From Bartonella doshiae NCTC 12862 = ATCC 700133 (GTDB taxonomy: Bacteria; Pseudomonadota; Alphaproteobacteria; Rhizobiales; Rhizobiaceae): 64,000 nucleotides of DNA. Positions within the stretch are counted from its first letter, which is position 1, and each line of letters starts with the position of its first letter. Position numbers and translations under genes: made by a program. The stretch spans positions 375,765-439,764 of the forward strand of contig NZ_JH725094.1 of NCBI RefSeq assembly GCF_000278155.1, in the 5' to 3' direction. The notes under the pieces were generated by a model. That model was not told where the DNA came from and made no database searches. It saw only the letters and a list, made by a program, of their open reading frames with translations. Below, piece by piece: positions 1 to 64,000 of this stretch.

Positions 1-729
1 CTCTGGATCACTCTCTGGTGCAACAGAAACGTTTGCTATGAGAGGAACAACAGGAGTCGTCTTGTTAACAGTTGAAAGCGCTTTCTTCATAGTATCAGCC
101 GCAGGCTGCATCAAACTCGAATGGAAAGGCGCAGAAACTGGAAGAAGAAGAGCACGTTTAGCACCTGTCTTTGATGCGATCTCTACCGCTGTCTCAACAG
201 CCTTTGCTTTGCCTGAAATAACAATTTGCCCACCACCATTATCATTAGCAATCTGACATAACCCTTCCCCAGAAACAACCTGACAAATCTCTTCCACATT
301 TTGCTCATCTAAACCAATAATTGCTGCCATAGATCCTTCACCGACAGCAACAGCAGCTTGCATAGCATTTCCACGAATCCGCAAAAGCCTTGCCGTGTCA
401 GTAAGATTAAATGTACCAGCAGCACAAAGAGCTGAATATTCCCCTAAAGAATGACCTGCAACAAATTTTACTTTTGATGCCATATGAAACCCCAATTGTT
501 CCATTACACGAATAACAGCCATGGATACAGCCATCAATGCAGGTTGCGCATTTGCTGTTAATGTCAAAACATCCACTGGCCCTTCAAAAATAATTTCTGA
601 TAATTTCTCACCTAAAGCATCATCCACTTCCTCAAAAACCATCCGCGCTGCAACAAATTGCTCTGCAAGCACTTTGCCCATACCAACAAGCTGACTTCCT
701 TGTCCTGGAAAAGTAAAAGCTGCTACCAT
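1..729 (-). CDS. fabD: Malonyl-CoA:ACP transacylase, C-terminus cut by window edge
   Basis: This enzyme loads malonyl groups onto acyl carrier protein to feed fatty-acid synthesis in the cytoplasm. The 243 visible codons begin with an ATG at 729 and run off the left edge of the window; the family is usually about 310 residues, so roughly the last fifth is missing. The nucleophile motif GHSLG is present with Ser at residue 94, the N-terminal PGQGSQ motif is at residues 8-13, and the catalytic His of the APFH motif is at 204. A 21-bp tandem repeat lies 48-89 bp upstream of the start. Identity is secure. Confidence 0.95.
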   Translation of the reverse strand, partial: MVAAFTFPGQGSQLVGMGKVLAEQFVAARMVFEEVDDALGEKLSEIIFEGPVDVLTLTANAQPALMAVSMAVIRVMEQLGFHMASKVKFVAGHSLGEYSALCAAGTFNLTDTARLLRIRGNAMQAAVAVGEGSMAAIIGLDEQNVEEICQVVSGEGLCQIANDNGGGQIVISGKAKAVETAVEIASKTGAKRALLLPVSAPFHSSLMQPAADTMKKALSTVNKTTPVVPLIANVSVAPESDPE

Positions 730-776
730 CTATCGACTCCTCAATTGTGCAATTCAATTCTTTGCTTTTGATCTCA

Positions 777-818
777 TTCATAAGAATAAATCAAGATTTC
801 ATAAGCACAAATCAAGAT
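777..818. repeat. Two tandem 21-bp direct repeats upstream of fabD
   Basis: Two head-to-tail 21-bp units (777-797 and 798-818) share TTCATAAG, then a variable triplet (aat or cac), then AAATCAAGAT. Eighteen of 21 positions are identical. The array lies between the fabD start (729, minus strand) and the end of the PAP2 phosphatase gene (827), so on the minus strand it sits in the fabD promoter or 5' leader region. A spacing of 21 bp puts both copies on the same helical face, which would suit a dimeric regulator, but no binding protein is known to me. Confidence 0.75.
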
Positions 819-826
819 AAAGTAAT

Positions 827-1414
827 TTATTTAGAATGGATATCTCTCTTAAAGTTATACCTTATAGGTGGAATTTGATATAAAAACTTGGGGAAATACG
901 GCGCTATAAACTGAATCACACCCCAACTTATAAAACTGCCTAAAATTGTACCAGCTAAAATATCGAAAGGATAATGTACACCAACAAAAATACGTCCCCA
1001 ACAGATCAAACATAAAAATACCATTGCAAACTTAGATGCAACTTTATATTGGTAAAAATAAAGGCATGCTGTATACGATGCAATCGTTAAAGCATGATTA
1101 CTAGGAAAAGAAGCTGTTGCCCGATGCTTAATCAGTGGTGTCGTCAAACCCATAACAAATGGTCGTGGATGAAAGTAAACGAGAGAAATAAGATAGCCTG
1201 TAAAAAGAGCTATACAAATGCTCGTACAAATGCTTAGTACGACACGTCGTTCCATATTTCTACCACAAAACCATAGTATACTAAGATGTATGGGAATAAT
1301 GTAAATCAAAAATTTGGCACAAAAAATACTAAACAAAACTAAAATCGAACATGATTGATGATTCCCTGAAAATATTCCAAAAAGTGCTACATCAATCTGA
1401 TTAAAAAAATCCAT
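827..1414 (-). CDS. PAP2-family membrane phosphatase
   Basis: This is a small integral-membrane lipid phosphatase of the PAP2 superfamily, which includes undecaprenyl-diphosphate and lipid A phosphatases; the substrate cannot be told from sequence. Counting from a possible longer start at 1471, the signature is HPRP near residue 101, PSNH with His126, and Arg160-x5-His166 followed by PFDILAG, the usual three-part active site. Several hydrophobic segments surround these. I chose the ATG at 1414 (195 residues) because AAAGGAG sits at ideal spacing before it, while the longer start has no comparable site. It runs in the same direction as fabD. Confidence 0.85.
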   Translation of the reverse strand: MDFFNQIDVALFGIFSGNHQSCSILVLFSIFCAKFLIYIIPIHLSILWFCGRNMERRVVLSICTSICIALFTGYLISLVYFHPRPFVMGLTTPLIKHRATASFPSNHALTIASYTACLYFYQYKVASKFAMVFLCLICWGRIFVGVHYPFDILAGTILGSFISWGVIQFIAPYFPKFLYQIPPIRYNFKRDIHSK

Positions 1415-1767
1415 TTGTTTCTCCTTTACCCTTCTTAACAGCTTTATAATCTTGCTTCTGTGTAAAAGCATGAAACGTATAAAAATATATCAAAATTCAA
1501 TACATCATATTTTTTATGCACATGAGCTTGCTATTTTTAAAGATAAGCTGTAAATGTCAAACATTCGTTGCCGGCACTTTAGCTGGAGGTTGAACGGAGG
1601 ACTGAAAATGATCAGTAGGAAATGCAATATTTCCGACCTCCCGTGTCTCCGCTCTCGGATGTCTCGAATTGTTAAATGCGTCCTTTCTTCTTTGGATCTC
1701 CGAAAAAGACAAGTCGCAGAGGCTTTGCGCTGAAACCGGTAAATTTTAATTGGAGAAAGGCAAAACA
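1415..1767. promoter_or_regulatory. Divergent intergenic region between PAP2 gene and rpsF
   Basis: This 353-bp stretch carries the promoters for the PAP2 gene (minus) and the rpsF cluster (plus). TTGCTATTTTT at 1529-1539 could serve either as a -35 (TTGCTA, 17 bp before TAAATG) or as an extended -10 for rpsF, and I cannot decide between them. The downstream half holds a strongly foldable RNA element (separate entry). A good ribosome-binding site, GGAGAAAGG, precedes the rpsF ATG at 1768. I see no convincing gene; a minus-strand open frame through here overlaps rpsF and looks accidental. Confidence 0.5.
1581..1653 (+). promoter_or_regulatory. Branched RNA leader element upstream of rpsF-rpsR
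   Basis: The transcript can form a branched fold. The outer helix pairs AGCTGGAG (1581-1588, one bulge) with CTCCGCT (1647-1653). The next helix pairs ACGGAGG (1594-1600) with CCTCCCGT (1637-1644, one extra C). Inside lie two perfect hairpins: ACTGA/TCAGT (1601-1605/1612-1616) and GGAAAT/ATTTCC (1618-1623/1629-1634, loop GCAAT). All helices are nested. Ribosomal protein leaders often carry autoregulatory RNA sites, and an S6:S18-binding leader motif has been described in other bacteria. That this is an equivalent is inference; I matched only the location and the structured nature. Confidence 0.5.
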
Positions 1768-2172
1768 ATGGCTCTTTATGAACATGTGTTTCTTGCCCGG
1801 CAGGATATTGCACCACAGCAAATTGATGAACTTTTGAGTGTCTACAAAGGTGTCATTGAAGCACATGGTGGAAAAGTTGGGCGTGTAGAAAATTGGGGAC
1901 TGCGTCCTCTTGCTTATCGTATTCGCAAAAACCGTAAGGCTTATTATGTCTTAGTCAATATTGATGCATCAGCTGCAGCAATTGCTGAAGTTGAACGTCA
2001 AATGCGCATTAATGAAGATGTTTTGCGTTACATGACTATTCGCGTAGAGACACACGAAAAAGAAAAATCTGCTATGCTTTCACGCCTCGACCGTAATAGT
2101 CATATGGGACAAGATGACGAGCGCCTTCGCTCACCACGTCGCCAACGTGAAGATATTATAGAAAAGGAGTAG
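1768..2172 (+). CDS. rpsF: 30S ribosomal protein S6
   Basis: S6 binds with S18 to the platform of the small ribosomal subunit. The protein begins [14 protein letters not shown] and contains the conserved segment [14 protein letters not shown]; 134 residues is normal for alphaproteobacteria, which carry a charged C-terminal tail as seen here. I start at the ATG at 1768, preceded by GGAGAAAGG. A TTG six codons earlier is in frame but has no ribosome-binding site. rpsR follows within 10 bp, so the two proteins are made together, as their joint binding to 16S rRNA requires. Confidence 0.96.
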
Positions 2173-2176
2173 AATG

Positions 2177-2425
2177 ATGACCGATATGAATCAAGCTGCA
2201 ACGCGTCGTCCTTTTCATCGTCGTCGTAAAACATGTCCATTCTCAGGTGCTAATGCTCCGAAAATTGATTACAAAGATATTAAGCTGTTACAGCGTTATA
2301 TTTCAGAACGTGGTAAGATCGTTCCTTCACGGATTACAGCTGTCAGCCAGAAAAAGCAGCGTGAATTGGCTAACGCCATCAAACGTGCCCGTTTTCTCGG
2401 TTTACTTCCATATGTTATAAAATAA
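2177..2425 (+). CDS. rpsR: 30S ribosomal protein S18
   Basis: S18 is the partner of S6 in the small-subunit platform. The 82-residue protein has the basic N-terminus [16 protein letters not shown] and the conserved core [20 protein letters not shown], then the family ending with GLLPYV. Two ATGs are adjacent (2174 and 2177); GGAG at 2166-2169 is better spaced for 2177. It is followed by a terminator-like hairpin at 2442 before the next gene of the cluster. Confidence 0.96.
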
Positions 2426-2441
2426 TATCAAATGATACTAT

Positions 2442-2470
2442 ACTTCTGGAAAATCTCCTCAGAAGTTTTT
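2442..2470 (+). terminator. Rho-independent terminator-like hairpin after rpsR
   Basis: ACTTCTG (2442-2448) pairs with CAGAAGT (2460-2466), and the right arm runs straight into a T-run ending at 2470. It could end or attenuate the rpsF-rpsR transcript before the DUF2232 and rplI genes. The stem is only 7 bp and AT-rich, so partial read-through is likely. Confidence 0.6.
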
Positions 2471-2580
2471 CTTATATAGCACAGAGATACGTCTGATTGT
2501 ATAATGTGCAGGGATTAGTAAAATACCTAAAAGTTGGAGCATTACAATGCCCCTAACTGCGAAAGGCAGGACAGCGATAA

Positions 2581-3558
2581 ATGAAAAACTTTCGTACTTA
2601 CGAAATAATGACCGGTATTTTAGCGGGGCTTTTTGTTGTCGTCATAGGAATGGCAATTATTAGCGTTGCAAATATTGCACCCTACCTTTCTCTGCTTCTG
2701 GGTTGCTTTCTTTCACTTCCTATCTTCATTGTTGCATTTGGGCGTGGAACATTAGCAAGCCTTGTTGCCTTAATAAGTGCTACTGTTGTCCTTTTTATGG
2801 TTGCTAATGTATACATTAGTCTTGGATTTATGTTATTATTTTTTCTTCCTGCTGTTTATGCTTCTTGGCTTCTTGGGCTTGCACGGCCAGCACAAAAAGA
2901 AAATTCATTGATATGGTATCCGTTATCATCTGTTATTTTTCACTTAACAAACTTTATAGCTCTCCTTTCAACCTTTATTGGACTTTATGTCCAAACACGC
3001 CCATCTACACCTATTATAGCAAAAAAAATCACTGAAAATATAGCACAAACTATGCAACAGTCACAATCGATAAAGGAAGTAGATTTACTCGCTTTTAAAG
3101 AACTTTTGATGACAAATGCAGCAACTTTAACAGCTATTTCTTTAACTATTTATAGTTTAATCTTTCTCATTGGTAATCTTTATTTTTCTATGATCATAGC
3201 ACAATATATGAAGTGGTCAAAAAGACCCCGTGAGGATTGGAGCAAAACTCTTCGTATTCCGATTGCTGGAATTGTGATTTTTATCGCTGTTTGCATAACA
3301 TCAATGATTGAATTGGGTTTTACTCTTAACTTGAGTATGCGTGTCTTTACCTCCGCCTATACTGCTGTCATATCAATCAGTGGTCTAGCATATCTCCATA
3401 ATATTACAAAAGGGATAAGCGGTCGGGTTATTATACTCTCTCTTGTTTATCTTGCTATTTTAACTGTCGTTTTTGCTCCACCTATTTCTTTCATGATGCT
3501 TCTCATGGGGATTTGGGCTGCTATTCAATACAATTTTCAATCATGCAATAAGCCTTAA
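2581..3558 (+). CDS. DUF2232-type multi-pass membrane protein
   Basis: This is a 325-residue, very hydrophobic protein with about eight predicted membrane segments, matching in length and position the DUF2232 (YybS-like) protein that sits between rpsR and rplI in Rhizobiales. No catalytic motif is visible and the function is unknown. A central hydrophilic stretch (about residues 140-180) separates two membrane blocks. The start at 2581 follows a purine-rich stretch but no strong ribosome-binding site. The 155 bp before it include a TATAAT at 2500-2505 that could give the DUF2232-rplI pair its own promoter after the rpsR terminator. Confidence 0.8.
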   Translation: MKNFRTYEIMTGILAGLFVVVIGMAIISVANIAPYLSLLLGCFLSLPIFIVAFGRGTLASLVALISATVVLFMVANVYISLGFMLLFFLPAVYASWLLGLARPAQKENSLIWYPLSSVIFHLTNFIALLSTFIGLYVQTRPSTPIIAKKITENIAQTMQQSQSIKEVDLLAFKELLMTNAATLTAISLTIYSLIFLIGNLYFSMIIAQYMKWSKRPREDWSKTLRIPIAGIVIFIAVCITSMIELGFTLNLSMRVFTSAYTAVISISGLAYLHNITKGISGRVIILSLVYLAILTVVFAPPISFMMLLMGIWAAIQYNFQSCNKP

Positions 3559-3585
3559 TAATTTATTTGTTCGAAAGGAAAAATT

Positions 3586-4182
3586 ATGGATATTATTCTA
3601 CTTGAGCGCATTCCCCGTCTTGGCCAGATGGGTGATATTGTCTCGGTTAAAGACGGTTATGCCCGCAACTTTCTTTTGCCTCAAGGCAAAGCTTTACGCG
3701 CTAATGAATCTAACAAAAAACACTTTGAAATACAGCGCGCGCAGCTTGAAGCTCGTAATCTTGAACGTAAAAGCGAAGCACAAAAAATTGCAGAACAACT
3801 CAATGGTAAATCATTCATTGCCGTTCGTTCAGCTGGTGAAACAGGGCAGCTTTATGGATCTGTATCAACACGTGATATTTCTGAAATTATAACAGATGAA
3901 GGCTTTTCTATTGGGCGTAATCAGATTGAACTAAATCACCCAATAAAAACTATCGGCCTCCATACTATCACTCTTAGCCTACACCCTGAAGTTCAAATTT
4001 CTGTGATCATTAATGTTGCACGTTCAGCCAGTGAAGCGCAACGCCAAGCAGAAGGTGAAACTCTAACCTCTGCTGAAGCAATATATGATATTCAAGAAGA
4101 GTCATTAGAAGCAATTCAGGAAGAACCATTGGCAGAAGAAACGAACGATAACAATGCAAACAGCATTAATAAAGAAGCTTGA
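3586..4182 (+). CDS. rplI: 50S ribosomal protein L9
   Basis: L9 binds 23S rRNA and reaches across the ribosome surface, helping to hold the reading frame. The N-terminal domain shows the classic [19 protein letters not shown] followed by [16 protein letters not shown], then the long helix and the C-terminal rRNA-binding domain ([12 protein letters not shown]). At 198 residues it is about 50 longer than the E. coli protein because of an acidic tail rich in Glu and Asn, common in this order. GAAAGG precedes the ATG. A terminator follows at 4247. Confidence 0.96.
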
Positions 4183-4813
4183 TTGCTATTTTTATTACCT
4201 GTTTTTTATTTTTATTTTTCTATTACTTAACACACTAACACTATATAAAATACTTATCCTAAAAGGCTAAGTATTTTATTGTTATTATCATAAATAACTG
4301 CGATCTTATGGAAAAAATTATTAAGTAAAAACACTTTTTACAGTGTTTACTAAACTAGAAACAAAAAAATCTTAAGTACCTACTCTTTAAAAGAGTATGA
4401 TTTACATAAAGTGATAAATTTATTACATTCTCATATCTCGTTTGTAATAATTCTAAACATAAAGCAAAGTAATTTTAACTATACCTATATTAAAGATCTA
4501 TCATCACATAACTTCAAAATACTCAAGACATAGCATTGTACTTTTTTAGAATACCAAAAGTGCAATTTGGAAAATTTACAGCTTCTCTAAAAATTTTATA
4601 TTATAAAAAAATGTAAAGGAATATGTTGTATAGCTGTATATAAGTAATACACAGATGATGAATCAAAAATTGAAGAGGACCTAAAAGTTTGAAAGTATGC
4701 TTTTAACTTAATTTAACTTAAAATGAAGATTTTGTCCCCTATCCTTTTGATACACAGTGTGTAATTGATGGGCTAAAGTAGCCAAACGCGAAATTTAGTG
4801 GAAAAAAACTGTT
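4183..4813. other. 631-bp AT-rich intergenic region, rplI to dnaB
   Basis: No gene is visible. After the rplI terminator (own entry) there are an imperfect inverted repeat, AGTAAAAACACT/AGTGTTTACT (4324-4335/4342-4351), and a short perfect one, TACTCTT/AAGAGTA (4381-4387/4391-4397). Near dnaB, ACACAGTGTGT and a small hairpin GGCT/AGCC at about 4774-4783 lie within 60 bp of the start. The dnaB promoter must be here, but I cannot pick a convincing -35/-10 pair. Confidence 0.5.
4247..4280 (+). terminator. Terminator after rplI
   Basis: AAAATACTTA (4247-4256) pairs perfectly with TAAGTATTTT (4268-4277) around an 11-base loop, followed by ATTGTTATT. The 10-bp stem with a T-rich right flank fits a rho-independent terminator. 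Its left flank is weakly A-rich, so it may also act on the opposite strand. Confidence 0.65.
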
Positions 4814-6304
4814 ATGGAAGAAACCAGCACCGTTAATTTCAGCTCTACATCAAAAGAAGAGTCCCCTTCTTTTCCACAGCTTCCGCATAATATTGAAGCT
4901 GAACAGGCATTGCTTGGAGCTCTTCTCATTAATAATGATGCACTTGATCGTGTTTCAGATTTTCTAAAACCAGAACATTTTTTTGAGCCCTTGCATCAAA
5001 AAATCTATGATATTTTGTCTCAGCTCATCAAAAGTGGAAAACTTGCAAATCCTGTTACTATCAAGCACTTTATTCCAGCTGAAGAAACGGTTGGAGAAAT
5101 CACCGTATACAATTACGTTGTTCGTTTAGCCAAAGAAGCAGTAACAATCATTAATGCTGAAGATTATGGAAGAGTCATCTATGACCTTTTTATTCGACGA
5201 TCTTTGATTAATCTTGGTAATCAAATTGTTAATACAGCTTTTGATGCTCCCATAGATATTACACCATCACAACAAATTGAAACAGTTGAACATCAACTAT
5301 TTCAATTAGCAGAAAAAGGAAAATACGGGGGTGGATTTGAAAATTTCGATGAAGCCATCAAAAAAGCTATTGATATGGCGAGTGCTGCAAAAAAGCGCTC
5401 TTCACACTTATCAGGAATAGCTACCCATATTAAAACACTTGATGAAAAAATGGGCGGATTACAAAAATCTGACTTAATTATTCTCGCTGGACGCCCTGGT
5501 ATGGGAAAAACCGCGCTTGCTACCAATATTGCCTTTAATATTGCTAACGCTTGCAATCGTGACGGAAAAACACAAGAAAATGAGGGAGGCATTGTTGGAT
5601 TTTTCTCACTGGAAATGTCATCAGAACAACTTGCAACCCGTATTATCTCTGAACAAACAGAGGTCTCTTCTTCTGATATTCGTCGTGGCAATATTTCAGA
5701 AGAGCAATTTTCAAAAATAATCCGTGCAATGAATCGTCTACAAAAAGCGCCACTTTATATCGACCAAACTGGTGGTATATCAATCACCCAATTAGCAGCA
5801 CGCGCTCGGCGTCTAAAACGACAGCATGGTTTAGATGTCTTGATTATTGACTACATCCAGTTAATGACCAGCAATTCAAGGCGTTCATCTGAAAACCGTG
5901 TTCAAGAAATTACAGAAATTACCACAGGGTTAAAAGCATTAGCTAAAGAACTGAATATTCCTATTATTGCACTTTCACAGCTTTCACGCCAAGTCGAAAA
6001 TCGAACAGACAAACGACCACAACTTTCAGATTTACGAGAATCTGGTTCAATTGAGCAAGACGCCGACATCGTTCTTTTTGTATACCGTGAAGAATATTAC
6101 CTTAAAAATGAACAACCAAAGGAAGGGAGTCCTGAACATGTGAAATGGCAAGACGCAATGGACGAAGTTACAGGAAAAGCTGACGTTATTGTCGCAAAAC
6201 AACGCCACGGACCAACAGGAACCATTCATCTCGCCTTTCAGTCTGATTTCACACGCTTCAGTGATCTGGCAGACAGTAACTATCTTCCAGAACAAATTGG
6301 TTAA
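4814..6304 (+). CDS. dnaB: Replicative DNA helicase DnaB
   Basis: The hexameric replicative helicase unwinds DNA at the fork and recruits primase. The N-terminal domain (PHNIEAEQALLGALL at residues 24-38) precedes a RecA-like motor with Walker A GRPGMGKT near residue 226, the Walker B region IIDYIQLM and the arginine-finger segment near SQLSRQVENR, followed by DLRESGSIEQDADIV. The 496-residue length is normal; there is no intein. It is followed 6 bp later by radA, so the two are probably co-transcribed. Confidence 0.97.
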   Translation: MEETSTVNFSSTSKEESPSFPQLPHNIEAEQALLGALLINNDALDRVSDFLKPEHFFEPLHQKIYDILSQLIKSGKLANPVTIKHFIPAEETVGEITVYNYVVRLAKEAVTIINAEDYGRVIYDLFIRRSLINLGNQIVNTAFDAPIDITPSQQIETVEHQLFQLAEKGKYGGGFENFDEAIKKAIDMASAAKKRSSHLSGIATHIKTLDEKMGGLQKSDLIILAGRPGMGKTALATNIAFNIANACNRDGKTQENEGGIVGFFSLEMSSEQLATRIISEQTEVSSSDIRRGNISEEQFSKIIRAMNRLQKAPLYIDQTGGISITQLAARARRLKRQHGLDVLIIDYIQLMTSNSRRSSENRVQEITEITTGLKALAKELNIPIIALSQLSRQVENRTDKRPQLSDLRESGSIEQDADIVLFVYREEYYLKNEQPKEGSPEHVKWQDAMDEVTGKADVIVAKQRHGPTGTIHLAFQSDFTRFSDLADSNYLPEQIG

Positions 6305-6310
6305 ATCATC

Positions 6311-7705
6311 ATGGCACGCAACCGTATACAATTTATCTGCCAAAATTGCGGAACTGTCTATACGCGTTGGGCTGGAAAATGTAGCTCGTGTGGGGAATGG
6401 AATTCTCTTGTTGAAGAAAATATGAACAATGGTATTGGTAGTGGTCCTACACAAAGTGCTCGTAAAGGGCGTATTGTTGCACTGACATCTCTTTCTGGAG
6501 ATCTTAAAGATGCTCCCCGTATCCACTCTGGTATTGCTGAACTTGATCGTGTCACCGGTGGAGGATTTGTACGTGGATCAGCATTACTTGTCGGTGGTGA
6601 TCCAGGTATTGGAAAATCAACATTGCTGACACAAACAGCAGCCGCCTTATCGCGAAAAGGACATCATGTCATCTATGTTTCAGGTGAAGAGGCTATTGCA
6701 CAAATCTGCCTTCGTGCACAAAGGCTCGATGCAGCCAATACAGAAGTTAGACTCGCTGCCGAAACTAATGTTGAAGATATTCTTGCAACTTTAAGCGAAC
6801 ATAAAAATCTTGATATGGTTATTATTGATTCCATTCAGACTCTATGGTCAGATACTGCTGATTCAGCACCTGGAACCGTCACTCAAGTGCGCATCGGCGC
6901 TCAAGCAATGATCCGCTTTGCTAAAAAAACAGGAGCAGCTGTTGTTCTTGTAGGTCATGTTACAAAAGATGGACAGATTGCTGGCCCTCGTGTTGTAGAA
7001 CATATGGTTGACGGTGTTCTCTATTTTGAGGGTGAAGGTGGGCATCATTATCGAATCCTGAGAACTGTAAAAAATCGCTTCGGTCCAACGAATGAAATTG
7101 GTGTTTTTGAAATGTCTGATAAGGGATTACGGGAAGTGATCAATCCATCAGAACTTTTTTTGGGTGAACGAAATGAAAAAGCACCAGGTGCTGCTGTTTT
7201 TGCAGGAATGGAAGGAACGCGCCCAATATTGGTAGAAATTCAAGCACTTGTTGCGCCCTCTTCACTTGGAACACCACGGCGTGCTGTTGTTGGATGGGAT
7301 GGAAATCGTCTTTCAATGATTCTTGCCGTTTTAGAAGCCCATTGCGGTATTCGTTTCGGACAACATGATGTCTACCTTAACGTTGCTGGTGGATATCGCA
7401 TATCAGAACCAGCTGCTGATTTAGCTGTTGCGGCAGCTTTAGTATCTTCTCTCACAAACATTCCTCTCCCAACAGATTATGTTTATTTTGGTGAAATTAG
7501 TCTGTCAGGAGCTATTCGCACTGTTTCACATTCTGGACAGCGCATCAATGAGGCCAAAAAACTTGGTTTTCAAGGAGCTGTTCAACCCGCAACAACAGCT
7601 GAAACGATGAAGTCATCAACTTTTCAACAGAAAACATTCTCTGACCTTCCTGAATTAGTTGCTGCTCTTACTGCAAGTAAAAAACGGTCTATACAACATA
7701 CCTGA
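6311..7705 (+). CDS. radA: DNA repair protein RadA
   Basis: RadA is a RecA-like ATPase that helps process recombination intermediates by branch migration. The N-terminal zinc finger is visible as CQNCG...CSSCGEW (residues 10-33). Walker A, GGDPGIGKST, lies near residue 95, the RadA-specific KNRFGPTNEIGVFEM follows, and a Lon-like C-terminal domain ends the protein. The 464-residue length is usual. The ATG lies 6 bp after the dnaB stop. Confidence 0.96.
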   Translation: MARNRIQFICQNCGTVYTRWAGKCSSCGEWNSLVEENMNNGIGSGPTQSARKGRIVALTSLSGDLKDAPRIHSGIAELDRVTGGGFVRGSALLVGGDPGIGKSTLLTQTAAALSRKGHHVIYVSGEEAIAQICLRAQRLDAANTEVRLAAETNVEDILATLSEHKNLDMVIIDSIQTLWSDTADSAPGTVTQVRIGAQAMIRFAKKTGAAVVLVGHVTKDGQIAGPRVVEHMVDGVLYFEGEGGHHYRILRTVKNRFGPTNEIGVFEMSDKGLREVINPSELFLGERNEKAPGAAVFAGMEGTRPILVEIQALVAPSSLGTPRRAVVGWDGNRLSMILAVLEAHCGIRFGQHDVYLNVAGGYRISEPAADLAVAAALVSSLTNIPLPTDYVYFGEISLSGAIRTVSHSGQRINEAKKLGFQGAVQPATTAETMKSSTFQQKTFSDLPELVAALTASKKRSIQHT

Positions 7706-7739
7706 TAGTACAGAAAAAACTCTATAAAATACAAAAGAT

Positions 7740-7751
7740 CCTTGCTATAAT
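7740..7751 (+). promoter_or_regulatory. Extended -10 promoter before cvpA
   Basis: CCTTGCTATAAT is a perfect TATAAT preceded by TGC, the extended -10 arrangement. It lies about 80 bp before cvpA. The identical 12-mer occurs at 49114 before the family 4 uracil-DNA glycosylase gene. No good -35 is seen at either place, as expected for extended -10 promoters. Confidence 0.5.
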
Positions 7752-7832
7752 AATAAAAAATGGCATATCCAGAAACTCCTTTGTATATTAATTTAAAAGA
7801 ATACAAATTTATTATGTATAAGGAACAAACAA

Positions 7833-8462
7833 ATGATCATAACAGTCCTTGATGGAATTGTCGTAGCAATCATCCTGTTTTCCGCTTTTCTCGCTATGCT
7901 TCGAGGATTTTCACGCGAAATTCTCTCGTTGATTTCTTGGGCAATCGCAGCTGTTGCTACACTGTTTTTGTTCAAACCTGTATTGCCTTTCTTTGAGCAA
8001 TATCTTTCTAATAAAATGATTGCGTTAATTACAACATTAGTAACAATTTTTATTGTTATCTTGATTATTACTTCAATCATTACAATGAAAATTTCTGATT
8101 TTATTATTGACAGTCGCATTGGCATCATTGACCGCACTATAGGATTTATTTTTGGAGCACTGCGTGGTTTATTTATTACGGTCATTGGTATATTGCTTCT
8201 TAATGCCCTTATTAAACCTGAACTGCAAACTGACTGGTTAAAAAATGCAAGAACAAAGCCTATCTTAGATTCACTTGGCCAAAAAATTTGGGAGATCCTA
8301 CCTAAAGATCTCAACGCTATTCTTGAAAAAACAGAAAAACTCCTTAAAAGAGATGATGAAAATACACTTCAAGGTGATACAAACAAAAATGACCCGCATT
8401 CTCATATAAATGCAATCGAACAAGAAAAAGAACAGTTTGTCATTGAAAGAAAATCTCAATAA
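7833..8462 (+). CDS. cvpA: CvpA-family inner-membrane protein
   Basis: This 209-residue protein has four hydrophobic segments in its first ~130 residues and a hydrophilic, acidic C-terminal tail. It matches the CvpA (colicin V production) family: an N-terminal LDGIVVAIILFSAFLAMLRGFSREILSL and a glycine-rich RTIGFIFGALRGLF segment. Its cellular role is poorly defined. The purF neighbour is the same as in E. coli and many other bacteria, which supports the call. An AAGGA ribosome-binding site precedes the ATG. Confidence 0.88.
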   Translation: MIITVLDGIVVAIILFSAFLAMLRGFSREILSLISWAIAAVATLFLFKPVLPFFEQYLSNKMIALITTLVTIFIVILIITSIITMKISDFIIDSRIGIIDRTIGFIFGALRGLFITVIGILLLNALIKPELQTDWLKNARTKPILDSLGQKIWEILPKDLNAILEKTEKLLKRDDENTLQGDTNKNDPHSHINAIEQEKEQFVIERKSQ

Positions 8463-8513
8463 TATAGAGCATGTGATATTAACCACTTCTCACATCATGA
8501 CCGAAAGAATATA

Positions 8514-10004
8514 ATGATAAAAAGTACCATTCCCTTTCAGGAGTTTTCATTAAATGACGATACCCTTCACGAAGAATGCGGAGTTTTTGGTATTCTTGGG
8601 CATGAAGATGCAGCAACATTAACAGCTCTTGGACTTCATGCTCTTCAACATCGTGGACAAGAAGCAGCTGGAATTGTATCCTACCATAATAAAATGTTTC
8701 ATCAGGAAAAGCATCTTGGTCTTGTAGGAGATCATTATACAAATCCTGTAACACTTGCTCGTTTACCGGGAGACCGTGCTATTGGGCATACCCGTTATTC
8801 CACAACTGGAGAAGTGGCATTACGTAATGTACAGCCGCTTTTTGCTGAACTAAAAGCTGGTGGTATTGCTATTGCCCATAATGGCAATCTCACCAATGGT
8901 CTTACATTACGCCGTGAACTTATTGCCTCCGGTGCTATCTGCCAATCAACTTCAGATTCAGAGGTTTTTCTCCATCTTATTGCTCGTTCACGTTACGAAT
9001 CATCGTCTGATCGCTTTGTTGATGCTATTCGACAAGTAGAAGGTGGATACGCTATGTTAGCACTTACACGTACTAAGCTCATTGCTGCACGCGATCCAAC
9101 AGGTATTAGACCTCTTGTAATGGGTGAACTTGACGGTAAACCAATCTTTTGTTCCGAAACTTGTGCTCTTGATATCATTGGAGCAAAATATGTCCGTGAT
9201 GTCAAAAATGGAGAAATTATCATATGTGAAATACAAAAAAATGGAGAAATCACTAAAAAAATTATAAAATCAGAAAATACAAAACCGGAAAAACTTTGCC
9301 TTTTTGAATATGTCTATTTTGCACGTCCTGATTCAATTGTTGGGGGACGGAGTATTTATATGGCACGTAAAAATATGGGTATTCGTTTGGCGCAAGAAGC
9401 ACCCTGTGAAGGAGATGTAGTCGTTCCCGTTCCTGATGGTGGCACACCTGCTGCAATTGGCTACGCGCAAGAAATTGGAATTCCTTTTGAACTTGGTATT
9501 ATCCGTAATCATTATGTTGGACGTACTTTTATTGAACCAACACAACAAATTCGTGCTTTTGGAGTTAAATTAAAGCATTCTGCAAATCGTCCTATCATCA
9601 AAGGAAAACGTGTTATCCTGATCGATGACTCTATTGTACGTGGAACAACATCTGTTAAAATTGTACGAATGCTCCGTGACGCAGGAGCAAAGGAAGTTCA
9701 TATGCGTATTTCTAGCCCTATGATTTTCTATCCTGATTTCTATGGTATTGATACCCCTAAGATTGAAAGTCTTTTGGCTAACAAGTTCCCAGACTTAAAA
9801 TCCATGTGCAATTTTATTGGTGCTGATTCATTAGAATTTCTTTCAACGGATGGCCTATATCTTGCTGTCGCAGGAGAAAAACGAAATAACGCTGATCCAC
9901 AATTCACTGATCATTACTTTACCGGACATTATCCTACGCATCTGATTGATCAAGAAAGCATTCCCAAAATTCATCAATCATCTGTTCTTAAAACAAGAGA
10001 TTAG
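8514..10004 (+). CDS. purF: Amidophosphoribosyltransferase
   Basis: PurF makes phosphoribosylamine from PRPP and glutamine, the committed step of purine synthesis. The glutaminase nucleophile is Cys22 in EECGVFG, so the first 21 residues are a propeptide that must be removed, as in the Bacillus-type enzyme. RGQEAAG and the HNGNLTN segment follow, and the PRPP-binding loop VILIDDSIVRGTT lies near residue 370. Length 496 is normal. The SDR gene begins 2 bp after the stop, and cvpA lies upstream. Confidence 0.96.
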   Translation: MIKSTIPFQEFSLNDDTLHEECGVFGILGHEDAATLTALGLHALQHRGQEAAGIVSYHNKMFHQEKHLGLVGDHYTNPVTLARLPGDRAIGHTRYSTTGEVALRNVQPLFAELKAGGIAIAHNGNLTNGLTLRRELIASGAICQSTSDSEVFLHLIARSRYESSSDRFVDAIRQVEGGYAMLALTRTKLIAARDPTGIRPLVMGELDGKPIFCSETCALDIIGAKYVRDVKNGEIIICEIQKNGEITKKIIKSENTKPEKLCLFEYVYFARPDSIVGGRSIYMARKNMGIRLAQEAPCEGDVVVPVPDGGTPAAIGYAQEIGIPFELGIIRNHYVGRTFIEPTQQIRAFGVKLKHSANRPIIKGKRVILIDDSIVRGTTSVKIVRMLRDAGAKEVHMRISSPMIFYPDFYGIDTPKIESLLANKFPDLKSMCNFIGADSLEFLSTDGLYLAVAGEKRNNADPQFTDHYFTGHYPTHLIDQESIPKIHQSSVLKTRD

Positions 10005-10006
10005 TC

Positions 10007-10756
10007 ATGATAAAATCGGATTTTAATCTCTTTGGTCGTATCGCGCTCGTTACCGGTGCTTCAAGAGGTATCGGCTATCATTTAGCCTTAGAGCTTGCAA
10101 CGCGCGGCGCTCACATTATCGCTCTTGCACGAACAATGTATGGACTCACTGAACTTGATAAACAAATCCAAGCCAAAGGTGGTTCTGCAACACTTGTCCC
10201 ACTTGATTTGCACCATATGGAAAATATTGATGTTCTTGCTGTTTCTATTGCTCAGCGCTGGGAAAAACTTGACATTATGGTTGCAAATGCAGGAATTCTT
10301 GGAACTCTCTCACCAATAGCGCATATAGAAAATACAGTATTTGAAGATGTATTTCAAATCAATCTTTTCAGCCAATGGCGCTTAATGAAAGCTGTTGAAC
10401 CCTTATTGCGTAAATCTGATTCTGGACGAGCTATCCTATTATCCTCAAGCGTTGCTCATGTTGCACGTGCGTTTTGGGGACCTTATGCAGCTTCTAAAGC
10501 TGCTTTAGAAATGATTGCTCGCTGTTGGGCAGAAGAACTCAAACAAACTCCTATAAAAATTAATTGTGTTAACCCTGGTGCAACACGCACTGCCATGCGC
10601 GCACAAGCTATGCCAGGGGAAGATCCACAGACACTCCCTTCTCCGCAAGAAATTGCAGCAAAGATAGTGCATTTATTATCACCTAGCTTAAAAGAAACAG
10701 GAAAACTCTTTCATGTTCATGAAAATAGGTTTGTTGATTATCATATACCCAATTGA
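10007..10756 (+). CDS. Short-chain dehydrogenase/reductase
   Basis: A classical SDR of 249 residues with a Rossmann fold. The cofactor loop GASRGIG is at residues 17-23, NAG at about 94-96, and the catalytic SSS region with Tyr160-x3-Lys164 (YAASK) is intact. The Arg after the glycine loop hints at NADP(H), but this is only suggestive. The substrate is unknown. It starts 2 bp after purF and is probably its operon partner, an association seen in related Rhizobiales. Confidence 0.88.
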   Translation: MIKSDFNLFGRIALVTGASRGIGYHLALELATRGAHIIALARTMYGLTELDKQIQAKGGSATLVPLDLHHMENIDVLAVSIAQRWEKLDIMVANAGILGTLSPIAHIENTVFEDVFQINLFSQWRLMKAVEPLLRKSDSGRAILLSSSVAHVARAFWGPYAASKAALEMIARCWAEELKQTPIKINCVNPGATRTAMRAQAMPGEDPQTLPSPQEIAAKIVHLLSPSLKETGKLFHVHENRFVDYHIPN

Positions 10757-10825
10757 TTATCTATAATTGATCTAAATTGACACTTTTTTTCTTCTCCTCT
10801 GCCATTTAAAAAGCAGAATGTAAAC

Positions 10826-11665
10826 TTATCTTTCTTGGATCGTTTTAACACTGATCTTTTTTTCTTCCACAGCAGCCCGTTTATTATAAGCAACAAAACT
10901 ACAGGGGAGAAAAACCATATAAGCAATAGCTGTAATCAGCAAAGTATACCATGTGTAAGTTGCAAGAAAACCTACATAAATAACAATTCCCAACATAAAG
11001 GGAACAACGATATCACGTCTCAAATTTTGATCAATTGTTTTTCCATTCCATACGGGTAAAAGGCTCACCAAAAGAAAAGCAATAACCACAGTATAAAGAC
11101 TAAAAAATAATGCCCAGCTCCAACTTGGTATCAAACCAAGAGCTCCTAAATATACAGGCAATAAGAGTAATAATGCTCCCGCTGGTGCAGGAACACCAAC
11201 AAAATAATTTTTTTGCCATTTTGGAATATCGGCATTATCTAACATCACATTAAAACGCGCTAACCGCAAACAACAAGCAACACAATAAACAAGTGCAGCA
11301 ACCCAACCTACTTGGTAAGCTTGAGACAAAATAAAGGAATACACAATTAGAGCAGGAGCAACACCAAAATTAACAACATCAGCAAGAGAATCCATCTGTG
11401 CCCCAAAAGATGAACTCCCATCCATCAAACGAGCAATGCGACCATCAGCACCATCTAGGATTGCTGCCAAAAGCACCATTAAAATAGCAGCCTCATAGCG
11501 ATGCTCAAAAGCCAAACGAATACTGCTCATCCCTGCACAAATCGCCAAAACAGTGATAATATTAGGAATGACATATCGCATGGGTGTAGGTGAACGCCAT
11601 CGATTTGCAGCATCATCGTGTTGCCCCTCAGGATTAAATGAAGAGAATAGTGAAAAATTTTTCAT
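10826..11665 (-). CDS. pssA: CDP-diacylglycerol-serine O-phosphatidyltransferase
   Basis: This membrane enzyme makes phosphatidylserine from CDP-diacylglycerol and serine. The CDP-alcohol phosphotransferase signature DG-x2-AR-x8-G-x3-D-x3-D is complete, from Asp74 to Asp96, flanked by about seven hydrophobic segments. The 279-residue length and long cytosolic N-terminus fit the PssA subclass of alphaproteobacteria. It lies 8 bp downstream of psd, whose enzyme uses its product, so the pair forms a phosphatidylethanolamine operon. Confidence 0.94.
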   Translation of the reverse strand: MKNFSLFSSFNPEGQHDDAANRWRSPTPMRYVIPNIITVLAICAGMSSIRLAFEHRYEAAILMVLLAAILDGADGRIARLMDGSSSFGAQMDSLADVVNFGVAPALIVYSFILSQAYQVGWVAALVYCVACCLRLARFNVMLDNADIPKWQKNYFVGVPAPAGALLLLLPVYLGALGLIPSWSWALFFSLYTVVIAFLLVSLLPVWNGKTIDQNLRRDIVVPFMLGIVIYVGFLATYTWYTLLITAIAYMVFLPCSFVAYNKRAAVEEKKISVKTIQER

Positions 11666-11673
11666 CGTTCACC

Positions 11674-12372
11674 CTAATCAAATCTAAAATCCGTTATAGC
11701 GCTCTGATCATCAAAAGAACCTAAAATCGTTTCCCCGGCAATTGCCGTTTGACCAATTGCTACACGCAATTTTACTTCAGTCGGTATATAAATATCAAGG
11801 CGAGAACCAAAACGGATCAAACCAAAGCGCTGCCCAGTAACAACGGCATCATTTTCTTTTGACCAACACACAATTCGGCGTGCTAACATTCCTGCTATCT
11901 GTACCATACCGATTTTCCCATGTTTGCTATCAATTACCACACCATTCCGCTCATTAAATTGGCTGGCCTTATCAAACTCCGCATTAGAAAATCGACCTGG
12001 ACGATATACAATAGACTCTATTGTACCACTTATAGGAATACGATTGATATGGCATGAAAAAACATTCATAAATATGGAAATACGGACCATTTCTTCGTTA
12101 CCCAATCCCAACTCTTCAGGAGGAACACATGGCTCAACGAATGAGATATATCCATCAGCAGGAGATGTAACTAAATTTGAATCTAAAGGGATTACACGCT
12201 GTGGATCACGGAAAAAATAGATACACCATACCGTAAGAACAAGCCCACACCAGAACAATGGACTCCATATCCAACCAAGAATAAGCGAAATAACAAAAAA
12301 TGCAACAATAAAAGGATAACCTTCTTTATGGATTGGTGCAAAACTATTATGGATAGATTGTAGAATACTCAT
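11674..12372 (-). CDS. psd: Phosphatidylserine decarboxylase (short form)
   Basis: Psd converts phosphatidylserine to phosphatidylethanolamine at the inner membrane. The 232-residue protein belongs to the short PSD class: it self-cleaves at Gly-Ser in RFGSRLD, with Gly189-Ser190, to create the pyruvoyl prosthetic group. Two hydrophobic N-terminal segments (about residues 18-55) anchor it, and CHINR with SPADG are conserved elements. It is the upstream gene of the psd-pssA pair. Confidence 0.94.
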
Positions 12373-12487
12373 ATAATTTCCTATTCATAGATATGATTTA
12401 AACAAGTCATAAACTTTTTTGTTCCTCCTTATTCCTTCATATACTTAATCAATCGCTCCATATAAAGCTAAAGGTCATTTACGCAGT

Positions 12488-14371
12488 TTATTTTTTACGA
12501 TTAACAATGCCCAATTCATCTTCTTCACACATTTTACGTAATTTTTCTTCAGCTTGCGATGCTTCAAGCTGCTTATTCCACATTGAAGCATATAAACCTT
12601 TTTTATACAAAAGTTCGGCATGCGTCCCATTTTCAATAATGCGACCATTTTTGAGAACCAAAATTTCATCTGCATTGATAACTGTGGAAAGACGATGTGC
12701 AATAATCAATGTTGTGCGTCCACGGCTTACAACATCTAATGCTTGCTGAATTTCTTGTTCTGTTGCCGTATCAAGTGCTGCTGTTGCTTCATCTAGAATA
12801 AGAAGGGGCGGCGCCTTTAGCAGTGTCCGCGCAATAGCCACACGCTGTTTTTCACCACCTGATAATTTGAGACCGCGCTCCCCTACCATAGATTGAAAGC
12901 CTTCCGGAAGCACTTCAATAAATTTTGATATCTGCGCCATTTCTGCTGCTTTACGCATCTCCTCATCTGTCGCACTTGGACGCCCGTAACAAATGTTATA
13001 CGCAATCGTATCATTAAATAATACTGTATCCTGCGGCACCATACCGATAGCTTCTCGCAAACTTTTTTGTGTTACATCACGAATATCCTGTCCGTCAATT
13101 GTAATTGAACCCGCATCAACATCATAAAATCGAAAAAGTAATCGAGAAATGGTTGATTTACCAGCACCAGATGGACCTACAATTGCAACGGTTTTACCTC
13201 CAGGAACTTCAAAATCAATATCTTTCAGAATCTGACGATTTGAATCATAAGAAAATTTTACTTGGTGAAACCGAATAGTACCACCTTCCACTATCAATGG
13301 CTTAGCATCTGATTTATCAACGATTTCCTGCTGAACATCTAAAAGATCAAACATAGCTTCAATATCTGTTAAACCTTGTCGAACGTCACGATAAATTGAA
13401 CCAATAAAATTTAATGGAAAAGAAAGCTGTATCAAAAGCGCATTAATGAAAACGAAATCTCCTAAAGTTTGCGTCTTATGAAAGACTTCATAAGCCGACA
13501 TCATCATTAGAATTGTCATTCCAATACCAAAAATAAGAGCCTGACCAAAATTAAGCCAGCTTAACGATGTCCAAATTTTCGTTGCAGCTTTCTCATAACC
13601 CGCCATAGAAGAATCAAATCGACGTGCTTCCAGAGTTTCATTGCAAAAATATTTAACCGTTTCAAAATTCAAAAGCGAATCAACAGCACGCGTATTGGCT
13701 TCAGTATCCGCCGTATTCATTTCTTGCCGAATACGAATACGCCAATCACTCGCTTTAATTGTAAACCAAATATATAAAACAACCATAATTACAACTATGA
13801 GCAAATAACGCAGCCCATAACTTATGAAAAAAACAAATGCTGTTAAAATAAATTCTAAAACCGTTGGTATTGTGTTGAGAATTGAAAATCTAACAATAGC
13901 TTCAATTCCCTTCGTACCACGCTCAATTACACGGGAAAGTCCACCGGTGCGTCTTTCTAAATGAAAGCGCAAAGACAATCCATGAATATGTACAAAAGTC
14001 TTATAAGCTAATTGACGAATAGCATGTTGACCAACGGTTGCAAAAAGAGAGTCACGCAACTGGTTTAATCCAGCTTGAACAATACGTGCAATATTATATG
14101 CTAAAATAAGCATAATAGGCACAATCCAACTGGATGGAAACCATACAGGCAGATTAAATCTCACATCAAGCGCATCTGTAGCATATTTAAAAAAATAGGG
14201 TACAGATATGAGAAAGAGCTTTGCCAAAACAAGATAAAATAACGCCCATACAACACGCATTTTGAGATCATGTCGGTCTACCGGCCACATATAAGGCCAT
14301 AAATTATAAAGCGTGCGTAGAGTTTGGCCTGTATCTGAAGACACAGTTTTTGCCATTTCATTCTGTTTCAT
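12488..14371 (-). CDS. Atm1-type ABC exporter
   Basis: This is a half-size ABC exporter, with membrane domain and ATPase fused in 627 residues. It resembles the Atm1/ABCB7/HMT1 group, whose members export glutathione-linked or Fe-S-related compounds and heavy-metal conjugates. The N-terminal domain shows about six membrane segments and the typical segment VDSLLNFETVKYFCNE. Walker A GPSGAGKST is near residue 395, signature LSGGEKQR near 503, and Walker B LLILDEATAALD follows. TAAGGG gives the ATG at 14371 a good ribosome-binding site. It could be part of iron-sulfur or redox homeostasis; the exact substrate is inference. Confidence 0.9.
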   Translation of the reverse strand: MKQNEMAKTVSSDTGQTLRTLYNLWPYMWPVDRHDLKMRVVWALFYLVLAKLFLISVPYFFKYATDALDVRFNLPVWFPSSWIVPIMLILAYNIARIVQAGLNQLRDSLFATVGQHAIRQLAYKTFVHIHGLSLRFHLERRTGGLSRVIERGTKGIEAIVRFSILNTIPTVLEFILTAFVFFISYGLRYLLIVVIMVVLYIWFTIKASDWRIRIRQEMNTADTEANTRAVDSLLNFETVKYFCNETLEARRFDSSMAGYEKAATKIWTSLSWLNFGQALIFGIGMTILMMMSAYEVFHKTQTLGDFVFINALLIQLSFPLNFIGSIYRDVRQGLTDIEAMFDLLDVQQEIVDKSDAKPLIVEGGTIRFHQVKFSYDSNRQILKDIDFEVPGGKTVAIVGPSGAGKSTISRLLFRFYDVDAGSITIDGQDIRDVTQKSLREAIGMVPQDTVLFNDTIAYNICYGRPSATDEEMRKAAEMAQISKFIEVLPEGFQSMVGERGLKLSGGEKQRVAIARTLLKAPPLLILDEATAALDTATEQEIQQALDVVSRGRTTLIIAHRLSTVINADEILVLKNGRIIENGTHAELLYKKGLYASMWNKQLEASQAEEKLRKMCEEDELGIVNRKK

Positions 14372-14486
14372 AAAGCCCTTACTTTTCGATCATTCATTCA
14401 ACAGGCATTACAAGGCTTTTCCCCATTGCCGTTTGGTTAATTATTTTTTATATTCTTCCAGTTAACGTACATATTATTATTTGAGG

Positions 14487-15161
14487 TTAGACTTTTTTTG
14501 AAAAAGGAACAAGAAATAATCCACTATAAGATTTATTATTTTGGTCTGTACGCTCATACCATTCTACTGCAAATAAATCCTCAACCCTTACACGCTTTTT
14601 TTTCAATTCTGCTTGGAGCCATGTTTTCGATTTGCCAATTTCTTCAAGACCATTATTAACGATTTCACCATTTTGTACTAAAATGACAGATCTCTTCCCT
14701 TCTTCTTTTTTAATAACAGAACAATCACCATTAGTTTCTAAATGAACAAAGGCAGCTTCATATAAGCTACAGCCTTTAATACGCAACATCGTGATCAAAT
14801 CATTCACGCTGATCCCTAAATTCTTAATCTTATCTATTTGAAACACACCATCTAAAACCAACCCAATATTTTTTCCTGTAATGAGATGACGAAAAAAAAT
14901 TGAATAGCGTGCCAAAAAATTAAGAGATGCAATGAGAGTTTGCCAAATGAATAACACAAGCAATAATTGAATAATGCCGACATTCGAACTATAAATAACA
15001 CCTCCAATAATACTCCCCATCACAAAATTACTCACTAAATCAACCGGTGTCATTTGACTAAGGCTACCACGCCCTGTCGTTCTCAAAATCAAAAGGAAGG
15101 CGATAAGACCTACAGCCAATTTAAGGGCGATGTACCCGTAATAACATAAAAATTCTATCAA
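14487..15161 (-). CDS. DUF421 (YetF-like) membrane protein
   Basis: The 224-residue protein has three N-terminal membrane segments (about residues 5-80), including the typical TTGRGSLSQMTPVDLV stretch, and then a soluble alpha/beta domain with LVLDGVFQIDKIKNLGISVNDLITMLR, matching the DUF421/YetF family. The biochemical function is unknown. It starts close after cysS (49 bp), transcribed in the same direction. No sign of damage. Confidence 0.85.
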   Translation of the reverse strand: MIEFLCYYGYIALKLAVGLIAFLLILRTTGRGSLSQMTPVDLVSNFVMGSIIGGVIYSSNVGIIQLLLVLFIWQTLIASLNFLARYSIFFRHLITGKNIGLVLDGVFQIDKIKNLGISVNDLITMLRIKGCSLYEAAFVHLETNGDCSVIKKEEGKRSVILVQNGEIVNNGLEEIGKSKTWLQAELKKKRVRVEDLFAVEWYERTDQNNKSYSGLFLVPFSKKV

Positions 15162-15210
15162 ACTTTCTCCTCCTTCTATAATGAAAGCTGCGGAAATACG
15201 AAAATTAGAG

Positions 15211-16719
15211 CTATTTTATTTCCCACACGGTTATACGTTCACCTGTTTGCGGATCTTTACTATCTTTTAGAGAGACCCCACTAGCTGAAAGCTCATCGCG
15301 AATTGTATCTGCAGCTACCCACTCTTTATTATGGATAAGTCGTAGTCTTTCGGCAATGCGCTGATCAATAAATTTTGCATCAAGGGTTGCTTTTTTCATA
15401 AATAAGGGACATTTTACTTCTTTAACCCATTCTTGCCGTAGAAACCCCAATAAATCCATTCCATTTGCAAGAGCAACAGCATTTCCTGCTTTATAAAACT
15501 TTCGCAAAAGAGTCAGTGCTTTGGGAGTATTAAGATCATCGCTAAGTGCGTTTATCAGAGAGTCATCAACAACTTCATTTTTCCCTAACTCTACTCTTTT
15601 GCAACGAAGTAACTCGTACCAGCGATATAATTCATTACTAGATTGCGTTAAACGTTGAGCTGTCCAATTTAACGGTTCGCGATAATGCGTTTGTAACATA
15701 GAAAAGCGTGCTGATAAGCCAGCCCAACTCTGTTTCATTTCCTCTGATAAAGTTAAAACATCATTAGAAACAAAAAAATTACTCTCTAAAACAGAACGAA
15801 TAGTGATGAAATTGCCGAGGCTTTTAGACATCTTTTTACCTTCAACCTGTAAAAAACCATTATGCATCCAAAAATTAGCCATTCGCTCAGTCCCAAAAGC
15901 TGAACAACTTTGCGCAATCTCATTTTCATGGTGAGGAAAAATCAAATCAATACCACCACCATGAATATCAAAAATATTCTCTGTTGGATCGTTACAGGAT
16001 ACACCACCACCATAAGGAGTTAACAGCTTTGCCATTGACATTGCGGAACACTCAATATGCCACCCCGGACGACCTAAAACAGGAATTCCCGCCGGAGATT
16101 CCCAACCTGGTTCCCCTTCCACAGAAGGCTTCCATAAAACAAAATCCATCTCCTCCCTTTTATAAGCAGCGACATCAACACGCGCACCCGCTCTCATTTC
16201 ATCTAAGGAGCGTTTTGCAAATGCACCATAATGAGGATGTTTTTTTACGCTGCTCACAGAAAATAATATATGATTTTCCGCTTTATAAGCGTGCCCCTTT
16301 TCAAGCAATCTTTCAATCAAAGAGCGCATTTCCTTTAAATGATCAGTTGCACGTGGTTGACTGGTAGGCAATAAACAACCAAGTGCTAGTGTATCTTGTT
16401 GAAATTGAGAATATGTACGCTCCGTCAATCGGCGAATAGCTTTATTAAGTGTTAGTTCTGGATATTCGCAAGCTGCTCGTACATTAATTTTATCATCCAC
16501 ATCTGTAATATTACGCGCATATATAACATGATCATTGCCATAAACATGACGCAATAAACGAAATAAAATATCAAAAACAATCACAGGACGTGCATTTCCT
16601 ATGTGCGCATCATCATAAACCGTTGGACCACAAACATAAAGCCGTACCTTAGTCGCATCTATTGGTGTAAAATTTTCTTTTTTACGTGTAAGCGTATTAT
16701 AAAATCGCAACTCTCTCAT
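15211..16719 (-). CDS. cysS: Cysteinyl-tRNA synthetase
   Basis: CysS charges tRNA-Cys. Class I signatures are clear: a zinc-ligand Cys30 in [16 protein letters not shown] (residues 39-45), WHIECSAM, and KMSKS near residue 295. The [18 protein letters not shown] segment is also conserved. The 502-residue length is normal for alphaproteobacteria. It is transcribed leftward with DUF421 downstream. Confidence 0.97.
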
Positions 16720-17256
16720 AAATTATACTCCGTTGGCGATATTACTCACCGTTCTTCACGATGAATCTTACCCAAAATGCATTATGTGGTTAGATTAAAA
16801 CTTTCACATTTCATATAAAATTCTCTTATATAAAATTTTCATAGCTTCCTCACTTCTTCATCTAAGCTGTATCCATAACCTGTCACAAAAACAATCCATT
16901 ATATTTGATTGAACAAAGGCATTCTATTGGTAAAGACTGTTCTTCTTTCCTGATAAGAAGCTGTCACAAGAAGGAATTTATAATGCGGAATACAAATACA
17001 GATTTACGCAAAAAACAAATTGCATACAGTAAAAGTCTAACAATTTTAACCACTAAAAACTTTGTCAGAATGTTTAATAACGCCATGATAGTTTCCTTAC
17101 GGTCTTTCATGCCCTACATTTCCTATCATTATCTGCTTTTGGTAACAATGTACAAACACCTTTCATGCATATTTTTCAATATATGCATAACGATAAAACC
17201 ATTTTATTTGTATTTGTTATCATACAGATAATTTATTTAAAAAGGAGAAATAAATA
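16720..17256. other. 537-bp intergenic region, cysS to small exported protein
   Basis: The region separates two divergent genes. It contains a doubtful small ORF (own entry) and one hairpin, TGCATAT/ATATGCA at 17166-17172/17181-17187, within that ORF. The gene on the right has AAAGGAGAAAT just before its ATG. No RNA gene or clear promoter pair was found. Confidence 0.4.
16983..17231 (+). CDS. Doubtful small ORF, 82 codons
   Basis: An ATG at 16983 follows AAGAAGGA at proper spacing and opens an 82-codon frame ending 25 bp before the next gene. The product begins MRNTNTDLRKK, is basic, and has a hydrophobic Tyr/Leu/Phe-rich second half. It resembles no family I know. Its composition could arise by chance in AT-rich DNA, and it may be non-coding or a remnant. 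The good ribosome-binding site is the only reason to list it. Confidence 0.25.
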   Translation: MRNTNTDLRKKQIAYSKSLTILTTKNFVRMFNNAMIVSLRSFMPYISYHYLLLVTMYKHLSCIFFNICITIKPFYLYLLSYR

Positions 17257-17628
17257 ATGCGTAATATATTGATAAACATCACTGTTTTAACATTTTTTTT
17301 TGCTTCAAAATCGACCTTTGCGCAATATTCTCCACCTTATGAGACAAAATTGCTTCGACTTGCAGAAATTTTGGGATCACTGCATTATCTACAAAATCTC
17401 TGCAAAGCACCAACAAAGCAATGGTATGACTACATGGTTGCATTGATTGAGGCAGAACAACCAATGCCACAAAGACGCGCTTATTTTTATGAAGCATTTA
17501 ATGAAGCGTATCGTTCTTTTTCAGAAAATTACCATCATTGCACACAATCTGCAATTGAAGCAACACAAAGATACATTATAGAGGGCAAAACTTTATCCGA
17601 AAGCCTTCTCATACCTTTTAATAATTAA
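17257..17628 (+). CDS. Small exported protein, TIGR02301-like
   Basis: The 123-residue product starts with a signal peptide (about 22 residues, ending SKSTFAQ) and continues with PYETKLLRLAEILGSLHYLQNLC...WYDYMVALIEAEQPMPQRRAYF and a final Cys-containing segment with RYIIEG. This pattern matches the TIGR02301 family of short secreted or periplasmic proteins restricted to alphaproteobacteria. Two Cys could form a disulfide. The function is unknown. A strong AAAGGAG site precedes the ATG. Confidence 0.75.
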   Translation: MRNILINITVLTFFFASKSTFAQYSPPYETKLLRLAEILGSLHYLQNLCKAPTKQWYDYMVALIEAEQPMPQRRAYFYEAFNEAYRSFSENYHHCTQSAIEATQRYIIEGKTLSESLLIPFNN

Positions 17629-17846
17629 CATGTACTAAAATAACTACATCGTTCATTGAAGCTATAATAACTCTCTAAAAAATAAAGAGACCCGTAAATC
17701 AGCTCTGCTGTCAATATAGCACTTTCAGGATAAGAAGTCTTTTCTATGCTTTTACTGATGTACAACAAAAAACATCATAAAAGCTTTTTGCGCACACAAA
17801 ATTATTTCTCGTAAGTACCATTTTGTTACAGATGCACTTAATCTGA

Positions 17847-19175
17847 TTAATCCAAAGTTTCTATAAATTTAACAGGCTCCCCCTGTGAAGGAGTAACAAT
17901 TTCTCCTTCCCACATAACCCGCATACCGCGGATAACGGTTCCAACTGGCCAACCTTTGACCTTTTTACCGTCATAAGGCGTCCATCCTGCACGTGAACCA
18001 ATTAACGCATTTGTAATCACCTCTTCTCGTTTAAGATCAATGATAGTCAAATCCGCATCATACCCAACAGCAAGGCGCCCTTTACAGCTAATGCCAAAAA
18101 TACGACTGGGGCCATGCGAAGTGAGATCAACAAAACGTTCAAGAGATATCTTTCCTGCATTGACATGCGTTAACATAATTGCTGCTGTTGTCTGCACACC
18201 TGTCATCCCTGAAGGTGAAAAAGGATAAGGTTTACGCTTTTCTTCAAGCGTATGAGGAGCATGATCAGAGCCTAAAACATCAACAATACCCTGCTGAACA
18301 CCGTACCAAAGGGATTCACGATGACGACTTTCACGGATAGGGGGATTCATTTGAATTAATGTACCAAACTGTTGATAAGCATCCGCAGTCAAAGTCAAAT
18401 GATGCTGTGTAACTTCAATAGTTGCTATGTCTTTGTGTTTTCTTAGAAATTCAATTTCTTCCGCTGTCGAAAGGTGCAATACATGAATGCGTGCTTTCGT
18501 TTCATGCGCAATTTTTATCAAACGCTGCGTACATTTTAACGCTGCAACCTCATCACGCCAAACTGGGTGCGACGATACATCCCCTTCAATACGTAACATT
18601 TTACGTTCATTGAGCCTTGCCTCATCTTCAGAATGAAAAGCTGCTCGACGTCGTGTGTTTTGTAAAATAAGACGCACACTTTCATCATCGTCTACCAGAA
18701 GATCACCTGTAGAAGATCCCATGAAAACTTTAACTCCAGCAGCTCCAGGCAATCTTTCTAATTCCAACAATTCATGTGCATTTTCACGCGTTCCTCCAAC
18801 CCAAAATGCAAAATCACAATGCATTCGGTGAAATCCCCGTTTAACCTTATCAGCCAATGCTTCTTCCGATGTAGTCAATGGATTGGTGTTAGGCATTTCA
18901 AACACCGCTGTAACGCCCCCTAACACAGCAGAATAGGAACCACTTTCCAAATCCTCCTTATGTTCATGACCAGGCTCGCGAAAATGAACTTGACTGTCAA
19001 TGATCCCAGGCAAAATGTGAAGCCCTGTACAATCAATCACCTCATCAGCAGATACACATGCGAGATCGCCAATCTCAGCAATACGGCCATTTGTTATACC
19101 AACATCACGTTTGCTAGTTCCATCATGATTTACAACTGTTGCGCCTTTAAAAATTGTATCAAATGTTTTACACAT
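17847..19175 (-). CDS. pyrC: Dihydroorotase (class I-like)
   Basis: This is an amidohydrolase-fold enzyme predicted to interconvert carbamoyl-aspartate and dihydroorotate in pyrimidine synthesis. Of the metal-binding motif, His64 is present in SQVHFREPG but the usual first His is Gln62. Carboxylated Lys149 (GVKVFMGSSTG) and the catalytic Asp of GSDHAPHT near residue 310 are intact. Length 442 fits the family. The Gln substitution recurs in alphaproteobacterial members as I recall them, so it probably reflects a subgroup rather than decay. Another amidohydrolase activity is possible. Confidence 0.85.
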   Translation of the reverse strand: MCKTFDTIFKGATVVNHDGTSKRDVGITNGRIAEIGDLACVSADEVIDCTGLHILPGIIDSQVHFREPGHEHKEDLESGSYSAVLGGVTAVFEMPNTNPLTTSEEALADKVKRGFHRMHCDFAFWVGGTRENAHELLELERLPGAAGVKVFMGSSTGDLLVDDDESVRLILQNTRRRAAFHSEDEARLNERKMLRIEGDVSSHPVWRDEVAALKCTQRLIKIAHETKARIHVLHLSTAEEIEFLRKHKDIATIEVTQHHLTLTADAYQQFGTLIQMNPPIRESRHRESLWYGVQQGIVDVLGSDHAPHTLEEKRKPYPFSPSGMTGVQTTAAIMLTHVNAGKISLERFVDLTSHGPSRIFGISCKGRLAVGYDADLTIIDLKREEVITNALIGSRAGWTPYDGKKVKGWPVGTVIRGMRVMWEGEIVTPSQGEPVKFIETLD

Positions 19176-19239
19176 AGCCGTACTCCTTACGTATTCTTCC
19201 TTTATCGATTATGTAACTTTGGGCAGAAAGGCAAGAACC

Positions 19240-20106
19240 ATGATTGAAAAACAAAATGCCATTCGCTTAAAAAATCGTAGCGTTCTTAAAATTATGGGTG
19301 AAGAATCTACACATTTTTTACAATCTCTTATTACCACAAATGTACAACAAATCCCCCCACAAGAAATGTTTCCTGGAGCACTCTTATCGCCACAAGGGAA
19401 AGTTATTGCGGATTTTCTTATCGGAAAAATAGAGGGCGGCTATTTGATCGATATTGTTGTCTCTTTAGCTGATATCCTTCAAAAGCGTCTTCTCCTCTAC
19501 AAGTTGCGTACAAAAGTGGAAATTACACAACCATTACAAGAAGTTGTAACAGTTTTTTTGAACAATGAACGAGATACTTCAGATTATGATTCAAGTTTTA
19601 TTGATAAACGCTTTCCAAAAAAAGAAAAAATAATGCGAATATATGGAAAAACATCTTTTACGGCCTCAGAATGTGATAATCATTGGAACAACTTACGTAT
19701 CCGTTATGCAATTGCGGAAAGTGGTGTAGACTACGAAATAGGGAAAGTCTTTCCCCATGATATTAATTACGATCAAATCAATGGACTCGTATTTAATAAA
19801 GGTTGCTATATTGGACAAGAGGTTGTTTCACGAATGCATCACAGGCATGCGGCACGTCGCCGTATTTTACTTGTAAAAAGCCAGAATGAATTAACACAAG
19901 GTTCCAACGTTGTAGCAGGAAATAAAATACTAGGTCACTTAGGAACATGTGCTGGAAAAGAAGCCTTAGCTTTAATGCGTATTGACCATGTTAAAGATGC
20001 GATGGATAATAATATCCCATTTACAGTAAAAGATGTTCCCGTCACCATAAGCATTGCTGAAAATATGAATTTCACCTTTCCTGAAAACACCGTGGAAACT
20101 CACTGA
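19240..20106 (+). CDS. ygfZ: Folate-binding protein YgfZ
   Basis: YgfZ is a tetrahydrofolate-dependent protein that supports Fe-S enzymes such as MiaB. The 288-residue product carries the diagnostic KGCYIGQE near residues 187-194, followed by VVSRMHHRHAARRR. The N-terminal GcvT-like domain includes FLQSLITTNV. I start at the ATG at 19240 rather than a TTG seven codons earlier, because GGCAGAAAGG is well placed. Its stop overlaps the start of the HD gene as TGATG, so the two are translationally coupled. Confidence 0.92.
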   Translation: MIEKQNAIRLKNRSVLKIMGEESTHFLQSLITTNVQQIPPQEMFPGALLSPQGKVIADFLIGKIEGGYLIDIVVSLADILQKRLLLYKLRTKVEITQPLQEVVTVFLNNERDTSDYDSSFIDKRFPKKEKIMRIYGKTSFTASECDNHWNNLRIRYAIAESGVDYEIGKVFPHDINYDQINGLVFNKGCYIGQEVVSRMHHRHAARRRILLVKSQNELTQGSNVVAGNKILGHLGTCAGKEALALMRIDHVKDAMDNNIPFTVKDVPVTISIAENMNFTFPENTVETH

Positions 20107-20723
20107 TGGCTAAAGCTGAATTATCACAAAATGGAGAAGCACGCGCTTGGCAAAGAATGCTTTCTGGTAGGCGTCTTGATTTACTTAATCCTTCTCCTTT
20201 TGATATCGAAATTGAAGATATTGCCCATGGACTCGCTCGTGTTGCACGTTGGAACGGTCAAACACAAGGAAAACATGCCTATTCTGTTGCACAGCATTCA
20301 CTTTTGGTTGAACAAATATTTCAAAAACTTTTTCCGCAATCACATAGCAATGAATATCTCTATGCTCTTCTTCATGATGCCGCAGAATACGTAATCGGTG
20401 ATATGATTTCACCTTTTAAGGCTGTCATAGGAAAACAATATGAACTCATCGAAAAACGCATACAAGATGCTATACACATGCGTTTTTCTCTTCCCGTTAA
20501 TCTTTCTCAAAAGCTCTTAAAAAAAATCAAACAGGCTGATCGCATTGCTGCATTCCACGAAGCAATCACTCTTGCCGGATTCAATACAGAAGAGGCCTTC
20601 CGCTATTTTGGCTCTCCAAATAATATTTTATCCGATGATCTCAATTTACAACCATACTCCACACAACAAATTGAAAAAACCTTTTTAATTCGTTTTAATG
20701 AGCTCGATTCTCAGAAATCATAA
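20106..20723 (+). CDS. HD-domain hydrolase, YfbR-like
   Basis: A 205-residue HD-superfamily phosphohydrolase. Metal ligands are visible as His64 (AQHSLLVEQ), His90-Asp91 (LLHDAAEYVIGD) and a later Asp near residue 142 (ADRIAAFHEA). The arrangement resembles YfbR-type 5'-deoxynucleotidases, but the substrate is not proven. The ATG overlaps the ygfZ stop codon. Confidence 0.85.
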   Translation: MAKAELSQNGEARAWQRMLSGRRLDLLNPSPFDIEIEDIAHGLARVARWNGQTQGKHAYSVAQHSLLVEQIFQKLFPQSHSNEYLYALLHDAAEYVIGDMISPFKAVIGKQYELIEKRIQDAIHMRFSLPVNLSQKLLKKIKQADRIAAFHEAITLAGFNTEEAFRYFGSPNNILSDDLNLQPYSTQQIEKTFLIRFNELDSQKS

Positions 20724-21125
20724 TAATATTCTCCTCGTTATTTATGATTTGTTATTATCATCGAAAAATTACAGATATATTGCATTGAATTATCCCTTTA
20801 CTCATTCATTTCCTTGGAAAAAACCATAAAAAGATAAAAAATTATCCTTCTTGATTATTATCCTGCGGATACTCCACACTCTACACACAGCTTGTTTTCA
20901 TGTGTTCTTTCAAAATAAAAAGCAAATGTTATTGCCCCTTCGTTTTGCTATCATTTAATCTTACGAAGACTTTAAAACTCATATGCTCTTTAGAAAAAAG
21001 AATATATGAGTACAAAAAGCCACGACGCGCATTAAACACGAATAATACAGCGAAAATGAATAGAGATGATTATCAAATCTCTATAGCTAATGCACTGTTG
21101 CAAAACTGTTGCATAAAACTAAACT
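20724..21125. other. 402-bp intergenic region between convergent genes
   Basis: The HD gene and panB converge here. A hairpin TAGAGAT/ATCTCTA (21061-21067/21077-21083) lies 43 bp beyond the panB stop and might end that minus-strand transcript, but no strong T-run follows. An open frame of 77 codons (20900-21133) has no family match and no ribosome-binding site; I do not call it. A short direct repeat (GCAACAG/GCAACAG, minus strand) lies next to panB. Confidence 0.4.
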
Positions 21126-21941
21126 CTATTTAAGTTTATAAACTTCTACTTCTGATGGAAAAGCACGTGATTTGACATCCTCTGCATAATTCTTGATCGC
21201 AGTCTCTACAGCGTGTTCAAGATCACCATAACGACGCACAAATTTAGGAACAAATGCACCATAGCCTAACATATCTTCCATAACCAATACCTGCCCATCA
21301 CACTGATTAGAAGCTCCAATACCAATGGTCGGGATAGAAAGCGTTTCTGTAAGTTTTACCGCTAAGGGTTCTACAACCCCTTCCACAACAACAGCAAAAG
21401 CACCAGCTTCTTCAATCGCTGCTCCATCAGCTTCAATCTTTTGCCAATCACTCTCTTTACGCCCTTGTGTTTTGAAACCACCAAAACGATTCACTGCCTG
21501 CGGAGTAAGACCAATATGCGCCAAAACTGGAATACCACGTTGACACAAAAAATTAATTGTTTCTGCCATATAAACGCCACCTTCAAGCTTAACTGCACCA
21601 CATCCTGTTTCTGCAAGAATACGCGATGCACTCAAAAAAGCTTGTTCTTTACTCTCCTCATAAGAACCAAAAGGCATATCAACAACCACAAGAGCCTTCT
21701 GCGATCCTCGCATCACTGCCTGCCCATGCAAAATCATCATATCTAAATTAACAGGAAGCGTTGTCTCAAACCCATACACAACCATACCAAGACTATCGCC
21801 AACCAAAAGGATATCACAATATGGATCAGCAATCCGCGCAGTATAAGCCTGATATGCTGTTAGAGAAACTATCGGTTCTTGCCCTTTTTTTGATCGTATT
21901 TCAGAAGCAGTTACACGCTTTATAGTTTTATGCACACTCAT
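21126..21941 (-). CDS. panB: 3-methyl-2-oxobutanoate hydroxymethyltransferase
   Basis: PanB adds a hydroxymethyl group to alpha-ketoisovalerate, the first step to pantothenate. The 271-residue protein has the conserved [30 protein letters not shown] and VKLEGG segments and the catalytic Glu region VEGVVEPLA. The ATG at 21941 lies inside the end of panC (14-bp overlap), so the pair is translationally coupled. An earlier in-frame start exists but has no support. Confidence 0.95.
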
Positions 21942-22797
21942 TTTCAGCCTTCTCTTGTAATATGTATTGATCAATAAGCCTAACTTCACCAAAACGAACA
22001 GTGAGGAGTAAAACAGCAGGTTTTTTCAGTTTTCCTCTCACTATGCATAAAGTCTCCATATCTCGGAGATCTACTGCTTCAATAATCGCGCGCGGTTCCT
22101 GTTGTAAAACATTGTGAACAATTTTGCATAACTTATCAACGGATCGTTCACCTTGGCTATAAAGCTTCGCAGCAGCTTTACCACTTTCAGGAATAATTTT
22201 CGCTGCTTTACGATCTTCTAATGTTAAAAACCGATTACGTGAAGAACTGGCTATACCATCTGCTTCCCGTAAAATAGGGACTCCAACAATTTCGATAGGA
22301 AAAGCTAAATCCTCAACCATACGCCGGATAATTACAAGCTGTTGAAAATCCTTTTCCCCAAAAAAAGCCTTATCTGGTTGGACAATGTTAAAAAGCTTAG
22401 CAACAACGCTTGTCACACCACAAAAATGCCCTGGACGTAACCTCCCCATTAAAATATGTGATAATGTTTCCACCTTTACAATTGTTTTATTTCCTAGTGG
22501 CCACATCTCATCTATAGAAGGTGCAAAAACATATTCAACACCCGCCTTTTTCAACAAAGTACAATCATCCACTAAATCTCTTGGATATTTATCAAAGTCC
22601 TCATTGGGACCAAATTGTTTCGGATTGACAAAAATAGAAACCAATATTCGATCACATATTGCCTTTGCTCTCTCTACTAACGCGAGATGACCATTATGTA
22701 GTGCTCCCATGGTTGGAACAAAACCAATTGAAAATCCTAAACGCCGTTCTTCGGAAATGCACTGACGCACTTCGGCAATTGTTTTTAAGACTCGCAT
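21928..22797 (-). CDS. panC: Pantothenate synthetase
   Basis: PanC condenses pantoate with beta-alanine using ATP. The nucleotidyltransferase signature [13 protein letters not shown] (HIGH-like) lies near residues 28-40, and FGEKDFQQL with the KMSKS-like SSSRNRFL follow. I start at the ATG at 22797 (289 residues); a GTG two codons earlier is also in frame. It is the first gene of a panC-panB pair. I found no panD in the window. Confidence 0.95.
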
Positions 22798-22878
22798 CTT
22801 CACTTTCTATGTATCGTTTTAAATTGACAAATCCATACCTGCATACAAACATGTATACTCCATCTTATTTACTTCCAA

Positions 22879-23625
22879 TCAATAGACTAACGCCTGTATA
22901 CGAAAGCGTCGTTCAAATAATTGAATCAGATTCATACGCACTGAGGGCTGTTTTATCCCCCGCGGATCCAAAACGTGGCGCATTAAAAAAAAACCTGTTA
23001 GAGTAAACCCATTTATTATATCATTGAAATCAACAGGACGATCCGTCCTTTTTACAAGAAACTGTGGTAAAATGAAAAGCTTTTCTTTCCAAGGGTGACC
23101 CGCTTCTTCACATACGGCGCGCCCCGATTTTGGTGACACGTAACGAAGATTTTCCCGAGAACCTGTCGCAGCACAACACGATAAATCGAGACCAAAACCT
23201 AATTCTTCAAGAAGCCGCATTTCAAAACGTACAAGTAATTCGGCATTTACAAACGGCTCATAAAAATTCTGCATAAAAAGATGAAAAATATCATATAAAA
23301 TAGGATGTGGATCACGTTCTGGAAGAAGACGTAAATGAAAAGTGATTAATTGCAATGTATAAAGAGCTTCTGGAAAAAGAATTAATCGCGCAGCATGTAA
23401 ATCAAGTGCCTCAAGCCGAAAAAGTCCCAAATGTTCATCTAAACGTGCCCACCATTCAGCCTCTATAAAATTTCCAGGCTGCAAAAGAGCTGCCATACGA
23501 CGAGAGCGTCCCCCTTTGACAACACCCATATAACGACCATGCTGACGCGTCATAATTTCAAGAATAACGCTTGTTTCACCATATCGACGCGTACCAAGAA
23601 TAATGGCTTGTTCTTTCCATTTCAT
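22879..23625 (-). CDS. recO: DNA repair protein RecO
   Basis: RecO loads RecA onto SSB-coated DNA with RecR. The 248-residue protein begins MKWKEQAIILGTRRYGETSVILEIMTRQHGR, the typical OB-fold N-terminus, and has the LELLxRFEMRLLEELGFGLDLSCCAATG region. The full four-Cys zinc motif of some homologs is not evident. It starts 1 bp beyond the era stop in the conserved lepB-rnc-era-recO order. Confidence 0.93.
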   Translation of the reverse strand: MKWKEQAIILGTRRYGETSVILEIMTRQHGRYMGVVKGGRSRRMAALLQPGNFIEAEWWARLDEHLGLFRLEALDLHAARLILFPEALYTLQLITFHLRLLPERDPHPILYDIFHLFMQNFYEPFVNAELLVRFEMRLLEELGFGLDLSCCAATGSRENLRYVSPKSGRAVCEEAGHPWKEKLFILPQFLVKRTDRPVDFNDIINGFTLTGFFLMRHVLDPRGIKQPSVRMNLIQLFERRFRIQALVY

Positions 23626-23626
23626 T

Positions 23627-24538
23627 TTACTTTAAAAAATCTAACCCCATTTCACAATAACGTTCCGGATCCATATCCCAATTATCACGTACTTTTACAA
23701 AGAGAAAAAGATGAACTTTTTGCTCCATAATTTTCATGAGCTCCTTACGCGCTGCCTGACCGATTGCTTTAATTGTTTCACCTTTTGCGCCTAAAATAAT
23801 TTTTTTCTGACTCTCACGCTCAACATAAATAAGCTGATTAATTTTAACTGAACCATCTGGGCGTTCTTCCCAATTTTCTGTTTCAACTGTTGAAGAATAA
23901 GGAAGTTCATCGTGGAGACGAAGAAACAGTTTTTCACGCGTAATTTCAGCAGCAAGTTGACGCATCGGCATATCCGATATTTGATCTTCTGGATAATACC
24001 ATGGCCCCCTTTGCATCATTGCACTCAAAGCGTGAAGCAAATCTTTGCAACCAGAACCATTGAGAGCTGAAATCATAAATGTCTGCACAAACTTCACACG
24101 CTCATTAATTTTAGCAGTTAATGTTAAAAGAGAAGACTTCGCAACTGCATCAATCTTATTAAGAACAAGAATTTTATCCTGTTTCATATTTCCTACAATA
24201 TCTAACATCGTACAAACTTCATCTGAAAATCCACTTTGTGCATCAATCAAAACTAACAGGACATCAGCACCCTTAGCACCGCCCCAAGCAGCAGATACCA
24301 TCGCACGCTCTAACCGTTTATGGGGACGAAAAACACCTGGTGTGTCAATCAACACAATTTGCGCATCATCATGTATAACAATACCACGGATCAAAGTCCG
24401 TGTCGTTTGTACCTTATGAGTTACAATTGATACCTTCGTTCCTACTAACTGATTAACCAACGTCGATTTACCAGCATTAGGTATCCCAATGAGCACAACA
24501 AAACCAGAACGCGTTTTGGGAATGTCATCCATGATCAT
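23627..24538 (-). CDS. era: GTPase Era
   Basis: Era is an essential GTPase that binds 16S rRNA and the inner membrane during 30S maturation. G1 is GIPNAGKST near residue 18, G2/G3 are around TTRTLIRGI and DTPGVFRP, G4 is NKID, and a KH domain with GAKGETIKAIG lies at the C-terminus. From the ATG at 24538 the protein has 303 residues, the usual length, and overlaps rnc by 14 bp. An in-frame extension upstream is inside rnc and unsupported. Confidence 0.95.
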   Translation of the reverse strand: MIMDDIPKTRSGFVVLIGIPNAGKSTLVNQLVGTKVSIVTHKVQTTRTLIRGIVIHDDAQIVLIDTPGVFRPHKRLERAMVSAAWGGAKGADVLLVLIDAQSGFSDEVCTMLDIVGNMKQDKILVLNKIDAVAKSSLLTLTAKINERVKFVQTFMISALNGSGCKDLLHALSAMMQRGPWYYPEDQISDMPMRQLAAEITREKLFLRLHDELPYSSTVETENWEERPDGSVKINQLIYVERESQKKIILGAKGETIKAIGQAARKELMKIMEQKVHLFLFVKVRDNWDMDPERYCEMGLDFLK

Positions 24539-25232
24539 TTTTTTCCATTGTTTTCCATATTCCCTCTCGTCGTAAAATTTTTTCAGCCGCCATTCTTTCA
24601 GCACAACGTTTAGAACTTCCTTGTCCAATTTCTGGCGCAAAACCAGAGACGCTTACTTCTACTATAAAAATAGGATCATGATCCGGGCCAGAACGCTTAA
24701 CAACCCGATAATCTGGTTGTAAGCCACCTTGTATATGCGCCCATTCTTGCAATTCTGTCTTGGCATCACGCCGACCTGCATCCATCTGTTGTGCACGACT
24801 TTGCCAATATCTCTGAATAAAAGGACGAACGCTTTGTAAACCTCCATCAAGATACATTACTGCAATCAAAGCTTCAATCACATCAGCATACATATTCGTA
24901 AGCCGTCGTCCCTTTAAACTTCTCATCTCAAAACCAACATGGATCATATCAGACAACCCTAACTCTAGTGCAATATCAGCACATGTCTGCGCATTCACCA
25001 AACCATTTAAACGTACAGATAATTCACCTTCACTTGCCTGCGGAAAAAACTGATACAGCATTTCTGCAATCAAAAGCCCTAAAACCCGATCACCTAGAAA
25101 TTCTAGCCGTTCATAATTTCCCCACTCCGAATCTTGCACACTCGAATGCGTTAACGCTCTTTTTAATTTCTCTTCATCTTTAAAACGATGTCCTGTCAGT
25201 TTTTCAAGATGATCAACCATTGAACGCTTCAT
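24525..25232 (-). CDS. rnc: Ribonuclease III
   Basis: RNase III cuts double-stranded RNA in rRNA and mRNA processing. The signature ERLEFLGDRVL is at residues 41-51, and a C-terminal double-stranded-RNA-binding domain carries DAKTELQEWAH and AAEKILRREG. The start at 25232 gives 235 residues and overlaps the end of lepB by 20 bp. Coupling with lepB and era is usual in this group. Confidence 0.95.
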   Translation of the reverse strand: MKRSMVDHLEKLTGHRFKDEEKLKRALTHSSVQDSEWGNYERLEFLGDRVLGLLIAEMLYQFFPQASEGELSVRLNGLVNAQTCADIALELGLSDMIHVGFEMRSLKGRRLTNMYADVIEALIAVMYLDGGLQSVRPFIQRYWQSRAQQMDAGRRDAKTELQEWAHIQGGLQPDYRVVKRSGPDHDPIFIVEVSVSGFAPEIGQGSSKRCAERMAAEKILRREGIWKTMEKNDHG

Positions 25233-26028
25233 CTTTGATCCCCTGCTTATTAAGCGGTAAATCATGCACAGTATTAATCACAGAAAACAAACGCTTCCAA
25301 CGTACATCAAATGGCCAACGCCAAATCTGCCAAGCACTCGAACCATTACTGATAGAGAAAAAAATCACACTTGCTCGACCAACAAGATTTTCCTCTGGAA
25401 CATATCCTACATCCAAACGACTATCGTCTGAATTATCGCGGTTATCACCCATCATAAAATAATGCCCTGGAGGAACTTCAAAAACTTTTGTATCATCAAC
25501 TTGTGGAATAAAACCTAAATCAAGTGTATTGTAGCTAACTCCATTAAGCATTGTCTCGCGATAAACATCAACAGGATAATTGACTTCTGTTATATCAGAA
25601 TTATCAACCTTTCCTATAAAACGACGTGAAACAGCCTTATCATTAATATAAAGGACACTTTGGCGAACTTGTATCCGATCCCCCGGTAATCCCACAACAC
25701 GTTTTATATAATCAATATCTGGATTACTCGGTAAACGAAAGACTACAACATCTCCACGCTTAGGCTGAGATGACCAAATACGTCCTGAAAAAATAGAAGG
25801 AGAAAATGGAATAGAAAAACGAGAATACCCATAAGCATATTTAGAAACAAACAGATAATCCCCTACAAGCAGAGTAGGACGCATTGAACCAGAAGGGATA
25901 CTGAAAGGCTGAAAAAAAAGTGTACGAATAATCGCTGCCAAAAACAGAGCCTGTATTAAAACTAAAATAAATTCAAGAATTCCGCCTTTTTCTTCTTTTT
26001 TACGCATTTTTTCTTTCTGGATCATCAC
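25213..26028 (-). CDS. lepB: Signal peptidase I
   Basis: LepB removes signal peptides at the periplasmic face of the inner membrane. A single membrane segment (about residues 19-38) is followed by the catalytic Ser48 in PSGSMRPTL and Lys109 in DYIKRVVGLPGD, the Ser-Lys dyad. The GDNRDNSDDSR box is also present. Alternative starts lie at 26025 and 26004; the exact one is unsure. Confidence 0.95.
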   Translation of the reverse strand: MMIQKEKMRKKEEKGGILEFILVLIQALFLAAIIRTLFFQPFSIPSGSMRPTLLVGDYLFVSKYAYGYSRFSIPFSPSIFSGRIWSSQPKRGDVVVFRLPSNPDIDYIKRVVGLPGDRIQVRQSVLYINDKAVSRRFIGKVDNSDITEVNYPVDVYRETMLNGVSYNTLDLGFIPQVDDTKVFEVPPGHYFMMGDNRDNSDDSRLDVGYVPEENLVGRASVIFFSISNGSSAWQIWRWPFDVRWKRLFSVINTVHDLPLNKQGIKDEAFNG

Positions 26029-26104
26029 AGACTACCTTCTTGCCATAGATATAACTTTTTTTATCATAATGCTCAAACAATGAAAGCACAATCTTCTATA
26101 GCAT

Positions 26105-26506
26105 CTATCCACGTGGAAGTGCTTCAATGATGATAAACGCCTGTGCCCAAGGAAAATCATCCGTTATGCTGAGATGAATGACAGCATTATGATTAGGAGG
26201 TAATAATTTTTGAAGTTGGATATGTGCATAATTTATTAATTTCATAATTGGTTTTCCGGATGGTAAATTAACCACTCCCATATCTTTCCAATGCACTCCA
26301 TAAGCAATTCCTGTACCTAAAGCTTTAGCACATGCCTCTTTGGCAGCAAATCTTTTGGCATAAAAAGAAGACTTTTGTTTGAGATTCTCAGAATCGTTCT
26401 GTTCACTATCCGTAAAAACGCGCTGCACAAAACGATCACCATAACGAACCAATATTCTCTCAATACGTCTTATATCAACTAGGTCATTTCCAAGACCAAC
26501 GATCAT
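26105..26506 (-). CDS. acpS: Holo-ACP synthase
   Basis: AcpS attaches phosphopantetheine to acyl carrier protein. The 133-residue protein has Asp8 in GNDLVDIRRIE and the metal-binding FAAKEACAKALGTG segment, followed by the HLSITDDFPWAQAF end. In many proteobacteria pdxJ sits next to acpS, but here the DUF2062 gene lies 23 bp upstream, leaving no room for it. A supply of pantothenate for this reaction is encoded nearby by panC-panB. Confidence 0.94.
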   Translation of the reverse strand: MIVGLGNDLVDIRRIERILVRYGDRFVQRVFTDSEQNDSENLKQKSSFYAKRFAAKEACAKALGTGIAYGVHWKDMGVVNLPSGKPIMKLINYAHIQLQKLLPPNHNAVIHLSITDDFPWAQAFIIIEALPRG

Positions 26507-26529
26507 AAAATACCACCCAAATTTTCCTA

Positions 26530-27105
26530 CTACAAACGCTTTTTTTTCATAATCTTTTTATATCTCTTTTGTTGAAAACGCGCTATTGCTCTGTAAACAC
26601 CTATATAAGATAAACTCCCCAAAATAAAACCTAAAAGAGCTCCCCCTAAAAGCATCGGCCTCATGATTGAATTCCACGCACTCTTAAAAAGCAGAGGAAC
26701 ATTCGATAGCGTTATACCATCAAACAGAGTGCGAATTTGAGAAAGAGAAATCTCATTCACATCACTAAAAAGCGATAAACATAGATAGCCTATCTTATAA
26801 TCAGCCATAACAATCAATAAAAATGTAAATGGATTAGAAAAAATAGTTCCAATAATCGCTGCTGCAAAATTTCCACGCAAGATCCAAGAAAAAAGTACTG
26901 CCAAAACAATATGCATCCCAAAGAGAGGCGAGCAAGCTAAGAAAATGCCAATAGCAAACCCTAATGCCACTTTATGTGGTGTCGCTGATATACGTAAAAT
27001 ACGTTTACGTATGTAACTCAATGAGCGAGAAAACGAACGACGTGGCCATAACCAAAGTCGAATACGCTTTACAAAATCCACTGATTCTCGTTGACGAAAA
27101 AGCAT
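26530..27105 (-). CDS. DUF2062-family membrane protein
   Basis: A 191-residue protein with a basic N-terminus (WLWPRRSFSRSLSYIRKRILRI) and about three hydrophobic segments, with ATPHKVALGFAIGIFLACSPLFGMHI matching the DUF2062 family found across alphaproteobacteria. Its role is unknown. It lies between pyrE and acpS on the same strand, 23 bp before acpS. Confidence 0.82.
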   Translation of the reverse strand: MLFRQRESVDFVKRIRLWLWPRRSFSRSLSYIRKRILRISATPHKVALGFAIGIFLACSPLFGMHIVLAVLFSWILRGNFAAAIIGTIFSNPFTFLLIVMADYKIGYLCLSLFSDVNEISLSQIRTLFDGITLSNVPLLFKSAWNSIMRPMLLGGALLGFILGSLSYIGVYRAIARFQQKRYKKIMKKKRL

Positions 27106-27141
27106 ATGACTCTCAATATATACATTATGAAAATAATCCAG

Positions 27142-27159
27142 ACAGTTACAATTAACTGT
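27142..27159. terminator. Short perfect hairpin between pyrE and DUF2062 gene
   Basis: ACAGTTA (27142-27148) pairs with TAACTGT (27153-27159) around a 4-base loop. It lies downstream of pyrE on the minus strand. The T-content after it is modest, so this is at best a weak terminator or an operator. Confidence 0.35.
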
Positions 27160-27200
27160 ACAAAAACTCTTTGCATAAAAGTAATAAAATATAAAAACAA

Positions 27201-27779
27201 TTAAATATTGCGACTCCCTGGTTTAATTGCTGGAAGAGCAGCAAGTTCCGCAGGAAGTGCATCACTAGCATAAGATGCTATCTCGTATTCAGCAAGTGCA
27301 ATCAATGGAACACCAACATCAACATGTCCGCCAGAACGATCAAGAATACACGCACTTGCTAGCACATTTGCCCCTACTGCCTCCAGAGCATTAACAGTCT
27401 CACGAATAGAAAGACCTGTTGTCACAATATCTTCAACAATTATAACCCGTGCGCCCTTTTGGATTTCAAAACGACGCAACTGAAATACGCCATTAACACG
27501 CTCTACCCAAAGGGAAGGAACACCAAGATGCCGTGAAGTTTCGTATGAAGGAATAAGCCCCCCAATCGCAGGACCAACCACATAATCAATTTGTTCCTTA
27601 ACAGATTTTTTAATTTTTTCAGCTAACTTAGAACATAACTTTTCCGTCAAATCAGCATGCATAAATACTTTTGCCTTTTGCATATAAGTTGCACTATGGC
27701 GACCTGATGTTAAAATAAAATGCCCTTCCAAAATAGCATCTGCTTTCTTAAAAATATCTATTACATCTTGTGTATTCAT
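27201..27779 (-). CDS. pyrE: Orotate phosphoribosyltransferase
   Basis: PyrE makes OMP from orotate and PRPP in pyrimidine synthesis. The 192-residue protein shows SGRHSATYMQKAKVF, the VGPAIGGLIPSYETSRHLG loop and the PRPP motif RVIIVEDIVTTGLSI. I use the ATG at 27779; an earlier in-frame ATG at 27794 adds five residues. It begins 19 bp after rsh ends, so co-transcription is likely. Confidence 0.95.
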   Translation of the reverse strand: MNTQDVIDIFKKADAILEGHFILTSGRHSATYMQKAKVFMHADLTEKLCSKLAEKIKKSVKEQIDYVVGPAIGGLIPSYETSRHLGVPSLWVERVNGVFQLRRFEIQKGARVIIVEDIVTTGLSIRETVNALEAVGANVLASACILDRSGGHVDVGVPLIALAEYEIASYASDALPAELAALPAIKPGSRNI

Positions 27780-27797
27780 CGCAAAATCTCTCATTTT

Positions 27798-30026
27798 TCA
27801 TCCATGAACTCGACGTACTGCACTCACTGAACCGGCTTCTTTTAACTGAGAAAAAATACGATTCAAATGTTTTAAATCCCAAACTTCCAAATCAATTGTA
27901 ATTTCTGTGAAATCTGGTGCCGTACGAATAAAAGATAAATTTTGTATATTGGCATCGTTGGCTGAAATAATCTGCGTAATTTCAGCCAAAGAGCCTGGAC
28001 TGTTAACAAGTAAAATATTAATTCGCGCTGGAAAACGCTCATTCATTTGAGAATCAATATCCCAACGAACATCAATCCACCGTTCTGGCTGATCATCATA
28101 TGCCATCAGAGCTGAAGATTGAATCGGATAAATAACAATTCCAGCGCCTGGTTGCATAATGCCAACAATCCGATCTCCTGGCACCGCCCCTTCAGGAGAA
28201 AATCGTACAGGAATATCTCCATGGGTTCCTCGAATAGGTAATGCTTTGGATTGCCGCTTTTTCTCTGAAGTTGCATCCTTTTCATTTTCTGGAACTTTAA
28301 AAATCATCCCTTGGGCGTTTTCAATGTTGAACCACCCTTCTTCCTCAGGCTTAAAAGATGGCTTTTGGACTACACGGTGATCTTGATAGTCAGGATAAAC
28401 TGCTTTTATTACATCAGCAGAAGGCAATTCACCACGCCCAACAGCGGCCAATACATCTTCCACATCTTTACGTGCTAAACGCGATAAGACTTGTTTCAAA
28501 ATATCTTTTGAAAATTGTTTCCCCATATATTCAAACGAACGCTCTAATATACGATATCCTAAACCAGAATATTGTTTTCGTACCGCTGCGCGAGTTGCTC
28601 GACGAATGGCTGAACGCGCTTTCCCTGTTACAACAAGAAACTCCCACGCAGCTGGTGGAACTTGAGCTTGTGAACGTATAATATCAACTTCATCACCATT
28701 TTTTAATTTAGTCATCAAAGGCATAATACGTCCATTAATTTTTACACCTACACAAGAATCACCAATGTCAGTATGAACTGCATAAGCAAAATCAATAGGT
28801 GTTGCACCTTTTGGAAAGGCAATCAATCGACCTTTTGGAGTAAAACAGAAAACTTGATCTTGAAAAAGCTCAAGCTTTGTGTGTTCTAAAAACTCTTCCG
28901 GATTATCTCCATCTGACAAAGACTGTATCGTCTGACGTAACCATGCATACGCATTGTTTTCGTTTGATAATTTAGAAGTCGAATAGTTGGAACCATGCTC
29001 TTTATAAATAGAATGTGCTGCAACACCATATTCAGCAATTTCATCCATAGCAGCAGTTCTAATCTGTAGTTCAACACGTTGTCTTGAGGGCCCCACAATT
29101 GTCGTATGGATAGAACGATAATCATTCTGCTTTGGTATGGAAATATAATCTTTAAAACGACCCGGGACCATTGGCCACGTAGTATGGATAACTCCAAGAG
29201 CACGATAACAATCATTGACCGTTTCAACAATCACGCGAAAACCAAAAATATCAGATAATTGTTCAAAAGATAATGCCTTACTTTCCATTTTGCGAAAAAC
29301 TGAATAGGATTTTTTCTGACGACTTTTAACATCGGCTTTAATGCCATGCTCGAAGAAAAGTTTTGTCAACTCGTTTTCAATTGTGGAAAGCAAATCACGA
29401 TTGCGTTTTGATAACTCAGAAAGCCGATTGGTAATCGTACGATAACCTTCTGGATTTAAATAAAAGAAAGAGAGATCTTCTAATTCTTCACGCATATCTT
29501 GCATACCCATACGACCAGCAAGCGGTGCATAAATATCCATTGTCTCTTCAGCAATTCGCCGACGCTTATCATCACGCATCACACTAAGAGTGCGCATGTT
29601 ATGAAGACGATCAGCAAGTTTAACTAAAAGAACACGGACGTCATCAGAAATAGCAATAAGAAGCTTACGAAGATTCTCTGCTTGTACTGCTTTCTTTGAC
29701 ACAAGATCAAGTTTATTAAGCTTTGTAAGACCTTCAACCAATTTACCAATTTCAGATCCAAAAAGCTGATCAATTTCTGCCCGTGTAGCACTTGTATCTT
29801 CAATTGTATCATGTAAAAGAGCAACAGCAATTGTTGCTTCATCTAATCGCATATCTGTTAAAATAATAGCAACTTCTAAAGGATGAGAAAAATATAAATC
29901 ACCCGAAGCACGCTTTTGGCAACCATGCTTTCGCATTGCATAATCGTAAGCTTTATTTAACAAAGCCTCATCCACGTCAGACTTGTAACGTTGAACACGC
30001 CCAACAAGCTCACACTGACGCATCAT
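27798..30026 (-). CDS. rsh: (p)ppGpp synthetase/hydrolase, Rsh type
   Basis: The enzyme makes and degrades the stringent-response alarmone (p)ppGpp. The HD hydrolase motif HDTIED is intact (His72-Asp73, Glu76-Asp77), so it can hydrolyse. The synthetase region has DYISIPKQNDYRSIHTT. A TGS domain (FTPKGRLIAFPKGATPIDFAYAVH) and a C-terminal ACT domain follow. Its 742 residues match the single long Rsh of Rhizobiales. rpoZ lies upstream with a 121-bp gap, reminiscent of the rpoZ-spoT order of E. coli. Confidence 0.95.
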   Translation of the reverse strand: MMRQCELVGRVQRYKSDVDEALLNKAYDYAMRKHGCQKRASGDLYFSHPLEVAIILTDMRLDEATIAVALLHDTIEDTSATRAEIDQLFGSEIGKLVEGLTKLNKLDLVSKKAVQAENLRKLLIAISDDVRVLLVKLADRLHNMRTLSVMRDDKRRRIAEETMDIYAPLAGRMGMQDMREELEDLSFFYLNPEGYRTITNRLSELSKRNRDLLSTIENELTKLFFEHGIKADVKSRQKKSYSVFRKMESKALSFEQLSDIFGFRVIVETVNDCYRALGVIHTTWPMVPGRFKDYISIPKQNDYRSIHTTIVGPSRQRVELQIRTAAMDEIAEYGVAAHSIYKEHGSNYSTSKLSNENNAYAWLRQTIQSLSDGDNPEEFLEHTKLELFQDQVFCFTPKGRLIAFPKGATPIDFAYAVHTDIGDSCVGVKINGRIMPLMTKLKNGDEVDIIRSQAQVPPAAWEFLVVTGKARSAIRRATRAAVRKQYSGLGYRILERSFEYMGKQFSKDILKQVLSRLARKDVEDVLAAVGRGELPSADVIKAVYPDYQDHRVVQKPSFKPEEEGWFNIENAQGMIFKVPENEKDATSEKKRQSKALPIRGTHGDIPVRFSPEGAVPGDRIVGIMQPGAGIVIYPIQSSALMAYDDQPERWIDVRWDIDSQMNERFPARINILLVNSPGSLAEITQIISANDANIQNLSFIRTAPDFTEITIDLEVWDLKHLNRIFSQLKEAGSVSAVRRVHG

Positions 30027-30147
30027 ACGAGCATATCCTTTATATTTTTATAACCTAACCCTTATAAACATGCATACTACATCATCAATAAAAGACAAGA
30101 AAAAAGATCACCACCACAGAGCAGCGTATATCTATTCCCAAGGACAA

Positions 30148-30546
30148 TTAATAATCGTCGTTCTTTTCCGGTACAACCAAACCTTCTATACCTGCTAAAA
30201 GATCTTCTTCCGACATATAATCAAACGAACCAACCTCTTCTTCTGATGAGGTACCTAAAATACCTTCAGATTCACTCGAATGAGAAATAAATTCACTTGC
30301 CACTTCTGGCTCATCCACTTCCACATGCTTTTGCAACGAATGGATAAGATCTTCTTTTAAATCAGCAGGCGATAACGTTTCTTCTGCGATTTCACGCAAA
30401 GCAACAACCGGATTTTTATCATTATCACGATCAACCGTAATCTGCGCGCCCTGTGAAATTTGACGCGCCCGATGCCCCGCTAAAAGCACCAACTCAAAGC
30501 GATTATCGACTTTATCAACACAATCTTCTACCGTTACGCGGGCCAT
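30148..30546 (-). CDS. rpoZ: RNA polymerase omega subunit
   Basis: Omega helps assemble and stabilise RNA polymerase. The N-terminus [31 protein letters not shown] is diagnostic and is followed by [16 protein letters not shown]. The 132-residue protein has an acidic tail, common in alphaproteobacteria. It lies upstream of rsh on the same strand. Confidence 0.95.
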
Positions 30547-30930
30547 TCACGCCTCTTTCTTAAAGGTTCAAAAACTTCATAATATGTGGAGAGTGTATAC
30601 AATAATCAAAACAAAACACAAGAAAAACAACACAAAAATTCATATTTTTTTGCTAAAAATGCTCCTTTGAAAGTTTGTTTTTTCTATCAACCATATAAAT
30701 TTATCAATTTTTCGAAAAAAAACAGCTTAATGTAGATTCATTCAATAACAAAAAATCAACCTCTTGAATGCCCTATTCAAAAAATGAATTTCTTTTAAAA
30801 TTGTTCGTTTTTGCAGAAATAAAGTGATTTATATTTATCTATAGATTGTTTACAAAAACATAATCCGTTGTATACCCTATAAATCACTCAAAAAGATTTA
30901 GGATTAAAAAAATAATTGAAATCTGCCGCC
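30547..30930. other. 384-bp divergent intergenic region, rpoZ to family 5 UDG
   Basis: The region holds promoters for rpoZ (minus) and the UDG gene (plus). It has several overlapping short inverted repeats: CATTCAA ... TTGAATG at 30741-30770, TTGAAT/ATTCAA just after, and a distant perfect 10-bp pair AGTGATTTAT/ATAAATCACT (30823-30832/30879-30888). No gene is seen. The last pair could form a hairpin in the UDG leader. Confidence 0.45.
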
Positions 30931-31599
30931 ATGAATAGCCAATTAACATCCCTTTGCCCTGAACCTCCGCAAAATTGTAATTTATGCCCTCGCTTACATA
31001 AATTCATTTCCGACTGGCGTATAAAAGAACCAAGCTGGTATAATGCACCAGTTCGCCCATTCTTTCCCTATAAAGGCGCAGCAACAACACGCCTTCTCAT
31101 TGTCGGGCTTGCTCCTGGGTTACGTGGAGCAAACAGAACAGGGCGCCCATTTACTGGTGATTATGCTGGACACTTACTTTATTCCACTTTAAAAGAATTT
31201 GGCTTTGCCCAAGGTACCTTTGAAGAAAGAATAGACGATAGTCTTGAGCTGATTGATGCAGCAATTGTCAACTCAGTTCGCTGTGTGCCACCGGAAAATA
31301 AACCAACTGGTACCGAAATCAACACTTGCAGACATTTCTTTTCACCTCTTTTAACAAATCTTCCCAAACTAAAAGCCGTTATCACGCTTGGTACTATTGC
31401 ACACTATTCAACGATACGCGCTCTTAATGCAAAAATTTTAGCCCATCCCTTTGTTCATGGGAAAATAAGTAACATCGGGCGGTTGCGCATTTTCTCGAGC
31501 TATCACTGTTCACGCTATAATACAAATACTGGTCGCTTAACGGACGTTATGTTCCATCAGATATTTCAAGCAGCAAAAACATATCTCGATCAATGTTGA
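30931..31599 (+). CDS. Uracil-DNA glycosylase, family 5 type
   Basis: This base-excision repair glycosylase removes uracil and related bases from DNA. The N-terminal CNLCPRL supplies two Fe-S ligand Cys, and the GLAPGLRGANRTGRPFTGDYAG motif is typical of family 5 (UDGb). A VTLGTIAH and a late FSSYHCSRYN segment complete it. The ATG at 30931 gives 222 residues; a TTG five codons earlier lacks support. The window also holds a family 4 enzyme at 49320. Confidence 0.88.
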   Translation: MNSQLTSLCPEPPQNCNLCPRLHKFISDWRIKEPSWYNAPVRPFFPYKGAATTRLLIVGLAPGLRGANRTGRPFTGDYAGHLLYSTLKEFGFAQGTFEERIDDSLELIDAAIVNSVRCVPPENKPTGTEINTCRHFFSPLLTNLPKLKAVITLGTIAHYSTIRALNAKILAHPFVHGKISNIGRLRIFSSYHCSRYNTNTGRLTDVMFHQIFQAAKTYLDQC

Positions 31600-31659
31600 A
31601 ACCCTCTAATACTAAAATCCCCTATTGATACCCTAAAGAGGAATATAAACCAATCCTTA

Positions 31660-32136
31660 TTATCCATATTTTTTTAACAGTCTTGATTTTTCACGACCCC
31701 AATCACGTTTTTTTTCCGTCTCGCGCTTATCATAAAGTTTTTTTCCACGTGCTAAAGCAATTTCCAATTTAGCACGCCCTTTTTCATTAAAATAAAGCTT
31801 GAGTGGAACAAGCGTCATTCCTTCACGAGAAGTTGCATTAAAAAAACGTGCCATTTCACGTTTTGAAATTAATAATTTACGCAAACGGCGCGGTTCATGG
31901 TTAAAACGATTCGCCTGTGTATATTCAGGAATATAACTATTCACTAACCATAACTCCCCATTTTCAAAGCTAGCATAACTTTCAGCAATATTCGCATGAT
32001 TGGAACGCAAAGATTTTACTTCTGCTCCCTGAAGAACAAGACCAGCTTCAAGATTATCGAGAATTTCAAAATTAAAACGAGCTTTACGATTGTCAGCAAC
32101 TATTTTTCGTACTGGCGCGTTCTTTTTTTTGTTCAT
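31660..32136 (-). CDS. smpB: SsrA-binding protein
   Basis: SmpB binds tmRNA and directs it to stalled ribosomes. The protein has the typical [29 protein letters not shown], then [22 protein letters not shown] and the basic C-terminal tail [21 protein letters not shown]. Length 158 is normal. It lies 17 bp after dapA on the same strand. No tmRNA gene is present in this window. Confidence 0.95.
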
Positions 32137-32153
32137 GGCGATACAATATCACT

Positions 32154-33038
32154 TTATTCTTTAAGAAGACCAGCATGGTGCAGAGCTGCATCAATTATCT
32201 TCTTTGTAGTATCCGACAATGGAACAATCGGTGAACGAACTGTATCACCACAAATTCCTAATTTTGCAGCAGCATATTTAATACCTGCAGGGCTTGGTTC
32301 AATAAATACTGCGCGATTAAGTGGCATCAAACGATCATTTAATTCCCGTGCTGTTTTATAATCACCACGGGAACAAGCAGCATGAAGCTCTGCACAAAAT
32401 TTTGGAGCAACATTGGAAGAAACTGAAATACATCCCATACCTCCATGTGCATTAAAACCTAATGCTGTACAATCATCACCAGAAAGCTGTATAAAGTCCT
32501 TTCCACATTTCTCACGTTGTTCACTAACACGCTCAATTTTACCTGTTGCATCCTTGACACCAATGATATTTTTAAAATCCCTATAGAGATCTCTCATAGT
32601 TTCCACAGTCATGTCGATCACAGAGCGACCAGGAATATTATAAATTATAATCGGGATAGAAATGGCTTTCGCAATAGATGAAAAATGCGTATATAAACCA
32701 CACTGGTTAGGTCTATTATAATAGGGAGTGACAACCAAGACCGCATCTGCGCCCGCCTTTTGTGCATGTTGCGCAAGCTCTACAGCTTCACTTGTGCTAT
32801 TTGATCCTGCTCCAGCAACAACAGGAACACGCTTAGCAACCTGCTCAACACATAATTCTATGACCCTCTTATGCTCTTCATGACTTAAAGTTGGTGATTC
32901 ACCCGTTGTCCCAACAGGGCTTACACCGTTAATACCTTGTGCAATTTGCCACTCAATCAAATTGCAAAATGCTTTCTCATCAATAGCGCCCTCATTATCA
33001 AATGGTGTGATAAGCGCAGTCACAGCTCCCTTGAGCAT
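32154..33038 (-). CDS. dapA: 4-hydroxy-tetrahydrodipicolinate synthase
   Basis: DapA condenses pyruvate with aspartate semialdehyde, the first step to lysine and meso-diaminopimelate for peptidoglycan. The Schiff-base Lys162 (GVKDATGK), Tyr133 (IIYNIPGR) and the GTTGE motif at residues 43-47 are intact. The 294-residue length is normal. smpB follows. Confidence 0.96.
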
Positions 33039-33274
33039 AATAAACTCCCTATAATGTTCTCTTTATTTTTTTAGCGTCTTTATAAATTATCAATAACAGA
33101 GCATAATCTTGCTCTATTATCGAAGCAAGATGAATTTCACAAAAGTCTTCACAAGATCAGCATATCTCTCCTTTGATCCGAATATTCTCTTAAAGACCAG
33201 CCGTACATTAACCCGTTTTTCATGCTTCTATTCTAAAAATTACGGGGTATTTTCAAAAAGTAAGGTCTTTTTCT

Positions 33275-35380
33275 ATGCGTGTATTTTCCGACTCTCTTTT
33301 TGTATCAGCCTTTACTGTATTTATACTGGCAACAACAATTTTATTTTCAAGTGCATTGGCACAAACACACCATATATATAGAAAAATACCAATCCCTTTG
33401 ATTCGCCCATCAAACTTTGTCATGAAGAAGGATACTTTAAAACCGCTTAAACAAATTCATACAACAACCAGCAATATTTCTACAATCAATAACGCTTCTA
33501 CGCTCCATCAGCTTAAATCAGGCCTCAACGCACTTTTTAATAACAATATTTCAAAAACAATAACTCTTCGTAATTTAATGGAAAAAAATAGCCTTGATCG
33601 CCATATTTTGACATGGGCGATTGCTATATCAAACCAAAACGATATTCCAAGCTTTGAAATATCTAATGCAATAAATGAACTAAAAGAATGGCCAGGCATA
33701 GCAACTATGCAACGCAATGCTGAACGTGCTTTTCTCAATGAGACAAACTCCACACACTTGATCATCCAAAGATTTTCTCATCATTTACCTCTTACTGCAC
33801 AGGGAATGGCTCTCTTCACGAAAGCGCTTGTCACAACTGGACAAATCGTTCGTGCTCGACAAATCATAGCACCGTGGTGGTATAAAACGAAGCTCAATGC
33901 AAAAGAAGAAGAACTTATTCTTAAAAATGCAAGTGCTGCGTTGAAGCCTATTGATCACCTGAAACGCATGAAGTTTATGCTTTATGCACAACAATTTGAC
34001 TCAGCTGAACGCATAGCAAAATTAGCACATGCACAATCCCTTTTTAACGCTTTTATTGCCGTTGAAAAAAACGATTCTAAAGCCATGCAAAAACTACAAG
34101 CTGTAGAACAATCATGGAAAAAAGATCCTCTCTTACAATTTATTCAAATTCGTTACCTTCGAAGAACTGGACAGTATAATGCAGCTGCAGCACTCATGAT
34201 AAAAACACCAAGAGACGCATTAAGTCTTATTAACCCTGATACATGGTGGATAGAACGACGTACTCTTTCTCGTGAAATGCTTGATTTAAATAAACCTAAA
34301 ATTGCTTATCAACTTGCTGAAATGCACATTGGCTCGACATCTTCTTTAGCAGTCGATGCTGAATTTCACGCAGGATGGTATGCACTACGTTTTCTTCACG
34401 ATCCTAAATTGGCAATGCGGCATTTTTCGCGTATTCCTCAATTATCTTCTGCTCCTCTTTCAGCATCCCGTGGATACTATTGGATGGGACGAGCAGCAGA
34501 AGTTCTCGGAGAACATAAAAATGCCCAAAATTATTTTCATCGCGCTGCCCATTTTAGCGCAACCTACTATGGCCAATTAGCAGCTTCACAGATTAACCAA
34601 AAAAAGCTTGAAGTCTCCTTTCCTAAACCCACTATTGCCGAACGACAACGTTTTAACGCACGGAAAGCTATTCAAGCAATTCAACGCCTTGAATCAGCCG
34701 GCTATGACAATCTTGCTAAAATTTTTTACAAAGAACTCGGAAAAAAAATAGAAAGTCCTGGCGAATTAGCCCTCTTGGCTGTCATGGCAGAAAAAAATGG
34801 TGATTATTATACCAGCCTTAAGATTGGAAAAACTGCTATATCTCAAGGTAAAAATGTTGGTGCACTTTCTCACCCTCTCGGCGCTATTCCAGCATCTGCC
34901 AATATTTCTGTGGCAAAAAAAGCACTTATCTATGCTATTGCACGCCAAGAAAGCGAATTTAATCCAACAGCCATATCAAAAGCGGGGGCACAAGGTATAC
35001 TTCAATTGCTTCCTACGACAGCAAAAGCACTTGCAAAAAAACATGCGATCGCATGGTCAGCAAAAAAATTCAGTAATGACGTCAATTATAATGCTACATT
35101 AGGCGCTCATTTTCTAAGTGAACAATTAGACCGTTTTAACGGATCTTACATCTTGTCTCTCATTGGTTATAACGCAGGCTCCAGTCGTGCCGATGAATGG
35201 ATAAAACGCTATGGTGATCCTCGAGGGCAATCTCTTTATAAAGTGATAGACTGGATTGAACGTATTCCCTATACAGAAACACGCAATTATGTAATGCGTG
35301 TCATGGAAAATTATGAAGTTTACAAAACAAGACTCACTGGGAAAGCAGACATTAAAACCGATCTTGTTTCCGGCCGATGA
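33275..35380 (+). CDS. slt: Soluble lytic murein transglycosylase
   Basis: A periplasmic enzyme that cleaves peptidoglycan to anhydro-muropeptides. A signal peptide (about 27 residues, ending ALAQ) is followed by a long helical U-domain and a C-terminal SLT domain, where the catalytic Glu559 sits in ARQESEFNPTAISKAGAQGILQLLPTTAK. The later YNAGSSRADEWIKRYG and ETRNYVMRVMENYEVY fit the Slt70 family. Length is 701. GTAAGG precedes the ATG. Confidence 0.93.
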   Translation: MRVFSDSLFVSAFTVFILATTILFSSALAQTHHIYRKIPIPLIRPSNFVMKKDTLKPLKQIHTTTSNISTINNASTLHQLKSGLNALFNNNISKTITLRNLMEKNSLDRHILTWAIAISNQNDIPSFEISNAINELKEWPGIATMQRNAERAFLNETNSTHLIIQRFSHHLPLTAQGMALFTKALVTTGQIVRARQIIAPWWYKTKLNAKEEELILKNASAALKPIDHLKRMKFMLYAQQFDSAERIAKLAHAQSLFNAFIAVEKNDSKAMQKLQAVEQSWKKDPLLQFIQIRYLRRTGQYNAAAALMIKTPRDALSLINPDTWWIERRTLSREMLDLNKPKIAYQLAEMHIGSTSSLAVDAEFHAGWYALRFLHDPKLAMRHFSRIPQLSSAPLSASRGYYWMGRAAEVLGEHKNAQNYFHRAAHFSATYYGQLAASQINQKKLEVSFPKPTIAERQRFNARKAIQAIQRLESAGYDNLAKIFYKELGKKIESPGELALLAVMAEKNGDYYTSLKIGKTAISQGKNVGALSHPLGAIPASANISVAKKALIYAIARQESEFNPTAISKAGAQGILQLLPTTAKALAKKHAIAWSAKKFSNDVNYNATLGAHFLSEQLDRFNGSYILSLIGYNAGSSRADEWIKRYGDPRGQSLYKVIDWIERIPYTETRNYVMRVMENYEVYKTRLTGKADIKTDLVSGR

Positions 35381-35566
35381 AGGTAATATGTCCTTGACCT
35401 ACTAAAGCTCGTCGCTTATCCTTCATAGCAGAAGGGAATGGCTATAATCATAGGAATTAACTGCATCTCTCCATTCATACACAACAGTACCTCTAAATAC
35501 TTATTAAATATAAGCAATGTAAAACATCATCCGAATGGTATAAACTCAACCAGGAAAATCGCAAAA

Positions 35567-36343
35567 TCAGCTAAATATCAAAGATACTCTGATAATTTTG
35601 TTTGCTTTTGATGGCGGCGGCGGCGGAAAAGAACCAACACGTTGAAGTGCCACCAACGCTAACCGATTAAGTTCTGGATCACCAGCAAAAATGACAACAC
35701 GACTGGAAAAAATACTCCCCTGCTCGTTCACTCTAAATTCTAACTTCACCGTTCCATTTGCACGACTGGTACGCTGTCCAACAACATATTTTTTTTGCTT
35801 TTCTAACTGCGCCTGTACCTTTGTCAACCATTCCAAAAATAACGCCTCCTCATACATTGCTGCATTACCGACCTGCTTAGTGGTAGACGAACGTGCTTCC
35901 TTGGCTTTGTACTGCTTTACAATAGCCTTTGATATCGGTTTTTTGACAGAAATTTTATGCTCAATTTTGTGAGGAACCGGTTCTTCTACAGACTTGAGAA
36001 TCGTAAAATCATCCTTTTCGTAAGGATGTTGTGGTTCTTCTGGTTGAACTTCATTTACCGCTTCTAATATCTCTAAATCTTGCTCTAAAGGAACAGGCTG
36101 CAATAACTCTGGCTCTGTGTCAATATCCAATGAATCTGTATCGGTATCTGATAAATCTGAACTACCATCAAAAGTTATAAACTCTTGCGCAAAAGTTAGT
36201 GTAACTATCGGAGAAGCTATACCATTCTTAACACCAGTACTCCGAAAATAAAATTGTGCTCCTAATGCTACATGCAAAGAGAGGGCGCCAAAAAACGCTC
36301 CAATCCACAGAATTGGAAACCACCTCGTATTTGCAAAATTCAT
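35567..36343 (-). CDS. tonB: TonB-family energy transducer
   Basis: The protein should transfer proton-motive force to outer-membrane receptors. One membrane anchor (about residues 8-26) precedes a long acidic, Pro-rich periplasmic linker and a C-terminal TonB fold with GTVKLEFRVNEQGSIFSSRVV and SFPPPPPSK. I start at the ATG at 36343, which has GGAAG before it; upstream starts at 36355 and 36358 (GTG) are possible. It is divergent from hutA, its likely receptor. No exbB/exbD are in the window. Confidence 0.88.
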   Translation of the reverse strand: MNFANTRWFPILWIGAFFGALSLHVALGAQFYFRSTGVKNGIASPIVTLTFAQEFITFDGSSDLSDTDTDSLDIDTEPELLQPVPLEQDLEILEAVNEVQPEEPQHPYEKDDFTILKSVEEPVPHKIEHKISVKKPISKAIVKQYKAKEARSSTTKQVGNAAMYEEALFLEWLTKVQAQLEKQKKYVVGQRTSRANGTVKLEFRVNEQGSIFSSRVVIFAGDPELNRLALVALQRVGSFPPPPPSKANKIIRVSLIFS

Positions 36344-36427
36344 TGTTTCTTCCATCACTATTCTAATCTAAGCTTATTGCTATATAGGTTTATTAAAACA
36401 AGCTGTTTTTAAATTGCAACTTTTTTC

Positions 36428-36456
36428 TTGACTGATTTTATCATGTTTAATATGGT
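36428..36456 (+). promoter_or_regulatory. Likely hutA promoter
   Basis: TTGACT (36428-36433) and TATGGT (36451-36456) are separated by 17 bp, a good sigma-70-type pair, in the tonB/hutA divergent region. It would give a 5' leader of roughly 85-135 bases. A half-site TTAGAAT on the minus strand close to the tonB start resembles half of an Irr/ICE-type motif, but no full palindrome was found. Iron or heme control is expected by analogy with Bartonella hut genes. Confidence 0.5.
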
Positions 36457-36598
36457 TTTCTAGTGGTGTTGTGTCTTGTGCTAACATTAAACCATTCTTA
36501 CTTGGCTGGCTAAATTATGATTATGATCGTCAGTTAGGTGTTTTTGTATGGAAATTCACGTCAGAGAGGGGATTTTTGAGAAAAGGTTATGTTGTATT

Positions 36599-38779
36599 AT
36601 GCCAATAAGACGAAAAAGTATCTATAAAAATTGCTTAATTTTAAGTGTGCTATCGGTCTGTATACCTTCATTTGTTTTTGCACAAAACAACGACAAGGAG
36701 GCTGTAACTGAACTTAGATCAATACTTATTAAAGGAAAAAAAGTGGAAGATATTTCAAGTTCAGTGAATATTTTGACGGATCGAAAAACTGCTGAGAATA
36801 TTGATGAAAAACAAATTAGTGATGTCCATGAAATTAGTCGTCTTGATCCATCCCTAGCCTATAATTCGAAAAAAAACAGTTTTGCAATTCGTGGTTTAGA
36901 TGCAAACCGTGTTCTTATAACAATGGATGGTATTGTTCTTCCATGGCTTAATGATATATTGCGTGGAGATGGTGGAAATACAACGTTTGATCTTAATACT
37001 CTTTCCACATTTGATATTATTCAAGGGTCGGATTCTAGTCTTTATGGATCTGGTGCGCTAGGAGGAGTTATCGCTTTGCGCACCATTAATCCTGAAGACC
37101 TTATCACCGAAGGAAAAAATTGGGGTAGCCTTATAAAAGGTGGTTATCATTCTGTGAATAATAGTTGGCGCATAGATCAAACTTTTGCTATGCGTGCTCA
37201 GCAAACGTTTTTGCTCTTTCAAGGATCCCGCACGGAAGGTAATGAACGTAAAAATATGGGAACCATAGAGGGATATCATGAGGAACGCACACGTAAAAAT
37301 CCCGCTGATTTTGACCAAAATAATTTGCTTCTTAAAGTTCATCAATATTTCAATGACACCCACCGATTTGGTTTTACCGCGGAACGCTTTGATTATAGCG
37401 AGAATACGCATTTATTAAATATGGATAACAGATACTCTCCAGGTTCCATTTATGATCAGGAAAATAAACGCCGTGAACGTCTTTCTCTTTCTTACGACTA
37501 TAACGGCAACGGAGATGCACTTTTTGATGCATTTCGTGGGCAGCTTTATTGGCTAAAGCAATCAAATAATGATATTACGACTGGATTTCGCGTTAGAGCT
37601 CCAAAAGGAGATTATTTGAGAGATAATCTTTTACGTGATACTAATTATGGTTTAAATGCTTACGCTCTTAAAAAAGTGAATATTGGCACTGTAAGTCATA
37701 CGTTAAAGTTTGCTACTAATGTTTTGTCATCTCAATTTCATCATTATTTGCTGGGTAAAGATAATTGCCATTTGAAAGAAAATGCAGATGGATGCCTCTT
37801 TGTGCCTGCTAATCGATCAGATTCACCGGATACAGATAGTTACAATTTTGGTTTGGTTTTTGAAAATGAGATTGGCTTTGCTCATAATCGTTACCGTATA
37901 ACACCTGGAATTCGTTACGATTGGTATAAACATATCCCTCAAAAAACTTCTTCTTATGAGAAAGCATTGATTTCTGACAAATTTCCCCCAGAAAGAAATG
38001 GCTCACGTTTATCTCCTAAATTACGTATGGAGTGGGATATTCGTAATCAAATGACGTTTTATGCTCAATGGGCGCAAGCTTTTCGTGCACCAAGTGTTTC
38101 AGAACTTTACGTATCTTATATTAAACCCTCTGCTTATTATGTGAAAGGGAACTCTGATCTTAAAGCAGAAACAAGCAATGGGTATGATATTGGCATAAGA
38201 TATGGAGATAAAAGCTTCGGTGGTTCACTCAGTGCATTTGTCAATCGATATAAGAACTTCATAGATACCATAAAGAAAGGAGCATCGGACGAATTCCCGC
38301 TTGGACGTCGGCAATACATGAATCGTTCGAATGTGCATATTTCTGGCGTAGAAGCAAGAGTATATTTGGCTTTTAATAGTGGATTGCGTAGTAATTTTGC
38401 ACTTGTCTATTCGCAAGGAAAAGATCTTGATAAAAATGAATATCTCGACTCAATTTCACCTTTAAAAACGGTTATTGGGTTAGGCTATGCAAAAGAATTC
38501 TGGGGAGCAGATTTTGTACTTACTTCATCTGCAAAACGTGATAGAGTTGTGAGTGAATCTGACGTCCAAAAAGTTCCTGGATATAACATTATTGATATCT
38601 TAGGATGGTGCAAACCACTTGGTGAAAAAGGGCCTATTGTAAGAGCTGGTGTTTATAATCTGTTCAATACAAAGTATTGGAATGTATCTGGCCTTCCTTC
38701 AGGAAACGGTGCAATGCCAAATGATTATTATAGCCAACCTGGTCGTAACTTTAAGGTATCGTTCGTGCAAAAATTTTAG
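36599..38779 (+). CDS. hutA: TonB-dependent heme receptor HutA
   Basis: An outer-membrane receptor that should import heme with energy from TonB. The protein has a signal peptide ending VFAQ, an N-terminal plug with IRGLDANRVLITMDGIVLP and GSDSSLYGSGALGGVI, and a beta-barrel with the heme-receptor FRAP motif and GNSDLKAETS near it. It ends in Phe, as outer-membrane barrels do. I start at 36599, giving a clean signal peptide; an in-frame ATG at 36548 is an alternative. The neighbours hemS-hutBCD support the heme role. Confidence 0.93.
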   Translation: MPIRRKSIYKNCLILSVLSVCIPSFVFAQNNDKEAVTELRSILIKGKKVEDISSSVNILTDRKTAENIDEKQISDVHEISRLDPSLAYNSKKNSFAIRGLDANRVLITMDGIVLPWLNDILRGDGGNTTFDLNTLSTFDIIQGSDSSLYGSGALGGVIALRTINPEDLITEGKNWGSLIKGGYHSVNNSWRIDQTFAMRAQQTFLLFQGSRTEGNERKNMGTIEGYHEERTRKNPADFDQNNLLLKVHQYFNDTHRFGFTAERFDYSENTHLLNMDNRYSPGSIYDQENKRRERLSLSYDYNGNGDALFDAFRGQLYWLKQSNNDITTGFRVRAPKGDYLRDNLLRDTNYGLNAYALKKVNIGTVSHTLKFATNVLSSQFHHYLLGKDNCHLKENADGCLFVPANRSDSPDTDSYNFGLVFENEIGFAHNRYRITPGIRYDWYKHIPQKTSSYEKALISDKFPPERNGSRLSPKLRMEWDIRNQMTFYAQWAQAFRAPSVSELYVSYIKPSAYYVKGNSDLKAETSNGYDIGIRYGDKSFGGSLSAFVNRYKNFIDTIKKGASDEFPLGRRQYMNRSNVHISGVEARVYLAFNSGLRSNFALVYSQGKDLDKNEYLDSISPLKTVIGLGYAKEFWGADFVLTSSAKRDRVVSESDVQKVPGYNIIDILGWCKPLGEKGPIVRAGVYNLFNTKYWNVSGLPSGNGAMPNDYYSQPGRNFKVSFVQKF

Positions 38780-38951
38780 TCACTTCTGTTAATTATGGAT
38801 ATCAACGGAGAATTATATCAATAAAAGGGTAAATTATTGTGTTTTTATTTTCATGTCTTTTAAAATGACAGAGACTTAAAGTAGAGTTTTAATTTTTTTG
38901 TTAATTGATTTTGATTCTTTCGTTGATAATGGAAATTCATTTTGAGATGTG

Positions 38952-38988
38952 CTGAACCATTCCTTGGAAATGGTTCAGTTTCTCATCT
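38952..38988 (+). terminator. Terminator after hutA
   Basis: CTGAACCATT (38952-38961) pairs perfectly with AATGGTTCAG (38969-38978) around a 7-base loop, followed by TTTCTCATCTT. Flanking AGATG/CATCT can extend the stem. It separates hutA from the hemS-hutBCD genes, which then need a promoter of their own in 38989-39052. Confidence 0.75.
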
Positions 38989-39052
38989 TAAATGTAAAAC
39001 TTATAAACGTTAACTAACATTAACTTTTGATCAATAACATAAGGTAAAATCC

Positions 39053-40096
39053 ATGTCGTATACAGCTGAGATGATTATTCATTTGCGTGAAGAAAAAAAA
39101 GATATGCGTAACCGTGATTTTGCAGTTTCTATTGGTATATCCGAAGCAGAGCTTATTGCAGCTTATTGCACGATTGGAAAAGCCAAAAGGCTGCACGCTG
39201 ATATTACGACTCTCTTAGATAATTCTCCTAAACTTGGCACTGTTATGGCATTGACACGTAATGAATATGCTGTTCACGAAATAACAGGATGTTTTGAAAA
39301 AATTGTTCAACACCAACATGTTCCTCTCACCCTTGGTGAAATTGACTTACGTATTTTTGCAAAACAATGGAAATTTGCTTTTGAGTATGACGTAATTATT
39401 CTTGGAAAGCCTATGAAAAGTCTGCAATTCTTTGATCAACACGGTATTGCTATTTTCAAAGTCTATTCTAAAGACACAACAAATATGGAAGAATGGAGTA
39501 AACTTGTTGAAAAATTACGACATGAAGACCAATCATCTGTTCTTGATATTCTTCCTACTCCTACTCCAATTCAAACGGATACATCTGATCTAGATATTGA
39601 AAAATTTCGGGATCGTTGGCGACAAATGACAGATGTGCATCAGCTTCACGGAATTCTTACTGAACTCAAAATAAATCGGCATGATGCTGTAAGATATGCT
39701 GGGAATGAGTTTGCTGAGGAATTAAAGATAGAATCTGTTGAAATGATGCTTAACCAAGTTGCGCAGCAAAAAATACCTATTATGTGCTTTGTTGGCAACA
39801 AAGGGTGTATCCAAATTTTCAGTGGGCAAATAAAAAACATTAAACAAATGGGACCATGGCTTAATGTTCTCGATCAGAAGTTTGACTTGCATTTACTTGT
39901 TTCGGGTATTGATAGTGTATGGTATGTTCGCAAACCTACTCGTGATGGTTATGTTAGCTCACTTGAAATTTTTGATAAAAATGGCGAAATGATTACTCAA
40001 TTCTTTGGTATGCGAAAAGAAGGTCAAGAAGAACGTGAGGATTGGCGGTCTTTATTGAAGAGTTTACCTTCATGTCAAGAAACAGTAGTTGCTTAG
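39053..40096 (+). CDS. hemS: Heme-binding/degrading protein HemS
   Basis: HemS-family proteins handle cytoplasmic heme and in some species break it down. The 347-residue protein is built of two similar halves, each with an E-x-G-x-V-M-A or EMM-type strand, e.g. LGTVMALTRNEYAVHEITG and IPIMCFVGNKGCIQIFSGQI, and VWYVRKPTRDGYVSSLEIFDKNG near the end. Length agrees with Yersinia HemS. It leads the hemS-hutBCD gene row. Confidence 0.93.
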   Translation: MSYTAEMIIHLREEKKDMRNRDFAVSIGISEAELIAAYCTIGKAKRLHADITTLLDNSPKLGTVMALTRNEYAVHEITGCFEKIVQHQHVPLTLGEIDLRIFAKQWKFAFEYDVIILGKPMKSLQFFDQHGIAIFKVYSKDTTNMEEWSKLVEKLRHEDQSSVLDILPTPTPIQTDTSDLDIEKFRDRWRQMTDVHQLHGILTELKINRHDAVRYAGNEFAEELKIESVEMMLNQVAQQKIPIMCFVGNKGCIQIFSGQIKNIKQMGPWLNVLDQKFDLHLLVSGIDSVWYVRKPTRDGYVSSLEIFDKNGEMITQFFGMRKEGQEEREDWRSLLKSLPSCQETVVA

Positions 40097-40112
40097 AAAG
40101 GTAATATTGAGT

Positions 40113-41015
40113 ATGTTTACATTTTTCCCAAGTAGACTATCAAGCCTTATTTTTATTTTTGTATCGCTTTCTCTTTCCTTTTTTTCCCAACATGTAACTG
40201 CTGAGCCTACAACGCGTTTTCCTGAAAACGCACGAATTGTTTCTATTGGTGGATCTCTTACAGAAATTGTCTATGCATTGGGAGCTCAAGATCAGCTTGT
40301 CGGCCGTGATAGTACAAGCGTTTATCCCAAAGAAGCTCTCAAGCTTCCTGTTCTCGGGTATATGCGTGCTCTTTCGCCTGAAGGTGTTTTATCACTTGCC
40401 CCAAATGGTATATTACTGATTGAAGGAAGTGGTCCTCCTTCAACTATTGATATTCTAAAAAAAACATCGGTCCCTATTGTAATCATACCAGAAAACTACA
40501 CCCGTGAAAGTGTGATAGAAAAAATTCGCCTGGTTGGCAAAGCACTTCATAGAGAAGAGCAAGCAGCAGCATTGATTGAAAAAGTAAGCCGTAATTTTGT
40601 GAACAATGATGCACTTTTAGCAAAAGTAACAAAACCAAAGCGCGTTCTTTTTATTTTTTCCGTACAAAATGGACGCGTTATGGCATCTGGAACAGATACA
40701 GCTGCTGATAGTATGATAAAGCTTTCAGGTGGTATCAATGCTATCACCGATTTCAAAGGATATAAACTACTGAATGGCGAAGCATTATTAAAATCAAACC
40801 CTGATGTTATTTTGATTGTAAAACATAATAGCAGATCCACTAATCTTGAAAAGATTTTAGCTATACCAGCAGTTCAAGCAACAAATGCAGCAAAAAATCA
40901 TGCCATTAAACAGATGGATATCATGTATCTTTTAGGATTTGGTCCACGCACTGCAGATGCATCGAAAGAACTGATTAATATACTTTATGGTGCAAATCAA
41001 AATGGTAAGAGCTGA
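40113..41015 (+). CDS. hutB: Heme ABC transporter substrate-binding protein HutB
   Basis: A periplasmic binding protein that should take heme from HutA to the HutCD transporter. A signal peptide (ending HVTAEP) precedes RIVSIGGSLTEIVYALGAQDQLVGRDSTSVYPKEALKLPVLGY, typical of the FhuD/HmuT fold. The ATG at 40113 has AAAGG before it; an earlier TTG overlapping hemS is less likely. 300 residues. Confidence 0.92.
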   Translation: MFTFFPSRLSSLIFIFVSLSLSFFSQHVTAEPTTRFPENARIVSIGGSLTEIVYALGAQDQLVGRDSTSVYPKEALKLPVLGYMRALSPEGVLSLAPNGILLIEGSGPPSTIDILKKTSVPIVIIPENYTRESVIEKIRLVGKALHREEQAAALIEKVSRNFVNNDALLAKVTKPKRVLFIFSVQNGRVMASGTDTAADSMIKLSGGINAITDFKGYKLLNGEALLKSNPDVILIVKHNSRSTNLEKILAIPAVQATNAAKNHAIKQMDIMYLLGFGPRTADASKELINILYGANQNGKS

Positions 41016-41040
41016 TAAAAATGGTAGATAGTACATCCTA

Positions 41041-42117
41041 ATGCATGCATCTGAAAAAAAAGAGAGTAAAAAAATAGACCGTGCAAATTTGAGAAAGATT
41101 GTATTATTAGGTCTCACCATATTCCTCGCCTTCAGTATTTTTGCTGGGATTTTGAATGGTGCTTCAAACGTTTCTTTCTTTGATTTTCTTCATGTAACGC
41201 TTACACAAGACTTTTCAGTAAGTAGTAAAACGCTTGGTTATCTCGTGTTTATCGACATTAGGCTTCCCCGCGTTATCTTAGGGTTATTAATTGGATCAGC
41301 TTTAGCTGTCTCTGGTGTTCTCATGCAAGGACTTTTCCGTAATCCTCTTGCAGATCCTGGAATTGTAGGCGTATCAGCAGGCGCAGGCCTTGGCGCTGTT
41401 TTAGCAATTGTCATTGGTATTGCCTTTCCTGCTTCATTGGCACCTTTCCTAGAACCTTACAACGTTATTATAGGCGCCTTTTTGGGTGGACTTCTCTCAA
41501 CAATTGTTCTTTATGTAATAGCAACACGTCATAATTTTACCTCTATTGCAACAATGCTTCTTGCAGGTATTGCTCTTGGTGCTTTAAGCAGTGCTGTTGT
41601 GGGAACGCTCATTTTTATCGCAAATGACCAACAACTCCGTGATATTACTTTTTGGAGTCTTGGCTCTCTTGCAGGTGCCACATGGTTGAAAGTTTGGCTT
41701 ATTTTTCCTTTTATCTGTGTTGGCCTTCTTTTTTCGCCCCTTTTATCACGAGCACTTAACGCTCTTGCACTTGGAGAAGCCGTTGCTGGCCATATTGGTT
41801 TCCATATTCAGCATATTAAAAATATTGCTATTCTTCTTGTTGCACTTATGTGTGGTAGTGCTGTTGCTGTCAGTGGTGGTATTGGTTTCATCGGTATTGT
41901 TGTTCCGCATATTTTACGTCAGCTGATTGGTCCCGATCACCGTTATCTTATTCCCTTTTCTGCTCTTTTGGGAGCGGCATTACTTATTTTTGCTGACACC
42001 TTTGCACGCTTAATTGTTGCCCCCGCAGAATTACCAATTGGAATCGTCACAGCACTTTTTGGTGCACCTTTTTTCCTGTGGATCCTTATCTACAAACGAG
42101 GAACAAATTTTTCATGA
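41041..42117 (+). CDS. hutC: Heme ABC transporter permease HutC
   Basis: A FecCD/BtuC-type inner-membrane permease of 358 residues with about nine or ten membrane segments. Diagnostic stretches are RLPRVILGLLIGSALAVSGVLMQGLFRNPLADPGIVGVSAGAGLGAV and GIGFIGIVVPHILRQLIGPDHR. Its stop overlaps the hutD start as ATGA. The ribosome-binding site is weak. Confidence 0.94.
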   Translation: MHASEKKESKKIDRANLRKIVLLGLTIFLAFSIFAGILNGASNVSFFDFLHVTLTQDFSVSSKTLGYLVFIDIRLPRVILGLLIGSALAVSGVLMQGLFRNPLADPGIVGVSAGAGLGAVLAIVIGIAFPASLAPFLEPYNVIIGAFLGGLLSTIVLYVIATRHNFTSIATMLLAGIALGALSSAVVGTLIFIANDQQLRDITFWSLGSLAGATWLKVWLIFPFICVGLLFSPLLSRALNALALGEAVAGHIGFHIQHIKNIAILLVALMCGSAVAVSGGIGFIGIVVPHILRQLIGPDHRYLIPFSALLGAALLIFADTFARLIVAPAELPIGIVTALFGAPFFLWILIYKRGTNFS

Positions 42118-42908
42118 TTAAGGCGACTAATATTTGCATTCAACGCGGAAAAAAACAGATTCTCAGCCGTGTCAATCTTCAAGCAAAAAGTGGTGATCTT
42201 ACCATCATTATCGGTCCCAATGGATCTGGAAAAAGTACTTTTGTCAAAGCACTGAGTGGTGAAATTCCCTATAGTGGAGAAATAACTCTGAATGGTCGCG
42301 ATGTCTGCCAAACAAAAACTTGTGAAATGGCAATGATGCGCGCCGTGCTACCACAATCAACAACATTGGTTTTTCCATTTTTAGTTAATGAAGTAGTGAG
42401 GCTTGGTCTTTCTGCAAACAAACTTATTACCACTAAAACAAAACTAGAAAATCTTTCGCAAAAAGCTCTAGAGCGTGTTGGTTTGGCTGATTATGGTAAT
42501 AGATATTATCACCAATTGTCAGGTGGAGAGCAAGCAAGAGTACAGTTAGCCCGTGTACTTTGCCAAATATGGGAGCCTGTTTATAATGGAGTTTCTCGTT
42601 GGATGATATTAGATGAACCTATTGCAAGCCTCGATATACAACATCAGCTTGTTGTTATGAATATTGCAAAAGATTTTGCCCGTTGTGGTGGAGGCGTCCT
42701 TGCTGTTTTGCATGATCTTAATCTTGCCGCACATTATGCTGATAAAATGATATTGCTAAAGCAAGGAGAGATTTATTGCGAAGGAAGTGCTTCCGTTGTT
42801 TTGACAACACAGAACCTGCGTGACGTTTATCATTGTTCCTTAAATGTTTCTGAATTACCTAAAACAGATATTCCTTTTATATTGCCACAAACGGCATCTC
42901 CCTTATAA
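42114..42908 (+). CDS. hutD: Heme ABC transporter ATPase HutD
   Basis: The ATPase that drives HutC. The 264-residue protein has Walker A GPNGSGKST near residues 36-44, signature LSGGEQARVQLARVL and Walker B MILDEPIASLD. The ATG at 42114 overlaps the hutC stop, giving tight coupling; the longer frame inside hutC is not used. Confidence 0.94.
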   Translation: MIKATNICIQRGKKQILSRVNLQAKSGDLTIIIGPNGSGKSTFVKALSGEIPYSGEITLNGRDVCQTKTCEMAMMRAVLPQSTTLVFPFLVNEVVRLGLSANKLITTKTKLENLSQKALERVGLADYGNRYYHQLSGGEQARVQLARVLCQIWEPVYNGVSRWMILDEPIASLDIQHQLVVMNIAKDFARCGGGVLAVLHDLNLAAHYADKMILLKQGEIYCEGSASVVLTTQNLRDVYHCSLNVSELPKTDIPFILPQTASPL

Positions 42909-43611
42909 ATAATCTATTTTCTAGAAGTTTATTTAAATCAAATGATTAAAGTATACAGAAAAAAATAGCAATATGTTCAAAAGTCGTTTTATGACTCTTT
43001 CTAAAGCTAGGTGGATTATTATTTTTTAAATATAACTCATCCCTCTATTAAATAAATTTGTTGTGTTCTGTTATTTTAAACACTCTATATTATCAATAAA
43101 AAATCAATAACAGACCAATAAAGGTATCTGTGTACATTTCGAAAATGAACTTCAGAATCGACTAAATATACGTCAATGCACTATCTTCACGTAAAAACAT
43201 GACGCAACATTAGAAGAAAATAAATATATGGTACTAATTTTTGATTTCATAAACGTAAAGATTGTGAACTCAGTAGATCTTAACTTATCGGATTCATTCC
43301 CTGCTCAAAAATGAGATTGAGATATAGAATGCCTTTGAGGGAAAAAGCAATAAAAATAAGATAGGAAAAAACTTCTTACTTAAGCATTCGCACAATCTCA
43401 AATAATACAAAGCTTTCAGCAACTTGTTGTAGTACTAGACCTTTCTTTTAAACTTTCATAGAAATTTTATCTCTATATTCTCATCATTTTTGTTCTCATG
43501 GTAGCTGTTTTCATTTCTAAAAAACAGCAAAATCGTTAAAAATACATCTTTGCGATTGACAAGAGAAATATTTAAGCCAACCATGTTGGTTCTAACAAAA
43601 ATGCTTTAAGT

Positions 43612-43718
43612 GGGGGTATCATGCAAATATTATTCAAAATATTGCATCGTTTTTTCAAAATAGAATTTCTTAAGCTTCATCGAAGGATTTTACAATAAAA
43701 GACATATTGTATGCCCCC
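43612..43718 (+). promoter_or_regulatory. Candidate thiC leader with enclosing helix and micro-ORF
   Basis: GGGGGTAT (43612-43619) can pair with ATGCCCCC (43711-43718), eight pairs including one G-U, enclosing about 90 bases. Inside, an ATG at 43621 opens a 25-codon frame ending at 43698, whose first codons form a terminator-like hairpin (own entry). GGGGG lies just 4 bases before the ATG. The layout resembles an attenuator, with thiC starting 95 bases further on. Function is inference. Confidence 0.4.
43621..43655 (+). terminator. Terminator-like hairpin in thiC leader
   Basis: ATGCAaATATT (43621-43631, one bulged A) pairs with AATATTGCAT (43638-43647) and is followed by CG and six T. It has the form of a rho-independent terminator and stands about 160 bases before thiC, so it could end a short transcript or attenuate the thi operon. 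Confidence 0.55.
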
Positions 43719-43786
43719 TTTCATTTAAAAGTCATTGTAATAGCTCATTTGGATACATCCCCGTTAACATTGTAACTTGTTTTTAA

Positions 43787-46596
<2,810 letters not shown>

Positions 46597-46599
46597 AGC

Positions 46600-46797
46600 A
46601 TGCAAATATTTGTTAATGGTGAAATAATTCAAACAGAAGTCCTCACCCTCAACCTCTTGCTTGAAGAATTGGGGTATGAGGGAAATTGGTTGGCAACTGC
46701 TGTTAATGCTGAAGTTATTCCCGTAGATGCACGAAGCCAATGTGTCTTACATGAAGGAGATGAAATTGAAATTTTAAGCCCAATGCAAGGAGGATAA
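46600..46797 (+). CDS. thiS: Sulfur carrier protein ThiS
   Basis: ThiS is a ubiquitin-like 65-residue protein that carries sulfur as a C-terminal thiocarboxylate. It ends in the required Gly-Gly (MQGG), with [14 protein letters not shown] as the conserved tail. GGAG in the end of thiO provides the ribosome-binding site. No ThiF-type activating enzyme is in the window, so activation must be encoded elsewhere. Confidence 0.95.
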
Positions 46798-46801
46798 AAC
46801 A

Positions 46802-47575
46802 ATGCTTGAGCTTTATGGACGTCAATTTTCTTCGCGTCTTATGCTAGGTACAGCCCAATATCCTTCACCGGCAATCCTTCGTGATGCTATTCACAAATCC
46901 AATACAGAAATTGTAACCGTTTCATTGCGCAGAGAAACCGCAAATGGAAAACAAGGTGGACAATTTTGGCAATTTCTTAAAGAACTTGATATAACATTAC
47001 TTCCCAACACTGCTGGTTGTTACACTATTAAAGAAGCTATCACCACAGCTCAATTAGCACGAGATCTCTTTAAAACGTCTTGGATTAAACTTGAAATTAT
47101 TGGTAATCCAGACACACTACAGCCAAATATTTTTTCCTTAATAGAAGCAGCGCAAATTTTAAATAGTGAGGGGTTCAAAATTTTTGCTTATACAACAGAT
47201 GACCTCATTGTTGCTGAAAAACTCTTAGATGTTGGCTGTCGTGTCATTATGCCTTGGTGTGCCCCTATTGGATCTGCTAAAGGACCTCATAATATTGATG
47301 GGTTGCGTTCTATACGCGCTTACCTTCCTGATGTTACTCTTGTTATTGATGCTGGTATTGGGCGTCCATCACATGCCGCCATTGCTATGGAACTTGGTTA
47401 TGATGCGGTCCTTCTTAACACCGCAGTTGCTAAAGCCAGTGATCCTGTTTTAATGGCTGAGGCTTTTTCTAAAGCTGTTCAAGCTGGACGTATGGGATAT
47501 AAGGCAGGAATTCTCGAAGCCCGTAATGTAGCAGTTCCTTCAACACCAGTCATTGGAAAAGCAGTATTTTCATGA
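46802..47575 (+). CDS. thiG: Thiazole synthase
   Basis: ThiG builds the thiazole phosphate from deoxyxylulose phosphate, ThiS thiocarboxylate and dehydroglycine. Conserved segments include [29 protein letters not shown], the catalytic Lys region WIKLEIIGN, and [14 protein letters not shown] and [19 protein letters not shown]. The very strong AAGGAGGA site suggests high expression. Its stop overlaps the thiE start as ATGA. Length is 257. Confidence 0.96.
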
Positions 47576-48177
47576 AACTGGATCCCTTTTACCTCATCGT
47601 TGATAGTGCTGATTGGATTGAACGTTTGATTCCTCTTGGAGTTAAACTCGTTCAATTGCGTATGAAAAATGAAAAACACCAAATAATCCGCGATCATATC
47701 AAGCGCGCAAAAAATATATGCGATAAATTGGAAACACAATTAATTATCAATGATCACTGGACATTAGCAATTGATGAAAAATGCAATTTTATTCATCTTG
47801 GACAAGAAGATTTGAGCAATGCTGATCTCCCTGCTATTCGTAAAAGTGGTATAAAATTTGGTATCAGCACACATAACGAACATGAATTAGATATCGCGTT
47901 ATCTGTTAATCCTGACTATATCGCACTTGGGCCTATTTATCCAACAATCTTAAAAAAAATGAAATGGATGCCGCAAGGACTAGAAAAAATTAAACAATGG
48001 AGAAAACACATTGATGCTTTACCTTTAGTTGGTATTGGTGGTTTAACACCGGAACGTGCAATAGATGTTTTGAAAACAGGAGCAAATAGTGCTGCTGTTG
48101 TGACAGATATTATCCTCAATAAAAAACCTGAGGAGCGTGTGCAACAATGGATAAAAATGACAAAAGCATGGCGTTAA
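47572..48177 (+). CDS. thiE: Thiamine-phosphate synthase
   Basis: ThiE joins HMP-PP and thiazole phosphate. The TIM-barrel protein of 201 residues has QLRMKN, LIINDHW, the GIS-x-HN segment and [15 protein letters not shown], with [28 protein letters not shown]. The usual D of NDR is present in NDHW. It overlaps thiG at its start and thiD at its end. Confidence 0.92.
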
Positions 48178-48926
48178 TGTCTTCTATTCTTATTGTTGCA
48201 GGTACGGATCCAACAGGTGGTGCCGGTATTGTTCGTGATATAGAAACAGCTACCTATTTTCAAATAAAAACAAATTTAGCAATCACCTGCGTTAACGCAC
48301 AAGATGATAACCATGTTGCTGAAATTGTTCCAATGCGTAAAAAACTCATCACCGCACAAATGCGTATAGCCCTAGAAGCCAACCAAATACGCGCAATAAA
48401 AATCGGTATGACAGGAACCAGAGCCATTATAACTGCAATATGTGATGTATTAAAAGATTATCCTCATATTCCAGTTATTCTTGACCCTGTACTTGTTGCC
48501 TCATCAGGGGGAAAACTGACAACGGAAACAATCATAGATATTATGGTCAATAAACTTCTTCCTTACGTTGATCTTTTAACACCTAATAGACAAGAACTCG
48601 CTCTTCTTAGCCAAAGTCCATTAGCATCTCATCATGAAGAGGCCATACAACAAGCAAGAAAACTTTTGTCATTTGGAACACGCTCTATATTGATAAAAGG
48701 TGGACATGCAAATGGTCCTCTTGCAACTGATATCTTTATTGACAAAAGGAAAATCATAAATATTCCTGCTCCACGTTTAAGAGGAACAATGCGAGGGACA
48801 GGTTGTATCTTATCAAGCGCCATTGCAGCACATTTGGCATTAAATGAATCAATGATTCATGCCATAAAAAATGCAAAAGCATATACCCATGCTTTACTTT
48901 TAAACCACAATCAGAAAAAGCATTAA
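48147..48926 (+). CDS. thiD: HMP/HMP-phosphate kinase
   Basis: ThiD phosphorylates HMP-phosphate to HMP-PP. The N-terminus ILIVAGTDPTGGAGIVRDIETA is diagnostic, and the ATP-site GTGCILSSAIAAHLA is present. GAGGAG at 48130 supports the start at 48147, inside thiE, though ATGs at 48168 or 48177 could also be used. It closes the thi gene row; 390 bp of gene-free DNA follows. Confidence 0.94.
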   Translation: MDKNDKSMALMSSILIVAGTDPTGGAGIVRDIETATYFQIKTNLAITCVNAQDDNHVAEIVPMRKKLITAQMRIALEANQIRAIKIGMTGTRAIITAICDVLKDYPHIPVILDPVLVASSGGKLTTETIIDIMVNKLLPYVDLLTPNRQELALLSQSPLASHHEEAIQQARKLLSFGTRSILIKGGHANGPLATDIFIDKRKIINIPAPRLRGTMRGTGCILSSAIAAHLALNESMIHAIKNAKAYTHALLLNHNQKKH

Positions 48927-49319
48927 AAATTATCATTATATTATGCTGCTATAAAATTTGCTGTATTTTAAATTCGTATATAATGCTTGGTTAGGAATGA
49001 ATCTGTAGATATAAACAGCGCTTATTTTATTTAGCTTTTAGAAAATCAAACCCGATAAAGCCTCTATTAAGCAGAACAGGCCACCACTATTAAAACAACT
49101 TTTAACACTTACACCTTGCTATAATATCATTCTTTAAATATCATAATGGAGAAACAGCATATAAAAATCTGCATACAATCGCAGAGTTTTTTCAACTTTC
49201 TCTGTCAAGAAACTCTTTTGTCATTCTCACTCGTAAATTAATAACGAAAATATTATAAAGCTTGAAGAATAATTTTATCTGGTTTATTCGTTAAGAAGTA
49301 GATCATTAGAAAAAATAGA
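48927..49319. other. 393-bp intergenic region, thiD to family 4 UDG
   Basis: No gene is visible. An extended -10 promoter lies at 49114 (own entry). AGAGTTT (49183-49189) can pair with AAACTCT (49210-49216) ahead of TTTG, and the overlapping CAGAG/CTCTG (49182-49186/49200-49204) offers an alternative fold. These could form a small terminator-like structure in the leader. I found no thiD terminator that I would defend. Confidence 0.4.
49114..49125 (+). promoter_or_regulatory. Extended -10 promoter before family 4 UDG
   Basis: CCTTGCTATAAT is identical to the 12-mer at 7740. TATAAT with TGC before it is an extended -10 element. It is about 195 bp upstream of the UDG start. Confidence 0.5.
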
Positions 49320-50147
49320 ATGTTAAACCAGACACCGTGCTCAATCTCATATGAAGAACTCTTAAGCTTTTATAAAGAAAGTGGTGTAGATGCTGTACTC
49401 ACAGATTTGCCTGTTGACCGCTTTAATCAAGCTGCACTCTCAGAGAAAAAATCAACCCAATCTGTTAACATTTCTTGCAATCAGCAGATATCACAAACTA
49501 TAAAATTACATGTTCATCCATTGCATACCCCTGATACCAAGCAATATGGATCTTCCGCTCAAGAAATAGCAAAAAATGCAAATACGCTTGATGAATTAAA
49601 ATCTGCTCTTCTTTCATTTAATGGCTGTTCATTAAAATTGACAGCTAAAAATACCTGTTTTTCAGATGGAACAGCTGGAAGCCCGCTCATGCTTATAGGA
49701 GAAGCTCCTGGACGAGAAGAAGATATACAAGGCATTCCATTCGTAGGAAAAGCTGGAATGCTGCTTAACAAAATACTCGCATCGATTGGTTTAACAAGAA
49801 CCAATGTTTACATAGCCAACACTATCCCTTGGCGTCCGCCAGGAAACCGCACACCAACGCAAAGAGAAGTTGCATTATGCCGCCCTTTCATTGAAAGACA
49901 AATTTATTTAGCTAATCCTCGTATTCTTATAGCCCTCGGAGGCGTTGCTATGCAATTTCTTACGGGATCTCAAAATGGAATTATTCGGACACGAGGAAAA
50001 TGGTTTACTTATGAAAGAGAAGATAAAATACAAATACCTGTTATGCCAACTTTTCATCCCGCTTATCTTCTCCGCACTCCTAGCCAAAAAAAGCTCACTT
50101 GGATAGACTTTTTAGAAGTTAAAAATCGCCTAGATAGTCTTGTGTAA
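49320..50147 (+). CDS. Uracil-DNA glycosylase, family 4 type
   Basis: A 275-residue DNA repair glycosylase with GEAPGREEDIQGIPFVGKAG, the family 4 signature, followed by VYIANTIPWRPPGNRTP and PTFHPAYLLRTP. The Fe-S cluster segment reads NGCSLKLTAKNTC, where the second Cys of the usual C-x2-C is Lys; alphaproteobacterial members appear to share this form, with another Cys further on. The first ~90 residues are poorly conserved. A clear ribosome-binding site is lacking. Confidence 0.88.
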   Translation: MLNQTPCSISYEELLSFYKESGVDAVLTDLPVDRFNQAALSEKKSTQSVNISCNQQISQTIKLHVHPLHTPDTKQYGSSAQEIAKNANTLDELKSALLSFNGCSLKLTAKNTCFSDGTAGSPLMLIGEAPGREEDIQGIPFVGKAGMLLNKILASIGLTRTNVYIANTIPWRPPGNRTPTQREVALCRPFIERQIYLANPRILIALGGVAMQFLTGSQNGIIRTRGKWFTYEREDKIQIPVMPTFHPAYLLRTPSQKKLTWIDFLEVKNRLDSLV

Positions 50148-50218
50148 CTCCTTTATCCTGCTTTTTTAAAAGCACTTCCTCAATTCCTTGCTCTCTTTAA
50201 TACTCATAGGAAAAAATT

Positions 50219-52846
50219 ATGCAACACTCAGAAATGCCAATTTATCGTCTAGAAGACTATCAACCAACTCCCTATACGATCCCCAGAACACAACTTTACT
50301 TCCGTTTAGAACCCACAAAAACCTATGTTACAGCAACATTGTCAATCGAACCTCGTCACAATACAAACGAACTCATACCTCTTGTGCTCTCAGGTGATGA
50401 ACTTACATTAATTTCTGTTGCTATCAATGGTACAACGTTACCTGAAAATGCTTATCAATATTCTCCTTCACAGATAAAAATTAAGACTCCACCCACAGTT
50501 CCTTTTACATTGCAACTGATAACAGAACTCAATCCTGAAAGTAACCGCCAGCTTATGGGACTTTATCTTTCAAATGGTGTTTTTTGCACACAATGCGAAG
50601 CAGAAGGCTTTCGTCGTATTACTTATTTTTACGATCGTCCTGATGTTCTTTCTACCTATACAGTAAAAATTGAAGCAGACTCTCAAACAATCCCTATCTT
50701 GCTTTCTAATGGAAATCTCGTAGAAACAGGGATTTTAGAAAATAATCGGCACTTTGCTGTTTGGGAAGATCCTTATCCTAAACCATCTTATCTCTTTGCT
50801 TTAGTTGGTGGTGATCTTGATAAGTTAGAAGACAATTTTACAACTGTATCTGGACGACGTATCGAACTTGCTATCTATGTGGAAAAAGGAAAAACCAAAC
50901 GCGCAACCTATGCAATGGATGCCCTTAAACGTTCCATGCGTTGGGATGAACAATTTTTCGGGCGTGAATATGATCTTGATGTTTTCAATATTGTTGCTGT
51001 ATCCGACTTTAACATGGGAGCAATGGAAAACAAAGGCCTTAACGTTTTTAATGATAAATATGTTCTTGTTGATCCTGAAACAGCAACCGATCAGGATTAT
51101 AGAAATGTTGAACGTGTGATTGCACATGAATATTTCCATAATTGGAGCGGTAATCGTATTACCTGTCGCGATTGGTTTCAACTCTGTTTAAAAGAAGGAT
51201 TCACTGTTTATCGTGATCAGGAATTTTCATCAGATCAAAATGTACGCAGCCTACAGCGAATTGAAAATGTAAAAACATTAAAAGCTACTCAATTTGCCGA
51301 AGACGCTGGTCCCCTCGCTCATCCTGTACGTCCTCGTCAATATAGCCAAATTAACAATTTTTACACCACAACTGTTTATGAAAAAGGTGCTGAAGTTGTT
51401 CGCATGATACGGACTATTTTAGGTCCCTCTCTGTTTCGTAAAGGCACTGATCTCTATTTTCAACGTCATGATGGACAAGCTTGTACAATTGAAGATTTTA
51501 TCGCCTGTTTTGCTGAAGTGTCTGATCAAGACTTCTCCCAATTCATGCTGTGGTATGAACAAGCTGGAACACCCAATGTAGAAATTGATCATCATTATAG
51601 CGATGGCGTTTTAACAATTCATGCAAAGCAATACATTCCTGCAACCCCACAACAAAATACAAAAAAGCCCATGCTTATCCCTATCGCATTTGGGCTTTTA
51701 GGACAAAATGGAGAAGCCCTTACTTACGAAACTGATGCAGATATCCAATCAGACATTATGCTTCTCTCCAAGGAAAACCAAACCTTTACATTAAGAGGGA
51801 TCAGAGAAAAACCTGTATTATCCCTGCTTAGAGACTTCTCTGCTCCTATCAATCTACAAACTTCATTCAATGAAAATGAACTAATTTTTCTCGCCCAAAA
51901 TGATAGCAATCAAATCAATCGTTGGCAGTCACTTAACCAGTTAATAACGCAGGCTTTGATTCAAGCTATTCAGGATAAAACACAACAACAAGTAGACATG
52001 CCTTCTCCTTTACTGAAATTAACTGAGACTATTCTTAAAGATGACAGTCTTGAACCAGAATTTCGCGCATTTTGTTTCAGCTTACCTAGTGAGATTGAGC
52101 TTGCCCATATAATTGGTGAAAATATTGATCCAGAACGTATCCACTCTATACGCAATCAATTTTTATCTTCACTCGCACATACGCATCAAGAAATCTTTAC
52201 AAAAATTTATGCGCAAATGGAAATTAATGAGCCCTATTCACCAAGCGCTGCACAAGCCGGAAAACGCGCATTACGGAATATTACGCTAGACTATCTTTCC
52301 ATCGCCGAAGCCCGACCAAACCGTGCCGCCACACAATATGCGACAGCCGATAATATGACCGACCGCTTGGCCAGTATAACCATTTTGGTGCGACGCTTTA
52401 ACGAAAGTGAACAGGCGCAAAATGCCTTAAATGATTTTGAAAACCGCTATCAACATGATCCTTTGGTTATGGATAAATGGTTCTCTATTCAAGCAATGGT
52501 TGCGGGAGCATCAACACTTGAACATATTCAAAAACTCATGAAACATCCGCTTTTTTCACAGGATAATCCCAATCGTGTACGTGCTTTAATTGGTGTTTTT
52601 TCCTCTAATAACCTAACGGGTTTTAATAGAATTGATGGTGCATCCTATTATTTCCTTTGCCAAATCATTTTGGAAATTGACAAAAAAAATCCACAACTTG
52701 CATCACGGTTATTAACAATGATGCGCTCTTGGCAACAGTTAGAACCTATTCGGAGACAAAAATTCGAAAGTGCATTAAAAACAATTGCAGAAGCTCCCCA
52801 ATTGTCAAGCGATGTAGCGGATATTATTAATCGTCTCCTCGCTTAA
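50219..52846 (+). CDS. pepN: Aminopeptidase N
   Basis: PepN is a zinc M1 aminopeptidase that trims peptides in the cytoplasm. GAMEN (NMGAMENKGLNVFN) and the zinc motif HEYFHNW with His303 and Glu304, plus the third-ligand Glu in LKEGFTVYRDQEFSSD, are intact. Length 875 matches E. coli PepN (870). AGGA lies just before the ATG. Confidence 0.96.
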   Translation: MQHSEMPIYRLEDYQPTPYTIPRTQLYFRLEPTKTYVTATLSIEPRHNTNELIPLVLSGDELTLISVAINGTTLPENAYQYSPSQIKIKTPPTVPFTLQLITELNPESNRQLMGLYLSNGVFCTQCEAEGFRRITYFYDRPDVLSTYTVKIEADSQTIPILLSNGNLVETGILENNRHFAVWEDPYPKPSYLFALVGGDLDKLEDNFTTVSGRRIELAIYVEKGKTKRATYAMDALKRSMRWDEQFFGREYDLDVFNIVAVSDFNMGAMENKGLNVFNDKYVLVDPETATDQDYRNVERVIAHEYFHNWSGNRITCRDWFQLCLKEGFTVYRDQEFSSDQNVRSLQRIENVKTLKATQFAEDAGPLAHPVRPRQYSQINNFYTTTVYEKGAEVVRMIRTILGPSLFRKGTDLYFQRHDGQACTIEDFIACFAEVSDQDFSQFMLWYEQAGTPNVEIDHHYSDGVLTIHAKQYIPATPQQNTKKPMLIPIAFGLLGQNGEALTYETDADIQSDIMLLSKENQTFTLRGIREKPVLSLLRDFSAPINLQTSFNENELIFLAQNDSNQINRWQSLNQLITQALIQAIQDKTQQQVDMPSPLLKLTETILKDDSLEPEFRAFCFSLPSEIELAHIIGENIDPERIHSIRNQFLSSLAHTHQEIFTKIYAQMEINEPYSPSAAQAGKRALRNITLDYLSIAEARPNRAATQYATADNMTDRLASITILVRRFNESEQAQNALNDFENRYQHDPLVMDKWFSIQAMVAGASTLEHIQKLMKHPLFSQDNPNRVRALIGVFSSNNLTGFNRIDGASYYFLCQIILEIDKKNPQLASRLLTMMRSWQQLEPIRRQKFESALKTIAEAPQLSSDVADIINRLLA

Positions 52847-52931
52847 AAGAAAAAATATTTTAAAATCAATTTGTTATAATATTTCTTATGCAATAACATA
52901 AACACTCTTGTCAATAAACACCAAATCTATA

Positions 52932-52958
52932 ATAAACAGGCTATTTAAGCCTGTTTAT
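52932..52958. terminator. Hairpin after pepN
   Basis: ATAAACAGGCT (52932-52942) pairs perfectly with AGCCTGTTTAT (52948-52958) around a 5-base loop. It is 86 bp after the pepN stop. No T-run follows on the plus strand, so it may act as a weak or rho-assisted terminator. Confidence 0.55.
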
Positions 52959-53082
52959 AGGTCATATTAATAAGGTTCCTTTTCCCTTCCATATTCCACT
53001 TTTATAAAAGTAAAATAACTTTTTCTAAAAAAAGACTGGACAGAAGACTCCTGTTTTGATTCATTGTACTTATGGAGTTACT

Positions 53083-53145
53083 ATGAATATCAAAGCAATT
53101 TTAAAATCACATTATTCCATAATTAAAGGAACTAGAAATGGCTAA
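53083..53145 (+). CDS. 20-codon upstream ORF overlapping the kinase start
   Basis: An ATG at 53083 follows GGAG (53074-53077) at good spacing and opens a 20-codon frame (MNIKAILKSHYSIIKGTRNG) that ends at 53145, 8 bases inside the histidine kinase gene. The overlap would link translation of the two. It may be a leader peptide or chance; codon conservation in relatives is needed to tell. Confidence 0.35.
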   Translation: MNIKAILKSHYSIIKGTRNG

Positions 53146-55459
53146 ATTGGACGCATACGATGCGCCAACGGAGGTATATGCTGATTCAAAATCAAGCGCT
53201 CAAACTCAAAAGGCGCAGACAGAGTGTACTCATCTGTTTTCTGGTTTCACCTACAAAAAGGTTCTCTTTATTGAGCCTTGGTTGCGACGTTCACTTCCAT
53301 TAATAATTATGCTGTTTCTTGTTGTATTGGCAACAATTCGCTTTGTGTCAATCTACGATTGGCGTAAAACTCTTGAGAAAAATACGCGTTCTACCATCAC
53401 TCTCTTAGCTTCTTATATTACCAATACAATTGATCGTGACTCACTTTCCATCACTCAGGAAGGAAAAGTCACCACTCTTTCTTATAATCATTTGCAAAAT
53501 ATTCTTACTAATTTTCGCAATCAAGGTCTTATCAAGACCAGCACTCTTATTGCCATAGTCGATCAAAAAGGCAATGTGCTTGCTTCATCCAGTTCAGAGA
53601 TATCTTTAGGAAAACCCTTACAAAATTTCACCTCTGAAATCATTGCTTTACAAGCTCTCGGACAACATGCTGGAGTTATGCACATTAAAATAGGTAAAGA
53701 TACACCTGCTCTCGCTTTATTTCACAAAACAGAAAATGGACAATATGGTGTATTTGTCAGTGAAAAAACACAACAAATGTTTATGGAATGGCGAAAATTT
53801 TTCTCGTTAAATATGACCCTTCTCATAGGGACGACTGGCGTTATCCTCGTCCTTCTCTATGCTTATTATAATCAGGTTATACGAGCACGTAAGACAGATC
53901 TTATTTCAGAAAAAATTCAAAACCGCATTGACATGGCAATGATGCGTGGACGCTGCGGACTATGGGATTGGAATATGGCAAGCGGACGTGTCTATTGGTC
54001 ACGTGCAATGTATGAAATGCTTGGCTATGTGCCTCAAGATGCACTGCTATCAATTTCCCAAATCAGCGCCATTATCAACCCAAATGATGCTAATTTTTTT
54101 GACATTGCTCAAGAATTAATGAGCGGTAAAAAAAAGCATATCGATATTACTGTTCCCATGCGCCACGCCGATGGTCATTATGTATGGATGCGCATTCGTG
54201 CTGAAATCACCGATGAAGAAGAACCCCATTTGGTTGGTATTTCCTTCGATATTAGTGAACAACGTCAATTTGCTGAACAAACAGCGCAAGCCGACCTTCG
54301 TATCCGTGATGCGATTGAAAATATTTCAGAATCTTTTGTATTGTGGGACTCAGAAGGACGTTTAGTCATGTCCAATAGCAAATTTTGTGAATATGCTGCT
54401 ATCCCTAAACAAATTCTACAATCAGGAATTCAACGTGCAACTGTCGAAGCCATGGCTCGTCCTGCAATCAGTGAATATCCCCTCAAAGATGATGGTAGTG
54501 GTAACTTCACCAGTATTCGCAAAACTGCTGATGGTTCTTGGCTCAAAATTAATGAACGGCGTACCCAAGATGGAGGACTTGTTTGCATTGGTACGGACAT
54601 TTCCGAGCTTAAACAACAACAAGAAAAATTTGAAGACAGTGAACGGCGCCTCTTTTCCTTTATTCAAGAGCTTAAACGTGCGCGAGGAAATGCTCAACAA
54701 CGTGCAACAGAAGTTGAAAAACTCAATAAAAGTCTCAAAGCAGAAAAAGAACGCGCCGAAAGTGCTAATAAAGCTAAATCAGAATTTTTAGCCAATATGT
54801 CTCATGAATTGCGCACTCCATTAAATGCTATTCTTGGCTTTTCAGACATCATGTTACAATCCACTTTTGGTCCTCTTGGATCACAACGCTATAAGGAATA
54901 TATGCATGATATTTACAATTCAGGAACTCACTTGCTAACTCTTATCAATGATATTCTTGATATGTCCAAAATCGAAGCTGGAAGATTTACCATTGATTGC
55001 AAGGATATCGATCTTGAACCCATTATCAGTGAAACAGTGCGAACACTTACACCACAAGCTCAAGAAAAAAATATTTCCGTTACAACGAATATTGCTCCAG
55101 AACTTCATGCCGAAGTTGATGGCCGTGCTATAAAACAAATTTTCCTTAATATTATCTCTAATGCTGTTAAATTTACACCTTCTGGTGGAAGTATTGATAT
55201 CTGCACTTTCAAGAAAAAAAATAATCTTATTTTTAAAATTAAAGATACAGGAGTCGGTATTCCTCAATCAGCAATTAAAAAACTTGGGCAACCTTTTGAA
55301 CAAGTAGAAAATCAATTTACAAAGACTCATACTGGTTCAGGTCTTGGATTAGCAATTTCGCGTTCTTTGGTAGAACTTCACAAAGGAAAACTTGAAATTA
55401 CCTCTAAAGAATTGAGAGGAACAACTGTGACCATTACAATGCCAATCAAACAAAGTTAA
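53138..55459 (+). CDS. pleC: PAS-domain histidine kinase, PleC-like
   Basis: A 773-residue membrane sensor kinase. Two membrane segments (about residues 49-68 and 225-245) flank a periplasmic sensor region; two PAS domains follow (about 260-370 and 390-480), then a coiled coil, the H-box NMSHELRTPLNAILGFS with His556, and an ATPase domain ending in KDTGVGIPQ and GSGLGLAISRS. The stretch FGPLGSQRYKEYMHDIYNSG and HLLTLINDILDMSKIEAG closely resemble Caulobacter PleC, a kinase/phosphatase of the DivK/PleD cell-cycle network. No receiver is fused. AAAGGA precedes the ATG. Confidence 0.8.
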   Translation: MAKLDAYDAPTEVYADSKSSAQTQKAQTECTHLFSGFTYKKVLFIEPWLRRSLPLIIMLFLVVLATIRFVSIYDWRKTLEKNTRSTITLLASYITNTIDRDSLSITQEGKVTTLSYNHLQNILTNFRNQGLIKTSTLIAIVDQKGNVLASSSSEISLGKPLQNFTSEIIALQALGQHAGVMHIKIGKDTPALALFHKTENGQYGVFVSEKTQQMFMEWRKFFSLNMTLLIGTTGVILVLLYAYYNQVIRARKTDLISEKIQNRIDMAMMRGRCGLWDWNMASGRVYWSRAMYEMLGYVPQDALLSISQISAIINPNDANFFDIAQELMSGKKKHIDITVPMRHADGHYVWMRIRAEITDEEEPHLVGISFDISEQRQFAEQTAQADLRIRDAIENISESFVLWDSEGRLVMSNSKFCEYAAIPKQILQSGIQRATVEAMARPAISEYPLKDDGSGNFTSIRKTADGSWLKINERRTQDGGLVCIGTDISELKQQQEKFEDSERRLFSFIQELKRARGNAQQRATEVEKLNKSLKAEKERAESANKAKSEFLANMSHELRTPLNAILGFSDIMLQSTFGPLGSQRYKEYMHDIYNSGTHLLTLINDILDMSKIEAGRFTIDCKDIDLEPIISETVRTLTPQAQEKNISVTTNIAPELHAEVDGRAIKQIFLNIISNAVKFTPSGGSIDICTFKKKNNLIFKIKDTGVGIPQSAIKKLGQPFEQVENQFTKTHTGSGLGLAISRSLVELHKGKLEITSKELRGTTVTITMPIKQS

Positions 55460-55465
55460 ATCCGT

Positions 55466-55990
55466 TTAAGTACCCTCCATTTGTTCCCGTTGAAGCAAAA
55501 TCTGTTTCCGTTTTATCCCCCAACGATAACCAGAGATAAAACCATTCTTACACACCACACGATGGCAAGGAATAACTAACGCCAATTCGTTGCATGCGCA
55601 TGCACGGGCAACTGCACGAAAAGCATTTGGCATACCAATACGCTGTGCTAACTCCTTATAAGAAATGGTTTCTCCACATACTACATGAAATAATTCTGCC
55701 CATACTTTCTTCTGGAAAGCTGTGCCATTTATATCTAAAGAAAAATCCTGTTTTCTTACCAACTTAGGAGTTTCTATCATGGTGACAATATGGGCAACTT
55801 CTCTCTTAAATGTGTTGTCATAAACTACTTGTTGTCCATCACCAAAGCGTAGCATAAATTCCTGTAATAATTGTTCCGTCGTATCTCCTAAGGCTATACT
55901 ACAAATCCCTTTGTAGGATTTTGCCACAAAAAGCATTCCTATCGAAGTATCTTTCAAGAAGCATATTCTCTTTTGAGCAATGTTCAGCAT
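55466..55990 (-). CDS. ogt: Methylated-DNA-protein-cysteine methyltransferase
   Basis: Ogt removes alkyl groups from O6 of guanine by suicide transfer to Cys. The active-site IPCHRVV motif is intact, with FQKKVWAELFHVVCGETISYKELAQRIGMPNAFRAVARAC, the helix-turn-helix. I start at the ATG at 55990 (174 residues, the usual length), with AGAAGAG before it; a longer frame to 56095 is unsupported. It has no Ada regulatory domain. Confidence 0.92.
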   Translation of the reverse strand: MLNIAQKRICFLKDTSIGMLFVAKSYKGICSIALGDTTEQLLQEFMLRFGDGQQVVYDNTFKREVAHIVTMIETPKLVRKQDFSLDINGTAFQKKVWAELFHVVCGETISYKELAQRIGMPNAFRAVARACACNELALVIPCHRVVCKNGFISGYRWGIKRKQILLQREQMEGT

Positions 55991-56449
55991 GATAACTCTT
56001 CTGATATTGTAAAAGATTTCAGAATCAATGGATGCACAAATACTCTTTTTTATATTACTTAATTGATTTTGCATATATTTTTGCAAAACATGCAAACAGA
56101 AACTTAGGAATAGACTTTAAAAGTATCTTTACAGTATAGAACTAAGCAAAAATTCCTCTCAAGGAGCTTATTTAGCTGCACTAAACGTCAGAATATTTCA
56201 ACATTTAAAAATGTTCTTTTTTTATCACATTACAATTGCTAAGATTCAAAAGAAACTTGTCTTTTATGTTCAAGAAGATTTTTGCCATCCAATAAATTCT
56301 CTTCTTATAAAATGGAATAAAAGACCCCAGAAAAGATATTTTAAATAAGTCTACACCACTCTTAACAGAGAACAATTTACAGTATATAATTAAAAAAACA
56401 AAGCCCCATTCGAAAATGGGGCTTTTTAACAATTGAATCCTGCAATAAA
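55991..56449. other. 459-bp intergenic region, ogt to porin
   Basis: Both flanking genes are on the minus strand. The region includes the porin terminator at 56392-56424 and the ogt promoter area. A minus-strand open frame (56205-56432) overlaps that terminator and has no family match; I rejected it. Nothing else is recognised. Confidence 0.5.
56392..56424 (-). terminator. Strong terminator after the Omp25/Hbp-like gene
   Basis: Read on the minus strand, AAGCCCCATT (56424-56415) pairs with AATGGGGCTT (56410-56401) around a TTCG tetraloop and is followed by TGTTTTTTT. This is a classic rho-independent terminator of the upstream porin gene. Confidence 0.9.
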
Positions 56450-57277
56450 CTAAAATTTGTATGCTACACCAACACGAAAATCATTGGTTTTGTAACCAAT
56501 TTCAATTCTTTCATTTGCAAATTTCTTTTTACCAAAATCTGAGTAACGATATTCTGCACGCAAAATAACATTATCAGTCATGGAAAAATCAATACCACCA
56601 CCAAGAGTAAAACCAATCATCATTTTCTCTTCATCATGTAATAAATCAGAAATATTCATTTCTCTGCTTGTTGCACCTTCTGCATCTACAAAGGCATTTT
56701 TAACCTGTGTATAAGCAACTCCTCCTGCAATATAGGGCAACAGACGCTCAATCGAAAAACCAACTCGTACCCGTGTGGCACCAGCCCATTTTTGCTCTAA
56801 AGTATGCTGCATAGCTTTAACACTAGAATATAATGCTCTATTATTTTCCATATTCCTTAGTATGGGTATGTCTTCTTCATCCTCTAATGACCTGCTCACA
56901 TTTTGTTTCAGCCAATCAATATCTTTTGTATCTTTTTTATTCGACAAAACCACATCTGTATCAGCCCCTATAACAAAGCCACTGTCTATATCAAAATTAA
57001 AACCTGCATAAATACCACCTACAAAACCAGAAAGTTTAGGTAAATGCTCTTTATCCACCGGCTCCCATGTTCCCCCGTTCTTATCTTCTGAATAGCTTAA
57101 GGCAACCTCACTTAAAAAACCACCAACTTGGCCTCCAAGATAAAACCCTGACCAAGAAAATGGAGAAACTACAACAACAGGCGCCGGTGTCGCTGGAATT
57201 ATAATATCCGCTGCCCGTGCCGCAGAAACTGAAATTAAAGCAAAAATAGATGTTGTGATTAAATACTTTTTAGTCAT
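56450..57277 (-). CDS. Omp25/Omp31-type porin, hemin-binding protein family
   Basis: An outer-membrane beta-barrel of 275 residues. A signal peptide (about 22 residues, ending ARAADI) is followed by SPFSWSGFYLGGQVGGFL, typical of the Omp25/Omp31 group, and a C-terminal strand ending in AYKF. In Bartonella such proteins are the Hbp family, several of which bind hemin; I cannot tell which paralog this is. AGGGGAG is the ribosome-binding site. The promoter side carries two large inverted repeats. Confidence 0.85.
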   Translation of the reverse strand: MTKKYLITTSIFALISVSAARAADIIIPATPAPVVVVSPFSWSGFYLGGQVGGFLSEVALSYSEDKNGGTWEPVDKEHLPKLSGFVGGIYAGFNFDIDSGFVIGADTDVVLSNKKDTKDIDWLKQNVSRSLEDEEDIPILRNMENNRALYSSVKAMQHTLEQKWAGATRVRVGFSIERLLPYIAGGVAYTQVKNAFVDAEGATSREMNISDLLHDEEKMMIGFTLGGGIDFSMTDNVILRAEYRYSDFGKKKFANERIEIGYKTNDFRVGVAYKF

Positions 57278-57437
57278 AATTGCTCCCCTAAAAGCTAATG
57301 TGACACTTAATATTCGGATCGTTTCACATTTTTTTTAAAAAATCTGTAGCAAAAATGTTACAGTTATAAAAAAAATAACATCTTTATTGTAAAATTCAAG
57401 AAAACTTTAATAAATAATATTGTTATAATTGTTTAAT

Positions 57438-57482
57438 TTTTTATCTTAAACTATATTTTTTTATTATATTTTAAGATAAAAA
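57438..57482. repeat. 13-bp perfect inverted repeat, 19-base loop
   Basis: TTTTTATCTTAAA (57438-57450) and TTTAAGATAAAAA (57470-57482) are perfect complements around a 19-base T/A-rich loop. It lies about 160-205 bp upstream of the porin start, 6 bp from the next palindrome. Both strands could form a hairpin; a role as terminator or operator is open. Confidence 0.8.
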
Positions 57483-57488
57483 TACAAA

Positions 57489-57520
57489 ATAAAATTAAAA
57501 AGTATACTTTTTAATTTTAT
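57489..57520. repeat. 32-bp perfect palindrome
   Basis: All 16 bases on each side of the central GTATAC axis match. The arms are AT-rich (ATAAAATTAAAAAGTA on the left). There is no loop, so it resembles an operator or a cruciform-forming site more than a terminator. It sits about 212 bp upstream of the porin ATG. Confidence 0.85.
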
Positions 57521-57975
57521 GACTACAATATATCATAAATAAATATTTCTTATTTTTCCTCATGCTTTGCGTTTTTCCAATTCTCTGTTAAGGATATTCA
57601 AATATCTAAAGGCAATTAAAATAGTTAATTATTAAAAATATCATAGGACTTTATTAAAGTTTTTCTATAATAGAATTTGCTTATCTGATCAAAAAGTAAA
57701 GCTTAGTACACTATAAGCTCAAATATATTTGAACTAAAATTTGACTATATTATTTCAATAATAGATTCTTTTAAATTTTTATATAAAACTAAAATTTAGA
57801 AATTTACCTAATTTCTCTATCCTGTCTCAAAGAGGTTCTAGGTAATCAATGTAAAGTATGCGTAATAAATTTACCAAATGATATAAGCAGCAAAATAGAA
57901 TACCTCTTATCAACTTGCATTTATTTTTTTAAGTAACCATATGCAATAACCTTGCAAAATGCTCATAACACCCAT

Positions 57976-60900
57976 TCACTGTTTCAAGATCTTCATAAAA
58001 ATTGTACGTACCAATTGCCCGGTTTCCTCGATTAATTTTTCAATATGAAACAAATCTGGCTCCCCAACACTGTTTAATAAAAGATCGCTTAATCCAGACG
58101 GCATATCATGAGGATTTAGAGATTCATTTAAACAAAGTCGTATCATTTGACTTAAATTTGTATATAAATCATAGGCATGATGAAGATCAGAAATAAATGA
58201 CTTATTAAGAAAACTGCTTGGCAAGCGCGCTAAAATATCTGCTGTAGTTGCGCCAATTTCAAACGTAATCACATGCGTAATAAGCGCAAATTGGGCAATA
58301 AATTCTAAATCCATAATGCCACCAGACATTGTTTTCAAATCCCATCTATTTTCTGGTGGTTTTTCTTTTTCAATCAAATGACGCATTTCACATACTGCTT
58401 TTGCTACATGCTTCTTGTTACGAGGAAATGCAATAATTGCACATACTTCATCTTCTAACTTTTGTAAAAAATCAGGATCTCCCGCAATACCCCGCGCCCG
58501 AGTTAAAGCAAGATATTCCCATATCCACGCTTCCTTGCGATAATATTTTTTGAAAAATTGAAAAGAAACAGCGACAGGCCCCTTATTGCCTAATGGCCGT
58601 AATCTTAAATCAACCGTATAAAGAACGCCTTGACTTGTAAGAGTAGATAAAGCCTTAACCAAGTGCTGTGTCAAACGAGTATAATATTGAGAGATATAGA
58701 GAGGTTTTTCTCCATCAGAAACTTCTGCATCTTCATCATGTTCATAAAGTAAAATAAGATCCACATCAGAACCAGCTGTTAATTCGCGGCTTCCAAGCTT
58801 ACCCATCCCCAGTATACCAACATGCCCTCCTTTAATCTTGCCATGAAGACGAGAAAATTCTTCTTGAACCGCAACAAATGTTTTTGCGATCATAAGATCA
58901 GCAAGTGCTGTGAGTGCAAAACCCGCTCTCTTTCCAGTAATGGCGCCATTCAAAACCCGAATCCCAATTAAAAAACGTTGTTCATCAGCAAAAATCCTTA
59001 AATGATCGAGAAGATCTTCATAAGAAAGCCCCTCCTCGAGGAAATATCCAAGGCGTTTTTCTAAATAAGCCTTTGTTGGTAATTCTGAAAAAATGGCTGG
59101 ATCTAACATCCCATCAAAAACATGCGGTTTACGCGTAATAATTTCTGCAAGACGCGGAGCAGCCCCCATAATAAGTACTAACATATCTAATAAAGAGGGA
59201 TTAGATTGCAATAAACTAAAAAGCTGAATCCCCGAAGGCAACCCCTGTAAAAAACTATCAAAACGCAACATCGCTTCATCGGCCCGTTTTGTTGCACCAA
59301 AAGCTTTTAAAAGTGCTGGAGTCAATTCCGTTAGTCTTTCACGTGCTTCAGCAGACTGTGTCGCCTTATAACGCCCACAATGAAGTGTCCGCATAATACG
59401 ACAGATATCGCTCGCTCTTTCAAAACCTAAACGGCTTAATGTTATTAAGGTTTCTGGATCATCTTCTTCACCTGTAAAAACTAAATTGCCAATTTCTAAA
59501 CCAAGCTCCTGCTCGTTCTCAAATAATGCCGCATAATGTTTTTCCACAACCTGAAGCGTTTTTAATAAATCGCGGATAAAACTGCTATTCTCTTGGTAGC
59601 CCATTAAATATGCGACACTTGTGAACTGAGAAACATCATCTGGAAGAAGATGTGTTTGTTCATCTGCAAGCATCTGAATACGGTGTTCAACATTTCGTAA
59701 AAAAGCATAACTTTTTACAAGACTCTTTCTCGTTTTCTCACTAATCCACCCAAGCATGTGAAGCTCTGCCAACATTGCAACAGTTTGACGTCCACGTAAT
59801 TGAGGAAAGCGTCCACCAGCAATTAATTGTTGCGTTTGTACAAAAAATTCAATCTCACGAATACCACCGCGTCCTAATTTTATGTTATGACCATAAGCAG
59901 CAATTTGACCATAATTTTTATACGCATGGATTTGACGTTTGATAGAATGGATATCAGCAATCGCAGCATAATCTAAATATTTCCGCCACACATAAGGAGA
60001 AAGTTCTTTGAGAAAATTGAATCCTGCTTTTTTATCACCGGCAACTGGACGCGCTTTAATCATCGCTGCTCGTTCCCAATTTTGCCCACGCCCCTCGTAA
60101 TAACGCAACGCTGTCCTTACCGGTAAGGCCAAAGGAGTTGAACCTGGATCTGGTCGAAGCCTAAAATCAAGACGAAAAACATATCCCTCCGCAGTTCGTT
60201 CTTGAATAATACGGATCAATCGACGTACCATTTTAGAAAATACATCAACGCTCTCAGAAAGATTCCCAATATGAGGTGACATTTCATCTATGAAAACGAT
60301 AAGATCAATATCAGAGGAATAATTAAGTTCTCCCGCTCCTAATTTTCCCATCCCTAAAATGATTAAGCCACAGTTCTTCTCTGGATCATCAAGACTTGAT
60401 AAACTTATTTTGCCATCAGCATGTGCCTCTCTTAAAAGAAAACGCAAAGCTACACTCAATGCTACTTCGCCTAAGCGTGTTAACCACATACATGAAACTT
60501 CATAAGTAAAAACACCACTCAAATCAGCTAAAGCAATAAGAACATGTGCTTCGCGTTTTTTGCGTCTTAAAGACGCCATCAATAAAGTTTCATGAACTGC
60601 TTTATTTTTATCAATACGCGCAATATCCTCTATAATTTCGCTTAACCTTGTTTCTATATCAACATCCAATAAGGGATTAAGATACGATGGATTAGCAATC
60701 AAAACCTCACGTAAAAAAGGTGATAAGGTCATAACTGTGCTTATAAAATCAATTTGCTTTCCTTTGTTTGAAATAAAGGAAACCAGCAATTCTAAATTTT
60801 CTTCCCTCGCGCATTCTTCAAGGTCTTTCAGCCATTGAGAACCACTCTCATCAAGGGGGCATAAAGGGAGAAGCTGTGTTTTTAAAAAAGCATCTTTCAT
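57976..60900 (-). CDS. glnE: Glutamine synthetase adenylyltransferase/deadenylyltransferase
   Basis: GlnE turns glutamine synthetase off by AMP addition and on again by AMP removal, in response to PII. The 974-residue protein has two nucleotidyltransferase domains, marked by GMGKLGAGELNYSSDIDLIVF (about residues 175-195) and GMGKLGSRELTAGSDVDLILL (about 690-710), and a C-terminal helical region. Both active sites are intact. It is 99 bp from the end of the sensor kinase gene and probably co-oriented with it. Confidence 0.96.
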   Translation of the reverse strand: MKDAFLKTQLLPLCPLDESGSQWLKDLEECAREENLELLVSFISNKGKQIDFISTVMTLSPFLREVLIANPSYLNPLLDVDIETRLSEIIEDIARIDKNKAVHETLLMASLRRKKREAHVLIALADLSGVFTYEVSCMWLTRLGEVALSVALRFLLREAHADGKISLSSLDDPEKNCGLIILGMGKLGAGELNYSSDIDLIVFIDEMSPHIGNLSESVDVFSKMVRRLIRIIQERTAEGYVFRLDFRLRPDPGSTPLALPVRTALRYYEGRGQNWERAAMIKARPVAGDKKAGFNFLKELSPYVWRKYLDYAAIADIHSIKRQIHAYKNYGQIAAYGHNIKLGRGGIREIEFFVQTQQLIAGGRFPQLRGRQTVAMLAELHMLGWISEKTRKSLVKSYAFLRNVEHRIQMLADEQTHLLPDDVSQFTSVAYLMGYQENSSFIRDLLKTLQVVEKHYAALFENEQELGLEIGNLVFTGEEDDPETLITLSRLGFERASDICRIMRTLHCGRYKATQSAEARERLTELTPALLKAFGATKRADEAMLRFDSFLQGLPSGIQLFSLLQSNPSLLDMLVLIMGAAPRLAEIITRKPHVFDGMLDPAIFSELPTKAYLEKRLGYFLEEGLSYEDLLDHLRIFADEQRFLIGIRVLNGAITGKRAGFALTALADLMIAKTFVAVQEEFSRLHGKIKGGHVGILGMGKLGSRELTAGSDVDLILLYEHDEDAEVSDGEKPLYISQYYTRLTQHLVKALSTLTSQGVLYTVDLRLRPLGNKGPVAVSFQFFKKYYRKEAWIWEYLALTRARGIAGDPDFLQKLEDEVCAIIAFPRNKKHVAKAVCEMRHLIEKEKPPENRWDLKTMSGGIMDLEFIAQFALITHVITFEIGATTADILARLPSSFLNKSFISDLHHAYDLYTNLSQMIRLCLNESLNPHDMPSGLSDLLLNSVGEPDLFHIEKLIEETGQLVRTIFMKILKQ

Positions 60901-60999
60901 CTATACTCCCTTGAAGAAACATTTATTTTCGATTCCATTGCATCTCACCCAGAAAAGAGATCACTGCCTGTAACGAGAGAAAGTGAAGCAAAAATACTT

Positions 61000-62382
61000 T
61001 TAAGGAAATAATAAAACAGCGCGAAGCCCTGGATTTGCATCTTCAAGTAAGAGTTCACCCCCATGAAGTTTCATAACAGCTTTTGCTATACTTAAACCAA
61101 TACCAAAACCAGGCTGTGTGCGACTTTCTTCAAGGCGAACAAATCGTTCTGTTACTTTTTCACGCTTATCCGCAGCAATCCCTACACCATTATCACTAAC
61201 AACAACCAACAAATGTTTACCGCGATATTCCATTGATAAACAAACTTGTACCTTTTTTTCATTTTTAGACGCATATTTAATTGCATTATCAATAAGATTA
61301 AAAATTGATTGTGCAACAAGTTCACGATTTAACTTAATCTCTTTATCAAATGTCTCTCCTAACTGCAGCAAAACACCTGATTCTTCAGCAAAAGGTTCAT
61401 AAAGTTCAACGGCATCTTCAAGAATCAGCTTCATATTCATAGTCTCAAGATGTTCAATTGCGCAACTAGCCTCAATACGCGAAATCATTAAAATAGCATT
61501 AAAGGTGCGAATAAGTTGATCCGATTCCGCAATAACCCCATCAAGTGCCTGACGATATTCAAGCTTTGTCTTTTGCCCCAAAAGTGCTTCTTCTGCACGA
61601 TTTCTAAGGCGCGTCAGTGGTGTCTTAAGATCATGAGCAATATTATCTGATACTTGACGCAAACCGATATTTAATTCTTCAATACGGTCTAACATAACAT
61701 TAAGATTAGCTGATAATCGATCAAACTCATCTCCTACCCCAGAAACAGGTAAACGTTCGCTGAAATTACCATCCATTAAACGCTGTGATGCAGCCGTTAC
61801 ATGATCAATTCTCTGCAATGCTCGTCTCCCAACAAAAAACCATATGAGTAAAGCCCCCACCACCATCGCAGTAAGAGCAATCATAACCGCTTTACGAATG
61901 ACTGCTGCAAAACGTTCTGGCTCATCCAAATCCCGTCCGATAAGAATCTTCATGGCATTAGGTAAATCAACAACAACTGCTAAAGCACGATGTTGACTTG
62001 TTTTTCCATGCTCTCCAAAACGTGAATACAAAAAAGAATTCGGAATAAAGCCATTATGATTCAAAAGTCCTAACTCAATACGCGCTACATTCCCCGCTAA
62101 AATGCGCCCCATAGAGTCAGTAACAAGATAAAGAAAAGCTCCTGGTTGCCGTGAACGGGAATCAATAGTGCGTATTAATAAAGGAAGCCCGCCATAGTTA
62201 TAAGCATTTTCAATATATCTTAGTTCCTCATGCAAGGCCTGTTCAGTTTGCTCCGTTAATAATGAAGCAGAAAATACTGTCATGTAAACAGAAAGCCCGA
62301 TTGCAACTAATCCAAACAATAAAATATAAAGAGCTGAAAGCCTTAGCGCAGTTGTGCGCATCACATTGATTAAACGATTCAT
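61000..62382 (-). CDS. Two-component sensor histidine kinase
   Basis: A membrane-bound sensor of 460 residues: a first membrane segment (about 15-38), a periplasmic domain (40-160), a second segment (164-184), a HAMP domain, the H-box with His250 in NIAHDLKTPLTRLRN, and an ATPase domain with SDNGVGIAADKR and GFGIGLSIAKAV. The ATG overlaps the response regulator stop as ATGA, so the two are a pair. The position next to htrA suggests envelope stress sensing, which is inference. Confidence 0.9.
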   Translation of the reverse strand: MNRLINVMRTTALRLSALYILLFGLVAIGLSVYMTVFSASLLTEQTEQALHEELRYIENAYNYGGLPLLIRTIDSRSRQPGAFLYLVTDSMGRILAGNVARIELGLLNHNGFIPNSFLYSRFGEHGKTSQHRALAVVVDLPNAMKILIGRDLDEPERFAAVIRKAVMIALTAMVVGALLIWFFVGRRALQRIDHVTAASQRLMDGNFSERLPVSGVGDEFDRLSANLNVMLDRIEELNIGLRQVSDNIAHDLKTPLTRLRNRAEEALLGQKTKLEYRQALDGVIAESDQLIRTFNAILMISRIEASCAIEHLETMNMKLILEDAVELYEPFAEESGVLLQLGETFDKEIKLNRELVAQSIFNLIDNAIKYASKNEKKVQVCLSMEYRGKHLLVVVSDNGVGIAADKREKVTERFVRLEESRTQPGFGIGLSIAKAVMKLHGGELLLEDANPGLRAVLLFP

Positions 62383-63065
62383 CTTTTGTTATCTGGTGCT
62401 TTCATCATATATCCAGCCCCACGCACAGTATGAAGAATTGGGACATCAAAATCTTTCTCAATTTTTGCTCTCAAACGCGATATATGGACATCAATAACAT
62501 TTGTTTGTGGATCAAAATGATAATCCCAAACATTTTCTAAAAGCATAGTACGTGTAACAACTTGACCAGAATAGCGCATCAAATATTCAAGTAAACGAAA
62601 CTCTCTTGGTTGCAATATGATATTTCTCTCACCCCGCCTCACTGTATGTGTTAGTCTGTCCAACTCAAGATTGCCTACACAATAAAGGGTTTCTGCTTCC
62701 TTAGGACTTTTTCGCCGTTGCAATACCTCAACACGCGCAAGAAGTTCAGAAAAAGCGTAAGGTTTGGTCAAATAATCATCACCTCCTGCACGTAACCCCG
62801 TCACACGATCATTAACCTGCCCTAAAGCCGAAAGAATGAGAGCTGGTGTTTCATTTCCTTTCGCACGCAATTCAGAAATAATAGAAAGACCATCACGATG
62901 CAAAAGCATTCGATCAACAACCATAACGTCATAATTTTCCGTACTAGCTAAGGCATATCCAGTATCCCCATCATATGCAACATCAACCGAATGTCCTGCC
63001 TCCAAAAAAGCTTTTTCAAGATAACGTCCTGTTTCACGATCATCTTCGATAACGAGTATCTTCAT
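62379..63065 (-). CDS. OmpR-family response regulator
   Basis: A 228-residue DNA-binding response regulator. The receiver has the acidic pair Glu7-Asp8-Asp9, phosphoryl Asp51 (VVDRM) and the conserved Lys of LTKPY near 101. The C-terminal winged helix includes LQPREFRLLEYLMR, VVTRTMLLENVWDYHFDP and VDVHISRLRAKIE. GGAG is 9 bases before the ATG at 63065, which I chose over the ATG at 63074. A perfect 11-bp hairpin separates it from htrA. Confidence 0.93.
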   Translation of the reverse strand: MKILVIEDDRETGRYLEKAFLEAGHSVDVAYDGDTGYALASTENYDVMVVDRMLLHRDGLSIISELRAKGNETPALILSALGQVNDRVTGLRAGGDDYLTKPYAFSELLARVEVLQRRKSPKEAETLYCVGNLELDRLTHTVRRGERNIILQPREFRLLEYLMRYSGQVVTRTMLLENVWDYHFDPQTNVIDVHISRLRAKIEKDFDVPILHTVRGAGYMMKAPDNKR

Positions 63066-63101
63066 AAAACGCATCTCCGTTATTTTATCAAATCGCGTTG
63101 T

Positions 63102-63130
63102 AGGACAGAAGTCTCTAAAACTTCTGTCCT
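63102..63130. repeat. 11-bp perfect intercistronic hairpin, htrA to response regulator
   Basis: AGGACAGAAGT (63102-63112) pairs perfectly with ACTTCTGTCCT (63120-63130) around a 7-base loop. On the minus strand it follows the htrA stop by 15 bp and has no T-run, so it is more likely an mRNA-stabilising or processing hairpin, or a partial terminator, than a complete stop. Confidence 0.75.
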
Positions 63131-63145
63131 CTCATGACTTAAATA

Positions 63146-64000
63146 CTACTTTTTTAAAATGGGAAGAGCAACAAAACGATTTTGATCATTTGTGCGCAGT
63201 TGTAGGAGTATGGCATTCCGTCCCAACTTTTGTGCTTCCTTAATTATATCTGTAATATCAGACACTTTTTTAACAGACTTATTATTCACCGTCACAATGA
63301 CATCACCAGGTATTATCCCTTTATCTGCTGCATCTGAATCTGGATCAACATTAGTTACGACCACCCCTACACCATCGTCAGCAAGAGCGACAATCAAACC
63401 ATAATCTTCCAATGTTTCATCTGCTTCATGACGCCCATTTGAAGATTGTGAACTATCTTTCTTACCTTTATTTTCAGGCATTGAATCAAGTTTAACCTTA
63501 ATATTGCTTTCCTTACCAGCTCTCCAAATACCTATGTTCACTGTTTCTCCCGGCCTAATATTTCCAATACGTCTTGCCAAATCACGAACATCATTAACCT
63601 TTTCATTATTCACTGAAAGAATTATATCTCCTGCTTTAATACCAGCCTTTTCTGCTGGTCCCTTTAACGGATCAGTAACCAAAGCGCCTTTGGCTTCTTT
63701 TAAACCCATTGATTCAGAAATTTCCTTTGTTACAGATTGAATCTGAACTCCAAGCCAACCACGCTGAACTGAACCCTTTTCAATAAGCTGTTGCACAACC
63801 TGTTTTGCAGTAGCTGCTGGAATAGCAAAAGCAATCCCAACATTTCCTCCAGAAGGAGAAAAAATCGCTGTATTAACCCCAACAACTTTTCCATTAAGAT
63901 CAAAAGTTGGACCACCAGAATTTCCTCTATTAACCGCGGCATCAATCTGAATAAAATCATCATAAACACCAGTGCCAATATCACGTCCACGAGCCGAAAC
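63146..64000 (-). CDS. htrA: HtrA/DegP periplasmic serine protease, N-terminus cut by window edge
   Basis: A periplasmic protease/chaperone that clears damaged proteins. The visible 284 codons run from the right edge to a stop at 63146. The catalytic Ser is in NRGNSGGPTFDLNGKVVGVNTAIFSP, and two PDZ domains follow (RGWLGVQIQSVTKEI... and a second one with GVVVTNVDPDSDAADKGIIPGDVIVTVNNKSV). The His and Asp of the triad lie outside the window. A response regulator/sensor pair follows on the same strand. Confidence 0.95.
   Translation of the reverse strand, partial: VSARGRDIGTGVYDDFIQIDAAVNRGNSGGPTFDLNGKVVGVNTAIFSPSGGNVGIAFAIPAATAKQVVQQLIEKGSVQRGWLGVQIQSVTKEISESMGLKEAKGALVTDPLKGPAEKAGIKAGDIILSVNNEKVNDVRDLARRIGNIRPGETVNIGIWRAGKESNIKVKLDSMPENKGKKDSSQSSNGRHEADETLEDYGLIVALADDGVGVVVTNVDPDSDAADKGIIPGDVIVTVNNKSVKKVSDITDIIKEAQKLGRNAILLQLRTNDQNRFVALPILKK

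Follow-up and report, generated by a model that had tools for sequence, protein, structure and literature searches.

In Escherichia coli, the complex of ribosomal proteins S6 and S18 represses translation through the rpsF leader, in a structure that holds the putative Shine-Dalgarno (SD) sequence, and this repression needs both proteins (PMC4647458). The corresponding Rfam model (RpsF_leader, RF02893) spans 85 positions and contains a stem that encloses a hairpin, with a CCG-bearing bulge (AAUCCGU in E. coli). A leader of another shape, found in Chlorobi, has been assigned to S6:S18 on operon grounds (PMC7247131). The text of the same paper (Eckert & Weinberg 2020) remarks on the 'conspicuous absence' of the S6:S18 leader in Alphaproteobacteria and cites unpublished candidate motifs. 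Here, we analysed the region upstream of rpsF in the alphaproteobacterium Bartonella doshiae NCTC 12862 and found a conserved RNA fold that stands directly before this gene.

The rpsF locus compared with described S6:S18 leaders

The window, that is, the whole stretch of 64,000 nucleotides that was analysed, comes from a 1.8 Mb genome. On its plus strand it carries rpsF, encoding ribosomal protein S6 (1768-2172; PF01250, E 6e-32), rpsR, encoding S18 (2174-2425; PF01084, E 4e-25), rplI, encoding L9 (3586-4182; PF03948 and PF01281) and dnaB (4814-6304). An ORF of 325 amino acids lies between rpsR and rplI (2581-3558, plus strand), giving the operon order rpsF-rpsR-(ORF)-rplI; it matched no Pfam family at E 0.001 and resembles a membrane protein by sequence. 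An ORF for a PAP2-family protein (827-1471, minus strand) is located upstream of the rpsF leader, which measures about 206 nt from its inferred start. Neither tRNAs nor tmRNA were found in the window, and no Rfam family scored above gathering in it. The hits to snoR31, GmglnB1_5p_UTR and mir-598 (E 6-9, in 1200-2000) were far below their cut-offs and were rejected. At the Sinorhizobium meliloti locus L273, a weak Thr_leader match (E 0.083) fell below gathering and away from the leader. An upstream ORF was also discarded as a candidate, since closed ATG ORFs of at least 10 codons occurred in 153 of 294 leaders and in 163 of 294 shuffled ones, which gives no signal for a coding role of the leader.

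The element shares with RpsF_leader its place directly before rpsF, an upstream strand that pairs with the SD sequence and the operon with rpsF and rpsR, but here a closing helix (P1), a pair of arms and a pseudoknot take up about 190 nt. The sequence-only reading of this DNA had stopped short of identifying it with the S6:S18 motif already known, and covariance-model searches justified this caution. RF02893, which as a positive control scored 110 bits on the leader from E. coli, produced no credible match in the window, either at gathering or, in 1200-2000, at E 10. It matched none of 150 genomes of the order in a loose first look with strict filters and one of 289 genomes of the class (L357, below cut-off), few candidates being scored per genome in both searches. 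By the covariance-model test, the element is therefore not a member of RpsF_leader. Among 14 control genomes the model matched E. coli only, though 10 of them have an S6 gene, so the Rfam model seems narrow. A conserved unpaired CCG like that of the known S6:S18 site was not seen by eye in the core alignment described below (A2), which was the region covered by this inspection; the CCG strings in that core were in paired strands.

That no 16S-like S6:S18 site was recognised would suit a ribosomal leader whose ligand is S18, S6 or L9 alone, or another ribosomal or RNA-binding protein, and L9 is also encoded in the operon. The need for both S6 and S18, moreover, was reported for an E. coli leader that differs from this one (PMC4647458). 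We regard such a ligand as unlikely, because S6:S18 is the established ligand of rpsF leaders and because the differently shaped Chlorobi leader was likewise assigned to S6:S18 (PMC7247131). The latter resembles the element in being a predicted S6:S18 leader apparently unlike rRNA, but is restricted to Chlorobi; the two are set apart by the description in that text, not by their folds. The unpublished alphaproteobacterial motifs (Weinberg, named in PMC7247131) concern the same gene and the same bacterial class, and our element is probably one of them, the text of that paper giving neither sequence nor structure for the motifs. Within the open-access texts that formed our scope, no paper was recognised as describing this structure. 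The main text of a 2024 survey of 50 genomes does not include rpsF (PMC11109978), and an RNA-seq study of Bartonella bacilliformis that reports 15 potential leader RNAs does not name rpsF in its main text (PMC7717549).

Architecture of the leader and covariation within the genus

The whole element comprises about 175 nt (1568-1742), and its expression platform extends to the SD sequence at 1752-1760; all of its features lie on the plus strand. P1 is formed by a 5′ strand at 1568-1583 (TTGCCGG, 1568-1574; TTTAGC, 1578-1583) and a 3′ strand at 1729-1742 (GCTGAA, 1729-1734; CCGGTAA, 1736-1742). In the central arm, P2 (1584-1590 with 1645-1651) is separated from P2b (1594-1600 with 1637-1644, C1642 being bulged) by a UGA bulge of 3 nt (1591-1593) that is conserved with exceptions. 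The 3′ strands of P2b and P2 (CCTCCCGTGTCTCCG, 1637-1651) are strongly conserved, partly through the selection of sequences. Two hairpins complete this arm, P3a (ACTGA/TCAGT, 1601-1616, stem 1601-1605/1612-1616) and P3b (GGAAATG/TATTTCC, 1618-1634, stem 1618-1624/1628-1634). The second arm, P4 (1661-1723), was given by RNAalifold on 69 leaders as the helices 1661-1665/1719-1723, 1678-1689/1706-1717 and 1691-1695/1700-1704. Between P4 and P1 runs a conserved junction strand (AGGCTTTGCGC, 1720-1730), in which GGCT..GCG recurs in the leaders of the order that were inspected and whose columns are nearly invariant within the genus.

The sequence-only reading had proposed two nested outer helices and two internal hairpins at 1581-1653. 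These are present and find comparative support, although as an element this interval corresponds to the central arm (P2/P3) alone, while P1 and P4 make up the rest; P1, P4 and the pairing with the SD sequence were absent from that reading. It had also called the fold unusually orderly, which does not hold by energy: the minimum free energy gave z 0.06 for 1540-1790 (99 of 200 shuffles as good) and z -0.46 for 1575-1680 (55 of 200). As the folding energy was the same as that of shuffles, we rejected it as support (z about 0), and the evidence for the fold must be comparative. In this respect the pairing evidence was strong.

We aligned the leaders from all 71 genomes of the genus (the window genome and 70 others), every one of which has an S6 match; they amounted to 87 copies, 69 of them distinct (alignment A1). 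The RNAalifold consensus contained 57 pairs, of which the 4 near the start codon were dropped and 53 were counted. Among the 69 leaders, 99.1% of 3655 cells were paired compared to 97.2% in shuffled alignments and 43-53% when the structure was slid, a comparison biased in favour of the structure because it was derived from A1 itself. Two-sided changes affected 14 of the 53 pairs and 96 cells (shuffled means, 7.8 pairs and 22.6 cells), and further pair types numbered 52 against 47.6 in shuffles, of which 1 in 500 reached as high a count. P1 is the best-supported helix within the genus, with two-sided changes in 8 of 13 pairs across the 69 leaders; such changes were also present in P3a (2 of 4 pairs) and P3b (1 of 3). 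Outside the genus, the P3a stem varies in both sequence and length. The P4 helices were paired in 97.1-100% of cells within the genus and no pair had changed on both sides, so the evidence for P4 is weaker than that for P1-P3 and rests on conservation and the fold. Because the folding energy equals that of shuffles, the structure might be read as a chance fold, or the conservation attributed to the DNA (a promoter or a protein site) instead of to RNA structure. We give this reading scarcely any credence, as it is contradicted by two-sided compensatory changes far above both the shuffled and the slid controls.

Occurrence before rpsF in the order and the leader transcript

An S6 match was present in 149 of 150 genomes of the order. 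The leaders from outside the genus comprised 109 sequences, 29 from loci of S6 matches and 80 taken by place (one of 97 nt only), and a further set of at least 119 loci matching the exact 19-base pattern CCCGTGTCTCCGCTCTCGA in named genomes. In 118 of the 119 pattern loci listed, tblastn placed an S6 gene 91-141 nt further downstream, in the same orientation; the remaining one (L246) had no tblastn match and a visible apparent S6 start. Going by their names, we take 80 of the listed pattern loci to be from Hyphomicrobiales, including Sinorhizobium meliloti, Rhizobium, Mesorhizobium and Brucella.

For the central arm, 74 diverse core sequences, 8 of them from the genus, were brought together in alignment A2. 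They were picked by the patterns [CT]TGA[AG] and GT[GA]T, which fixed or narrowed columns 17-24 and 104-113. P2 and P2b were paired in 98.8% of 1036 cells (93.3% shuffled, 46-55% slid), with two-sided changes in 7 of 14 pairs (2.9 in shuffles) and in 58 cells (12.4 in shuffles), and 48 of these 58 cells fell in three pairs (columns 25-27/98-100) untouched by the selection patterns. Specifically, P2 was 99.0% paired with two-sided changes in 4 of 7 pairs, its 3′ side being partly narrowed by selection, and P2b was 98.6% paired with such changes in 3 of 7 pairs (48 cells). The presence of UGA in 74 of 74 sequences follows from the TGA contained in the selection pattern; leaders lacking it include L117 (CTGTACGG) and L148 (CTTAACGG). 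When P1 strands were swapped among leaders, own strands scored 19.46 and swapped ones 15.27 (largest 15.83) outside the genus (n=166), and 17.54 and 15.24 (largest 15.66) within it (n=68), after exclusion of 60 of the 294 distinct leaders with unfit patterns or lengths. The compensatory changes across relatives on which the sequence-only reading had made its proposal depend were thus found in P1, P2, P2b, P3a and P3b.

A covariance model of the central arm (R1) was built from A2, to which some genomes of the order had contributed. It matched the window once, the window sequence being in A2, and gave one match each in 134 of the 150 order genomes. In 132 of these 134, the match was on the same contig and strand as the S6 match and 63-196 nt upstream of it; in the other two (G142 and G072) the S6 match was at the start of another contig. 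R1 matched 73 of 80 stretches directly upstream of rpsF; 41 of the 80 had contributed to A2, and among the remaining 39 it matched 32. Sixteen of the 150 genomes had no R1 match, although three of these (G092, G122 and G145) did match in the upstream stretch. All four sampled members of family f4, with genomes of 1.3-1.4 Mb, were among the 16. In the f4 leaders L184, L190 and L195 the strings of the element were absent, and it seems that small genomes in this order do not carry it before rpsF. In L063, an insert of about 100 nt separates the end of the element from the SD sequence when compared to its relative L062.

The element sits before rpsF, in what is probably the 5′ UTR of this ribosomal protein operon, and has a conserved RNA structure with covariation. 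Both are features of ribosomal leaders, and in all likelihood it is one. Its covariation and position also support the suggestion, made from the sequence at the outset, of a distinct alphaproteobacterial ribosomal leader. The size of the element, its multibranch closed by P1, the conserved junction strings and a platform directed against the SD sequence would likewise befit a riboswitch or other sensor that responds to a small molecule or growth signal and controls a ribosomal operon by masking its SD sequence. This is improbable given that the element always precedes rpsF where readable (132 of 134 genomes and 118 of 119 pattern loci listed) and that the described leaders of the rpsF operon respond to ribosomal proteins.

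Upstream of the element, a probable promoter was located at 1528-1555 of the plus strand (TTGCTA, 1528-1533; TGTAAAT, 1549-1555), with a predicted start at about 1562. Its -10 is weak, and a consensus promoter scan listed no plus-strand promoter. A TTGnnn-N15-18-TAT pattern no more than 95 nt ahead of the P2 anchor was present in 168 of 195 leaders testable among 227 from outside the genus, compared to 4% of shuffled ones, the pattern having been chosen after inspection of the sequences. In S. meliloti, a transcript estimated at 110 nt, sra29, was detected by Northern blot between rpsF and Y00569 and called a probable rpsF leader; its table entries for the other species listed are dashes (PMC2245857). 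It corresponds to SmelC246, a 187-nt RNA found by sequencing and classified as RNA type 3, that is, an mRNA leader (PMC2873474). The leader of another S. meliloti strain (L273) carries the element, with 220 nt from the end of TATAAG to the ATG. Judging from the flanking gene and the strand, sra29/SmelC246 is probably the detected transcript of the element: it also comes from the region upstream of rpsF and was filed as a leader, but in these reports it figures as a transcript only, without structure, covariation or anti-SD pairing. Together with this transcript, the promoter-like pattern would place the transcription start upstream, and not downstream, of position 1653, as the sequence-only reading had presupposed.

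The detection of sra29 at this same place could also mean that the element is a stand-alone small RNA that precedes rpsF by chance (PMC2245857). This is very improbable, as the same report considers it a probable rpsF leader and PMC2873474 lists SmelC246 among mRNA leaders; moreover, its pairing partner is the SD sequence of rpsF itself and the spacing between pattern and start is kept (91-141 nt).

Anti-Shine-Dalgarno pairing and the diversity of rpsF leaders

Within P4, the strand CCTTTCTTC (1682-1690) is complementary to the SD sequence of rpsF (GGAGAAAGG, 1752-1760), from which 7 nt remain to the start codon; the two strands form nine pairs, one of them G-U. This pairing was scored as the best helix that the P4 region could form with the 24 nt (less 2) at the 3′ end of the leader. 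We could parse 258 of the 294 distinct leaders, and the 36 dropped by the patterns include both carriers of the element (L070 and L161) and apparent non-carriers (L184 and L190). For the 189 leaders from outside the genus, own strands averaged 22.4 compared to 18.1 for swapped ones (20 swap means, the highest being 18.5) and 13.3 when P4 was shuffled, kinship among leaders being still included in the scores of the swap and shuffle tests. Paired variants of the two strands (anti-SD/SD) were found: GCCTTGTCT/AGACAAGGC in L069, GGCCTGTC/GACAGGCC in L117 and L134, GTGCCCTT/AAGGGCAC in L135, TCCTCGTC/GACGAGGA in L048, CTTTCTTGC/GCAAGAAAG in L273 and others, and the compensatory pair CTTTTCTTGC/GCAAGAAAAG. 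As judged from these sequences, the anti-SD pairing is kept in the order by compensatory change. When the strands were placed independently of pairing, 131 to 183 of the 189 leaders paired per column, the outermost column being the weakest (131); most of this was invariant, since the SD core is constrained by 16S rRNA. That a strand further upstream pairs with the SD sequence is a characteristic of translational switches, and this pairing is thus conserved among the 189 leaders from outside the genus.

As the 3′ strand of P1 sits between both partners, the anti-SD pairing crosses P1 and makes a pseudoknot. By a strict contiguous-helix criterion, P4 reuses the anti-SD strand in 171 of 255 leaders. 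Rough energies for the window were -12.7 kcal/mol for the SD duplex and -10.7 kcal/mol for the P4 hairpin, the cost of the pseudoknot loop being excluded. These values suggest that both structures would compete in near balance in the window, an arrangement that suits a translational switch with two states.

We consider it likely that the element is a cis-acting leader of rpsF-rpsR in which P4 and the SD sequence form such a switch, most likely bound by S6:S18, so that the operon limits itself. According to this model, P1 would close the two arms, P2/P3 and P4. With 1682-1690 held in the P4 hairpin, the SD sequence would be free and translation on; with 1682-1690 paired to 1752-1760 across P1, which would have to coexist with this pseudoknot, translation would be off. 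Excess S6:S18 heterodimer, a ligand that we deduce from the operon, would most likely bind the conserved P2/P3 arm and the junction and stabilise the off state, and the operon would thereby limit its own output. A different, decidedly unlikely reading is that of a large pseudoknotted sensing RNA whose conserved junctions recognise something other than a 16S mimic. Its ligand might be a small molecule or a growth signal that acts alongside S6:S18 or replaces it; if true, it would represent a new class of ribosome-assembly control in Hyphomicrobiales.

In the class, R1 matched at least 10 of 289 genomes, with at most 14 candidates scored per genome; 4 of the 10 belong to the order and 6 to families f61 and f70, and an S6 match was present in all nine of these loci other than that of the window. 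At E <0.01, R1 matched 4 of 29 class leaders (28 of the 29 from outside the order), one of the four being in the order. A different layout, CUCCUUG(C/U)..hairpin..AGCC..AAGG, was seen by pattern in 12 of the 29 (L331, L334, L335, L338, L340, L341, L342, L345, L347, L351, L354 and L356), and the 8 of these 12 that were scanned against Rfam had no match at E 0.1. To go by its sequence, the first strand of this type could pair with the SD sequence, as in E. coli. Another 13 of the 29 fitted neither type by pattern (L332, L333, L336, L337 and L349, for example), and some of them may be further leader classes. From these mixed layouts, it seems that the class uses several types of rpsF leader, one taking the place of another.

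Altogether, the element is a strong candidate for the missing alphaproteobacterial S6:S18 leader, and a concrete, testable one, with a defined fold and a proposed switch, for a leader whose absence from Alphaproteobacteria was remarked upon in 2020. It occurs widely in the order to which rhizobia, Brucella and Bartonella belong. Confirmation would mean that one operon is controlled by the same protein pair (or another ligand) through RNAs of quite different shape, and the element would offer a model of how one such leader takes over from another.
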